Positions 1 through 64,000 of a stretch of 64,000 nucleotides of DNA are shown one piece after another; positions within the stretch are counted from its first letter, which is position 1; every line of letters begins with the position of its first letter. The stretch lies in assembly GCA_933228895.1 (NCBI GenBank), contig OW121851.1, positions 134,649,624 to 134,713,623 of the forward strand, given 5' to 3'. Source of the DNA: Platycnemis pennipes (taxonomy: Eukaryota; Arthropoda; Insecta; Odonata; Platycnemididae). Position numbers and translations under genes: made by a program. The notes under the pieces are model-generated. The model saw only the letters and a list, made by a program, of their open reading frames with translations, was not told the origin of the DNA and ran no database searches.

Positions 1-211
1 TTCTGCTCATGTGTGCACATAAATCTTGATAATCTTCAAGAAACTTTTGTGCAGCTGGAGTCAGGATTGTCAAAGTTTGCATCCGACATCAGTTATCAGG
101 AGTTTCATTTATGAACCAAGGTTGCGCCAAGGGGGCATGGGCTGTCACCCATGCCCCACCCCACCCACCCACCACACCCCCCTCCTCCCCACAACCCACC
201 CCAACCCTCCC

Positions 212-921
212 TTACCCATCCCCCCCAGCCCTCAAATCAACCCCTCCCACCCCACCCTCCCCATTCATCCCACCCTCCTCCCCAACCCCACCCTCCCCTC
301 CCGCCCCGCCCCCAACCACCCCACCAAAATTTATTACTCCCTCCACCTCCACTTCGATTGCCTCTACGAAAAGTTCAAAATTTTCTTGGTCGACACCCCC
401 ATCCCCCATCGCAAGCCAATCCCTATCTTCGAAATTTTGCTCCCCCTCATTTTCACCCATTTCCAAATTTTCTTCGCCCCCCAAAATGTTACCCACAAAG
501 CCCAACAGGGAATTTTGTTCATCATCGTCACCTTCCGCATCAACATCAATCGCATCACCCCCCAAAATTTCGCCCACAACACCCAACAAAGAATTTCGAT
601 CAGAATCATCGTCACCTTCCGCGTTACCGTTTCCCCCCAAAATTTCCCCGACAAACCCCAACATAGAATTTTCATCGGATTCATCGTCACCTTCCGCGTG
701 TCCCCCCAAAATTTCCCCATTGAAATACAAAGAATTTTGGTCGTTGTCCTCCCCTACCCTACCCCCCGCCCCTTCACCCTCCCCAACCCGACCCTCGCCC
801 ACCCCAACCCCTCCCAACCCAATCCCGCCCACCCCTTCCCAACCCTCTCCCAACCCAACCCGACCCTCACCCCACCCCATCACCTCCTCCTCCTTCTGCT
901 CCTTACTTCTAACACAGCAGC
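212..921 (-). CDS. Glycine/acidic repeat protein, probable internal exon (unit A)
   Basis: Function not recognised. The minus strand is open from 921 down to a TAA at 212-214. It encodes a glycine-rich, strongly acidic protein with about four imperfect repeats containing NSLLG-V/F-VGEILGG followed by AEGDD. The repeat anchors on the plus strand (CCAAAAT at 481, 562, 637, 706) are 81, 75 and 69 bp apart, all multiples of three, so length changes kept the frame. A pyrimidine-rich tract ending in CAG precedes 921 and a good donor, GG then GTAAGG, sits at 216/215. This suggests one internal exon of about 706 bp. Composition resembles secreted or structural low-complexity proteins. The plus-strand frames are also open, but only because C-rich sequence lacks stops. 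Substitutions between the three units all change the minus-strand amino acid, so recent constraint is not shown. Confidence 0.42.
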
Positions 922-960
922 CTGAGGAAGAGAGACGAAAGTCGTCACATATATACTAGT

Positions 961-1558
961 GTAGGCATGATCAAATGTTTATGATTCAGACACCTCTTCA
1001 ACATTCATATTGTATTCCCGAGCGCATCTATGCAAACAATTGATTATAATTTGATGACTAAGTGTAAATATTGTGATCTGTATACAAAATTAAGCAAAAA
1101 TTATGTTTAATAAATGGTGATGTTTAACTAATATATCAATGTACTTATTAACTTATAAGATAAAAACTTCGAATGCATTAAATTATTATTTTTTATAATA
1201 GATCAGAAACAATGTAATTGCTATGGTCATTTTTTCCCGTCGTATGAGTTTTGTGATTTTCTGATTAGAAATTAAATATTTCTTCAAAGTTCATATTGTT
1301 CACGAATAAATTTGCCGTGAAAAATGGAAGAAATTAACATTATATAGAAAACCTTGTTGCAGCGGATGAAAACGGAAAATGATATGTTAAAATATTCACT
1401 ACGAATTAGTAATGGATGGATGCAGGTTTTTCTTCGTGTCCGTATTCTGAACCGGATCCTGGCATAAGTTTTTGACTTTTGTTTCAGTTTTGGATCTTAG
1501 ATACAACTACTGGTTTTTAATTTCATTTCACTTTTAATTCTAGACATTTAATATGTAC
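961..1558. other. AT-rich spacer
   Basis: No gene seen. This spacer is shared with unit B (25661-25912) and unit C (42706-42888). The B copy is interrupted by the Penelope-like insertion and the C copy has a deletion of about 240 bp. The stretch 1200-1388 is present only in unit A. Confidence 0.6.
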
Positions 1559-2940
1559 AGATTGGAACGCTGTCGTTGTCGAAGGCAAAGATGGAAAAAT
1601 AACCGGAAAATGTGGCTTCGGAAATCGAAATTAGAGGGACGAAGACTTATAGAATTCTGCACACAACACAACAACTGGGTGGTGGCAAACACCTTGTTTA
1701 AAAACCACACACGGAGAAGATTTACCTAGAAAATTCCCGGAGACAGAAGAAGAGGCAACAATTTCAGTGAAGGTGAGGTTCAGAATCCAGGTGAAGAACT
1801 GCAAAAGCTAACTGGGAGCAGCTATTGAAGGTGACTACTACTTGTTGATGATGAAATGCCAATTAAAACTCAAGAAACTGAAGAAATCAATGAAGAGCAT
1901 GTGGCGAGTAGAGAAACTAAATAAACCTCAACAAGGCTGACCTTTCAGAAGGATGTGGAAAACAAAATATAAGAGGATTATCTTTGAAATCAGTGGAAAA
2001 GAGATAATAGAACATCAAAATCGGACTACAGAAAGTAGCAAAAGAAGCTTTGGGGAGAAGAAAAGTGTTCAATTTAAAGATAAGGCTTCCATGAGAAGAT
2101 TTATAATTGGAGAGAGAAGAAAATATAAAAATGTGAAAACTGAAGATAGGCATATTCGCTACAAATGAATTAGGAAGTCAACTGTAAAGTGACAAGATCA
2201 AGGGAAATGTGGATGAATGATCTATGCGAAGAGGTACCATTTTAAACCTCGCTAATGGAAATGTGGTTATTGACTAGGGATGGGGAGAATTCACTTCAAG
2301 GAACGGGCTGCAAGACGTAACTGCATAAGTGACAGGATGGAGATCTCCTAATTGAACATGAGGGTAAGTGAAGAGATGGCAGTAATATTTGGAAGAATTG
2401 TACAACGGAAGCAATCTTAGAGTGGACCTATTAGAAGAGGAATCTAAAGTCGATAAGAATAATTTGGGAGCTCCTATCTTAAGATCAGTATTCCACGAGC
2501 ATAATACAAGATAAAAAAGAAGTGAGGCAATGATATGTACTGTCTCCCGTATTATTCCATGTCCACTATTGTTCAATTTATAACTTTTCCACATCTATAA
2601 AGAATTGCAAGTAGTCAAAGAAAAATCTCAGGGAGTGAATTTCCACGGGGAGAAAATTAGCATGCTACAATTCGCCGACAAATGGGCAGTCTTATCGGAA
2701 CAAAAGGAGATTTAAAGAAGGCACTAGGAAATATGGAGAAAACTATGTCCAGATATCTTCTGATGATCAATTAAAGGAAAACTAAGGTATTTTTATGCAG
2801 TAGGAGGAAGTAAGTCAGGACCAATGTTAAGATAGGAAAACAAAAAATCGCGGGTTGTGGAAGAGTTCTTTTACCTGGGAAGCCGAGTAACCAGCGAACG
2901 ACGAAGTAAAAGAGAAATATCCAGTAGAATTGCTCAAGCG
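1559..2940 (+). mobile_element. LINE 1 remnant (non-LTR retrotransposon), unit A
   Basis: Decayed non-LTR retrotransposon. At 1620-1730 the plus strand reads as the end of an endonuclease domain (E-FC..HN-WVVANTLF pattern) with frame breaks. At 2640-2960 it reads as the part of a reverse transcriptase around the FADD catalytic box and the following YLGS motif; the box itself is damaged. Between them lie indels and stops. The 3' portion is missing here: at about 2939 the sequence jumps into the inverted LINE 2. Unit C shows the longer version. Clade is not certain; the wording of the motifs is close to RTE/CR1-like arthropod LINEs. Confidence 0.75.
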
Positions 2941-4015
2941 AAATGGGTTAATATCTTCTGTCCTGCATTTTAATTAATCCTGCTGGGATATCATCGATTC
3001 CAGAGAACTTATCCATCCGAAATTCCTTGCTACTGCGTCGAATTCCAATCTTAATATTTTTGCTCCCATATCATCATTTTCGACTTAGCTTTCCTCTTCA
3101 ATCACTTTCGTATTGGGATTGTTTCCGTTGCAGAATTCCTCCGAACATTCTTTCCATCTCTTCACTTTGTCTTTATTTTCAATTAGACTTTCTCCATTAT
3201 TGTATCTTATGGCAATGCACCTTGCGCTTCGTTCCTTGAAGTGGTTCCTCACTTTCCTATAGGCAGCTTACAACTTTCCAAGTGCAAAGTTGCTTTGTAC
3301 ATCTTCACATAGATTCTTCAAACACATTTCTCTAGCTTTCTTGGCTTTGCGACCTGCTTTGTTCCTTATTCTTTTGTAGCAAAGCTGCCCATCTTCAGTT
3401 TTCCCATTTTGTACTTTCTCCTTTCTTCAATCCGTTTTAAGACTTAATCCGTGATACATGGCATCTATTCTTCTTCCAAAACCATCCTTTACGGCTTCTT
3501 TTATTCCATATATAATGTTTTCCCAACGCTCTTCTACTGGTTTCTCTGTCAGGTCCTGCTCTATGTTCATTCCTACTGCTTTCTGAAATGCCAGCTGATC
3601 AAGAGTCTCCTTCAGTTTTTTACTTGCCGAATGTTTTACACTGGTTTCTTTAAACTCTTTAATTTAAGATGGAATGTCACGATCACTTTATTATAGTCGC
3701 TGTCGATGACTGCATCCGGGTAGCTTCTTCAGATCTTCATTAGGTTTTTAAATCTCTGTTTCAATAAAATGTCTGTATTTGAAATTAATCTCTGTCTCCC
3801 TGCATCCTCCTCCTGTATCTTCTTCGGTTGTGAGTTTTAAACAATGCGTTAGTAACCAATAACGTATCTTGTGTGAAGAACTCCAGTAGTCTCTCTCCTC
3901 TTTCGTTTCGGTTTCCCAATCCTTATTTTCCAGTCATACTTCCATCTTGACCTTCGCCGACGACAGCGTTTCAGTTTCCTAAAATAATTATGTTTTCTTC
4001 TGCTCTTACCTGTTT
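2941..4015 (-). mobile_element. LINE 2 remnant, minus strand, 3' truncated in unit A
   Basis: Minus-strand non-LTR retrotransposon. From 4015 down it reads as the carboxyl half of the endonuclease (NTD, DSDYN..V motifs, near 3830-3690), then the linker and the start of the reverse transcriptase near 3200-2990. The remaining transcriptase and 3' end were lost in the deletion that joined this element to LINE 1. Frames are broken by several indels. Confidence 0.75.
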
Positions 4016-6083
4016 TATTACTTATGAGCAGTATTGCAATCAATGTTACACCAGTAATCTTTTGTCATACATCTATTGTTAATTCATAAATACGCACAGT
4101 TCACGGAAACTGGTAAAATCAGAGCGTTGTACTACCAGTACTGTTAATATAGTCGTGCCGGCGATTAGTCATAATTAGTGCATTGTTTAGCCACCAAGTA
4201 TTGGACAAAATTTATTTTACAGATAAATTAAAAAAATCTCTGGTCGTCATGGAATTCATAGTGATACAACGTTGGAAAGGAAGATAATTATTACTTACAC
4301 AGTCTTGCACCCATCTCTCCAAAGCTCCAAATCTCAAAAATCCACGAGACAAATATGAAGGATGTCTGAACTCTCCTCGAATTCTCCTGGAATAATGGAG
4401 TGGATCAATCCTGTAGCAACGATTGCTATCAAGCTACGACAATCATTTAGGGTCATTGTTGTTACCTCCATATGTCTTAACATATATCGTAGTAACTTGT
4501 ATATGTAGAAAATTCGAAACGTGTCTTATCGCTGAGAATTTTTCAGTTTTGACCACCATCGGTAACGCTATCGTGTTGTTCGCCCTTGGCCTCTCCTCAC
4601 AGTTTCCTCTCTAAATCAGCATTTTCGCGCAGCATTACTGGTATGACATCCGCCTGATGTGCTACATATCTAAAGTTATCAGGTCTCTGATCAGGCAAAA
4701 TGGGACATTCTGGTAAATCTTGGAATTTTGGCAATCTACACACCATTGATTAATAATTTACGAATTCCTAGAATTCTGTCCAAAAACCTACTAATTCATC
4801 TCGCAGTTATGCTAATAGTTATCCTTATGCTGACTGTGACATCCTACACGGAATAAATTGTTTGCCAGATAACACCGAACATGTTTGATAGGACATTTTT
4901 CGATATAAATTATTACATTTTCAATAAGAATAACCATGCGATAGATGATATTTACTGAACGATTTGGTAACCGATTATTGAAAATTTCGGTAGTTAAGAA
5001 TTGACTTGAAAACGGGAAACATTACGGCTGAAGTTACTGAAACAATTCGATTGTCGTAAGAGTTTGATGATATTCACCAAGCTTTAGGTAAATTCTAAGA
5101 TCCGACATAGTGTTTGGTGAAAAGCATCAGACTCGTTGAGATTCTGTTCGATAAATTTTACCATATTAATGATAGTCGCCCTGTTTAGGGAAATGTGTCT
5201 TTTCTAGCATTGTTTATTGAATATTCCTTTTTAACCTCGGTTCGAAACGGCTACAAAGACTGAAGAAATGGAATTATCCACTATCGCCAATAATTCAGCT
5301 ACCAACAAAGATAGATGCCCTAATGCCCGAATTATAAAGTGAATGTCTTTTGCCTCTGTGGGAAAGTATTACGTACTTATAACCGTCTCGAAGGCTGTCC
5401 ATAGGATGAAATAGTGCTCTGACACCACTGAACATGGTGAGGTCTAAGGAAAAGGAAGGAAATTGAATTCGATATATTTGAGATGCCTCAACAATTTGCA
5501 TGCTGTCAATGCACATATTTCGCAACAATAATCTACACTCAATTAGCTCACGAATTCTTCAAAATCAATCCCTTGCTGAACTTTTATGGATCACATGTAG
5601 AGAGAAAGTAAATTGAAACCCCAACCATCACGGAGTAAATTATAATGGAAAACTCTACAAATCTTTCTAAGTGTGATACCGATGAGTTATGCTGCTCATG
5701 TTTGCGACGCCGAATGACGAAATAAAACGCCACATTTATTTTTCGATCGCGCGATCGAGGCTGGTCCAACCCACCTGCAAGTGTGTGGAAGTGTGGAATG
5801 TAGCAGTATCCACACCGCTATTGATATTTTAGAGATACAAACATTGAAAATATCGTCCATGCGTTATATTTTGAAGGAAACACGAAAAAATATCTTATTT
5901 TAACACGTGGAGAAGTCTAGGAGTCATCGAAACACTGCTTTTCTCGGGTGCACCTTTTGAGTTCCTCTTCTTACCAACTTGACATCGCCTACCGACGAAT
6001 ACTTACACTTTTAACGGAGACAGCATGCATTCCTCAAACCATTTTAGGGTCTAAGATGCAGGTGCACACAGGATTATTGTCTC

Positions 6084-6500
6084 TTGGAGGCCACCAACCC
6101 ACAGCTTGTGTTGCACGGCCCAAACTTCCCCGCCCCCAGCACTGCGGTTGTGCGTTCGGCGAAGGGTCCATTTTATGACACCGCGGATCCCTTTACGCTG
6201 TCTATACTTTGGAGAGGACGCTTTCTAGTCTCCAAAGAAGTGCACTGGAGTGTTCAGTTTCATTTTTGCAGTGGTGTGAATGAATGGTGGATTGGGTCTC
6301 TCGAAATTCTCTCTACAACTCCAAGTGTGGATACCTATCTAACCACTTCAAGATTCCTCACTTTTTCAATGTTTGCGTACTCTATTAGAAGTGCTAATAG
6401 CGTATATGATTTGATATTATCATATATGCATCGGCCCGGTGCCCCGTGGTGTAATATTTATAAATGGTTTGCGCATTTGTTTCTATCCAAAAAACATTGA
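6084..6500 (+). CDS. Uncharacterised open frame, unit A
   Basis: An open frame of 138 codons with counterparts at 33022-33531 (169 codons) and 58289-58765 (158 codons). The residue string has several tryptophans (VNEWWIGSLE) and no motif I recognise. Unit A lacks one base near 6050 relative to B and C, which shortens the amino end. A one-base difference in an A run near 6490 changes the carboxyl end of B. Differences between copies are about equally silent and replacing, so coding status is doubtful. It may be a fragment of a spliced gene or chance. Confidence 0.18.
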   Translation: MEATNPQLVLHGPNFPAPSTAVVRSAKGPFYDTADPFTLSILWRGRFLVSKEVHWSVQFHFCSGVNEWWIGSLEILSTTPSVDTYLTTSRFLTFSMFAYSIRSANSVYDLILSYMHRPGAPWCNIYKWFAHLFLSKKH

Positions 6501-7836
6501 ATTTTACATGCATGTGTTGGAGCTGTTACAATTAGTCAATATATTTAGGGACAATTTCCAGTTACACACAATACTGACTACATTACATCCACCTATCTAG
6601 TTATTACGTAGCATATTGAGAACTCTTAACGGGGAGGGAGAAATTTAACCATCTAGCTATCACTGATCTTTTGACAATATCGACACCAGCAGCAAGTTGA
6701 AATTCGAATCGAGACTTGAGTATGTGACGTTATCGACCTGGATAAAGACCCCACATGTTATCTCTGCGCATTATATTACTCCTCTCATTCCTAGTGATCG
6801 ACAGAATAGAATACAGGTTAATGACTTTATCAGGGTGTTTTCACTAAATAATAAATCTCGTGCTTAAAGCGATTCCGCTCTCCATTGTCCCCTAGCCGAT
6901 GAATGAACAATCTGCATGAAAGCGTATATTAGCATAGCTCTAACGATAGTTACTATTTCGTTTATGATGGCCAAATCGAAAACAGTATAAAAGCTAGCGG
7001 AAGAAGTGGAGAATGAGACACAAGGCAAAATAAGGGGAAAGTGAAAACATGATTACAGAAAAATAATAAAAATGTGATACGCAATAAAAAATTTATTTAT
7101 ATAATAAAGCTAATGTCTCTTCTCTAAATGGTTCATTTATTATGATTTTAAAAGGGTTATTTTTTGAATTCAATTGCTTCAAACATCAATACATCAATAT
7201 CATTAAAGAATCCTTAATATTATGTCAATTCGCTTTTTCGAATAATTTTTTCTTTTTGAGTGTGCCTAAAATTGTGCACCCCATTTTTCTCTTCAAGCTA
7301 ATGGTTTCGACCCTCTTTTAGGGGTTGATGGTGTTGACGAGTAAATAACATGCTTCAGTTGGTGACCACAAGTTTACAAATGCATAAAAATATTAAGTGG
7401 TCGGCAGATTTCCGCGAAAAATATCACTGGAAGGTAGGCTGGAGTTGAAGATAGCAATCAATAAATCAGAAATAAATAAGTGTCAACGAGTTACACTAGT
7501 ATTTCCTACATTATTTAAAGAAGGAAAAGAAGATAGTAAATGCAAAGGGAATACTAGGTGCATCACATTTGAAGAGATAGATTGTTCCAAGGAAAGCTTT
7601 ACGCACTCCATTTCGAATTCTGAACTACTCGAAAAATGTTTTCTTTTTCTTTGGAATGATGTCAATGACCTTGATCCAAAAACAGCCAAGTATCACTGAC
7701 TAGAGTCCTGACGCGAGACCCTACAAACATGATCGAGCAGTTAGGAATATTTGTAATTTATTGAGAATTGGAAAAATAAATTATTTAAGCATTGATTTAA
7801 GCACTTCCAAATTATGTTTAGTATTAATAGAATGCT

Positions 7837-7842
7837 CTTCAT
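7837..7842. repeat. Left 6-bp target site duplication CTTCAT
   Basis: Direct copy of 17717-17722. The uninterrupted site occurs once at 34834-34839 and once at 60113-60118. Confidence 0.93.
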
Positions 7843-7974
7843 AGTAGATATCAAAATAATCGAACTGGCGCAAGGTCATCCGCGAAGCTCTTTTCCCTTT
7901 CACTTTTGCGTACTCTAGCTGAGCTAGGCCGACGTCACACCCCTAGACACATGACAACATACCCCCCCCCCTCC
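7843..7974 (+). repeat. Left terminal inverted repeat of the Polinton-like element
   Basis: Matches the reverse complement of 17583-17716 with a single clear mismatch (GGC versus GGT near 7929). The inner end is a run of C whose length differs between the ends. Further in, near 8218-8265, a diverged copy of the same motif (GACCGAGGTCACACCC) suggests a subterminal repeat. Confidence 0.92.
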
Positions 7975-8396
7975 TATGAACTCAACTGCAACACGAGAAT
8001 TCCGCCCGGGAACATGAGCATGAGAGCACAGCCCGAGGATACCATACCACCCAACTGCAACGTGTTAAAAAAAAAGGTCAGACCCGGTGAAGGGAATTAT
8101 TCAGGTAATACGAGTCATATGATCTATAATAATAAAGACGATTTTATTTTTATTCTCAAATACCTCCCATCCACCCATCGTCACGCACTTACATAACTTT
8201 TCACTTCGCATAGGTAGCGTTAGACCGAGGTCACACCCCGGGACAATGACAGCATACCGTTCCAAGGTAACCCACGTTTGGATGACGTCCAAATCATTTC
8301 CGCATTCCTTCCCACAGCTGCAGTCGCTTACATAATTACGAAGCCAGATCGTTCCCCACGTAATAATTCCCCCTCCCTATCCATCTTCTCGGGCAA

Positions 8397-8404
8397 TATA
8401 AAAG
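8397..8404 (+). promoter_or_regulatory. TATA box before the left-end gene
   Basis: TATAAAAG lies about 140 bp before the ATG at 8545, leaving room for a transcript start near 8430 and a 5' leader of about 115 bases. It sits just inside the left inverted repeat, typical of a compact virus-like element. Confidence 0.5.
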
Positions 8405-8544
8405 CGCGTTTGATCAATGCGAGACATCGTTTTACCGCCAAGTAAGCCACCAAACAGTGCGCAGAATATATATTCAACTGAACGGATCCCGCTGCTGTGG
8501 AACTTCTCTCAGATCGCTCGTGGTGCTAAAGGTCGCTAGCGAGG

Positions 8545-8790
8545 ATGTCTCCCCTACTCTCCGCGAAAGCTGAGCTTGGTGGAAATCACCAACTAATCGT
8601 TCGCAAATTGAAGGATAATGTAAGCAACATATATGAAGTGCTCCTCCCATTACCGCTACTGGGCAACAACGAGAAGAACGATCTTAATCTCAGCCTAGAA
8701 TTCGAGGAAAAATACTTTACAGTGTTCAAACATATGAGCAAAACCATAAATATCGTGGGAAAAAGTGTAATATTCTCAGGGTTTGAATGA
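8545..8790 (+). CDS. Small left-end protein of the Polinton-like element
   Basis: 81 residues, ATG at 8545 in the context GAGGATG, ending in a double stop (TGA TAG). No family recognised. Residues about 48-80 follow the pattern F-x3-YF-x-VF-x-H, IVG, V-x-FSGF, which also opens the protein encoded at the opposite end of the element (17052-17525, minus). The two genes read inward from the two ends and so look like a duplicated pair. The left copy stops right after FSGF whereas the right copy continues for about 120 residues, so this one may be truncated. A TATA box lies upstream. Confidence 0.5.
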   Translation: MSPLLSAKAELGGNHQLIVRKLKDNVSNIYEVLLPLPLLGNNEKNDLNLSLEFEEKYFTVFKHMSKTINIVGKSVIFSGFE

Positions 8791-9011
8791 TAGCTAATTC
8801 CTTGACTATGTATCCACCATCAATTTTAGTGAATCCTTGAAATTCGATAACGGCACTCATGACGTAATCTCTCAAACTTGCGAGATTTTTTTCTTCTAAC
8901 GCCAGAGGTTCAAGAGATTACAAGAGTTTCTGACTTGCAGAATTTTACCTCGTGCCAGAGGTCAGAAACCCTTTTCAACACACACACTCATGTAATCAAA
9001 GTACAACCAAG
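8791..9011. other. Intergenic, Polinton-like element
   Basis: Short convergent intergenic stretch between the left-end gene and the 197-residue gene. It contains two similar GCCAGAGGT motifs (near 8901 and 8954). No gene seen. Confidence 0.5.
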
Positions 9012-9605
9012 TTATACCTTTTGATTACCAGACACATCATTCAACATGAGCACCACCTCAAATTTCAGTCTTTCCAGATCATATTCAGTGTTATCGCTAG
9101 ATAACCCGGTAGCGAGAAATTGTCTAACCTCATCACGGCTGTCCGAAAGTCTCCGGAGGAATAGATTTATCAGAGTGGAGAGTTTTAACAGGTTTTCCCA
9201 TTCATCAACATTAAGAGTAAATGAGCTCTTTGATAAAATGTTTTTAATGGACAAATGTCGCTTCCCAAAGTAATTTGCGTAGGACAAGCACTTCGAAGAG
9301 AGCTGATCTTTTAAACCAATATATAGGTAATTACTCACTGATTTTTCTAAATTTATAGCATTAGTCCATTCACTGTGTGAAACAATAACACTTTTCTTAT
9401 TTGCTTGATTAAATTGCACTACTGGTTCAAAGTCTCTGCCGGGATCGTAACCCACACAAACACTTTTCGATTTTACACCATTCAGATAATACACCGTTTG
9501 AAGCAGTAAATTATCGCTGTCACAAGATGATCGAGGAACGGGATGATGTCCAGACGGTCTCTTCCTTTTCACTGGCGGAGACTCCTTGTGCGATGACGAC
9601 AGCAT
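9012..9605 (-). CDS. 197-residue putative nuclear/DNA-associated protein
   Basis: The first ATG is at 9605; the frame is open a little further up to a GTG at 9632, but ATG is preferred. The amino end is serine/proline-rich with a basic KRKRP stretch (residues 13-17) that looks like a nuclear localisation signal. Two segments resemble each other loosely: VIVSHSEWTNAI (residues 74-84) and FTLNVDEWENLL (129-140). The second follows a beta-rich stretch and is reminiscent of the PC4/p15 single-strand DNA-binding coactivator fold, where a conserved tryptophan sits after a strand. That resemblance is by eye only. The tail is helical and charged. It lies between the left-end gene and the metalloproteinase and shares the latter's strand. 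Intact, no introns. Confidence 0.6.
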   Translation of the reverse strand: MLSSSHKESPPVKRKRPSGHHPVPRSSCDSDNLLLQTVYYLNGVKSKSVCVGYDPGRDFEPVVQFNQANKKSVIVSHSEWTNAINLEKSVSNYLYIGLKDQLSSKCLSYANYFGKRHLSIKNILSKSSFTLNVDEWENLLKLSTLINLFLRRLSDSRDEVRQFLATGLSSDNTEYDLERLKFEVVLMLNDVSGNQKV

Positions 9606-9788
9606 GACGACTGATGCGTGACGGGAACGCACCAGGCTAGTCTATTATCAACTCTCCCATGCATGGGGGGCACTAATGACGTACACCTTTACTAAGGAAG
9701 CGAAAGCGAACAACTCGATGAACTAATTATCGATAAATTTATCTAAAGACGACTCTTCATTTTTTTTAAATGTCGACTGAGTATTACT
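9606..9788. other. Short intergenic stretch
   Basis: Between the 197-residue gene and the metalloproteinase, both on the minus strand. It contains an AT-rich run near 9760. It may hold the 3' end of the metalloproteinase transcript and the promoter of the 197-residue gene; no clear TATA box. Confidence 0.4.
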
Positions 9789-11372
9789 TTAGTTGGAGAG
9801 AATATCTTCCATTCGTGAAACTAGGCTTTTTAAATCGTTTGCTATGATGGAAAAATCGGAAGGATATTTAGTGGGGCAAGGTATGTCGAATAACCTGAGA
9901 TTATTTTTACCTGCTCTGACTAAAGTGTTATTAAATTCACTGTATTCGTACACGGTTTTTTCACGGAAGAAATACAATAAGCCATTCGTGTATCTAAATG
10001 CTGAATGAATGCCTGAAGGTATCTGTGGAAATACTTTCTTATGTCGAACCTGATCTTTAGGTCTGAAACGACATTGATCCATTTCTATGATATATTCCTC
10101 ATCATAAAATATCAACGTACGACCCGAGTACGTGTTAACTATTGCTTGTACTCTAGCCCCTCGATGTAAACCGATATCGATATTATTTACAGGGTATCCT
10201 TCAAGTAATTCCATTACTGGATATTTCACCATGTAAATCATATTGTTAGCAAATATCGCGATTTCTCCACTCGGCCTATAATAAATAGCATCGAAACCCT
10301 TTAAATTTGTTTCAGGTAAGAATGGAAGCCAATCTGTAATGAGACGAGGACCTACAATGACTCTTTTTTCTGTTTCCATATCCACGAACCAAAACCATTT
10401 TGCGTGAAAAATATACATCAAACTATTGACGACGAGAAATTGATCAACACTCTCGATATCACACAACTCTGGCGGTTGAAGGGGTCCATCGTCCCCTCCT
10501 CCACCTCTTTCCGTATTTTCCCTATGTACATTACTTTTTTCCGACGGATTCTCTCTCTTCTCACCTTCAGGAGGTGCGCCGTAGAGGTATTGCGCCGCTC
10601 GTATATCATCCTCATGTAACGTAAGTTGGTAATTATGATAGTTATAGTATGGGAACATCACAGCGTTCTCATCGTTGGAATGTGAGATGCCAAGCGTGTG
10701 TCCTATCTCGTGGATTAGGACCGCCAGTAGACTAACTTGCCTATCGGGCAATTCGACTTGATGCTTCCCCAAATACCATTCTTCATCTTGATCGATGTGG
10801 ATTTCCAATGGTGAATCATGACCTGTCGGATAATCCGCATGGCCTAATGTACCTCCTGATCCATCCAAGGGAGCAGGGCAGAATTCTTTTCTATGGTAAT
10901 ATTTATGAATGTTCCGCGTATTCAAAATGATAATATCTGGGCTATGAGAATCTTGCTCAAACTTTAAATTCATCGCCTGACTCCATATTTCAAATGCTCT
11001 ATTTGCCACTTCTATGTAGGTTTTGTTCACCAGGGCGTAGTGCCATTTCACAACGCCTTTATCCCATTTATAATGAGACAACGAAAACCCGGAATCATCG
11101 ACAACGCCGCATCGGGGTCTATTAGTTAAATTTAGAGTCATCTCGTTTAATTCACCATCTTTGGTTATATTATAATATTCTTGAAAAATTTTAAGAGCTT
11201 CCTTAAAAGCGGTAGGATCAATGTTAGCTAATTCGTTCTCAATTACGTTCAAGTATCCATAATGACGTAGATATTCAGCGACGCAAAGCGTTTGATTGGT
11301 GCTGTTTTTATCCGAAATGACTATTTGCACCCCCAGCTCACTGAAGAGCAGAAATAAGACAAAAGCAATCAT
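9789..11372 (-). CDS. Matrix metalloproteinase (matrixin) with hemopexin domain, intronless
   Basis: 527 residues, intact. A hydrophobic signal peptide (about 1-20) implies secretion. A peptidoglycan-binding-like prodomain (about 28-80) is followed by the cysteine switch PRCGVVD with Cys88. The catalytic domain (about 100-265) has the zinc site HEIGHTLGISH (His221, Glu222, His225, His231) and a Met-turn at Met239. A hinge rich in E, G and P (266-302) leads to a hemopexin domain with bracketing cysteines at 304 and 499. This is the standard layout of an animal matrix metalloproteinase that degrades extracellular matrix. No RXKR furin site is visible and no membrane anchor. Host insect Mmp genes normally have introns; this one has none and lies inside a Polinton-like element, suggesting capture via RNA or a virus. 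Substrate and role are unknown; basement-membrane remodelling is a reasonable inference. Confidence 0.95.
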   Translation of the reverse strand: MIAFVLFLLFSELGVQIVISDKNSTNQTLCVAEYLRHYGYLNVIENELANIDPTAFKEALKIFQEYYNITKDGELNEMTLNLTNRPRCGVVDDSGFSLSHYKWDKGVVKWHYALVNKTYIEVANRAFEIWSQAMNLKFEQDSHSPDIIILNTRNIHKYYHRKEFCPAPLDGSGGTLGHADYPTGHDSPLEIHIDQDEEWYLGKHQVELPDRQVSLLAVLIHEIGHTLGISHSNDENAVMFPYYNYHNYQLTLHEDDIRAAQYLYGAPPEGEKRENPSEKSNVHRENTERGGGGDDGPLQPPELCDIESVDQFLVVNSLMYIFHAKWFWFVDMETEKRVIVGPRLITDWLPFLPETNLKGFDAIYYRPSGEIAIFANNMIYMVKYPVMELLEGYPVNNIDIGLHRGARVQAIVNTYSGRTLIFYDEEYIIEMDQCRFRPKDQVRHKKVFPQIPSGIHSAFRYTNGLLYFFREKTVYEYSEFNNTLVRAGKNNLRLFDIPCPTKYPSDFSIIANDLKSLVSRMEDILSN

Positions 11373-11450
11373 TCTATGAGAGTAGAATGATGCGTGTGTT
11401 CAATACCACGCAAAAGGAAATAATGAGCCCTTCCTTCAATACTGCTGTCG

Positions 11451-11458
11451 ATTTTATA
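11451..11458 (-). promoter_or_regulatory. TATA box of the metalloproteinase gene
   Basis: On the minus strand TATAAAAT lies about 80 bp before the ATG at 11372. With a start about 30 bp downstream this gives a leader of about 50 bases, consistent with a compact virus-like promoter. Confidence 0.55.
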
Positions 11459-11849
11459 GTTGTTTGCTCATTACGCAATCGTTTATCATTAAAAGAATCA
11501 TTTTATTAGCACGCTTTAAACCATTTCTCTTAATATTAAAATACCTCCACGCAAGTGTGTTAATCCAATATTCGAAAATAAAGCGTTCATCACCACTGAC
11601 CTACACCCGTAATCTTATCCCACCGTTCTGACATATGTTAGGGGTGAATTCTCACCGAAGCCATCTCAACGCTCAATGATCTATAATATTACGTCTAATA
11701 AACTAATATTACGTCTTTTTTATAAAAATGCAATGGTGGAAGATTGCTCGCCACTACGAAATGGAATTGGATCTCCGAGTTTGTTTGTCAAAAGAATTTG
11801 AATGCTCTCAATGTTATTTTTATTTTTTACGCTATCATTTTACGCAAAC
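11459..11849. other. Intergenic, AT-rich
   Basis: No gene seen. A short plus-strand frame starts at 11728 behind a TATAAAAATG string, but its second half is the complement of the broken hydrophobic-tail gene, so it is treated as a shadow. Confidence 0.45.
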
Positions 11850-12096
11850 TCATTTTCCGCCAATGAGGCTACCTATGACACCACTCAATATGGATCCGAG
11901 TAGCATTGGCAGAAATCCTCCTTTTGTATACGAGAATCCTTTTTTTTAATGCTTATGCCACGCAAAGCCAAGTCTCTCAAAGTATATCGATGCTTGAATA
12001 GTTTTCGCTTTAGCCTATTATTTATCTTATGTCTACGTTCAAGCGTATTCAAACAGCATTCAGAGATGGCTTTAATCAACTCCGCATCCGATTCTC
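11850..12096 (-). pseudogene. Broken basic protein with glycine-rich hydrophobic tail (Polinton-type small virion-like protein)
   Basis: From about 12096 down, the minus strand encodes a lysine/arginine-rich stretch (..LKRKLFKHRYTLRDLA..). The frame then fails at an eight-A run near 11960. A second frame, ending at a TGA at 11850-11852, encodes a glycine-initiated hydrophobic tail (GGFLPMLLGSIL..). A basic region followed by K-GGFLP-type hydrophobic tail is, as I recall, a recurring small open reading frame of Polintons and adintovirus-like elements, probably a minor virion or membrane-active protein; I could not confirm this. At least one and probably two small indels in A runs separate the parts, so the copy is inactive unless recoding occurs. 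No ATG is obvious at the amino end. Confidence 0.5.
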
Positions 12097-12657
12097 TTTA
12101 CTATAGCTGAACGCAACTTTGGTTTGGTAGATTTTAGCACATGGAGCAAATGATTATTGTTCTACAATCTTTTCATCATGCACGGACATGTAGATTACTG
12201 TGACCCTGTCTTCAGGAAAGATTTTAGTACGGAATCTAAACCTTTTGCCCGCGTCCTGTCCGAGGTCTAGGACCAAATAACCGAATGGTTCTTACTTCAC
12301 CTCTTGATATACCCTTTCCAATTACTGTAATTTTTCAATTGATATGATACAAACGGTAGCAATACCGCGTCTATTATCACTCACAGTTTAATCAACGTAA
12401 GCAATCAACTTACGAGAACATCAATACTTCAGAGACCAGATCTTAGCGTACATTATTACGCATACACACACGGAAATGCAACGCAGTTCACCTTGAACGG
12501 TGAACTCTTTCCTTTCATACCGTGCTCAAACGCGTTCTTTTGATGAATGTATAGTTAACATTCGAACTCAGTCGTTCTATATCTCACGAAGCAGCAGCGG
12601 TGAAACAAATGCCCTGCATTATCAAGTGTCAGCGTCAGGTGCCTGGAAGAGAGTGTC
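12097..12657. other. Unassigned stretch, Polinton-like element
   Basis: No convincing gene. A plus-strand frame of 83 codons at 12500-12751 has ordinary composition and overlaps the TATA element of the next gene, so it is not accepted. Confidence 0.4.
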
Positions 12658-12667
12658 TTATATAAAG
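12658..12667 (+). promoter_or_regulatory. TATA box before the small membrane-protein frame
   Basis: TATATAAAG near 12659 lies about 170 bp before the ATG at 12831 in the same direction. Weak evidence alone, stronger because of the frame downstream. Confidence 0.35.
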
Positions 12668-12830
12668 TCTCGGATTTGGTACAGCTTAACACTGGATGTT
12701 GGTGGGCATCTTGATCTATTCCTACAGAGAAGATACTCTCACAACCGATAGAACTATTGAATGGTAGTGAAAGTTGTCAGTGTAAAACGTGTATTTGGTG
12801 TAGGTGTGAGTGTGAAAATAACGTGAAATT

Positions 12831-13010
12831 ATGGATCACGCAATCGATGGTCTGGAAACTATTATATTTTTTATTTGTGATAATATACACTTTTTCGAAT
12901 GCATTATTGGTATTATATTTTTTATATGTCTAGGAATGGAAATACATAATAATATCAATGATGGTGTTAATAATAATCAAACTACATTCAATATTACGAA
13001 TGGGCTTTAA
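12831..13010 (+). CDS. Small putative membrane protein, 59 residues
   Basis: Starts with ATG at 12831 and ends with TAA at 13008-13010. The first half is hydrophobic, with two patches rich in isoleucine and phenylalanine (TIIFFIC and CIIGIIFFICLG) that could form one membrane segment. The carboxyl end is hydrophilic and asparagine-rich. No homologue recognised. Small single-span proteins are common in Polinton-like and adintovirus genomes. A TATA-like box lies upstream. The sequence is AT-rich, so a chance frame cannot be excluded. Confidence 0.35.
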   Translation: MDHAIDGLETIIFFICDNIHFFECIIGIIFFICLGMEIHNNINDGVNNNQTTFNITNGL

Positions 13011-13083
13011 ACCTTTTGAGAGATAAAAGGTTTGTGTACATTAAAATAAAAATTATACAGAGTCAATGCTTGTTATTTAATTC

Positions 13084-13298
13084 CTACCCAGAAGGCTCTA
13101 AGTCGGGATCATTACTCTCCTGAATAAACCTAATCCGTTCTTGTGACCTCTTTATGATTCGAGCCCCCGGGGCATTGTATTTACGCAACTGTTTAAAGCG
13201 GTTGACCTTGGCTTTTTGCTTTCCGCTCGCTCCTCTGCGTACGTGAGGTTATTCTTGCGGATATTTTGACGGGCGACTCGCTCGTTATATGATCTCAT
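13084..13298 (-). pseudogene. Basic protein fragment with one frameshift
   Basis: The ATG at 13298 opens a strongly charged frame (MRSYNERVARQN..). A second frame further down (..FKQLRKYNAPGARII..) continues in the same style to a TAG at 13084-13086. The whole is about 71 codons of basic/acidic, coding-looking sequence and the frame change lies around 13170-13200. Its richness in R, K, E and Q and the lack of hydrophobic segments suggest a nucleic-acid-associated or structural protein. No family recognised. It lies tail-to-tail with the small membrane-protein frame. Confidence 0.4.
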
Positions 13299-16200
13299 AT
13301 GCTACGGTACATATATGGTAGGTAGAGATCACTACCTGATACAGCTTTCAGAGTTTGATGGAAAGACTAAAAACGGTAGGTACTAAAAACATGGTGACAA
13401 TTTGGTAGAATCAATAGACTCGCCTATCCTAGTCGCGCGACATTACGGACTAGTTAACGAGCGTTTCGTTTCGGAGCGGTTCATCGAATATTAATAATGA
13501 TATGTATGATGGTTAATATGTGCAGCCACTTGAAGACTATATATCAGACTGTGTATTGGACTATGCATTCAGGAAGGAAGAAATTTACCGAGTTGATTAC
13601 AGTGAGGAAAGAGTTAATCATAGTACTACTGCGTTCTTTTTTAGCTTGACTCTTCCGCTGGTATGGATCCGAATACTCGTGAATTTAAGGTATATATCGA
13701 TAGTCAACTCTACTGTACCGGATACTCTATTATTCTGGAATTTTACTATATCATTATTTGAATTTCCCGCTTTTTTTCAGAGAAGCTGATTGGTTGATTT
13801 TTAGATCATCTCCACCAATCAGGAGAAGCTTTTTTACTTAGCGATAGCATTTCAAGACGATGCAGAAGACAACAAAAATTACCAGTTCCATACCAACTAA
13901 CGAAAAAGTAATCTCGAAAGAGTAAGAATGATGAGTTGAACACCTTGTTCAAGACGATTAAGGAGGAACCATCATTTTGGGCATGCCCGAAAACCTACCC
14001 TGATTTTAACATATATTATAGTTCATCGTTTTCCCTTTCGAATGGTGTAAAAATATTGCTATGTCATAGACCATTTAACCAACATATATGGATTTGAATG
14101 TGAAGGATTTTCACGTGGAAATGCATTGTCCTTATGATAGTATGATGACCCCGAAAAAATTTGTTAAAAACTAAGGAAACGTGCACGATATGTTGTGCAC
14201 ATAATATATTTTTCCAGCCCAGGTCATCGGATGTTTAACGTTAGTATTTAAAGTACATACTTCGTCGGAAGTCGGAAGAAGGAGACGGTAAGTTGCGATG
14301 GACATGGCAACATACTCTTGTTCAAATTCTGTTACTTATCATTTTTGTTATTATTATATAACTCAATGTAAAGACCTTAGTGCTGTTTGTGGAGTTTATT
14401 AAGTAAATAAAATATGAAATGGGGTATAGAAGTTAAGCAGACGACTTGAATTTAATCTTCATAATGCCTATGTATATCGAATTAATATCAGGCGGTACTC
14501 TTAGAAAATGCTGGCAACGTCTTTGTTAAAATTGATTAATTTGCGCATACTACGTTGGTAACTTTTTTAATGCTCCAAATTACTTTAAATCAGAATTTTC
14601 AAACCTATGAGTTCAGAATATTAGGAATTTATCAGCACCACTAATTTATCGATTTCATTTGCGGTAGACGTTTTTCTTAATGTGAAGGCATCTGTATACA
14701 GTAATGTATACCTATACATGTACGTACATATTCATGCAATCGCGTGTTTCGAACAGATTCAGATAAACATAAGAGTCCCGCAGTCTCTCCTAAAACTGGT
14801 GATTGATTGATAAGCGGGTGTTAAAAAATCGGGTCTCAGGCAGTAGCGAAAACTAAGATGGAAAGCATCTTAAGTATTTATTAAGGTACCTTACCATTGA
14901 CGATAATAGGAAGCAAACCTGTACATTGATCTCAATTATAAAATTAGAATGCATAACTCGACTTTATGGGTTCAGATAATTCACGTTTAATAAATGTTGT
15001 TCACAGAAATTCATTTTTTTATTGTAAAGCTTAATTTGACTACATTTTTTGTTTGTCCGTTTTCTGCATAAACATAACGATTTATTTATAGTTATAGCGA
15101 ACACAATGCATATTGGAAGTTGAAGTCCTTAAGTCTAGTCCGTAAGTTATTAAAACTTTGAACTTTTTTTTTCATAAACCAACCTTATGTCGAGTAAGGC
15201 TATCCATTCTAAGGAAATAGATTCAATATGATTGATTAAGAAAATGAAATCAATACGATTCCACCAAAAATGAGATGTCGAAAAAGTGATGATGAATTTG
15301 ATGTATGAATGATGTCACAAACAAATGATTGAAGTGAAAAATAATGCAATTGATCACGAAAATAAACTGTCAAGATACATTTTAAAACGTTTTACAACCA
15401 AAAATAATTATTTATTTTCCTTTGTTCATTAATAAATATTGTAATCAAATTTTGAGAGGAAATTCTCATCGATAACGGATATATAGCTAGAAAGATATCT
15501 GCCTACTCGGAGAATTACTGCTGCATGAATGATGTTTTTCTTTAAGTTTATTAATAGTCCCATTCATTTTATTACAGGTATTTCGTTTTATAACGCTGGT
15601 TCTCTTAGATGGCTTGACGAAGAAAATTGGTTGAATTATATTCTGAATAAGATTAATGTGATTTGCCAGGGTTGTTCTAGGATAGATCATTAAAGAAAAT
15701 ATCTATATGTATAATGAGTATAAAAGTCACTAGTAGTGACGACGTAAAAATCTATTTTAAATATATAATACACTGCTAACCACCTCTGAGATACGAGGAA
15801 AGTGGTGGCTCCGCACGGGGCATGTTCCACTGTCGAGTACAAAATTCTAGTTATTAAGTTAAAATAAGTATTTATCCGTTGGAATTCAAGCAGTATTATG
15901 TGCACCTACATTTATGCTCTCAGAATGCATGATGGACACTGAAATTACGTTACGCAAATATTCGTTGTTACACGCCCGAATTTTAGGGAAATGTCGAAAA
16001 ACAACTACATTTATGTTTGGCCTGGAGTGTCACGCATGTATGCAATATGAATTTAGAACGACAATACCCTCTCTTCATTAGTTTAACCCCTGAACTTTGG
16101 TTAGCACACCGTAATATTTCTTAATAATCTTTAGTCAACAATCCTTAGATTGGTTTCGCGCAGCTCTCATATCACATAACCCGTTATTACTCCTGTGTTA

Positions 16201-17051
16201 AGGAGTTTTACACGCACTCATAGCATATTCCGAAATTTTATGCATATCAATGCCAGTTGGATCTTTCATTCTCAATTCAGTCAGGAACCTAATAAATGCG
16301 CTCGAACTTAACTCTTCTGAAAAATCGTTAAAAGAATACGTATTTAAACTCATCTAATGATGTTGACATTTCAAAAGACTATAAAACCGGTCATAACCTA
16401 GAGACGCGAGAGATGTGACAATATCTTGAATATGTTTTAAGGAATGGAAGGTGCTCTTCATTCACCATATTTAAATCATAACGGGGGGGAGAACTTTATC
16501 CATATATTGAAAGTCTCCGCATTCGAAATGCATTTATTGAAACTCCACCTAAGGAGGAAACTTGATAAATTAGATTTTTCTTTTGTTTGATTACGTAGAT
16601 ACTATTTTTATGTATTTCTCTCGTTGGCTCATCTTTGATCGTACGCTAATTCATATGTTAAGACTCAATTGACCCAAGAGATGATGGGTCAGAAAATGGT
16701 AATCTGAACTCTGAGAGTAATCTTGAGCGGAGCAGTGGTTGTTGGTCAGAGGAGCACCAGCTCTCTCTATTATGGGGGAATAAGAAGCTTCCTCGGTGGT
16801 GCTAGATGTGACGTTAAAAATGTCGTATATTATACATTAACTGAGACCAACCAGTAAATGTGTGTTTATAGTGTCGAGACTGCTCAGCTGTCTTTCGTTC
16901 TCAATGTAAGTCCATTACGGAGGATGATATTAAGACGTTCGAGTTCGAGCAGCCCTTCCTCTTAATATTAAAGATAAGGTATTAAGAAATGATAACTAGG
17001 TGAATAGGTTTGATTTTTTTATTAGTTGCAAATCCATACAAAGATGTAGTT
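13299..17051. other. Gene-poor interior of the Polinton-like element
   Basis: About 3.75 kb without a supported gene, where an autonomous Polinton would carry large genes. Observations: a TATTTAAAG box near 14247 followed by a strong splice-donor-like GGTAAGTTG near 14290; a short acidic open stretch at about 16665-16805 (GSENGNLNSESNLE..); and AT-rich, stop-rich sequence elsewhere. Short frames at 13520, 15487 and 15690 are low-complexity. The region probably represents decayed or non-coding filler left after loss of core genes. Confidence 0.45.
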
Positions 17052-17525
17052 TTAAAATATAATCATTTCATCTTCGATGGCTAATACAAACTTTATCACT
17101 CGGAGTCGAGCTCCCTTGACAGCGTCAGTAGTACCATATTTCACAAGAGACTTTTTATGATCTGTATAACAAATCGGTTTACATCCATCCATAGCTAGTG
17201 AACCACCACCCTTTGATATCACTCTTGTATATTCTCCTGATGCTCCATCAACGTCGGTTCTCCTTGGTATATCACCTCCTTTGGGTAATGAGATTGGCTT
17301 GTTTTTCTCATATACGTCCAACCAGATGACCGTAGGGTGCTCTTCAGCCTTCCGCCGTTTCTCAGGGCAACTGATGTCTTCGTCCACGGTGATATTAAAT
17401 CGCTCAACAGCTCCGTTTCCATTTTGAAAGCCAGAAAATGTTACTTCTTGGCCGACGATTTCAAATTCTCGGTTTTGATGCCTGAAGACACAGTAATATG
17501 CCCTTTGAAAGTCTATAGTAAGCAT
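17052..17525 (-). CDS. Right-end protein of the Polinton-like element
   Basis: 157 residues from the ATG at 17525 to TAA at 17052. Residues 1-33 follow the same pattern as the carboxyl third of the left-end protein (F-x3-YY-x-VF-x-H, IVG, V-x-FSGF), so the two are paralogues placed at opposite ends and both read inward. The frame is open upstream of the ATG almost to the inverted repeat, so the amino part equivalent to the left protein may have been lost or is read from another start. The rest is hydrophilic, with a cysteine-containing segment (GCKPICYTD). No family recognised. The intact length suggests it is or was recently functional. Confidence 0.55.
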   Translation of the reverse strand: MLTIDFQRAYYCVFRHQNREFEIVGQEVTFSGFQNGNGAVERFNITVDEDISCPEKRRKAEEHPTVIWLDVYEKNKPISLPKGGDIPRRTDVDGASGEYTRVISKGGGSLAMDGCKPICYTDHKKSLVKYGTTDAVKGARLRVIKFVLAIEDEMIIF

Positions 17526-17582
17526 AAAATCTGTGTTCGCAACCTTTAGACGATCTTTGGGGATATAAATGGGGGATGGGAG

Positions 17583-17716
17583 GGGGAGGGGGGGGGGTAT
17601 GTTGTCATGTGTCTAGGGGTGTGACGTCGACCTAGCTCAGCTAGAGTACGCAAAAGTGAAAGGGAAAAGAGCTTCGCGGATGACCTTGCGCCAGTTCGAT
17701 TATTTTGATATCTACT
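17583..17716 (-). repeat. Right terminal inverted repeat of the Polinton-like element
   Basis: Inverted partner of 7843-7974, ending in CT. It contains the matching G homopolymer at 17588-17598. The coding frame of the adjacent right-end gene runs almost up to this repeat. Confidence 0.92.
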
Positions 17717-17722
17717 CTTCAT
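17717..17722. repeat. Right 6-bp target site duplication CTTCAT
   Basis: Direct copy of 7837-7842. The following sequence, TTCCTGTG, continues exactly as in the empty sites of units B and C. Confidence 0.93.
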
Positions 17723-17865
17723 TTCCTGTGAAAAAATCAACAATTTTCAATTTTTAAAAAAGACATTAGTAATGGAGCATTGGAACATTAGAACTTATAA
17801 TGAAGTTATTCCCCATTTAAAAAGGAAAATTCGATAAGGTATAAGTCGGTATTCAAATAAAGAAA

Positions 17866-18790
17866 TTCACCATTAATGATTGAGGCAAGAATAAGGAAAA
17901 GATGGAGACAAGGCTTCCGCATTGTCTCCAGTAATTTTTAATGTTTATATCGGGAGAGCCTTGAATTAAATCAAAGAGAAGTCTTCTGGGGTTAATATCC
18001 ATGGAGTAAAAAATTAACATGCTGAGATTCGCAGATGACATAGCGCTCATAGCAGAGACAGATAGAGATCTGAATAAGATGCTGATAACCATGGAAAGGA
18101 CAATGGCCAGATATCAGCTGAAGATAAATAATAAGAAGACTAAGATACTGGTGTGCAGCAAGAGAGAAGAGGCCTAAACCAAATTTAAACTACGAAAACA
18201 TAAGCTGGCAGAGGTGAAAGAGTTATGTTACCTTGGAAGCCAAGTACCGAACGACGGACGAAGCAAGAAGTAGTAAGCAGAATATCCCAGGCGAAAGGGC
18301 ATTTTATCAAAAGAAGAGTCTACTTACCGCTAGAATAACAAGCGTAGAGTTAAGGAAACAATTCATCAGAACGTACATCTGGAGCGTGTTTATTTATGGC
18401 AGCGAAGCATGGACAATGACAGCACAGGAAAAGAAAAGGGTGAAAGCATTCGAAATGTGATGCTACAGCAGAATGGTGAAAATTAAATGGATCCACCAGG
18501 TAAGTAACGAGGAAGTTCTAAGAAGAATCGGAGAAAAGAGAAGTCTTCTGAACATCCTGAGAAGAAGACGGGAGAACTTGATCTGCCAACTCATGAAACA
18601 TGATGGCGTGATGAGGACAATCGTCGAGGGACAAGAATGGCGAAAGAAAGCCTGGTGCAAGATATATGGAACACGTGATAAAGGATGTGAAAGAGAAGAA
18701 TTACATTAATATGAAGAGATTAACCGATAGACGAACTTAGTGGTGAGCTGTATCACGCCAACCTGAGGATTGATGTCTTGATGATGATCA
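17866..18790 (+). mobile_element. LINE 3 remnant (3' half), unit A
   Basis: Non-LTR retrotransposon 3' fragment. It reads as the reverse transcriptase FADD region (LRFADDIALIAET.. near 18020-18060), the YLGS motif (18220), and the carboxyl domain with IWSVFIYGSEAWTM and the downstream MVKIKWIHQVSNEEVLRRIGEK segment, with stops and frameshifts between them. It ends in the family's TTGATGATGAT-type tail near 18780. 5' truncation is typical of target-primed insertion. Confidence 0.8.
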
Positions 18791-19029
18791 CCATAAACAA
18801 GTCGCATGTATAGAAATCATTAAAAATGCGAATAGTTGATTTTTAAAACACTAATACTCTTGCAATAGTTAACATTTTGGTCAACTTTGCTCGTAATGTT
18901 TCAAAAATGTTTGTTCCTCAGATGAGACAAAATAAATAGGAATTGAACATTTTAGCATATCATATATAAATTTTTATATCGAAATTAAAACAACTGGTCT
19001 TTTTCATTAACATCTGTTTAAATCTTGGT

Positions 19030-20725
19030 GTACGGCGAGAAATGAGAGGGATTGGGATGGGTTAAGAGCAGTGTTTGGCTTGTTGAGGGTAAAAAAATCT
19101 GCCACCACTGGTCGCCAACACATTACTTGAAAATCACAACCGAAGAAGAGACTCGTAGAAAATTCCAGGAGAGAGAAGAAATGCCGAATAGACTACATTT
19201 TAGTGAAGAAGAGATTAAGAAACGAAGTAAATACTGCAAAAGCTACCCTGGGACAGACATGGACAGTGACCATGATGGACCAGAGACCAGTGAAGTAGGT
19301 AGAATCTGCCTACAGGTTAGTAAGGAACGCAGCGCAAGGTGCAATGCCATACGGGACAAGAATGGAGAATTTTTGATTGTTAACGAGGACAAAGTAAAGA
19401 GATGGAAAGGATGTCTGGAAGGGTAACAGAACGGAAAAATTCTCAGTACAAAAGCTATTGAAGAGGAATGCGTAGTGGAAAAGGGTGATATGGGAGCATC
19501 AATATTAAGATCTGAATTTGACGCTGCAGTAAGGGACCCTAGGATGAATAAGGCTTATGGTATTGATGATTTTACTGCAGAACTAATTGAAAATTCCGGA
19601 GAGAGGACATTAAAACCCTCGTTAACTCATCTTTACAAACCAATCTGCTACATGTACAAAACAGGAGAAATACCAAGGGACTTCGAGAAAAACGTCATCA
19701 TGCCTATTTTCAAGAAGAACAGAGCGGAGAAATGCGAAAGTTTAGGGACTATAAGCGTGACGACCCATCCATCGAAGAAACTGACCAGTATACTCTACAG
19801 AACAATATAAGGAAAAGCTGAGGTGTTCCTGGATGAAGAACAATTCGGAATCAGGAAAAGTAAGGGTACAAGGGAAGCAATATTGGCCCTTCGTTTGCTC
19901 ATAGAGAAGAGAATGGAGAAGATCAAGCCGAGGTTTAAAGCATTTGTGGATTTAGAGAAGGCTTTTGACAACGTAGATTGGGATTCAATGCTTGAAATCC
20001 TGAAGGAAATTGGAGTGTCCTACAATGACCGAAGAGCTATCCACAGGCTGTATCAAAACCAAGTAGATGTAATTAAATCTGGACCCAGCTTGGAAGAGGC
20101 AAGAAAAAAGGAAAGGAGTGAGAAAACGTTGTTCACTCTCTCCCGAAATTTTTAATATTTACATCGAGAGAGCCATCAAAGAAAGAAAGAGAAGTCTACT
20201 GGAGTGACAATCCACGGAGAATAAATATGCATGCTGCGAATCGCTGATGACATAGGACTTATAGGAGAGACAGTGAGGGTTGTGAACAGTAAATACATCT
20301 GGAGAATGTTTCTAAACGGTAGTGAAGCATGGACGATGACAGCAGCGGAGTAAAAAGGGGTGGAATCATTATAAATATGGAGCTGGAGAAGAATGGTGAA
20401 GACTAAATGGATCGGCCGAGTACGTAATGAGGAAGTGCTAGGAGAGTAGGAGAAATGTGAAGTGTGCTGACATCTCTACAAAGTCAAAGGGAAAACTTAA
20501 TCGGTCATATCATGAGACATGATGAAGACTATCATCGAGGGAAAAGTGAAAGGTAATAATAGAAAAGTCAGGCCTCGTATAAGATACATGTAACAAGTTG
20601 TGAAGGATGTAAAAGACAAGAATTACAGCAAAATGAATTGGCTAATATTAGAATGGAGTTGAAAGCTGCGTGAATTCAATCCTAGGATTGTCGACCATTG
20701 ATGACGATTATGATGAACAATGATT
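19030..20725 (+). mobile_element. LINE 4 remnant, unit A
   Basis: A second, longer LINE of the same group directly after LINE 3. It covers the linker before the transcriptase (19052-19426), the amino half of the transcriptase (19475-19810, with GIDDFTAELI and IMPIFKK), the fingers/palm block FGIRKSKGTREAI..FVDLEKAFDNVDWD (19823-20155), then a shortened carboxyl part. The FADD box region is mostly deleted. It ends near 20720 with a TGATGACGATTATGATGA tail. Clade resembles RTE/CR1-type arthropod LINEs but was not resolved. Confidence 0.82.
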
Positions 20726-20878
20726 GAAATAAAACATACGGTGGAGTTTTTATAACTCGACAGCCAGAGAAAAGCTGCAAACGTGTGAAAGAGTTTAAAT
20801 TATGTCAAATAAGTGAAAATTAATCCGCGGTTCAAGGATAAAAATAAGATAATCAATCGACAAATTGTTTTCGTTCAC

Positions 20879-20884
20879 TTTATT
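20879..20884 (-). terminator. Polyadenylation signal AATAAA (minus strand), unit A
   Basis: AATAAA on the minus strand about 75 bp past the TGA of the possible terminal exon at 20960-21033. Same arrangement at 37997-38002 and 63267-63272. Confidence 0.4.
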
Positions 20885-20959
20885 ACAACAAATAAAACCG
20901 ATCTTCACTTTCGACGGAGTCTAACATAACAAAATCATTCCTTTGTGTTCTTGGTCTTC

Positions 20960-21033
20960 TCAGTTGATAGACTCAGGAGGTATCATCGAGGAACCGCTCT
21001 TCTCTCGATTGCAGATGCCGCTGTCCACAGTCG
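20960..21033 (-). CDS. Possible terminal exon, minus strand, unit A
   Basis: The minus strand has an acceptor-like tract (TCGTCAATTCCTCAG) ending at 21034. It is followed by a short open stretch reading ..TVDSGICNREKSGSS.. to a TGA at 20960-20962 and by AATAAA about 75 bp later. Another frame of the same exon is also open for about 19 codons, so the phase is undecided. It lies downstream, on the same strand, of the 109-bp exon-like segments and of the glycine/acidic exon of the next unit, so all could belong to one amplified spliced gene. Low to moderate confidence. Confidence 0.28.
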
Positions 21034-21499
21034 CTGAGGAATTGACGAATTTCGTTGAGCAAACAGGTTGAATCAATTATTCTTCTACGGTAGTTTTAAT
21101 TCCTCGCAATCGTCATTCCCTTATTAAGTGTCAAAGTTCACCTATAACAGAGTAAATATCGCTTAGGATATCAGTACTTCCGGATCAGGATATTTGGTAA
21201 ACGCTGTTTAGGAATGGTTTAAACATTTTATTAACGGTACCGTTTATTCAGTTATTGTGGTGCCAAAAAGAAAACTCTCCTATTTTGGAAGTACTCTTCA
21301 AGTCATCATTAGAAATCATCAAATGTCCCAGTATTCTTGGAGGCAATAAGGTCGTTTACCATATTTTTTTACTGCCGAATCTGATAGAGTTTTTAAAATA
21401 AAAAGACCCGTATTTTTCCGTTTTTTGATCCGTCAATTATTTCTTGAGTTATAGGCGGCGAAAAACTGATGTTTTTAACCCTTTCGGAAAAGTGGGCTT

Positions 21500-21740
21500 G
21501 GCGCAACCTCTGACGTATATCGACTTCGTCCAATCACAACTGAGCCCGCGAAGCTACTTTGACTCATCGCAAAGGGGGAACACAGCTTTCTCTCCCAATG
21601 GTAGCGATTGCGACAGGATCTGTGCGAGTAGATATTCCGAGAACCCCCCTTCACTCCCTTCTCCTCCCCTAAAAGCAGTCAAGGACGAGAGGAAAATGAC
21701 GTCAAGGTTACCACAGCAGCATTTTCGGTGGGCGTCACCT
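21500..21740. promoter_or_regulatory. GC-rich promoter-like island with CCAAT and CRE motifs, unit A
   Basis: A local GC-rich patch in AT-rich surroundings with a CCAATCAC motif near 21530 and a perfect cyclic-AMP-response palindrome TGACGTCA near 21696. Copies lie at about 38640-38860 (B) and from about 63900 to the window end (C, cut). A plus-strand frame of 105 codons (21444-21761) covers it but looks like chance openness. Promoter function is inference only. Confidence 0.25.
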
Positions 21741-22239
21741 TTTGCTTATTTACATTTTTGATTTATGAGTGAATGGTTTTAGTTAGAAGATTATTTGTTC
21801 ACTAAAATTCTTTTTTCGTTTCCATCTAACGAATTCGTGTACAAAATTGAGATTTCAGTTCCGAGTAAAAACACCCTTTCCCATATTTAGGTAAACGAAA
21901 AGATATTTTGTATCTATGCGTTGCTCTAGTAGGGAACCGTTTTAATATCCACTGAGAGTAGGAGAGGTTTTGTGACCAATTATGCTGTTCACTTCTTTCA
22001 ATACATTTCCTTACTCTAGTTGATAATGTGTACCTTTGTGTTCTGTTCTTTAGAGGCATTTATTTTGCGCATTTATTGTGTATGTTTAGATACCGGATGA
22101 GACCCTGAAGTAGAGCAATCTTTAAAGATATGACAAGATTCTGACATGCAATAACAATACATACTAAAATTATGAAACTAGGCATTAGGAATAAACGGCT
22201 AGTATTTTATAATGACGTATGAAGGAAAAGAACTCATAC

Positions 22240-22348
22240 CGTTCATCCCGAGGAAAGCCATGCGTCTGGCATTCACTTGAGCTTTGATTGAATCCGACAG
22301 AAGTCTACAAGGCTCATCATAGAATTTTTCTTTGTTGTTAGCCGAAGG
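22240..22348 (-). CDS. 109-bp exon-like segment, first copy, unit A
   Basis: On the minus strand a CTGCAG acceptor-like end precedes 22348 and a GTATGAG donor follows 22240. The enclosed 109 bp are open and read ..KEKFYDEPCRLLSDS.. and ..VNARRMAFLGM.. The second copy (23178-23286) has exactly the same length, the same style of borders and a recognisably similar reading. No protein family identified. Confidence 0.33.
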
Positions 22349-23177
22349 CTGCAGGATTCACTCTGATTCGGAGATGACAGAGGTTGGAGAGCACGAGAAT
22401 ATTTACTACAGAGGACATCGCTTTTTTTTGATTCAAGAAAGGTGATACGAAGGCGTCGAAGGAGATCAGGGAGCGAGGAGAGAGGAGCAGATAGGAACAA
22501 TTACTGCTGATCAAATTTTGTCATTGAAAATATGATCTGGCGTTTTTTTCCACTTGTCATCTGTAAGATCAAAAACAGTAAATATTATAAATGTCCTTTA
22601 TAAACAATCAGGGCAATTCTTTTAATCGATTTAATCATTTGACTGTCACTGAGGAGCGCGGATAATATCCAATGCAGTTTCATTTAATTACATAGGAATG
22701 ACGGTACACTTTATATCAATATAGGTAGAATTCTCTATTCTTAGAGTTGGCTACACGGAAAGAATCCTGGTATTGTGAAATCCGAGAAAACCAATTCCGA
22801 CTTCAGTGACTTGAGAAGATAAAAATATTGGAGTCCCAACTTTCTTAGAGATGATTCCCGCATTACAGTATACTAACCGAGATTCAACTTTGAGGAGAAA
22901 ATGTTTTGTGACCAGTTTTGCTGTTTACTAGTTTCAATCCAAATTAATACTCTTGTTGGCGATGCGTGCCATTTGCGTTACGCTATTTAAGAGTTTATTT
23001 TTCACAGTTACTGTGAATTTTTAGATCCCAGATGAGACCCTGAAGTAGAGAATTCTTAAAATCAATGAAAAGATTCCGACATTAATTAATTACATGTTTT
23101 CCAATCATCCAACCAGGCATAATTGTGATAATGGCTAGTACATTACAATGACATCTGCTGGGAAAGCACTCGCAAAC

Positions 23178-23286
23178 CTTTCATTCTGAGGAGAATCAGG
23201 CGTCCAGCGTTCACTTTGCTTCGGATTGAACCCGACAGGAGAGTACCAGGCTCATCATCCAATTTTTCTTAATTGAACACCGAAGG
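23178..23286 (-). pseudogene. 109-bp exon-like segment, second copy, unit A
   Basis: Same length and borders as 22240-22348 (acceptor GCAG, donor GTTTGCG). The reading matches at many positions (DEP, LLS, SI, VNA, L-M-G), but there is one TAA in the shared frame near the amino end, so this copy is decayed if the exon was ever coding. Confidence 0.3.
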
Positions 23287-24050
23287 CTGCAAGGCCACAA
23301 GACATTCGGTTCATTCTTATTCGGAGATGACACCGGTTGGAGAAAAGGAGAATATTTGAAACAGGAGAGTTCCCTTGTATGTGGTTGGAGACTCGTGACA
23401 CGAAGGTGAGCAAGGAGCGAGGAGAAGATGGGTATAACTTCTGCTGATTATATTTTTCCGTTGTAAATATCAAATAGCCTTCTTTGCGACTGGTCATCTG
23501 TAAGATCAAAAACAGTGAACATAAGAATTGTTGTGGGACCGTCCTTTTTAAACATTAAGGGTGTTAATTTCATCCATTGACTTAATTTTTGCTGAGGAGC
23601 ACAATACCTTTAATTCCAGCTTCATTTGTGAGGAAGGGACTTATTTTATCCCGGAATTGAAAGCAAATTCAATATAGGATGAATTAACCGTTCTCAAATA
23701 GGTTTCAGGGAAATAATTATTCTTTGTTGACATCCTTGAAAACCATATGTCTTCCTGAGTGACTCGAGAAGATGTCAGGATTAGAATCCCAGGTTTCTTG
23801 GAGATCATTCTCGCATAAGGGTGTGCCAAATGATATTCCACTTTGGGTGCGTTTTGACAACAATTTTGCTGTTTGCTGAGAGGGGTACGAGTTTTGTGAC
23901 TAATTCGACTGTTTGCTGCTTTCAAGACATTTTGTTACTGTTGTTGACGATTACTAGCATTTGTGGAGGAAGGGATTGGTGACCAATTTTGCTGTTTTTT
24001 GCTTTCAAGACATTTTTTTACTATTGTTGACGATGTCCGCCAATTGAGTT

Positions 24051-24711
24051 CTGACAATAGAAAAAGAGTGTTACGAATAGGTATGAGATTTCATAAAATG
24101 GAAAAAAAAGTTTTAATTTTTTGAACATAATATTAACAACTACAAGTGTAATAAAAATTTGCATCAGGTTTATAACTTCAAAATGGTAGATTAGGACGTG
24201 ATACTTGAAAGTGTGTCATTTAACGCCTGTGACCAAAGACGCTTGTGTTCAAAGTGGCACTCCTCATTATTCGTGATTCCGGACACACGTAACTAATATT
24301 TACATCTAGCTATATTCACAGCAAGCTGTAACTAATATCTACAGCAGGAGTTGTTCCATACAAAATCTATTCTTAAAAATAATGACAACATTTTTTTCAC
24401 TTGTTAAATTACAGTAAAATATGTGAAGAGGTAGCTCAAATATTTATTGAAGCCATACCATGCTCAGGCTCAATCATAATTGACTATTCCCGTAAAGTAT
24501 TATTTCACTAAACAGGATTCTTTTGGCAGTCCACTTAATAAGTACACACGTCTTTTTTGTTGTAAGAGAAGGTAATTGTAGAATTTAATCATATAGTTAC
24601 CTGCTTATGATGTGAAGCTTTCACGCTGTATCTATAGCGTTTAATCTTTCAAACTGTCCGTTTTTTCGATGAAAATGCAAGATTCTCGTTGGTTATTCCG
24701 AAACACTGATT
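24051..24711. other. Unit end spacer, A
   Basis: AT-rich, no gene seen. Contains a local direct repeat (GTAACTAATATTTACA and GTAACTAATATCTACA near 24290 and 24329). Confidence 0.5.
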
Positions 24712-24922
24712 TTCTGCTCATGTGTGCACATAAATCTTGATAATCTTCAAGAAACTTTTGTGCAGTTGGAGTCAGGATTGTCAAAGTTTGCATCCGACAT
24801 CAGTTATCAGGAGTTTCATTTATGAACCAAGGTTGCGCCAAGGGGGCATGCGCTGTCACCCATGCCCCACCCCACCCACCCACCACACCCCCCTCCTCCC
24901 CACAACCCACCCCAACCCTCCC

Positions 24923-25620
24923 TTACCCATCCCCCCCAGCCCTCAAATCAACCCCTCCCACCCCAACCTCCCCCCCTACCCCACCCTCCCCTCCCGCCCC
25001 GCCCCCAACCACCCCACCAAAATTTATTACTCCCTCCACCTCCACTTCGATTCCCTCTACGAAAAGTTCAAAATTTTCTTGGTCGAAACCCCCATCCCCC
25101 ATCGCAAGCCAATCCCTATCTTCGAAATTTTGCTCCCCCTCATTTTCACCCATTTCCAAATTTTCTTCGCCCCCCAAAATGTTACCCACAAAGCCCAACA
25201 GGGAATTTTGTTCATCATCGTCACCTTCCGCATCAACATCAATCGCATCACCCCCCAAAATTTCGCCCACAACACCCAACAAAGAATTTTGATCAGAATC
25301 ATCGTCACCTTCCGCGTTACCGTTTCCCCCCAAAATTTCCCCGACAAACCCCAACATAGAATTTTCATCGGATTCATCGTCACCTTCCGCGTGTCCCCCC
25401 AAAATTTCCCCATTGAAATACAAAGAATTTTGGTCGTTGTCCTCCCCTACCCTACCCCCCGCCCCTTCACCCTCCCCAACCCGACAGTCGCCCACCCCAA
25501 CCCCTCCCAACCCAATCCCGCCCACCCCTTCCCAACCCTCTCCCAACCCAACCCGACCCTCACCCCACCCCATCACCTCCTCCTCCTCCTCCTTCTGCTC
25601 CTTACTTCTAACGCAGCAGC
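24923..25620 (-). CDS. Glycine/acidic repeat protein, probable internal exon (unit B)
   Basis: Unit B copy of the glycine/acidic repeat exon, with the same acceptor-like and donor-like ends (acceptor before 25620, donor at 24927/24926). Relative to unit A it lacks six residues in the glycine-rich tail and has an extra CTC-type triplet expansion near 25580. Both changes keep the frame. Residue differences from unit A include R to Q in one repeat, V to F and A to G. No function is assigned. Confidence 0.4.
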
Positions 25621-25939
25621 CTGAGGAAGAGAGACGAAAGTCGTCACATATATACTAGTGTAGGCATGATCAAATGTTTATGATTCTGACACCTCTGCAA
25701 CATTCATATTGTATTCCCGAACGCATCTATGCAAACAATTGATTATAATTTGATGACTAAGTGTAAATATTGTGATCTCTATACAAAATTATGCAAAAAT
25801 TATGTTTAATAAATGGTGATGTTTAACTAATATATCAATGTACTTATTAACTTATAAGATAAAAACTTCGAATGCATTAAATTATTATTTTTTATAATAG
25901 ATCAGAAACAATAGCAATGAAAAACGTTGTGACTTCCAC

Positions 25940-25999
25940 AATTTTATTAAACGAACTACCGGTTTCGGCTGTCAAGCCATCCTCAGGTACATTAAAATT
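25940..25999 (-). ncRNA. Hammerhead-ribozyme-like motif of the Penelope-like element
   Basis: On the minus strand the order is CUGAGGA (fits CUGANGA), a short stem II GGC/GCC with loop UUGACA, GAAA, then a very short palindromic stem III (CCGG) and UA. Outside, AAUUUUA pairs perfectly with UAAAAUU, and an inner AUGUAC/GUUCGU helix has one mismatch and one wobble, giving stem I. This is the type I hammerhead layout known from Penelope-like elements, where stem III is minimal and activity may require dimers. Predicted cleavage is after the A complementary to 25957. Confidence 0.6.
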
Positions 26000-26037
26000 A
26001 TTATCAGCGGAACACAGGTTTATATAGTCCGGGAGTG

Positions 26038-26764
26038 CTATGAGACGGAGAAGGGTGGGGAGGAGGGAGGGGGTTGGCCGAGTGTGGGGACGAGGGAATC
26101 AGGAGGGTTGTTTGGAGGGGAGGATGGGTGTGGGGAGGGAGAAGTGTTTAAGGTGATGAGTAATAATGGGGATGGGTTTGGGAAGGTTATGTCATTGAGA
26201 AGGTCTTTTCTATTGAGGCTGATCTCCCGAATCTCCAAGGCATCCATCTTCCTTCCCTTTCCAGTAAAATGCAGTAATTCAGGCTGAAAACTGCTTCGGT
26301 GCCCCGTCTCCAAGAGGTGTCGGGCGAAGGCTGACGAGTCATCTTTGTTCCTCCAGCATGCCTTATGTTCTTTCACTCTGCATTTGAAGTTACGTCCCGT
26401 TTGGCCAATGTAATGGCATTCACAATTTTCACATTTTAACTTGTAAATACCTGATTTACAATTAGGGTCTAAAACGTCTTTTGCATTGTTAAACAAGTTG
26501 CCTAGGGTATTGTTATTATAAAAGCATACTTTAAAATTATTCCTCGGGTTTTCGTTTTGCTACACTATAAGACAAGGGGCCGATGAAGGGTAATTTACAC
26601 CATTTGGTTGGTGTTTTTGGCTCAGCGGGGAGCAAGGAACTTGAATGAGAGTAGTTAAAACTTCTAAGTTTCCTATTTAAAATCCGAGTAATTATGGATT
26701 GCTCATATCCGTTGTTGTGGGCAATTTGTCGTATAATGTTTAGTTCCTGTGCAAACTCCGTTTC
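26038..26764 (-). pseudogene. GIY-YIG endonuclease part of the Penelope-like element, inverted arm
   Basis: The minus-strand frame at 26038-26496 encodes the GIY-YIG domain (SGIYKLKCE, HYIGQTGRNFKC, VKEHK). The frame is broken from the preceding linker by a small deletion near 26540. A proline/serine-rich tail follows. This arm is continuous with the true 3' end of the element. Confidence 0.75.
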
Positions 26765-27368
26765 CCGTAGGGGGATGTTAATAAGGGGAGCAAGGAACTT
26801 AATCTCTCCGTTAATACGTGATCCGACCCCTGTGTACCAGAGACAAATGAAAAAAGTGCTCTACAGTTGTGGCTTCCTGTTGACAGAGAGAGAGAAGCTC
26901 GGACTCATCAATATGAATCCTTCACCACCGAGATTCTACGGCCTCCTTAAACTACACAAGGCTAATTACCCAGTGAGACCCGTCATATCACATGTCTCAT
27001 CTCCAACGCATAAGCTGGCTTATAAATTGAACTCTCTTTTCCGCGGCATGTCTTCATACACCCCAAAATTTGGCATCAAAAATTCAATTGAACTTTCGCG
27101 AACTCTGGAACCCATGATTTTACCGACTAATTCCAAACTAATTTCATTTGATGTTTCAAACCTGTTCACATGTGTCCCGGTTAACGAGGCCCTCAAAGCA
27201 GCGGAAAATTTTTTAGATACCTCGGAAGCCGCGACCGAACTTTTAAGGCTCATGCAACTCTGCACCAGTCAAAACTACTTCTCATTTGATCACAAAATAT
27301 ACGGTGTGAACGAAGGACTGGCCATGGGTTGCCCTCTTTCGCCTCTTTTAGCCGATATATTCGGAGTT
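26765..27368 (+). pseudogene. Penelope-like reverse transcriptase fragment
   Basis: Within an open frame that runs 26694-27395, the reading shows FYGLLKLHK, RPVISHVSSP, SFDVSNLFT (first catalytic aspartate region) and GLAMGCPLSPLLADIF, the usual order of Penelope reverse-transcriptase motifs. The motif carrying the catalytic aspartate pair is absent because the frame jumps into the endonuclease arm at about 27368. The first 70 bp of the open frame are antisense to the other arm and are not native. Confidence 0.85.
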
Positions 27369-28079
27369 CGGAAACGGAGTTTGCACAGGAACTAAACATT
27401 ATACGACAAATTGCCCACAACAACGGATATGAGCAATCCATAATTACTCGGATTTTAAATAGGAAACTTAGAAGTTTTAACTACTCTCATTCAAGTTCCT
27501 TGCTCCCCGCTGAGCCAAAAACACCAACCAAATGGTGTAAATTACCCTTCATCGGCCCCTTGTCTTATAGTGTAGCAAAACGAATCCCGAGGAATAATAA
27601 TAAAGTATGCTTTTATAATAACAATACCCTAGGCAACTTGTTGAACAATGCAAAAGACGTTTTAGACCCTAATTGTAAATCAGGTATTTACAAGTTAAAA
27701 TGTGAAAATAGTGAATGCCATTACATTGGCCAAACGGGACGTAACTTCAAATGCAGAGTGAAAGAACATAAGGCATGCTGGAGGAACAAAGATGACTCGT
27801 CAGCCTTCGCCCGACACCTCTTGGAGACGGGGCACCGAAGCAGTTTTCAGCCTGAATTACTGCATTTTACTGGAAAGGGAAGGAAGATGGATGCCTTGGA
27901 GATTCGGGAGATCAGCCTCAATAGAAAAGACCTTCTCAATGACATAACCTTCCCAAACCCATCCCCATTATTACTCATCACCTTAAACACTTCTCCCTCC
28001 CCACACCCATCCTCCCCTCCAAACAACCCTCCTGATTCCCTCGTCCCCACACTCGGCCAACCCCCTCCCTCCTCCCCAC
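27369..28079 (+). pseudogene. GIY-YIG endonuclease part of the Penelope-like element, direct arm
   Basis: An open frame of 287 codons (27329-28192) contains a linker, the GIY-YIG domain (GIY at about 27685, YIG at about 27724, catalytic-type R in RNFKCRVKEH) and a serine/proline-rich tail. The element stops at 28079 and the frame runs on into host LINE 1 sequence. Few differences from the inverted arm, so the inversion is recent. Confidence 0.85.
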
Positions 28080-28668
28080 CGGGAGACGGGAGAAAAGAGA
28101 TGGCTACTGAAAATCTTAAAAAGATGACGGGACACTTTAAACTTTACCTTTCTTTATTATTTTTCTGGTTGCACGGAGAGATTTCCGTCTAATTTCGGAG
28201 AGATTTCCGTCACGGAGAGATTTCTAAACCGTGCCTGCACAACCTCTCCTTGCCGAATATATGCCGTAACTGTATTCATGTTCGATCGCTAGGCGGCGAA
28301 AATTTAAAATTTACCATTCGGATGCGATTTTACAATGTCTTAGGATCTGGATACGGATCCGAGGGAAATTGAAGATCGGCGTATCTTCGGATCCGGAAGA
28401 TCCGACCCGACCATCCCTATTACGTATGATATGAAGTCACCAAAGTAATTACGGATGATTTCAACCTATTCTCTGATGAGTTTTCTTTTTTTACCTCCGG
28501 GGGTTGGGAATAATCTGTGTTACTACTAACTCCACCAATGATAATGTCAATATGAAATAAACAATGGCAAGGACAAATTAATGTCTAACTCTTAGAAAAG
28601 TATTTCCTTACTTTGATATGCTTCCAGAGCAATGATTTTTACCTTAATTGATTATGTAATGAGCCTAA
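28080..28668. other. LINE 1 end and spacer, unit B
   Basis: 28088-28140 is the end of LINE 1 as in C 53292-53345. Near 28177-28232 the sequence GGAGAGATTTCCGTC is present in extra tandem copies compared with unit C. No gene. Confidence 0.6.
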
Positions 28669-31012
28669 ATTCCATAAGAAGTGTCATCATCATGGGTGAA
28701 CAATCCTAGGATTAGTTTAACGATGCACTTTAGTCGACTTTTCTATCAGTGAACCTCTTCTATTTACGTAGCTCCTCTCTTTCACGTCCTTAACTACCTG
28801 TTCGTTATTAACTCATACGAGACCTGCATTTTCTGTTCTTCCCGTTCACTCTTTCCTCTACGATTGTCTTCATGAGGCATTGGTGTCTTAAGATATGGCC
28901 GATACGAAATTCCCGTCTTCTTTTTATAGTTTTCAACAGACATCTCTATCTTCCACTCCCCTTAAGACTTCTTCATTTGTCACTTGATCGATCGGTTTTA
29001 TCTTCATCATTCTTCAGTAGCTCCATTTTTCGAATGCTTCCACCCTTACTTCTCATCTTCTGTCTTCGTCCATCCCACACAACCGTAAAGAAACATGCTC
29101 CAGATATACGTTCTAATGAATTGCTTCCTTACTTTTAAAGCTTATATTTACAGCTGTAAGTGGAATCTTCTTTTGATAGAATGCCTTCTTTGCCTGAGCT
29201 ATTCTGCTGACTATTTCTTTCTTGCTCCGTCCAGCTGATGTCTGACCATTGCTCTTTCCATGGTTGTTAGCATCTATTTCAGATCCTTCTCCGTCTCTAC
29301 TATGAGAGCTATGTCATCAGCGAATCGCAGGATGCTGATTGTTCCTCTGTGGATTTTCATTCGAGAACACCTTTCCTTGATTGCATAGATGGCTAACTCG
29401 ATGTAAACATTAGTAATAATATTTACATCGAGTGAATGACCATGCACAGCCTTGTCTCACTCCTTTCCTTATCCTTGCTTCTTCAGAGCTGGCTCTAGAT
29501 TATTTCAGGGCTACTTGTTTTTCAAAAAAGTCTGGATAATTCCTTTCACTCCAATTCCATTCAGAGCCAATTTAAGCGTTAAATTTCAATCTACGTTATC
29601 AAAAGTCTTCTCCCAACCCGTAACCGCAATGAAGATCGGTTTTTTTCTTCTCCATTCTCTTCTCTTAGCAGTCTAAGGGCCATTATTGCTTCTTTTGTAC
29701 CCTTAATTTTCCTGAATCCGAATTGATCTTCTTTCGGTTATCCTCTGCATTTCGTTCTATTCTTCTGTATATGATCTTGTCAATGTCTTCGATGCATGTG
29801 TCGTCAGGCTTATAGTCCTAAAAATTTCACATTTCTCCGCTCTTTTCCTTTTGGGAATAGGAATTATAATATTTTACTCGAATCCCTAGATATTTCTCCA
29901 GATGAATACATGTCGAATTTGGTTTTGTAGAAATGGGTTAATATCTTCTGTCCTGCATTTTAATTAATCCTGCTGGGATATCATCGATTCCAGAGAACTT
30001 ATCCATCCGAAATTCCTTGCTACTGCGTCGAATTCCAATCTTAATATTGATGCTCCCATATCATCATTTTCGACTTAGCTTTCCTCTTCAATCACTTTCG
30101 TATTGGGATTGTTTCCGTTGCAGAATTCCTCCGAACATTCTTTCCATCTCTTCACTTTGTCTTTATTTTCAATTAGACTTTCTCCATTATTGTATCTTAT
30201 GGCAATGACCCTTGCGCTTCGTTCCTTGAAGTGGTTCCTCACTTTCCTATAGGCAGCTTACAACTTTCCAAGTGCAAGGTTGCTTTGTACATCTTCACAT
30301 AGATTCTTCAAACACATTTCTCTAGCTTTCTTGGCTTTGCGACCTGCTTTGTTCCTTATTCTTTTGTAGCAAAGCTGCCCATCTTCAGTTTTCCCATTTT
30401 GTACTTTCTCCTTTCTTCAATCCGTTTTAAGACTTCATCCGTGATACATGGCATCTATTCTTCTTCCAAAACCATCCTTTACGGCTTCTTTTATTCCATA
30501 TATAATGTTTTCCCAACGCTCTTCTACTGGTTTCTCTGTCAGGTCCTGCTCTATGTTCATTCCTACTGCTTTCTGAAATGCCAGCTGATCAAGAGTCTCC
30601 TTCAGTTTTTTACTTGCCGAATGTTTTACACTGGTTTCTTTAAACTCTTTAATTTAAGATGGAATGTCACGATCACTTAATTATAGTCGCTGTCGATGAC
30701 TGCATCCGGGTAGCTTCTTCAGATCTTCATTAGGTTTTTAAATCTCTGTTTCAATAAAATGTCTGTATTTGAAATTAATCTCTGTCTCCCTGCATCCTCA
30801 ACCTGTATCTTCTTCGGTTGTGAGTTTTAAACAATGCGTTAGTAACCAATAACGTATCTTGTGTGAAGAACTCCAGTAGTCTCTCTCCTCTTTCGTTTCG
30901 GTCTCCCAATCCTTATTTTCCAGTCATACTTCCATCTTGACCTTCGCCGACGACAGCGTTTCAGTTTCCTAAAATAATTATGTTTTCTTCTGCTCTTACC
31001 TGTTTTATTACT
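28669..31012 (-). mobile_element. LINE 2 remnant, near full span, unit B
   Basis: Minus-strand non-LTR retrotransposon with the same order as in unit C: endonuclease end (about 30980-30650), linker, transcriptase start (about 30230-29980), fingers/palm (29800-29560), FADD region reading (29330-29290), carboxyl domain, and the family's TGATGATGACAC tail at about 28690. Many stops and indels. Confidence 0.8.
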
Positions 31013-34000
31013 TATGAGCAGTATTGCAATCAATGTTACACCAGTAATCTTTTGTCATACATCTATCGTTAATTCATAAATACGCACAGTTCACGGAAAC
31101 TGGTAAAATCAGAGCGTTGTACTACCAGTACTGTTAATGTAGTCGTGCCGGCGATTAGTCATAATTAGTGCATTGTTTAGCCACCAAGTATTGGACAAAA
31201 TTTATTTTACAGATAAATTAAAAAAATCTCTGGTCGTCATGGAATTCATAGTGATACAACGTTGGAAAGGAAGATAATTATTACTTACACAGTCTTGCAC
31301 CCATCTCTCCAAAGCTCCAAATCTCAAAAATCCACGAGACAAGTATGAAGGATGTCTGAACTCTCCTCGAATTCTCCTGGAATAATGGAGTGGACCAATC
31401 CTGTAGCAACGGTTGCTATCAAGCTACGACAATCACTTAGGGTCATTGTTGTTACCTCCATATGTCTTAACATATATCGTAGTAACTTGTAACTTGTATA
31501 TGTAGTAACTTCGAAACGTGTCTTATCGCTGAGAATTTTTCAGTTTTGACCACCTTCGGTAACGCTGTCGTGTTGTTCGCCCTTGGCCTCTCCTCACAGT
31601 TTCCTCTCTAAATCAGCATTTTCGCGCAGCATTACTGCTATGACATCCGCCTGATGTGCTACATATCTAAAGTTATCAGGTCTCTGATCAGGCAAAATGG
31701 GACATTCTGGTAAATCTTGGAATTTTGTCAATCTACACACCATTGATTAATAATTTACGAATTCCTAGAATTCTGTCCAAAAACCTACTAATTCATCTCG
31801 CAGTTATGCTAATAGTTATCCTTATGCTGACTGTGACATCCTACACGGAAAAAATTGTTTGCCAGATAACACCGAACATGTTTGATAGGACATTTTTCGA
31901 TATAAATTATTACATTTTCAATAAGAATAACCATGCGATAGATGAAATTTACTGAACGATTTGGTAACCGATTATTGAAAATTTCGGTAGTTAAGAATTG
32001 ACTTGAAAACGGGAAACATTACGGCTGAAGTTACTGAAACAATTCGATTGTCGTAAGAGTTTGATGATATTCACCAAGCTTTAGGTAAATTCTAAGACCC
32101 GACATAGTGTTTGGTGAAAAGCATCAGACTCGTTGAGATTCTGTTCGATAAATTTTACCATATTAATGATAGTCGCCCTGTTTACAGAAATGTGTCTTTT
32201 CTAGCATTGTTTATTGAATATTCCTTTTTAACCTCGGTTCGAAACGGCTACAAAGACTGAAGAAATGGAATTATCCACTATCGCCAATAATTCAGCTACC
32301 AACAAAGATAGATGCCCTAATGCCCGAATTATAAAGTGAATGTCTTTTGCCTCTGTGGGAAAGTATTACGTATTTATAACCGTATCGAAGGCTGTCCATA
32401 GGATGAAATAGTGCTCTGACACCACTGAACATGGGGAGGTCTAAGGAAAAGGAAGGAAATTGAATTCGATATATTTGAGATGCCTCAACAATTTGCATGT
32501 TGTCAATGCACATATTTCGCAACAATAATCTACACTCAATTAGCTCACGAATTCTTCAAAGTCAATCCCTTGCTGAACTTTTATGGATCACATGTAGAGA
32601 GAAAGTAAATTGCAACCCCAACCATCACGGAGTAAATTATAATGGGAAACTCTACAAATCTTTCTAAGTGTGATACCGATGAGTTATGCTGCTCATGTTT
32701 GCGACGCCGAATGACGAAATAAAACGCCACATTTATTTTTCGATCGCGCGATCGAGGCTGGTCCAACCCACCTGCAAGTGTGTGGAAGTGTGGAATGTAG
32801 CAGTATCCACACCGCTATTGATATTTTAGAGATACAAACATTGAAAATATCATCCATGCATTATATTTTGAAGGAAACACGAAAAAATTTCTTATTTTAA
32901 CTCGTGGAGAAGTCTAGGAGTCATCGAAACACTGCTTTTCTCGGGTGCACCTTTTGAGTTCCTCTTCTTACCAACTTGACATCGCCTACCGACGAATACT
33001 TACACTTTTAACGGAGACAGCATGCATTCCTCAAACCATTTTAGGGGTCTAAGATGCAGGTGCACACAGGATTATTGTCTCTTGGAGGCCACCAACCCAC
33101 AGCTTGTGTTGCACGGCCCAAACTCCCCCGCCCCCAGCACTGCGGTTGTGCGTTCGGCGAAGGGTCCATTTTATGACACCGCGGATCCCTTTACGCTGTC
33201 TATACTTTGGAGAGGACGCTTTCTAGTCTCCAAAGAACTCCACTGGAGCGTTCAGTTTCATTTTTGCAGTGGTGTGAATGAATGGTGGATTGGGTCTCTC
33301 GAAATTCTCTCTACAACTCCAAGTGTGGATACCTTCCTAACCACTTCAAGATTCCTCACTTTTTCAATGTTTGTGTACTCTATTAGAAGTGCTAATAGCG
33401 TATATGATTTGATATTATCATATATGCATCGGCCGGGTGCCCCGTGGTGTAATATTTATAAATGGTTTGCGCATTTGTTTCTATCCAAAAACATTGAATT
33501 TTACTTGCATGTGTTGGAGCTGTTACAATGAGTCAATATATTTAAGGACAATTTCCAGTTACACACAATACTGACTACATTACATCCACCTATCTAGTTA
33601 TTACGTAGCATATTGAGAACTCTTAACGGGGAGGGAGAAATTTAACCATCTAGCTATCACTGATCTTATGACAATATCGACACCAGCAGCAAGTTGAAAT
33701 TCGAATCGAGACTTGAGTATGTGACGTTATCGACATGGATAAAGACCCCACATGTTATCTCTGCGCATTATATTACTCCTCTCATTCCTAGTGATCGACA
33801 GAATAGAATACAGGTTAATGACTTTATCAGGGTGTTTTCACTAAACAATAAATCTCGTGCTTAAAGCGATTCCGCTCTCCATTGTTCCCTAGCCGATGAA
33901 TGAACAATCTGCATGAAAGCGTATGTTAGCATAGCTCTAACGATAGTTACTATTTCGTTTATGATGGCCAAATCGAAAACAGTATAAATGCTAGCGGAAG

Positions 34001-34839
34001 AAGTGGAGAATGAGACACAAGGAATAATAAGGGGAAAGTGAAAACATGATTACAGAAAAATAATAAAAATGTGATACGCAATAATAAATTTATTTATATA
34101 ATAAAGCTAATGTCTCTTCTCTAAATGGTTCATTTATTATGATTTTTGTATGGTTATTTTTTGAATTCAATTGCTTCAAACATCAATACATCAATATCAT
34201 TGCAGAATCCTTAATATTATGTCAATTCGCTTTTTCGAATATTTTTTTCTTTTTGAGTGTGCCTAAAATTGTGCACCCCATTTTTCTCTTCAAGCTAATG
34301 GTTTCGACCCTCTTTTAGGGGTTGATGGTGTTGACGAATAAATAACATGCTTCAATTGGTGACCACAAGTTTACAAATGCATAAAAATATTAAGTGGTCG
34401 GCAGATTTCCGCGAAAAATATCACTGGAAGGTAGGCTGGAGTTGAAGATAGCAATCAATAAATCAGAAATAAATAAGTGTCAACGAGTTACACTAGTATT
34501 TCCTACATTATTTAAAGAAGGAAAAGAAGATAGTAAATACAAAGGGAATACTAGGTGCATCACATTTGAAGAGATAGATTGTTCCAAGGAAAGTTTTACG
34601 CACTCCATTTCGAATTCTGAACTACTCGAAAAATGTTTTCTTTTTCTTTGGAATGATGTCAATGACCTTGATCCAAAAACAGCCAAGTATCACTGACTAG
34701 AGTCCTGACGCGAGACCCTACAAACATGATCGAGCAGTTAGGAATATTTGTAATTTATTGAGAATTGGAAAAATAAATTATTTAAGCATTGATTTAAGCA
34801 ATTGCAAATTATGTTTAGTATTAATAGAATGCTCTTCAT
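31013..34839. other. Unassigned unit sequence, B
   Basis: Counterpart of 4016-7842. Contains an 8-bp duplication (AACTTGTAACTTGT near 31486), the 16-bp palindrome near 32744, the open frame at 33022, and the empty Polinton target CTTCAT at 34834-34839. No other gene supported. Confidence 0.55.
33022..33531 (+). CDS. Uncharacterised open frame, unit B
   Basis: Longest of the three copies (169 codons). It begins with a cysteine-containing stretch (RCRCTQD) absent from the unit A frame because of a one-base indel upstream. The tail is longer by about ten residues because of one fewer A near 33489. No family recognised and no promoter assigned. Confidence 0.18.
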   Translation: MHSSNHFRGLRCRCTQDYCLLEATNPQLVLHGPNSPAPSTAVVRSAKGPFYDTADPFTLSILWRGRFLVSKELHWSVQFHFCSGVNEWWIGSLEILSTTPSVDTFLTTSRFLTFSMFVYSIRSANSVYDLILSYMHRPGAPWCNIYKWFAHLFLSKNIEFYLHVLELLQ

Positions 34840-34982
34840 TTCCTGTGAAAAAATCAACAATTTTCAATTTTTAAAAAAGACATTAGTAATGGAGCATTGC
34901 AACATTAGAACTTATAATGATGTTATTCCCCATTTAAAAAGGAAAATTCGATAAGGTAAAAGTTGGTATTCAAATGAAGAAA

Positions 34983-35910
34983 TTCACCATTAACGATTGA
35001 GGCAAGAATAAGGAAAAGATGGAGACAAGGCTTCCGCATTGTCTCCAGTAATTTTTAATGTTTATATCGGGAGAGCCTTGAATTAAATCAAAGAGAAGTC
35101 TTCTGGGGTTAATATCCATGGAGAAAAAAATGAACATGCTGAGATTCGCAGATGACATAGCGCTCATAGCAGAGACAGATAGAGATCTGAATAAGATGCT
35201 GATAACCATGGAAAGGACAATGGCCAGATATCAGCTGAAGATAAATAATAAGAAGACTAAGATACTGGTGTGCAGCAAGAGAGAAGAGGCCTAAACCAAA
35301 TTTAAACTACGAAAACATAAGCTGGAAGAGGTGAAAGAGTTATGTTACCTTGGAAGCCAAGTACCGAACGACGGACGAAGCAAGAAGTAGTAAGCAGAAT
35401 ATCCCAGGCGAAAGGGCATTCCATCAAAAGAAGAGTCTACTTACCGCTAGAATAACAAGCGTAGAATTAAGGAAACAATTCATCAGAACGTACATCTGGA
35501 GCGTGTTTATTTATGGCAGCGAAGCATGGACAATGACAGCAGCGGAAAAGAAGAGGGTGAAATCATTCGAAATGTGATGCTACAGCAGAATGGTGAAAAT
35601 TAAATGGATCCACCAGGTAAGTAATGAGGAAGTTCTAAGAAGAATCGGAGAAAAGAGAAGTCTTCTGAACATCCTGAGAAGAAGACGGGAGAACTTGATC
35701 TGCCAACTCATGAAACATGATGGCGTGATGAGGACAATCGTCGAGGGACAAGAATGGCGAAAGAAAGCCTGGTGCAAGATATATGGAACACGTGATAAAG
35801 GATGTGAAAGAGAAGAATTACATTAATATGAAGAGATTAACCGATAGAAGAACTTAGTGGTGACTGTATCACGCCAAACTGAGGATTGATGTCTTGATGA
35901 TGATCACCAT
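34983..35910 (+). mobile_element. LINE 3 remnant, unit B
   Basis: Same 3' fragment as in unit A (17866-18790), directly continuous with the empty Polinton site. Carries the FADD region and the GSEAWTM/IKWIHQVSNEEV carboxyl block, with the same stops. Confidence 0.8.
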
Positions 35911-36149
35911 AAACAAGTCGCATGTATAGAAATCATTAAAAATGCGAATAGTTGATTTTCAAAACACTAAAACTCTTGCAATAGTTAACATTTTGGTCAA
36001 CTTTGCTCGTAATGTTTCAAAAATGTTTGTTCCTCTGATGAGACAAAATAAATAGGAATTGAACATTTTAGCATATCATATATAAATTTTTATATCGAAA
36101 TTAAAACAACTGGTCTTTTTCATTAACATCTGTTTAAATCTTGGTGTAC

Positions 36150-37845
36150 GGCGAGAAATGAGAGGGATTGGGATGGGTTAAGAGCGGTGTTTGGGCTGGT
36201 TGAGGGTAAAAAAATCTGCCACCACTGGTCGCCAACACATTACTTGAAAATCACAACCGAAGAAGAGACTCGTAGAAAATTCCAGGAGAGAGAAGAAATG
36301 CCGAATAGACTACATTTTAGTGAAGAAGAGATTAAGAAACGATGTAAATACTGCAAAAGCTACCCTGGGACAGACATGGACAGTGACCATGAAGGACCAG
36401 TGACCAGTGAAGTAGGTAGAATCTGCCTACAGGTTAGTAAGGAACGCAGCGCAAGGTGCAATGCCATACGGGACAAGAATGGAGAATTTTTGATTGTTAA
36501 CGAGGACAAAGTAAAGAGATGGAAAGAATGTCTGGAAGGGTAACAGAACGGAAAAATTCTCAGTACAAAACCTATTGAAGAGGAATGCGTAGTGGAAAAG
36601 GGTGATATGGGAGCATCAATATTAAGATCTGAATTTGACGCTGCAGTAAGGGACCCTAGGATGAATAAGGCTTATGGTATTGATGATTTTACTGCAGAAC
36701 TAATTGAAAATTCCGGAGAGCGGACATTAAAACCCTCGTTAACTCATCTTTACAAACCAATCTGCTACATGTACAAAACAGGAGAAATACCAAGGGACTT
36801 CGAGAAAAACGTCATCATGCCTATTTTCAAGAAGAACAGAGCGGAGAAATGCGAAAGTTTAGGGACTATAAGCGTGACGACACATCCATCGAAGAAACTG
36901 ACCAGTATACTCTACAGAACAATATAAGGAAAAGCTGAGGTGTTCCTGGATGAAGAAAAATTCGGAATCAGGAAAAGTAAGGGTACAAGGGAGGCAATAT
37001 TGGCCCTTCGTTTGCTCATAGAGAAGAGAATGGAGAAGATCAAGCCGAGGTTTAAAGCATTTGTGGATTTAGAGAAGGCTTTTGACAACGTAGATTGGGA
37101 TTCAATGCTTGAAATCCTGAAGGGAATTGGAGTGTCCTACAATGACCGAAGAGCTATCCACAGGCTGTATCAAAACCAAGTAGATGTAATTAAATCTGGA
37201 CTCAGCTTGGAAGAGGCAAGAAAAAAGAAAGGAGTGAGAAAACGTTGTTCACTCTCTCCCGAAATTTGTTATATATTCACATCGAGAGAGCCATCAAGGA
37301 AAGAAAGAGAAGTCTACTGGAGTGACAATCCACGGAGAATAAATAAGCATGCTGCGAATCGCTGATGACATAGGACTTATAGCAGAGACGGTGAGGGTTG
37401 TGAACAGTAAATACATCTGGAGAATGTTTCTAAACGGTAGTGAAGCATGGACGATGACAGCAGCGGAGTAAAAAGGGGTGGAATCATTATAAATATGGAG
37501 CTGGAGAAGAATGGTGAAGACTAAATGGATCGGCCGAGTACGTAATGAGGAAGTGCTAGGAGAGTAGGAGAAATGTGAAGTGTGCTGACATCTCTACAAA
37601 GACCAAGGGACAACTTAATCGGTCATATCATGAGACATGATGAAGACTATCATCGAGGGAAAAGTGAAAGGTAATAATAGAAAAGTCAGGCCTCGTATAA
37701 GATACATGTAACAGGTTGTGAAGGATGTAAAAGACAAGAATTACAGCAAAATGAATTGGCTAATATTAGAATGGAGTTGAAAGCTGCGTGAATTCAATCC
37801 TAGGATTGTCGACCATTGATGACGATTATGATGAACAATGATTGA
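36150..37845 (+). mobile_element. LINE 4 remnant, unit B
   Basis: Same order as 19030-20725. The fingers/palm frame (36940-37365) is open about 30 codons further than in unit A because one base differs in an A/G run near 37227. Confidence 0.8.
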
Positions 37846-38077
37846 AATAAAACATACGGTGGAGTTTTTATAACTCGACAGCCAGAGAAAAGCTGCAAAC
37901 GTGTGAAAGAGTTTAAATTATGTCAAATAAGTGAAAATTAATCCGCGGTTCAAGGATAAAAATAAGATAATCAATCGACAAATTGTTTTCGTTCACTTTA
38001 TTACAACAAATAAAACCGATCTTCACTTTCGACGGAGTCTAACATAACAAAATCATTCCTTTGTGTTCTTGGTCTTC

Positions 38078-38151
38078 TCAGTTGATAGACTCAGGAGGTA
38101 TCATCGAGGAACCGCTCTTCTCTCGATTGCAGATGCCGCTGTCCACAGTCG
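38078..38151 (-). CDS. Possible terminal exon, minus strand, unit B
   Basis: Same acceptor, short open stretch and stop as in unit A. AATAAA on the minus strand is at 38002-37997. I saw no difference from unit A in the exon itself. Confidence 0.27.
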
Positions 38152-39284
38152 CTGAGGAATTGACGAATTTCGTTGAGCAAACAGGTTGAATCAATTATTC
38201 TTCTACGGTAGTTTTCATTCCTCGCAATCGTCATTCCCTTATTAAGTGTCAAAGTTCACCTATAACAGAGTAAATATCGCTTAGGATATCAGTACTTCCG
38301 GATCAGGATATTTGGTAAACGCTGTTTAGGAATGGTTTAAACATTTTATTAACGGTACCGTTTATTCAGTTATTGTGGTGCCAAAAAGAAAACTCTCCTA
38401 TTTTGGAAGTACTCTTCAAGTCATTATTAGAAATCATCAAATGTCCCAGTATTCTTGGAGGCAATAAGGTCGTTTACCATATTTTTTTACTGCCGAATCT
38501 GATAGAGTTTTTAAAATAAAAAGACCCGTATTTTTCCGTTTTTTGATCCGTCAATTATTTCTTGAGTTATAGGCGGCGAAAAACTGATGTTTTTAACCCT
38601 TTCGGAAAAGTGGGCTTGGCGCAACCTCTGACGTATATCGACTTCGTCCAATCACAACTGAGCCCGCGAAGCTACTTTGACTCATCGCAAAGGGGGAACA
38701 CAGCTTTCTCTCCCAATGGTAGCGATTGCGACAGGATCTGTGCGAGTAGATATTCCGAGAACCCCCCTTCACTCCCTTCTCCTCCCCTAAAAGCAGTCAA
38801 GGACGAGAGGAAAATGACGTCAAGGTTACCACAGCAGCATTTTCGGTGGGCGTCACCTTTTGCTTATTTACATTTTTGATTTATGAGTGAATGGTTTTAG
38901 TTAGAAGATTATTTGTTCACTAAAATTCTTTTTTCTTTTCCATCTAACGAATTCGTGTACAAAATTGAGATTTCAGTTCCGAGTAAAAACACCCTTTCCC
39001 ATATTTAGGTAAACGAAAAGATATTTTGTATCTATGCGTTGCTCTAGTAGGGAACCGTTTTAATATCCACTGAGAGTAGGAGAGGTTTTGTGACCAATTA
39101 TGCTGTTCACTTCTTTCTTATTGTGTATGTTTAGATACCGGATGAGACCCTGAAGTAGAGCAATCTTTAAAGATATGACAAGATTCTGACATGCAATAAC
39201 AATACATACTAAAATTATGAAACTAGGCATTAGGAATAAACGGCTAGTATTTTATAATGACGTATGAAGGAAAAGAACTCATAC

Positions 39285-39393
39285 CGTTCATCCCGAGGAA
39301 AGCCATGCGTCTGGCATTCACTTGAGCTTTGATTGAACCCGACAGAAGTCTACAAGGCTCATCATAGAATTTTTCTTTGTTGTTAGCCGAAGG
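39285..39393 (-). CDS. 109-bp exon-like segment, first copy, unit B
   Basis: Unit B counterpart of 22240-22348. One visible difference (AATCC to AACCC) changes the Asp of the shared frame to Gly. Borders and length are unchanged. Confidence 0.32.
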
Positions 39394-40222
39394 CTGCAGG
39401 ATTCACTCTGATTCGGAGATGACAGAGGTTGGAGAGCACGAGAATATTTACTACAGAGGACATCGCTTTTTTTTGATTCAAGAAAGGTGATACGAAGGCG
39501 TCGAAGGAGATCAGGGAGCGAGGAGAGAGGAGCAGATAGGAACAATTACTGCTGATCAAATTTTGTCATTGAAAATATGATCTGGCGTTTTTTTCCACTT
39601 GTCATCTGTAAGATCAAAAACAGTAAATATTATAAATGTCCTTTATAAACAATCAGGGCAATTCTTTTAATCGATTTAATCATTTGACTGTCACTGAGGA
39701 GCGCGGATAATATCCAATGCAGTTTCATTTAATTACATAGGAATGACGGTACACTTTATATCAATATAGGTAGAATTCTCTATTCTTAGAGTTGGCTACA
39801 CGGAAAGAATCCTGGTATTGTGAAATCCGAGAAAACCAATTCCGACTTCAGTGACTTGAGAAGATAAAAATATTGGAGTCCCAACTTTCTTAGAGATGAT
39901 TCCCGCATTACAGTATACTAACCGAGATTCAACTTTGAGGAGAAAATGTTTTGTGACCAGTTTTGCTGTTTACTAGTTTCAATCCAAATTAATACTCTTG
40001 TTGGCGATGCGTGCCATTTGCGTTACGCTATTTAAGAGTTTATTTTTCACAGTTACTGTGAATTTTTAGATCCCAGATGAGACCCTGAAGTAGAGAATTC
40101 TTAAAATCAATGAAAAGATTCCGACATTAATTAATTACATGTTTTCCAATCATCCAACCAGGCATAATTGTGATAATGGCTAGTACATTACAATGACATC
40201 TGCTGGGAAAGCACTCGCAAAC

Positions 40223-40331
40223 CTTTCATTCTGAGGAGAATCAGGCGTCCAGCGTTCACTTTGCTTCGGATTGAACCCGACAGGAGAGTACCAGGCTCAT
40301 CATCCAATTTTTCTTAATTGAACACCGAAGG
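40223..40331 (-). pseudogene. 109-bp exon-like segment, second copy, unit B
   Basis: Unit B counterpart of 23178-23286 with the same in-frame TAA and the same splice-like borders. Confidence 0.3.
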
Positions 40332-41967
40332 CTGCAAGGCCACAAGACATTCGGTTCATTCTTATTCGGAGATGACACCGGTTGGAGAAAAGGAGAATAT
40401 TTGAAACAGGAGAGTTCCCTTGTATGTGGTTGGAGACTCGTGACACGAAGGTGAGCAAGGAGCGAGGAGAAGATGGGTATAACTTCTGCTGATTATATTT
40501 TTCCGTTGTAAATATCAAATAGCCTTCTTTGCGACTGGTCATCTGTAAGATCAAAAACAGTGAACATAAGAATTGTTGTGGGACCGTCCTTTTTAAACAT
40601 TAAGGGTGTTAATTTCATCCATTGACTTAATTTTTGCTGAGGAGCACAATACCTTTAATTCCAGCTTCATTTGTGAGGAAGGGACTTATTTTATCCCGGA
40701 ATTGAAAGCAAATTCAATATAGGATGAATTAACCGTTCTCAAATAGGTTTCAGGGAAATAATTATTCTTTGTTGACATCCTTGAAAACCATATGTCTTCC
40801 TGAGTGACTCGAGAAGATGTCAGGATTAGAATCCCAGGTTTCTTGGAGATCATTCTCGCATAAGGGTGTGCCAAATGATATTCCACTTTGGGTGCGTTTT
40901 GACAACAATTTTGCTGTTTGCTGAGAGGGGTACGAGTTTTGTGACTAATTCGACTGTTTGCTGCTTTCAAGACATTTTGTTACTGTTGTTGACGATTACT
41001 AGCATTTGTGGAGGAAGGGATTGGTGACCAATTTTGCTGTTTTTTGCTTTCAAGACATTTTTTTACTATTGTTGACGATGTCCGCCAATTGAGTTCTGAC
41101 AATAGAAAAAGAGTGTTACGAATAGGTATGAGATTTCATAAAATGGAAAAAAAAGTTTTAATTTTTTGAACATAATATTAACAACTACAAGTGTAATAAA
41201 AATTTGCATCAGGTTTATAACTTCAAAATGGTAGATTAGGACGTGATACTTGAAAGTGTGTCATTTAACGCCTGTGACCAAAGACGCTTGTGTTCAAAGT
41301 GGCACTCCTCATTATTCGTGATTCCGGACAGACGTAACTAATATTTACATCTAGCTATATTCACAGCAAGCTGTAACTAATATCTACAGCAGGAGTTGTT
41401 CCATACAAAATCTATTCTTAAAAATAATGACAACATTTTTTTCACTTGTTAAATTACAGTAAAATATGTGAAGAGGTAGCTCAAATATTTATTGAAGCCA
41501 TACCATGCTCAGGCTCAATCATAATTGACTATTCCCGTAAAGTATTATTTCACTAAACAGGATTCTTTTGGCAGTCCACTTAATAAGTACACACGTCTTT
41601 TTTGTTGTAAGAGAAGGTAATTGTAGAATTTAATCATATAGTTACCTGCTTATGATGTGAAGCTTTCACGCTGTATCTATAGCGTTTAATCTTTCAAACT
41701 GTCCGTTTTTTCGATGAAAATGCAATATTCTCGTTGGTTATTCCGAAACACTGATTTTCTGCTCATGTGTGCACATAAATCTTGATAATCTTCAAGAAAC
41801 TTTTGTGCAGCTGGAGTCAGGATTGTCAAAGTTTGCATCCGACATCAGTTATCAGGAGTTTCATTTATGAACCAAGGTTGCGCCAAGGGGGCATGCGCTG
41901 TCACCCATGCCCCACCCCACCCACCCACCACACCCCCCTCCTCCCCACAACCCACCCCAACCCTCCC

Positions 41968-42665
41968 TTACCCATCCCCCCCAGCCCTCAAATCAACCCC
42001 TCCCACCCCACCCTCCCCTCCCATCCCAACCTCCCCCCCAACCCCACCCTCCCCTCCCGCCCCGCCCCCAACCACCCCACCAAAATTTATTACTCCCTCC
42101 ACCTCCACTTCGATTCCCTCTACGAAAAGTTCAAAATTTTCTTGGTCGAAACCCCCATCCCCCATCGCAAGCCAATCCCTATCTTCGAAATTTTGCTCCC
42201 CCTCATTTTCACCCATTTCCAAATTTTCATCGCCCCCCAAAATGTTACCCACAAAGCCCAACAGGGAATTTTGTTCATCATCGTCACCTTCCGCATCAAC
42301 ATCAATCGCATCACCCCCCAAAATTTCGCCCACAACACCCAACAAAGAATTTTGATCAGAATCATCGTCACCTTCCGCGTTACCGTTTCCCCCCAAAATT
42401 TCCCCGACAAACCCCAACATAGAATTTTCATCGGATTCATCGTCACCTTCCGCGTGTCCCCCCAAAATTTCCCCATTGAAATACAAAGAATTTTGGTCGT
42501 TGTCCTCCCCTACCCCTTCACCCTCCCCAACCCCACCCTCGCCCACCCCAACCCCACCCAACCCAATCCCGCCCACCCCTTCCCAACCCTCTCCCAACCC
42601 AACCCGACCCTCACCCCACCCCATCACCTCCTCCTCCTTCTGCTCCTTACTTCTAACGCAGCAGC
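41968..42665 (-). CDS. Glycine/acidic repeat protein, probable internal exon (unit C)
   Basis: Third copy of the exon-like block. It has the same repeat core, an in-frame loss of about four residues near the amino end (an AGGR-type stretch) and an E to D change in the third repeat. The splice-like borders are kept. Indels of 6, 12 or 18 bp between copies fit either frame conservation or slippage in hexameric CCNCCN tracts, so they are weaker evidence than the repeat periods themselves. Confidence 0.4.
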
Positions 42666-43064
42666 CTGAGGAAGAGAGACGAAAGTCGTCACATACATAC
42701 TAGTGTAGGCATGATCAAATGTTTATGATTCTGACACCTCTGCAACATTCATATTGTATTCCCGAGCGCATCTATGCAAACAATTGATTATAATTTGATG
42801 ACTAAGTGTAAATATTGTGATCTCTATACAAAATTATGTTTAATAAATGGTGATGTTTAACTAATATATCAATGTACTTATTAACTTAAAATATTCACTA
42901 CGAATTAGTAATGGATGGATCCAGGTTTTTCTTCGTATCCGTATTCTGAACCGGATCCTGGCATAAGTTTTTGACTTTTGTTTCAGTTTTGGATCTTAGA
43001 TACAACTACTGGTTTTTAATTTCATTTCACTTTTAATTCTAGACATTTAATATGCATAGATTGG

Positions 43065-43529
43065 AACGCTGGCGTTGTCGAAGGCAAAGATGGAAAAATA
43101 ACCGAAAAATGTGGCTTCGGAAATCGAAATTAGAGGGACGAAGACTTACAGAATTCTGCACACAACACAACAACTGGGTGGTGGCAAACACCTTCTTTAA
43201 AAACCACAAACGGAGAAGATTTACCTAGAAAATTCCCGGAGACAGGCGAAGAGGCAACAATTTCAGTGAAGGTGAGGTTCAGAATCCAGGTGAAGAACTG
43301 CAAAAGCTAACTGGGAGCAGCTATTGAAGGTGACTACTACTTGTTGATGATGAAACGCCAATTAAAACTCAAGAAACTGAAGAAATCAATGAAGAGCATG
43401 TGGTAAGTAGAGAAACTAAATAAACCTCAACAAGGCTGACCTTTCAGAAGGATGTGGAAAACAAAATATAAGAGGATTATCTTTGAAATCAGTGGAAAAG
43501 AGATAATAGAACATCAAAATCGGACTACA
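43065..43529 (+). mobile_element. LINE 1 remnant, 5' piece, unit C
   Basis: Endonuclease end and linker as in unit A 1570-2030. It is split by the CACTA-like insertion and continues at 52148. Confidence 0.72.
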
Positions 43530-43572
43530 CACTGTAAAAAAAGTTTTGGGTAAATACAATGAGAATCATTGG
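43530..43572 (+). repeat. Left terminal inverted repeat of the CACTA-like element
   Basis: Pairs with 52105-52147 in inverted orientation, 40 of 43 positions identical. Confidence 0.88.
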
Positions 43573-44764
43573 AAAATTTTGGTTGCTACGATTAAAACAA
43601 TAAATATCATTGGAAAATTCAGTCTCTGGCTTAAACATTAAATATCATTGTATTTTTCCAACAAAGGTTACTGTATAAGCGCCGAAGCCTTCCCCCACCT
43701 CCGGCCCCGAGGCTAATGGCTTTTTCCGAGAAGCCGATGTATGTACAATGCTTCGGACTTCTTATTTTCTTCTCCCCCTTGTCCAAGCGCTCCCTTGCTA
43801 TTGCAGTATGCCATGGCTTTGCCGTACGTCGACCACGTATTTGGACAGGGGAGACTTGTAGGTGTAGGTACGACTGGTTCTTTTCACACCCACTTTTCCA
43901 CCTCCCCTCCCCCCTTTCACTAGCAGTCCTCAGGCCCGTATTCATAGTCCCAGTCTCAAGATTTGCTTGAGATCCATTTGAGAATTTGTGCGATTCCGTA
44001 TTCATAGTCACTATCTCAAGATCGACTTGAGATCGCGTTGAGCCAGATTGGAGATTTTGCCAAGACAACGATGGGGCAGTCTTGAGCCGATCTCAAGACC
44101 AACTTGCACCAATATGGCTGATGGCGTAACACCGAATATCGTTTTTAGATTCATTTATATTCCATACGCTTCGACGTTTTGGAGTTATTTTAACTTATTT
44201 GTTGTTAACAATAAAGGCAAACCACATTTTAATTACTTTGACGGGTGAATACGATTGTTGTTATTTGTTTGGGATACCGCTTGAAAACACATTGGGTGAA
44301 CGAACGCTCGAGCGCTAATGCAATTATTCTTGGCTATTATATACTATTTTTTGTATAATTAGGGTTTTTGGTGATATTATTTACATTATTTGACGACGAT
44401 TACTCTTGTAAAGTACGGTCTGGTGCTTTCCCGGATCTGGTGCGCATAAAATTCACAAAGTTTTCACGGGTGCTCCACCGGGTCAAGACTTCATTCTCAC
44501 TTGATGTGGATATATCTTTTGGAATACGCTCTTGATCTTGGCTTCGCTTAACACAGGTAAGAAATTGTTCTACTAGATCGTTTCCCGTTGCAATTTTGAC
44601 CAATTTAAGTCACTATATTGGATGACGATTACGATCAGTTTCATATTTGTAACTCTCCTGTTTTCTTATATTTTCTGACTCTGACATCCTCGAATTTGAT
44701 TCTTGGTGAAGTGATCTTGATTTTAGATGGGTAATGGTCGGTGTTTTGTACCATGATTTAGGAA

Positions 44765-45020
44765 ATGATGAATTTTTTGGACGAAGATGAAGAGAGAGTA
44801 CCGAAGCGATATATTAGTGACAATGAGAACCCCATGGAATATTATTCGGACGAGGAATTTTACAGACGGCGCCTATGTTCAGAAGACACCGTTTGAAATG
44901 GTATTTACCTACTCCATTGTGGACATCGAAGAGGGCCAGTGAAACAGGGGTCTTCCAGTTCCAGAAATGCTACGACTGCTAGTTGCTCTAAGATTTTATG
45001 CAACCGGAGACTTTCTGCAG
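44765..45020 (+). pseudogene. HARBI1-like nuclease, amino part
   Basis: ATG at 44765 opens an acidic stretch with NENPMEYYSDEEFYRRR, the usual HARBI1 amino end, then hits TGA at 44894. In the next usable frame RGLPVPEMLRLLVALRFYA.. (44948-45020) gives the conserved helix block before the catalytic domain, ending at a CAG/GTGTGT donor-like junction. The DDE catalytic core is not found downstream, so the gene is dead. Confidence 0.8.
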
Positions 45021-45984
45021 GTGTGTATAAATATATTTATGCTGTCTGATTCACATTATATATTAGCGCTATTCTGATGCCAATATTGATAATTTTCCCA
45101 CAATTAACTTTTAGGTTTTGTGTTTGTAGTCAATGTACGGAATGAAAAATATGATTGCATAAAACATACACAGCCAATGCCAATATCACAAATGGAAGTA
45201 ATGGCATCGGCAATGAGTCAGCATTCATAAATTATGCAAAAAATGCAGTAGAAAGATAGTTATTAACGAGTGATTGAGGATATTTGGCATTATATGAATT
45301 CACTACCCATGGCAGGTGAAATAAATAGAAATACCTATACAATTAAATTCTATTAGCTAACAGAAAGTGAATTTAGTGAGTACAATACTGTGTCAATACT
45401 TTGTTCGTGAAGCAGGAAAACTTTATGTTGCAACATTTCTTCTTGTCTCTCCTGCCAGTGGTAGTAAGTTCACAGCATGTCCAAATATTCACAACTACCC
45501 TGCATTAATAGTATAATTAGAGAACACTGCCGATATTTAATATGTTGGTGTAATTAGTAATTTAAAAATTATGTGGGATTTGCACATTGGCTAGAATCAA
45601 AGCAGTCTTAAACATTAATAAGCTATGAGAATAAGAAATAATTGCAAAGAAAATTAAACAGAACCTATAATCGTTCATTAATTTATTATAAATTATAGGT
45701 TAATTATTTGGATAAGCACCTATAAAAAAGTATCAATTCTTTAGTAATTACCATAAGAAAATAAAGTGAAATGTCTCACCACATACTAATCATTCTTTAG
45801 TAAATATGTGGCTAACTTTCTTGAGTGTTAGGAAAACTAAACAGAGCGCAGCTCAAATGCATGTGATATTCCACTATATATAACGTAGTTTTAATTCGCG
45901 AAAGACATAAACGCTCTTTGGTAACAAAAAACTTATTTTCCAGGTGCAATTTAGCCAACATATGGACAAGGAATATCATTGAAA

Positions 45985-46100
45985 AGGAGTTCTGAAACAA
46001 AAGTTCCAGTGTCTTCGAAGAAAAATTGTAGCAAATATGAGGACAACACAAGTTTGTTGCTTGTACTGCACAATATTGGGGCACACTATCAAGATCTATG
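45985..46100 (+). pseudogene. HARBI1-like nuclease, carboxyl remnant
   Basis: Reads KFQCLRRKI followed by a hydrophobic CCLYCTILGH stretch, matching the RFPCL..K...ACAVLHN region near the end of HARBI1 proteins. Flanked by stops. Confidence 0.5.
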
Positions 46101-46304
46101 AAATGTAATGGATGACGAATCAAACACAGTACCTGTGCCCCATGCAGCCCAAAACCACCAGGCATTACCCATCTAAAATCAAAATTACTATGTGGAAATG
46201 TTATTAGGCAGTAGTTTATTCAAATCATTTTTCATTATAGGGTTGTAAATGAAGCAATTTTTACAATAGTTAATAAAACTAGGTTGTTTCAATTTAATCA
46301 ATTA

Positions 46305-46536
46305 TTATCTCTGAAAATGGTTACATTTGCTAAGTTGCTTTTGTAATATTGCCATTTGAAGCCTATGGAGTTCCCCTTTTCTCCTCTCCTCAACCTCAAA
46401 CGCCACTCTTTTTATTTCCTCCTCAAGCAGTCTCATCTTCTCCTTAGCCAACTCCACCATATATTTATGTTCGTTAGTTACTCGGCTTTCTAGCAGCAGA
46501 ACTCTTTCACCACTTCCAGTTTTGGCTTCCCTAGTT
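46305..46536 (-). pseudogene. Harbinger accessory protein, coiled-coil tail
   Basis: On the minus strand an open stretch of about 77 codons is rich in E, K, R and L with heptad-like spacing (VELAKEKMRLLEEEIKRVAF) and ends at TAA 46305. Such helical tails close the Myb/SANT-like second protein of Harbinger elements, which helps the nuclease reach DNA. The amino DNA-binding part is not visible. Confidence 0.55.
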
Positions 46537-47468
46537 TAATGTGGGTTTTGGCCTCTTCTCTCTTGCTGCACACCGATATCTTAGTTTTTTATCAGCAATT
46601 AATTTAAATATCATAATCTCATTGCAAAAGAAAATTGAGGCAGTTTCATTGATTGTTTACTAAAAATACGTCACATTGCTCTTATCTTATCAATGTAATG
46701 ATGAACTAATAGTGAATTAATGTTGTGACTTTCAGTGAATTCCCAACTTTTTTAAAGAGCTGAAATCCCGCTTTTTTTACCTACACTATATGTACAATAA
46801 ATGCTTGGTAATTTGAATTCCGCGGAACTCATGAATATCCCTAATTTTAACCAGTTTATCATTACGTCCATTGGTGCTATTATATATCATAGGTATTTGT
46901 TATAAAGGCTATACAATGTTCATGCTAGGCATTAAGATCATGCAATCTTTTGAGTTGTACATGGATAGTTAATCTAGCACACATAGGTTCTTTTCCTTCC
47001 GTTAATAAACATGAAAATTATGTTTCACCAGTATATTAGTCACCAGGTCATTACAACTCCAGCGATACTTCACTTCACCTAATTTTTTTTACAAGTTTCT
47101 GTTCAATCATAATTGATATTAATTAATGTGGAAGGCTATTTGTGCACTAATAATTAAAGCCACAAATAAAATTGCTGTATTATAATAGATGGATATGCTC
47201 GCAATTGAATTGAAGCTGCTTTTCTTCTACAGAAAAGGGCTTGTTTATTCCCGCCATAATTTTAAGTTTACTCTCACCGTTCTTGCGGAGTCGTCACTTT
47301 TTCCGGTATAAAAAATAACGATATCCAAAATAACCGCGCATCGCTGGTCTCAAGCCGATCTCAGTCTTGAGATCGCGCTGAGAAACAACTATGAATACGG
47401 ATGGCGGTCTCAGTCTCATCTCAGTCTTGAGCTGAGATCGACTCAAGACCTGACTATGAATACGGGCC

Positions 47469-48206
47469 TATGTCACGCTACCGCGTTCGGAATAAGACGT
47501 CAAAAAAAATATCGAAGATAGGGGTAAGAAAAATGTTCCCTCGTCCGGTGAGACCTGCTGCAATAGAAAATAATAGAAAAAAATGAGAATTAATGAAACC
47601 GAGACGAAAAAAAATTTCCGATGAAGTGAGTTGACCTTACGACCATTCACACGTGAGCCCACGACCGTAGCCACTCCACCAACTACAATGATAGTTTAGC
47701 CTGTGTTGTCTAAACTTATATTTGATCCGCTGATAATAATGAATTTAAATTAATTTTTTACATCTTAACTAAAGCCTATTCAACCTAACTACGACGTATA
47801 CCTAGCAGCCTTTGGCATTCCGAACATCATGAAAGGCGTAGCAAGGTTCGTAGTCTTCCAGACAGGGGAGCCACGACAATGTCTCCCAGACGTTTCTCAA
47901 TTGCTTAGTAGCAAACCCAGTGATCTGTATAATCTCGAAGAGGTATGTATTTTACATATATGTATATAAAGGATGAAGAGTTATCAACTATTAAGTGAAA
48001 TATCAGCATAAAAAATTCCGAAAAAATTTCTCGATGTGGAATATCTTGTGTGATGTTGATAACTATTAGGTGGTCTGCAGTCGCCTCCATGTCGTACTTT
48101 GTTCTTGCCACGGGCGCCGCCGGGCGCCGCCATTATTGTTTTGTGAGAATGTCGCAGAGTGTGCGTAATTAGTTACCGCGAGGAAAGTGACCTGTAGTTC
48201 TACAGT
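47469..48206. other. Spacer and possible promoter of the BEN-type gene
   Basis: GC-rich patch near 48108-48132 (CGGGCGCCGCC twice) just before the first exon-like frame suggests a 5' leader or promoter. No other gene. Confidence 0.35.
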
Positions 48207-51200
48207 ATGAGTGGTATGAGTAATTAAAAATCCTCTGAACACCAATATCTCCTTGTGAAGTACAGGGCAGACGACACGTTGGAAGTGATTGAAGATGAAG
48301 ATTTGCTAAGTTCGGCCAACGATGCCTGCCTAAAATTGAGGGCTGAAGTGAGAGTTAAATCTTACGATTTCTCGAGTACCCAGTTTTTGAAGCCAAAATT
48401 TTCAGGATATCAGGCAAGTTTCCATATATTTGCTTCTTTTGAAACAGCATTTTAACTCTAATGCACTTAAGTTATTGCAATGTTAAATGTGACTATATTT
48501 AATAGGCTGTAAACCTGAATTAACAATTGCCTGCTCATCGATGGGGAGCACCGGAAAGGGTTGGTTCCTGGATGAAGCAGGATCGCAGGAAGAGGAATGG
48601 ACGGCTCTAACTGGTACTTAAATATCAATATCCTGATCGTTTGCCAAAGTCCTAAGCCAACGTACTTCATTTATTCATACGATTGTTATTTTTTTCAGAT
48701 TTGGTAAGAGCTGGCGACTAAATAAAGGAGTGCCGGAGTCACTACACACGAATTAAGTAAGACGCAAATGGGCAGAGTGCTCATGAGAGTAATCCGTTAC
48801 GCATTACTTGCGAATCAAAGAGGCCAGTGTCTCAAGTTCAGCTCCCCAGCGTCTCACCAGTGGATGTGCGTCCTCCAGAGCGGGATTAATCCACTCCGGA
48901 TGGGGAATCAGAAGAAGACGAACATGACACTAATCAGTTAAAGTACAAGTGCATGCCCAAAAACGTAAGTTAAAATTTGAGAAAGATGAGGATGTTAATG
49001 AATTGAAATAACTTGCCAGTGTAGTGATGATGAATGAGCATATAACTTTCCTGAATATCCTTGGGGAAAGATAAATAGTGCGATTTGAAACCATTCTTTG
49101 GGTTTGATAGAGTTGTGTGTAATTTAAAGAATCACACTCCTAACATTTTGAATTAAAGAAAATATGACTGCGAGGAAGTGACACGTCACTTACATATTTA
49201 TTTAACATTTTTGCAGTAAAAGGTATGGGTTTTCACCAAGACAAAATTTGAGAGATTTCATTAATCAAGAAGATTTGGCTGCACAACAAAATCTCGCAGA
49301 GGTGTTTCTCTTTTTTAAAATTTGATTGTAATTTTTCACATGCAGTATAATCGTATCACTGCAATGGTATAAATATTTCAGTGTACTCTCTTTTGTTGCA
49401 TTACATGTTTAAGCAATGTTGCCATGTTGTATCAAAGATATTATATTAGTTGATACTGTGCTTGCACTTTATGGCATTTGGAAACTATACATATGACCTT
49501 GACCTTCAATTGAAATACTTAAGGAACTTACGAGTTCAATTTAGCCATGTCTGAAGTGTCTCTTAAGCAATTTGTGGTACAAAAGAAGACTAGTGCTACA
49601 GGTCAAATATGTCAGTATCTTTTTTCAACATGGTTACATTTATTCTTAATAGTTAGATGGTAGGATTGTAATTTCCCACTACTTTACAATATTTGGATCA
49701 GAGAAAGGCTTATTTTGTCGGTTATCCCATAAAAGTCCAATTAATGGCACATGGTCTATTACTCCCTCATTTACCTTAGTTTAGTTAGTGTTCATTTTAT
49801 TATGCCATAATATGTTCCTGAAGTAAATCACATTGTTTTAAGTCTTTGTTTTTCAGAAGCCTTATGGGTCATTTAGGACATCTTATTGGGGTTATTTTGG
49901 TTAATGTGGATTTTCTTGTGCAGATCATATCCTGCAATATATCATCTTTTTTTATTGTTGATGTACCATATTTTTATGTGCAATTTACAACATTTTATTT
50001 TAGTTTTAATTTAATTTTTACTTAAACTCATGTGCTCTGGAGAAATTGTACCTGAATTTTTGTTTATAAGATAAATACTCTCCTAGTCATGCATTTATGC
50101 CAATATTTCACCCCCTTCTCATGCTGAATGGCGGACTTTGTCTCTTTATTGCATTTTCAAAAGTCAGTAAAAATCTAAATGTTGGTCAGGAAAAAGTCAG
50201 GGAAATTGGGAAATATCAAAACCTATATGTTGCAGCAAATCTGAGATGTAACTTTTTACACTTGTTACGTGAATGTCAGTTAGTGCAAACTACTGCAGTT
50301 GTTTATTAAGCTGATATCTAAATGCTGTTAAGTTTTCTTGGGCTGCAATCATAGCAATAATTTTGGTGTTGAAGTTTTCTGTTATTCATGAATTTCTATA
50401 CTGATGTTTTAAATGGTAGTTGCAGGAATTGATGCCAGGCTCAAAAATATATTTGAGCAAGACGTCATACATGGGCATTAAGTCTGGAGTTAAGCACACA
50501 AGTAGGCTTACCATGGAATAGATTCTCCTAGAGGAAGTATTTACTGAGGATGCATTTCTCTCATGTTCACCATTGGATGCCAATTCAGGGAGTGGACCTC
50601 GGCGCCCTGAATTATATGCCCCAGCGTATAAGGCCATTTAGGTGAGTTTTTGATATTGATTATTAGATTGTATATCCATTGGGACAATTTTTACAGTATT
50701 AAAAATTTTAACTATTAAATGCATAATGGGAATATCATTTCCATTGCTATGTAAGCCACTTCTTTAAAAACTTAATTTATTAACAGTGCCTTGAGTATAC
50801 ATATAACACTACAATTCTCGTTAATTATCTCTTTTCCAGCCTAACTTTCCAGCATTAACATTCATATGAATATTCATGGTATAAGGAATACTGATAAAAT
50901 ACACATCCTTTACCACAGATCAAAATTTTCTTATCTTAGCCCAACTGTTATGAGAACAAAAGTTTATAATTTACAAGTGCATTTCAACCATCAATTCCCA
51001 ACTAACACTTAATGAAAACGTTAAGTAATTTTTTAAAGTGATGTGTTACAATACATTGAATATTTTTGTGACAATGAGAATGTGTGAAAATGTTCAATTT
51101 ATTACACATTTTTTGCAATGTAACTTATAGTGTGTCCCATTGATCGTGCGTCATTTTTGACCTATAATTTTAGACACTTCCTTTCAAACCGAATGGATGA

Positions 51201-51713
51201 AATTTGGTATCTGGCTAGAAAAAGGTTGTAAATTTTGTCAAGTCTAAGCAAAATATTAAAAATATGACCTCTTGACCCCAGAAATAGAGTCCAACCTAAA
51301 ATCCAAATTTTGCCTTATGGGCTTTCAATGTTAAAATACACAACATTTTTCTAGCCAGGTACCAAATTTCATCCATGTGGCTTGAAAGAAAGTGTCTAAA
51401 ATTATAGGTCAAAAATGACACACGATCAATGGGGCAGTGTATATTTGAATTATGCATACAATTGTAACTGCAATGTATTTTCTGTGCTAATAAAATATTA
51501 CTTCTGTCATTTCAGATGCTAGTATTATGATTGCCATTATTATACGGCCATTAATTTTCCGGAGGTGACTTTAAAGAATTATCATCATGGGTTGGCATCC
51601 AAATTAATTAAATTGAGGGAAGAATATAAATTTGGGGCCAGAGTCCTTCAGGAAGCATGGTGTGCTTTGTAAACCTATTTGTCTTTTATGCTTCTGTTAT
51701 TTATGTTAATAAA
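48207..51713 (+). pseudogene. BEN-domain-type gene remnant carried by the CACTA-like element
   Basis: Spliced layout. Exon 1 (48207-48413) reads ..YLLVKYRADDTLEVIEDED.. and ends at CAG/GCAAGT; an early TAA lies at 48225. A middle exon (about 48700-48963) is hydrophilic with PSVSPVDVRPPE and EEDEHDTNQ, one stop, and a GTAAGT donor. A third exon (50426-50641), bounded by TTGCAG and GTGAGT, reads ELMPGSKIYLSKTSY.. and LLEEVFTEDAFLSCS.., fitting a BEN domain, a DNA-binding fold in insect regulators. It has TAG at 50519 and at its end. A last exon begins after a TTTCAG near 51515, with AATAAA at 51708-51713. At least three in-frame stops make it inactive. Confidence 0.5.
51130..51439. mobile_element. 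MITE with about 100-bp inverted repeats (mariner-like)
   Basis: 310 bp flanked by TA on both sides (51128-51129, 51440-51441). The outer 100 bp at each end are inverted copies (CCCATTGATCGTG, GACCTATAATTTTAGACAC, CAAATTTCATCCA). TA duplication and length suggest a Tc1/mariner-derived non-autonomous element. The termini are slightly diverged (GTGTGTCCC versus CACTGCCCC). Confidence 0.75.
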
Positions 51714-51775
51714 CTATATTGAATTTGTATGTATTTTGTAGTAATTTATTACTTGAACCTTCACAGTCCTCTAGG

Positions 51776-52090
51776 AATTTTACGATAAGATTTAATGTTT
51801 AAACACTATTGGAATTTTACGATAATATTTAATGTTTAAAACTCATTGGAATTTTACGATAAAATTTAATGTTAAAACTCATTGGAATTTTACGATAAGA
51901 TTTAATGTTTAAAACTCATTGGAATTTTACGATAAGATTTAATGTTTAAAACTCATTGGAATTTTACGATAAGATTTAATGTTTAAAACTCATTGGAATT
52001 TTACGATAAGATTTAATGTTTAAAACTCATTGGATTTTTACGATAACATTCATAGTTGAAATCTTATCGGAGTTTTACGACAAAACTCAT
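51776..52090. repeat. 37-bp tandem array, subterminal to the CACTA-like element
   Basis: About eight copies of a 37-bp unit around CATTGGAATTTTACGAT and TTTAATGTTTAAAACT. The outer copies are more diverged. Related fragments occur just inside the left end. Such arrays are transposase-binding regions in CACTA elements. Confidence 0.85.
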
Positions 52091-52104
52091 TGGCAATTAT
52101 AGTG

Positions 52105-52147
52105 CCAATGATTCTTATCGTATTTTCCCAAAACTTTTTTTACAGTG
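52105..52147 (-). repeat. Right terminal inverted repeat of the CACTA-like element
   Basis: Inverted partner of 43530-43572, followed by CAGAAAGTAGC, which continues LINE 1 as in unit A. Confidence 0.88.
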
Positions 52148-53345
52148 CAGAAAGTAGCAAAAGAAGCTTTGGGGTGATGAAAAGTGTTCAATTTAAAGAT
52201 AAGGCTTCCATGAGAAGATTTATAATTGGAGAGAGAAGAAAATATAAAAATGTGAAAACTGAAGATAGGCATATTCGCTACAAATGAATTAGGAAGTCAA
52301 CTGTAAAGTGACAAAATCAAGGGAAATGTGGATGAATGATCTATGCGAAGAGGTACCATTTTAAACCTCGCTAATGGAAATGTGGTTATTGACTAGGGAT
52401 GGGGAGAATTCACTTCAAGGAACGGGCTGCAAGACGTAACTGCATAAGTGACAAGATGGAGAACTCCTAATTGAACATGAGGGTAAGTGAAGAGATGGCA
52501 GTAACATTTGGAAGAATTGTACAACGGAAGCAATCTTAGAGTGGACCTATTAGAAGAGGAATCTAAAGTCGATAAGAATAATTTGGGAGCTCCTATCTTA
52601 AGATCAGTATTCCACGAGCATAATACAAGATAAAAAAAGAAGTGAGGCAAGGATATGTACTGTCTCCCGTATTATTCCATGTCCACTATTGTTCAATTTA
52701 TAACTTTTCCACATCTATAAAGAATTGCAAGTAGTCAAAGAAAAATCTCAGGGAGTGAATATCCACGGGGAGAAAATTAGCATGCTACAATTCGCCGACA
52801 AATGGGCAGTCTTGGCGGAACAAAAGGAGATTTAAAGAAGGCACTAGGAAATATGGAGAAAACTATGTCCAGATATCTTCTGATGATCAATTAAAGGAAA
52901 ACTAAGGTATTTTTATGCAGTACGAGGAAGTAAGTCAGGACCAATGTTAAGATAGGAAAACAAAAAATCGCGGGTTGTGGAAGAGTTCTTTTACCTGGGA
53001 AGCCGAGTAACCAGCGAACGACGAAGTAAAAGAGAAATATCCAGTAGAATTGCTCAAGCGAAATGGTAATATTCCCAGAAGAAGATTCCGCTTAGCGCTG
53101 AATATACAAGCGTGGAAGTGAGAAAATATTTCACAACCGCGCATTTCTGGAGCTATGCTATATGGAAGCGAAGCATGGACAATAACAACAGCAGAGAAGT
53201 CCAGACTGGAAGCATTTGAAATATTGTGTTACCGAAGAATGATGATGATATAATGGTTCGATCCAGTAACAAACGATGAAGACTTGAAAGAGACGGGAGA
53301 AAAGAGATGGCTACTGAAAATCTTAAAAAGATGACGGGACACTTT
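52148..53345 (+). mobile_element. LINE 1 remnant, 3' piece, unit C
   Basis: Continues 43529 after the insertion. Shows the damaged FADD region (52790), YLGS motif (52995) and, unlike unit A, the carboxyl block (53060-53345; SYAIW.. and EAWT-like readings). It ends where a short unassigned spacer separates it from LINE 2. Confidence 0.75.
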
Positions 53346-53864
53346 ACACTTTACCTTTCTTTATTATTTTTCTGGTTGCACGGAGAGATTTCCGTCTAAT
53401 TTCTAAACCGTGCCTGCACAACCTCTCCTTGCCGAATATATGCCGTAACTGTATTCATGTTCGATCGCTAGGCGGCGAAAATTTAAAATTTACCGTTTGG
53501 ATGCGATTTTACAATGTCTTTGGATCTGGATATGGATCCGAGTGAAATTGAAGATCGGCGTATCTTCGGATCCGGCAGATCCGACCCGACCATCCCTATT
53601 ACGTATGATATGAAGTCACCAAAGTAAGTACGGATGATTTCAACCTATTCTCTGATGAGTTTTCTTTTTTTACCTCCGGGGGTTGGGAATAATCTGTGTT
53701 ACTACTAACTCCACCAATGATAATGTCAATATGAAATAAACAATGGCAAGGACAAATTAATGTCTAACTCTTAGAAAAGTATTTCCTTACTTTGATATGC
53801 TTCCAGAGCAATGATTTTTACCTTAATTGATTATGTAATGAGCCTAAATTCCATAAGAAGTGTC
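53346..53864. other. Spacer between LINE 1 and LINE 2, unit C
   Basis: No gene. Includes an inverted GGATCCG-rich patch near 53525-53585 with several copies of ATCGGATCC-like hexamers; also in unit B. Confidence 0.5.
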
Positions 53865-56195
53865 ATCATCATGGGTGAACAATCCTAGGATTAGTTTAAC
53901 GATGCACTTTAGTCGACTTTTCTATCAGTGAACCTCTTCTATTTACGTAGCTCCTCTCTTTCACGTCCTTAACTACCTGTTCGTTATTAACTCATACGAG
54001 AGCTGCATTTTCTGTTCTTCCCGTTCACTCTTTCCTCTACGATTGTCTTCATGAGGCATTGGTGTCTTAAGATATGGCCGATACGAAATTCCCGTCTTCT
54101 TTTTATAGTTTTCAACAGACATCTCTATCTTCCACTCCCCTTAAGACTTCTTCATTTGTCACTTGATCGATCGGTTTTATCTTCATCATTCTTCAGTAGC
54201 TCCATTTTTCGAATGCTTCCACCCTTACTTCTCATCTTCTGTCTTCGTCCATCCCACACAACCGTAAAGAAACATGCTCCAGATATACGTTCTAATGAAT
54301 TGCTTCCTTACTTTTAAAGCTTATAGTTACAGCTGTAAGTAGAATCTTCTTTTGATAGAATGTCTTCTTTGCCTGAGCTATTCTGCTGACTATTTCTTTC
54401 TTGCTCCGTCCAGCTGATGTCTGACCATTGCTCTTTCCATGGTTGTAAGCATCTATTTCAGATCCTTCTCCGTCTCTACTATGAGAGCTATGTCATCAGC
54501 GAATCGCAGGATGCTGATTGTTCCTCTGTGGATTTTCATTCGAGAACACCTTTCCTTGATTGCATAGATGGCTAACTCGATGTAAACATTAGTAATAATG
54601 TTTACATCGAGTGAATGACCATGCACAGCCTTGTCTCACTCCTTTCCTTATCCTTGCTTCTTCAGAGCTGGCTCTAGATTATTTCAGGGCTACTTGTTTT
54701 TCATACAAAGTCTGGATAATTCCTTTCACTCCAATTCCATTCAGATCCAATTTAAGCGTTAAATTTCAATCTACGTTATCAAAAGTCTTCTCCAAACCCG
54801 TAACCGCAATGAAGATCGGTTTTTTTCTTCTCCATTCTCTTCTCTATTAGCAGTCTAAGGGCCATTATTGCTTCTTTTGTACCCTTAATTTTCCTGAATC
54901 CGAATTGATCTTCTTTCGGTTATCCTCTGCATTTCGTTCTATTATTCTGTATATGATCTTGTCAATGTCTTCGATGCATGTGTCGTCAGGCTTATAGTCC
55001 TAAAAATTTCACATTTCTCCGCGGTTTTCCTTTTGGGAATAGGAATTATGATATTTTACTCGAATCCCTAGATATTTCTCCAGATGAATACATGTCGAAA
55101 TTAGTTTTGTAGAAATGGGTTAATATCTTCTGTCCTGCAATTTTAATTAATCCTGCTGGGATATCATCGATTCCAGAGAACTTATCCATCCGAAATTCCT
55201 TGCTACTGCGTCGAATTCCAATCTTAATATTGATGCTCCCATATCATCATTTTCGACTTCGCTTTCCTCTTCAATCACTTTCGTATTGGGATTGTTTCCG
55301 TTGCAGAATTCCTCCGAACATTCTTTCCATCTCTTCACTTTGTCTTTATTTTCAATTAGACTTTCTCCATTATTGTATCTTATGGCAATGCACCTTGCGC
55401 AATGCACCTTGCGTGGTTCCTCACTTTCCTATAGGCAGCTTACAACTTTCCAAGTGCAAAGTTGCTTTGTACATCTTCACATAGATTCTTCAAACACATT
55501 TCTCTAGCTTTCTTGGCTTTGCGACCTGCTTCGTTCCTTATTCTTTTGTAGCAAAGCTGCCCTTCTTCAGTTTTCCCATTTTGTACTTTCTCCTTTCTTC
55601 AATCCGTTTTAAGACTTCATCCGTGATACATGGCATCTATTCTTCTTCCAAAACCATCCTTTACGGCTTCTTTTATTCCATATATAATGTTTTCCCAACG
55701 CTCTTCTACTGGTTTCTCTGTCAGGTCCTGCTCTACGTTCATTCCCACTGCTTTCTGAAATGCCAGCTGATCTAGAGTCTCCTTCAGTTTTTTACTTGCC
55801 GAATGTTTTACACTGGTTTCTTTAAACTCTTTAATTTAAGATGGAATGTCACGATCACTTAATTATAGTCGCTGTCGATGACTGCATCCGGGTAGCATCT
55901 TCAGATCTTCATTAGGTTTTTAAATCTCTGTTTCAATAAAATGTCTGTATTTGAAATTAATCTCTGTCTCCCTGCATCCTCAACCTGTATCTTCTTCGGT
56001 TGTGAGTTTTTAACAATGCGTTAGTAACCAATAACGTATCTTGTGTGCAGAACTCCAGTAGTCTCTCTCCTCTTTCGTTTCGGTTTCCCAATCCTTATTT
56101 TCCAGTCATACTTCCATCTTGAGCTTCGCCGACGACAGCGTTTCAGTTTCCTAAAATAATTATGTTTTCTTCTGCTCTTACCTGTTTTATTACTT
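53865..56195 (-). mobile_element. LINE 2 remnant, fullest copy, unit C
   Basis: Minus-strand LINE spanning the endonuclease end to the 3' tail. The frame at 55147-55407 reads ..EDKVKRWKECSEEFC and DDMGASILRLEFDAV.., closely matching LINE 4 (KVKRWKGCLEG, DMGASILRSEFDAA), so LINEs 2 and 4 are one family in opposite orientation. A small duplication (GCAATGCACCTTGC) lies at 55387. Confidence 0.82.
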
Positions 56196-57353
56196 ATGAG
56201 CAGTATTGCAATCAATGTTACACCAGTAATATTTTGTCATACATCTATTGTTAATTCATAAATACGCACAGTTCACGGAAACTGGTAAAATCAGAGCGTT
56301 GTACTACCAGTACTGTTAATGTAGTCGTGCCGGCGATTAGTCATAATTAGTGCATTGTTTAGCCACCAAGTATTGGACAAAATTTATTTTACAGATAAAT
56401 TAAAAAAATCTCTGGTCGTCATGGAATTCATAGTGATACATCGTTTGAAAGAAAGATAATTATTACTTACACAGACTTGCACCCATCTCTCCAAAGCTCC
56501 AAAACTCAAAAATCCACGAGACTAGATAGGAAGGATGTCTGAACTCTCCTCGAATTCTCCTGGAATAATGGAGTGGACCAATCCTGTAGCAACGGTTGCT
56601 ATCAAGCTACGACAATCATTTAGGGTCATTGTTGTTACCTCCATATGTCTTAACATATATCGTTGTAACTTGTAACTTGTATATGTAGTAACTTCGAAAC
56701 GTGTCTTATCGCTGAGAATTTTTCAGTTTTGACCACCTTCGGTAACGCTATCGTGTTGTTCGCCCTTGGCCTCTCCTCACAGTTTCCTCTCTAAATCTGC
56801 ATTTTCGCGCAGCATTACTGCTATGACATCCGCCAGATGTGCTACATATCTAAAGTTATCAGGTCTCTGATCAGGCAAAATGGGACATTCTGGTAAATCT
56901 TGGAATTTTGGCAATCTACACACCATTGATTAATAATTTACGAATTCCTAGAATTCTGTCCAAAAACCTACTAATTCATCTCGCAGTTATGCTAATAGTT
57001 ATCCTTATGCTGACTGTGACATCCTACACTGAAAAAATTTTTTGCCAGATAACACCGAACATGTTTGATAGGACATTTATCGATATAAATTATTACATTT
57101 TCAATAAGAATAACCATGCGATAGATGATATTTACTGAACGATTTGGTAACCGATTATTGAAAATTTCGGTAGTTAAGAATTGACTTAAAAACGGGAAAC
57201 ATTACGGCTGAAGTTACTGAAACAATTCGATTGTCGTAAGAGTTTGATGATATTCACCAAGCTTTAGGTAAATTCTAAGATCCGACATAGTGTTTGGTGA
57301 AAAGCATCAGACTCGTTGAGATTCTGTTCGATAAATTTTACCATATTAATGAT

Positions 57354-57438
57354 AATAATAATAATAATAATAATAAAAGGTCTTTGTTGGGGCGAGATTG
57401 AGACAAAACTGTCCCTTCTGCCATCTAACCCCAAAAAA
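57354..57438 (-). mobile_element. Short retroelement fragment with (ATT)n tail, unit C only
   Basis: About 85 bp absent from units A and B at the same place. On the minus strand it is a short unique sequence ending in eight or more ATT triplets, as expected for a severely 5'-truncated LINE or SINE with a microsatellite 3' end. Family not identified. Confidence 0.6.
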
Positions 57439-58288
57439 GTCGCCCTGTTTACAGAAATGTGTCTTTTCTAGCATTGTTTATTGAATATTCCTTTTTAACC
57501 TCGGTTCGAAACGGCTACAAAGACTGAAGACATGGAATTATCCACTATCGCCAATAATTCAGCTACCAACAAAGATAGATGCCCTAATGCCCGAATTATA
57601 AAGTAAATGGCTTTTGCCTCTGTTGGAAAGTATTACGTACTCATAACCATCTCGAAGGCTATCCATAGGATGAAATAGTGCTCTGACACCACTGAACATG
57701 GTGAGGTCTAAGGAAAAGGAAGGAAATTGAATTCGATATATTTGAGATGCCTCAACAATTTGCATGTTGTCAATGCACATATTTCGCAACAATAATCTAC
57801 ACTCAATTAGCTCACGAATTCTTCAAAGTCAATCCCTTGCTGAACTTTTATGGATCACATGTAGAGAGAAAGTAAATTGCAACCCCAACCATCACGGAGT
57901 AAATTATAATGGGAAACTCTACAAATCTTTCTAAGTGTGATACCGATGAGTTATGCTGCTCATGTTTGCGACGCCGAATGACGAAATAAAACGCCACATT
58001 TATTTTTCGATCGCGCGATCGAGGCTGGTCCAACCCACCTGCAAGTGTGTGGAAGTGTGGAATGTAGCAGTATCCACACCGCTATTGATATTTTAGAGAT
58101 ACAAACATTGAAAATATCATACATGCATTATATTTTGAAGGAAACACGAAAAACTTTCTTATTTTAACACGTGGAGAAGTCTAGGAGTCATCGAAACACT
58201 GCTTTTCTCGGGTGCACCTTTTGAGTTCCTCTTCTTACCAACTTGACATCGCCTACCGACGAATACTTACACTTTTAACGGAGACAGC

Positions 58289-58765
58289 ATGCATTCCTCA
58301 AACCATTTTATGGGTCTAAGATGCAGGTGCACACAGGATTATTGTCTCTTGGAGGCCACCAACCCACAGCTTGTGTTGCACGGCCCAAACTCCCCCGCCC
58401 CCAGCACTGCGGTTGTGCGTTCGGCGAAGGGTCCATTTTATGACACCGCGGATCCCTTTACGCTGTCCATACTTTGGAGAGGACGCTTTCTAGTCTCCAA
58501 AGAAGTGCACTGGAGTGTTCAGTTTCATTTTTGCAGTGGTGTGAATGAATGGTGGATTGGGTCTCTCGAAATTCTCTCTACAACTCCAAGTGTGGATACC
58601 TTCCTAACCACTTCAAGATTCCTCACTTTTTCAATGTTTGTGTACTCTATTAGAAGTGCTAATAGCGTATATGATTTGATATTATCATATATGCATCGGC
58701 CGGGTGCCCCGTGGTGTAATATTTATAAATGGTTTGCGCATTTGTTTCTATCCAAAAAACATTGA
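58289..58765 (+). CDS. Uncharacterised open frame, unit C
   Basis: Third copy (158 codons). It shares the extended amino end with B and the short carboxyl end with A. Most changes from the other copies are single bases. Coding status remains doubtful. Confidence 0.18.
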   Translation: MHSSNHFMGLRCRCTQDYCLLEATNPQLVLHGPNSPAPSTAVVRSAKGPFYDTADPFTLSILWRGRFLVSKEVHWSVQFHFCSGVNEWWIGSLEILSTTPSVDTFLTTSRFLTFSMFVYSIRSANSVYDLILSYMHRPGAPWCNIYKWFAHLFLSKKH

Positions 58766-60249
58766 ATTTTACATGCATGTGTTGGAGCTGTTACAATGAG
58801 TCAATATACTTAAGGACAATTTCCAGTTACACACAATACTGACTACATTACATCCACCTATCTAGTTATTACGTAGCATATTGAGAACTCTTAACGGGGA
58901 GGGAGAAATTTAACCATCTAGCTATCACTGATCTTATGACAATATCGACACCGGCAGCAAGTTGAAATTCGAATCGAGACTTGAGTATGTGACGTTATCG
59001 ACCTGGACAAAGACGCCACATGTTATCTCTGCGCATTATATTACTCCTCTCATTCCTAGTGATCGACAGAATAGAATACAGGTTAATGACTTTATCAGGG
59101 TGTTTTCACTAAATAATAAATCTCGTGCTTAAAGCGATTCCGCTCTCCATTGTCCCCTAGCCGATGAATGAACAATCTGCATGAAAGCGTATATTAGCAT
59201 AGCTCTAACGATAGTTACTATTTCGTTTATGATGGCCAAATCGAAAACAGTATAAATGCTAGCGGAAGAAGTGGAGAATGAGACACAAGGCAAAATAAGG
59301 GGATAGTGAAAACATGATTACAGAAAAATAATAAAAATGTGATACGCAATAAAAAATTTATTTATATAATAAAGCTAATGTCTCTTCTCAAAATGGTTCA
59401 TTTATTATGATTTATAAAAGGGTTATTTTTTTAATTCAATTGCTTCAAACATCAATACATCAATATCATTGCAGAATCCTTAATATTATGTCAATTCGCT
59501 TTTTCGAATATTTTTTTCTTTTTGAGTGTGCCTAAAATTGTGCATCCCATTTTTCTCTTCAAGCTAACGGTTTCGACCCTCTTTTAGGGGTTGATGGTGT
59601 TGACGAATAAGAAACATGCTTCAATTGGTGACCACAAGTTTACAAATGCATAAAAATATTAAGTGGTCGGCAGATTTCCGCGAAAAATATCCCTGGAAGG
59701 TAGGCTGTAGTTGAAGATAGCAATCAATAAATCATGAATAAATAAGTGTCAACGGGTTTTACTAGTATTTCCTACATTTTTTAAAGAAGGAAAAGAAGAT
59801 ATTAAATGCAAAGAGAATACTAGGTGCATCACATTTGAAGTGATAGATTGTTCCAAGGAAAGCTTTACGCACTCCATTTCGAATTCTGAACTACTCGAAA
59901 AATGTTTTCTTTTTCTTTGGAATGATGTCAATGACCTTGATCCAAAAACAGCCAAGTATCACTGACTAGAGTCCTGACGCGAGACCCTACAAACATGATC
60001 GAGCAGTTAGGAATATTTTTAATTTATTGAGAATTGGAAAAATTAATTATTTAAGCATTGATTTAAGCACTTCCAAATTATGTTTAGTATTAATAGAATG
60101 CTCTTCATTTCCTGTGAAAAAATCAACAATTTTCAATTTTTAAAAAAGACATTAGTAATGGAGCATTGCAACATTAGAACTTATAATGAAGTTATTCCCC
60201 ATTTAAAAAGGAAAATTCGATAAGGTAAAAGTCGGTATTCAAATAAAGA

Positions 60250-61175
60250 AATTCACCATTAACGATTGAGGCAAGAATAAGGAAAAGATGGAGACAAGGC
60301 TTCCGCATTGTCTCCAGTATTTTTTAATGTTTATATCGGCAGAGCCTTGAATTAAATCAAAGAGAAGTCTTCTGGGGTTAATATCCATGGAGAAAAAAAT
60401 TAACATGCTGAGATTCGCAGATGACATAGCGCTCATAGCAGAGACGGATAGAGATCTGAATAAGATGCTGATAACCATGGAAAGGACAATGGCCAGATAT
60501 CAGCTGAAGATAAATAATAGGAAGACTAAGATACTGGTGTGCAGCAAGAGAGAAGAGGCCTAAACCAAATTTATACTACGAAAACATAAGCTGGAAGAGG
60601 TGAAAGAGTTATGTTACCTTGGAAGCCAAGTACCGAACGACGGATGAAGCAAGAAGTAGTAAGCAGAATGTCCCAGGCGAAAGGGCATTCTATCAAAAGA
60701 AGAGTCTACTTACCGCTAGAATAACAAGCGTAGAATTAAGGAAACAATTCATCAGAACGTACATCTGGAGCGTGTTTATTTATGGCAGCGAAGCATGGAC
60801 AATGACAGCAGCGGATAAGAAAAGGGTGAAAGCATTCGAAATGTGATGCTACAGCAGAATTGTGAAAATTAAATGGATCCACCAGGTAAGTAACGAGGAA
60901 GTTCTAAGAAGAATCGGAGAAAAGAGAAGTCTTCTGAACATCCTGAGAAGAAGACGGGAGAACTTGATCTGCCAACTCATGAAACATGATGGCGTGATGA
61001 GGACAATCGTCGAGGGACAAGAATGGCGAAAGAAAGCCTGGTGCAAGATATATGGAACACGTGATAAAGGATGTGAAAGAGAAGAATTACATAAATATGA
61101 AGAGATTAACCGATAGAAGGACTTAGTAGTGAGCTGTATCACGCCAATCTGAGGATTGATGTCTTGATGATGATC
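60250..61175 (+). mobile_element. LINE 3 remnant, unit C
   Basis: Same fragment as 17866-18790. The carboxyl frame runs about six codons further (to 61116) because TAA became AAA near 61091. Confidence 0.8.
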
Positions 61176-61424
61176 ACCATAAACAAGTCGCATGTATAGA
61201 AATCATTAAAAATGCGAATAGTTGATTTTCAAAACACTAAAACTCTCGCAATAGTTAACATTTTGGTCAACTTTGCTCGTAATGTTTCAAAAATGTTTGT
61301 TCCTCAGATGAGACAAAATAAATAGGAATTGAACATTTTAGCATATCATATATAAATTTTTATATCGAAATTAAAACAACTGGTCTTTTTCATTAACATT
61401 TGTTTATATCTTCATGTACGGCGA

Positions 61425-63110
61425 GAAATGAGAGGGATTGGGATGGGTTAAGAGCGGTGTTTGGGCTTGTTGAGGATACAAAAAATCTGCCACCACAGGT
61501 CGCCAACACATTACTTGAAAATCACAACCGAAGAAGAGACTCGTAGAAAATTCCAGGAGAGAGAAGAAATGCCGAATAGACTACATTTTAGTGAAGAAGA
61601 GATTAAGAAACGAAGTAAATACTGCTAAAGCTACCCTGGGACAGACATGGACAGTGACCATGATGGACCAGTGACCAGTGAAGTAGGTAGATCTGCCTAC
61701 AGGTTAGTAAGGAACGCAGTGCAAGGTGCAATGCCATACGGGACAAGAATGGAGAATTTTTGATTGTCAACGAGGACAAAGTAAAGAGATGGGAAGAATG
61801 TCTGGAAGGGTAACAGAACGGAAAAATTCTCAGTACAAAAGCTATTGAAGAGGAATGCGTAGTGGAAAAGGGTGATATGGGAGCATCAATATTAAGATCT
61901 GAATTTGACGCTGCAGTAAGGGACCCTCGGATGAATAAGGCTTATGGTATTGATGATTTTACTGCAGAACTAATTGAAAATTCCGGAGAGAGGACATTAA
62001 AACCCTCGTTAACTCATCTTTACAAACCAATCTGCTACATGTACAAAACAGGAGAAATACCAAGGGACTTCGAGAAAAACGTCATCATGCCTATTTTCAA
62101 GAAGAACAGAGCGGAGAAATGCGAAAGTTTAGGGACTATAAGCGTGACGACACATCCATCGAAGAAACTGACCAGTATACTCTACAAAACAATATAAGGA
62201 AAAGCTGAGGTGTTCCTGGATGAAGAAAAATTCGGAATCAGGAAAAGTAGGGGTACAAGGGAAGCAATATTGGCCCTTCGTTTGCTCATAGAGAAGAGAA
62301 TGGAGAAGATCAAGCCGAGGTTTAAAGCATTTGTGGATTTAGAGAAGGCTTTTGACAACGTAGATTGGGATTCAATGCTTGAAATCCTGAAGGGAATTGG
62401 AGTGTCCTACAATGACCGAAGAGCTATCCACAGGCTGTATCAAAACCAAGTAGATGTAATTAAATCTGGACCCAGCATGGAAGAGGCAAGAAAAAAGAAA
62501 GGAGTGAGAAAACGTTGTTCACTCTCTCAGGAAATTTTTTATATATTCACATCGAGAGAGCCATCAAGGAAAGAAAGAGAAGTCTACTGGAGTGACAATC
62601 CACGGAGAATAAATAAGCATGCTGCGAATCGCTGATGACATAGGACTTATAGGAGAGACAGTGAGGGTTGTGAACAGTAAATACATCTGGAAAATGTTTC
62701 TAAACGGTAGTGAAGCATGGACGATGACAGCAGCGGAGTAAAAAGGGGTGGAATCATTATAAATATGGAGCTGGAGAAGAATGGTGAAGACTAAATGGAT
62801 CGGCCGAGTACGTAATGAGGAAGTGCTAGGAGAGTAGGAGAAATGTGAAGTGTGCTGACATCTCTACAAAGACCAAGGGACAACTTAATCGGTCATATCA
62901 TGAGACATGATGAAGACTATCATCGAGGGAAAAGTGAAAGGTAATAATAGAAAAGTCAGGCCTCGTATAAGATACATGTAACAGGTTGTGAAGGATGTAA
63001 AAGACAAGAATTACAGCAAAATGAATTGGCTAATATTAGAATGGAGTTGAAAGCTGCGTGAATTCAATCCTAGGATTGTCGACCATTGATGACGATTATG
63101 ATGAACAATG
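61425..63110 (+). mobile_element. LINE 4 remnant, unit C
   Basis: Same as 19030-20725 but more decayed: a TAA near 61626 where unit A has AAA, and loss of one A near 61690. The transcriptase frames at 61862-62197 and 62210-62635 remain open. Confidence 0.8.
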
Positions 63111-63347
63111 ATTGAAATAAAACATACGGTGGAGTTTTTATAACTCGACAGCCAGAGAAAAGCTGCAAACGTGTGAAAGAGTTTAAATTATGTCAAATAA
63201 GTGAAAATTAATCCGCGGTTCAAGGATAAAAATAAGATAATCAATCGACAAATTGTTTTCGTTCACTTTATTACAACAAATAAAACCGATCTTCACTTTC
63301 GACGGAGTCTAACATAACAAAATCATTCCTTTGTGTTCTTGGTCTTC

Positions 63348-63421
63348 TCAGTTGATAGACTCAGGAGGTATCATCGAGGAACCGCTCTTCTCTCGATTGC
63401 AGATGCCGCTGTCCACAGTCG
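63348..63421 (-). CDS. Possible terminal exon, minus strand, unit C
   Basis: Same acceptor, short open stretch and stop as in units A and B, with AATAAA at 63272-63267. The upstream exons for this copy would lie beyond the window. Confidence 0.27.
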
Positions 63422-64000
63422 CTGAGGAATTGACGAATTTCGTTGAGCAAACAGGTTGAATCAATTATTCTTCTACGGTAGTTTTCATTCCTCGCAATCG
63501 TCATTCCCTTATTAAGTGTCAAAGTTCACCTATAACAGAGTAAATATCGCTTAGGATATCAGTACTTCCGGATCAGGATATTTGGTAAACGCTGTTTAGG
63601 AATGGTTTAAACATTTTATTAACGGTACCGTTTATTCAGTTATTGTGGTGCCAAAAAGAAAACTCTCCTATTTTGGAAGTACTCTTCAAGTCATCATTAG
63701 AAATCATCAAATGTCCCAGCATTCTTGGAGGCAATAAGGTCGTTTACCATATTTTTTTACTGCCGAATCTGATAGAGTTTTTAAAATGAAAAGACCCGTA
63801 TTTTTCCGTTTTTTGATCCGTCAATTATTTCTCGAGTTATAGGCGGCGAAAAACTGATGTTTTTAACCCTTTCGGAAAAGTGGGCGTGGCGCAACATCTG
63901 ACGTATATCGACTTCGTCCAATCACAACTGAGCCCGCGAATCTACTTTGACTCATCGCAAAGGGGGAACACAGCTTTCTCTCCCAATGGTAGCGATTGCG

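Follow-up and report, generated by a model that had tools for sequence, protein, structure and literature searches.

Adintoviruses encode a polymerase together with virion proteins. Virophages and other satellite viruses keep a gene set of their own while depending on a helper, as is also proposed, from its genes, for the element described here; virophages, unlike this element, retain capsid genes. Cyprinid fish Mavericks have been described with 6-bp duplications, AG-type ends and core genes under purifying selection, and Polintons are suspected to be viruses whose particles are so far unobserved (PMC8097293). Whereas selection in the cyprinid elements falls on core genes, the signal reported below is found in a family without intact ones. 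Tlr elements were once proposed to be non-autonomous Polinton derivatives (PMC4028283); they share with the present case the notion of a Polinton derivative without polB, but retain integrase, ATPase and capsid genes and have been placed as an ancient separate lineage. No description of a non-autonomous or satellite Polinton/Maverick was found in the literature searched, Repbase and closed papers lying outside its scope.

The locus considered here lies in a 64,000-nucleotide stretch of the Platycnemis pennipes genome, referred to throughout as the window. At 7843-17716 it holds what is probably (at a rough probability of 0.74) one shortened member of a non-autonomous Polinton family present in many copies, likely mobilised in trans, with a small gene set likely kept by purifying selection.

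Termini and insertion site

Self-comparison of the window delimits terminal inverted repeats (TIRs) at 7843-7974 (+) and 17585-17716 (-), 132 nt long at 99% identity with 5'-AG...CT-3' ends, flanked by an exact CTTCAT target-site duplication (TSD) read directly at 7837-7842 and 17717-17722. TIRs with 5'-AG ends and a 6-bp duplication are both Polinton/Maverick characters, the latter present in the window and in all five other copies read that bear the matrix metalloproteinase (MMP) gene. The inner part of the right repeat is gone through a deletion of ~593 bp (17570/17578), the terminal repeat of a relative, C7, measuring about 575 bp (99%). Empty sites matching the target occur in duplicate units B (34827-34852, +) and C (60096-60121, +) as exact 26-nt matches, of which 100 shuffles gave zero, inside flank duplicates 97.6-98.8% identical to the element's flanks; exact empty sites in two such duplicates indicate that the insertion postdates the duplication or stayed within one unit. 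The inverted repeats, the duplication and the two empty sites claimed in a preliminary description of the locus are thereby all upheld.

The window as a whole (1-64000) contains large duplicate units spaced by about 25 kb (97-99%) and strong local strand skews. Reverse-transcriptase-like and GIY-YIG-like frames at 26038-28192, including a 712-bp inverted pair (99%), presumably belong to a Penelope-like element, judging by their motifs.

A 12.2-kb family and its decayed copy

Further copies with the same inverted repeats, for which the preliminary description proposed a search, do exist in the genome (1.79 Gb, 88 contigs): 13 repeat pairs were found at the 40 places scored among 245 candidates, and 12 of these enclose the MMP gene, namely 11 longer relatives of 12.06-12.34 kb and the 9.87-kb window copy, while the thirteenth (C4) is without it. 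Exact 6-bp duplications, differing between copies, flank all six MMP-bearing copies with both ends read (window, C7, C8, C44, C3, C1). A ~10-kb fold-back element of the same repeat family, without MMP (L017/L018; G000:C4, about 5082340-5092260), has arms of 3.19 kb in 99.4% inverted identity and flanks that read as a duplication only if the AG boundary is moved by one base.

Compared with C7 (L013/L014), the window copy has three deletions: ~890 bp at 8786/8787, another ~890 bp at 11825/11836 and the ~593 bp near the right end. With them went the greater part of the 208- and 175-aa genes, the 174-aa gene except for a short piece, the integrase remnant and the beginning of the 228-aa gene; by this comparison, the copy is a deletion product of a ~12.2-kb non-autonomous Polinton family. 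The 208-, 175-, 174- and 228-aa frames are open in five of five 12.2-kb copies compared. In the window copy, the 208-aa terminal gene is truncated (8545-8790, +; an 86-aa frame with upstream codons), and 45 aa of the 175-aa gene remain (8783-8917, -), the remainder having gone in the first deletion. The 209-aa gene follows, with 197 codons from its ATG at 9012-9605 (-) in a frame open over 9012-9641, and then the MMP gene, 527 aa from its ATG (9789-11372, -).

Upstream of MMP, translated searches revealed a probable C-terminal remnant of polB (11526-11597, -; 24 aa, 54%), a 24-25-aa match to the polB tail obtained with three polB queries (E 0.004 in the larger search), and a C-terminal remnant of a penton-like (342/380-aa) protein (11726-11821, -; 31 aa, 87%). 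Beyond the second deletion lie the opening 12 codons of the 174-aa frame (11833-11868, -), a decayed 115-aa Polinton gene (11853-12194, -; 84% over 63 aa in one frame) and, again by translated search, the last 60 codons of the packaging ATPase gene with two in-frame stops (12157-12336, -; 82%). A long stretch in which no gene was recognised (12337-16950), matched in the five compared 12.2-kb copies, leads to the truncated 228-aa terminal gene (17055-17570, -; 172/228 aa, 97%), a paralogue of the 208-aa gene.

The preliminary description had the element devoid of core genes and several small genes intact. No intact core gene was indeed found, but decayed ATPase, penton-like, 115-aa and probably polB pieces are present; MMP and the 209-aa frame are intact, but the 208-, 175-, 174- and 228-aa genes are shortened or gone. 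For a protein-primed family B polymerase, the window copy yielded no intact gene, the polB-tail match being the only trace; the rve integrase gave zero matches in the translated search of the window copy, C7 retaining a frameshifted N-terminal remnant, and MCP and protease gave no match at E 1e-3 in that of the element. ATPase, cysteine protease and jelly-roll capsid proteins are not intact in the element, where ATPase and penton-like remnants alone were detected. The ATPase, penton-like and 115-aa pieces have 82-87% protein identity to gene-complete Polintons of the same genome, and such remnants of Polinton genes are a mark of a non-autonomous Polinton derivative.

Complete Polintons and shared ends

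Gene-complete Polintons are exemplified by L029/L030, read in separate pieces, with polB, ATPase, 115-aa, 174-aa, integrase (Pfam rve and Chromo), penton-like, 153-aa minor-capsid-like, MCP, cysteine-protease-like, 178-, 209-, 172- and 221-aa genes; its polB extends for 718 aa up to the stretch edge, where the whole-genome search finds a 1230-aa frame. L027 holds the block from ATPase through the 209-aa gene. Among 455 candidate polB matches in the genome, 83 were scored, 82 of them stop-free in the matched part and 75 in frames of at least 1,224 aa. Pfam gave no name to the polB or MCP of these Polintons: what we take to be polB is labelled by family-B motifs (D..NLYG, K...NSLYG, DTDG) and gene context, and the MCP and protease labels are likewise assumed from motifs and context. 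The ATPase of L043 lies narrowly above the Pox_A32 cut-off and that of L030 below it, and the named relatives of the MCP include proteins of Ladona fulva (53%), Hetaerina americana (50%) and Ischnura elegans (44%). Polintons L027-L038, read in pieces, encode polB, integrase, ATPase, protease-like protein and MCP, none of which the window family has intact; no DNA match to the window MMP was found in them.

A second lineage (L042/L043) has the order polB (1168 aa), 118 aa, MMP (572 aa), A32-like ATPase, 122 aa, 297 aa, integrase, penton-like, minor-capsid-like, MCP and protease-like; its element ends were searched for and not found.

Two polB-bearing elements on C8, compared by their ends plus polB and 209-aa matches, have termini in common with the window element, a further mark of a non-autonomous derivative. 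The first (C8:83098040-83113887; 15.85 kb; 141-bp TIRs, 98.6%; TSD TAGGCG) has TIRs homologous to those of the window from position 31 on; in the piece examined, its 175-aa gene is broken and a 208-aa match is absent. The second (C8:1972178-1988223; 16.05 kb; 1241-aa polB frame) also has the outer 30 nt in common with the window TIR, matching the repeat at 94.7% over 303 nt on the left and 88% over about 126 nt on the right; no matching TSD was found at the ends read, so it may be a recombinant. Polintons of this genome thus resemble the window element in AG/CT ends, homologous TIRs, 208-, 175-, 209- and 174-aa-type genes and, in one of the two elements with ends read, a 6-bp duplication, but differ in length (about 15.85-16.05 kb). 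The outer ends of the MMP copy at C1:37648k resemble those of the first C8 element, which means that ends are swapped between families. An inner repeat piece in a C6 element (L039:2342-2472), 96% identical to window TIR positions 171-303, is a sign of inter-family exchange.

The metalloproteinase and the 209-aa protein

Pfam bears out the metalloproteinase named in the preliminary description (Peptidase_M10, PF00413, E 2.6e-33; Hemopexin, PF00045, E 5.8e-6), and its secretion is predicted. The prodomain PF01471 is matched at E 3.2e-4, yet under its curated cut-off, and PDB matches to MMPs extend across prodomain and catalytic domain. With a matrixin catalytic domain, a prodomain-type segment and a hemopexin repeat, the protein has the make-up of a matrix metalloproteinase (M10A), and we take a signal-like start, the cysteine-switch-like PRCGVVD and the zinc site HEIGHTLGISH to be its motifs. 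The genome holds 42 copies at least 97% identical to it and covering at least 498 of 536 residues, 39 of which are full length with no internal stop. The 572-aa MMP of the second lineage, 58% identical to that of the window, is accompanied by fragments and by six more copies at 98-99% identity that span 556 or more of the 572 residues, one of them interrupted by a stop. A third MMP type, with 49% identity and frames of 508 aa, is present in several copies (G000:C5:41861061, C6:91216656, C6:81722626).

The closest named proteins come from Ischnura elegans (59% over 60%) and from a Ladona dragonfly adintovirus, where the gene product is called 'collagenase' (39% over 97%). A 20-row tree, for which the program warns of long branches, joins the window MMP to the Ischnura row, represented by its first 325 residues only (100/96), and then to L042 (100/99); the window's set of 15 excludes five MMPs of vertebrates, echinoderms and molluscs (100/100), and entries of other insect genomes fall within it. 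Since a second lineage has it near polB and a dragonfly adintovirus carries it, the MMP is, by gene context and homology, a Polinton gene, and one named in a single dragonfly adintovirus record is now placed near polB in an integrated Polinton. 'Cargo', as it was first called, is too weak a label for a gene present in both and with a purifying-selection signal in the 12.2-kb family. A literature text search returned PMC4981718, the searched text of which contains both polinton and metalloprotein terms.

The 209-aa protein is predicted to be PUR/PC4-like and to bind single-stranded DNA, its model matching the 'MOSUB' protein of a Bos-associated insect adintovirus (Foldseek E 3.1e-6). In the literature searched, Repbase and closed papers again outside its scope, neither MOSUB with adintovirus nor PC4 with Polinton was found. 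MMP and the 209-aa model thus both have homologues in named adintoviruses, while the polymerase and virion genes of Adintoviridae were not found intact in the window element.

Tests for selection on the retained genes

The non-coding stretch 12400-16900 of the same copies served as a neutral yardstick, with p values that treat sites as independent and copies that are those at hand and no random draw. Across six copies (window plus five), MMP has 9/326 synonymous (0.028) and 14/1255 nonsynonymous (0.011) changes, against 126/4425 (0.028) in non-coding DNA, so that silent change equals the yardstick (p=1) and replacement change is lower (p=1.3e-4). The omega-like ratio of replacement to silent change is 0.40 in six copies (p=0.032), 0.35 in five (p=0.049) and 0.48 in 13 (23 replacement versus 18 silent changes, 72.5% expected; p=0.017), although the pair window/C3_25M, with 3 silent against 11 replacement changes and a ratio of 0.95, runs counter to constraint. 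The MMP signal is modest, its low p holding against non-coding DNA. The 228-aa (g228; ratio 0.05, p=6e-4), 208-aa (g208; 0.19, p=0.009) and 209-aa genes (g209; 0.21, p=4e-4, four copies) look constrained, g175 gives 0.32 (p=0.086, four copies), and g174 looks neutral (1.19, p=0.71), which indicates that an open frame by itself is no proof of selection. For these ratios, pooling without g174 was a choice made afterwards. Set against non-coding DNA, MMP (p=2.6e-4), g228 (p=4e-4) and g208 (p=0.04) show a deficit of replacement changes, and g175 (p=0.17), g174 (p=0.68) and g209 (p=0.56) do not. Silent change in g209 is unusually high (12/129), and the gene may have recombined with other elements, which may account for part of its signal.

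In a rival explanation, the family would be a passive non-autonomous transposon that arose by deletion and is mobilised by complete Polintons, MMP merely hitch-hiking and its selection signal inherited by recombination from an unseen complete MMP-bearing relative. The survival of core genes as remnants, the neutrality of g174 despite its being open in all five copies, and the g209 silent divergence and outer-end exchange, which suggest recombination, would all fit; however, the depletion of replacement changes in MMP, g208 and g228 would not, and the five full copies compared share their remnant junctions with the window copy, which speaks for a single non-autonomous ancestor, making this explanation unlikely. 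Constraint on a gene predicted to be secreted could also reflect a host-domesticated MMP family, amplified within a dead Polinton and selected for a host function, and insect-genome entries, which may or may not be host genes, stand on its side of the tree; but the dispersed insertions with differing duplications at six of six copies, the apparent constraint on g208 and g228, and the grouping with the MMP of another Polinton lineage make this very improbable. That the element is instead complete and of a new lineage with unrecognisable replication genes, as the preliminary description also considered, is hardly credible: its 12.2-kb copies do have six genes with open frames, and no known polymerase was found intact in them, but the remnants are too close to the genome's gene-complete Polintons, and in C7 the 4.7 kb separating the ATPase remnant from the 228-aa gene contain no stop-to-stop frame longer than 93 aa.

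Propagation and origin

The satellite-like Polinton offered as the other alternative in that description is supported by the gene remnants, the common terminal repeats and the polB-bearing relatives in the same genome, from which we infer dependence. Mobilisation in trans by complete Polintons is likely, judged by gene content, and suggests a satellite that exploits a mobile virus resident in an animal's genome. For a shortened copy of a non-autonomous family, the helper's protein-primed polymerase and rve integrase would act on the common repeats, replicating and integrating the satellite in trans, and its DNA would be packaged in helper capsids. The 209-aa protein would bind single-stranded DNA at the element ends, where the terminal proteins may also act, and the secreted MMP could loosen the extracellular matrix, a role suggested for other viral metalloproteinases, helping a helper-plus-satellite infection to spread between tissues or hosts.

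A bolder reading is possible but tentative: a true Polinton/adintovirus satellite in an animal germline, lacking capsid and polymerase, with virion genes swapped for MMP, and with MMP, the PUR-like protein and two terminal proteins selected to exploit, and spread with, a complete Polinton that passes into and out of cells as a virus. A dependent family that keeps a selected secreted protease without polymerase, integrase or capsid genes would speak for the reality of helper infection, and the proposed helper/satellite pair, both members being in one genome, is testable.

Gene order suggests how the family may have arisen. Between the penton-like and 209-aa genes, the first lineage has minor-capsid-like, MCP, protease-like and 178-aa genes, and the 12.2-kb family the polB tail and MMP; as polB and MMP are near neighbours in the second lineage, a polB-tail/MMP segment of an MMP-bearing Polinton was probably swapped for the capsid-protease block of a relative.

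Other arrangements among the genome's Polintons include two halves placed head to head (L031/L032; G000:C1:8811000-8829900), forming a palindrome around the penton-like gene in which 796 of 796 compared bases are identical and 209-aa genes lie at 8820125 and 8829257 on opposite strands. Three same-orientation copies ~23.9 kb apart (G000:C6:7053651, 7077536, 7101436) have 209-aa genes equal in score and a polB match in each, and in a polB-bearing element a dUTPase (Pfam E 5.9e-35) is present along with a frame of 359 aa past polB (L041:1551-3608).
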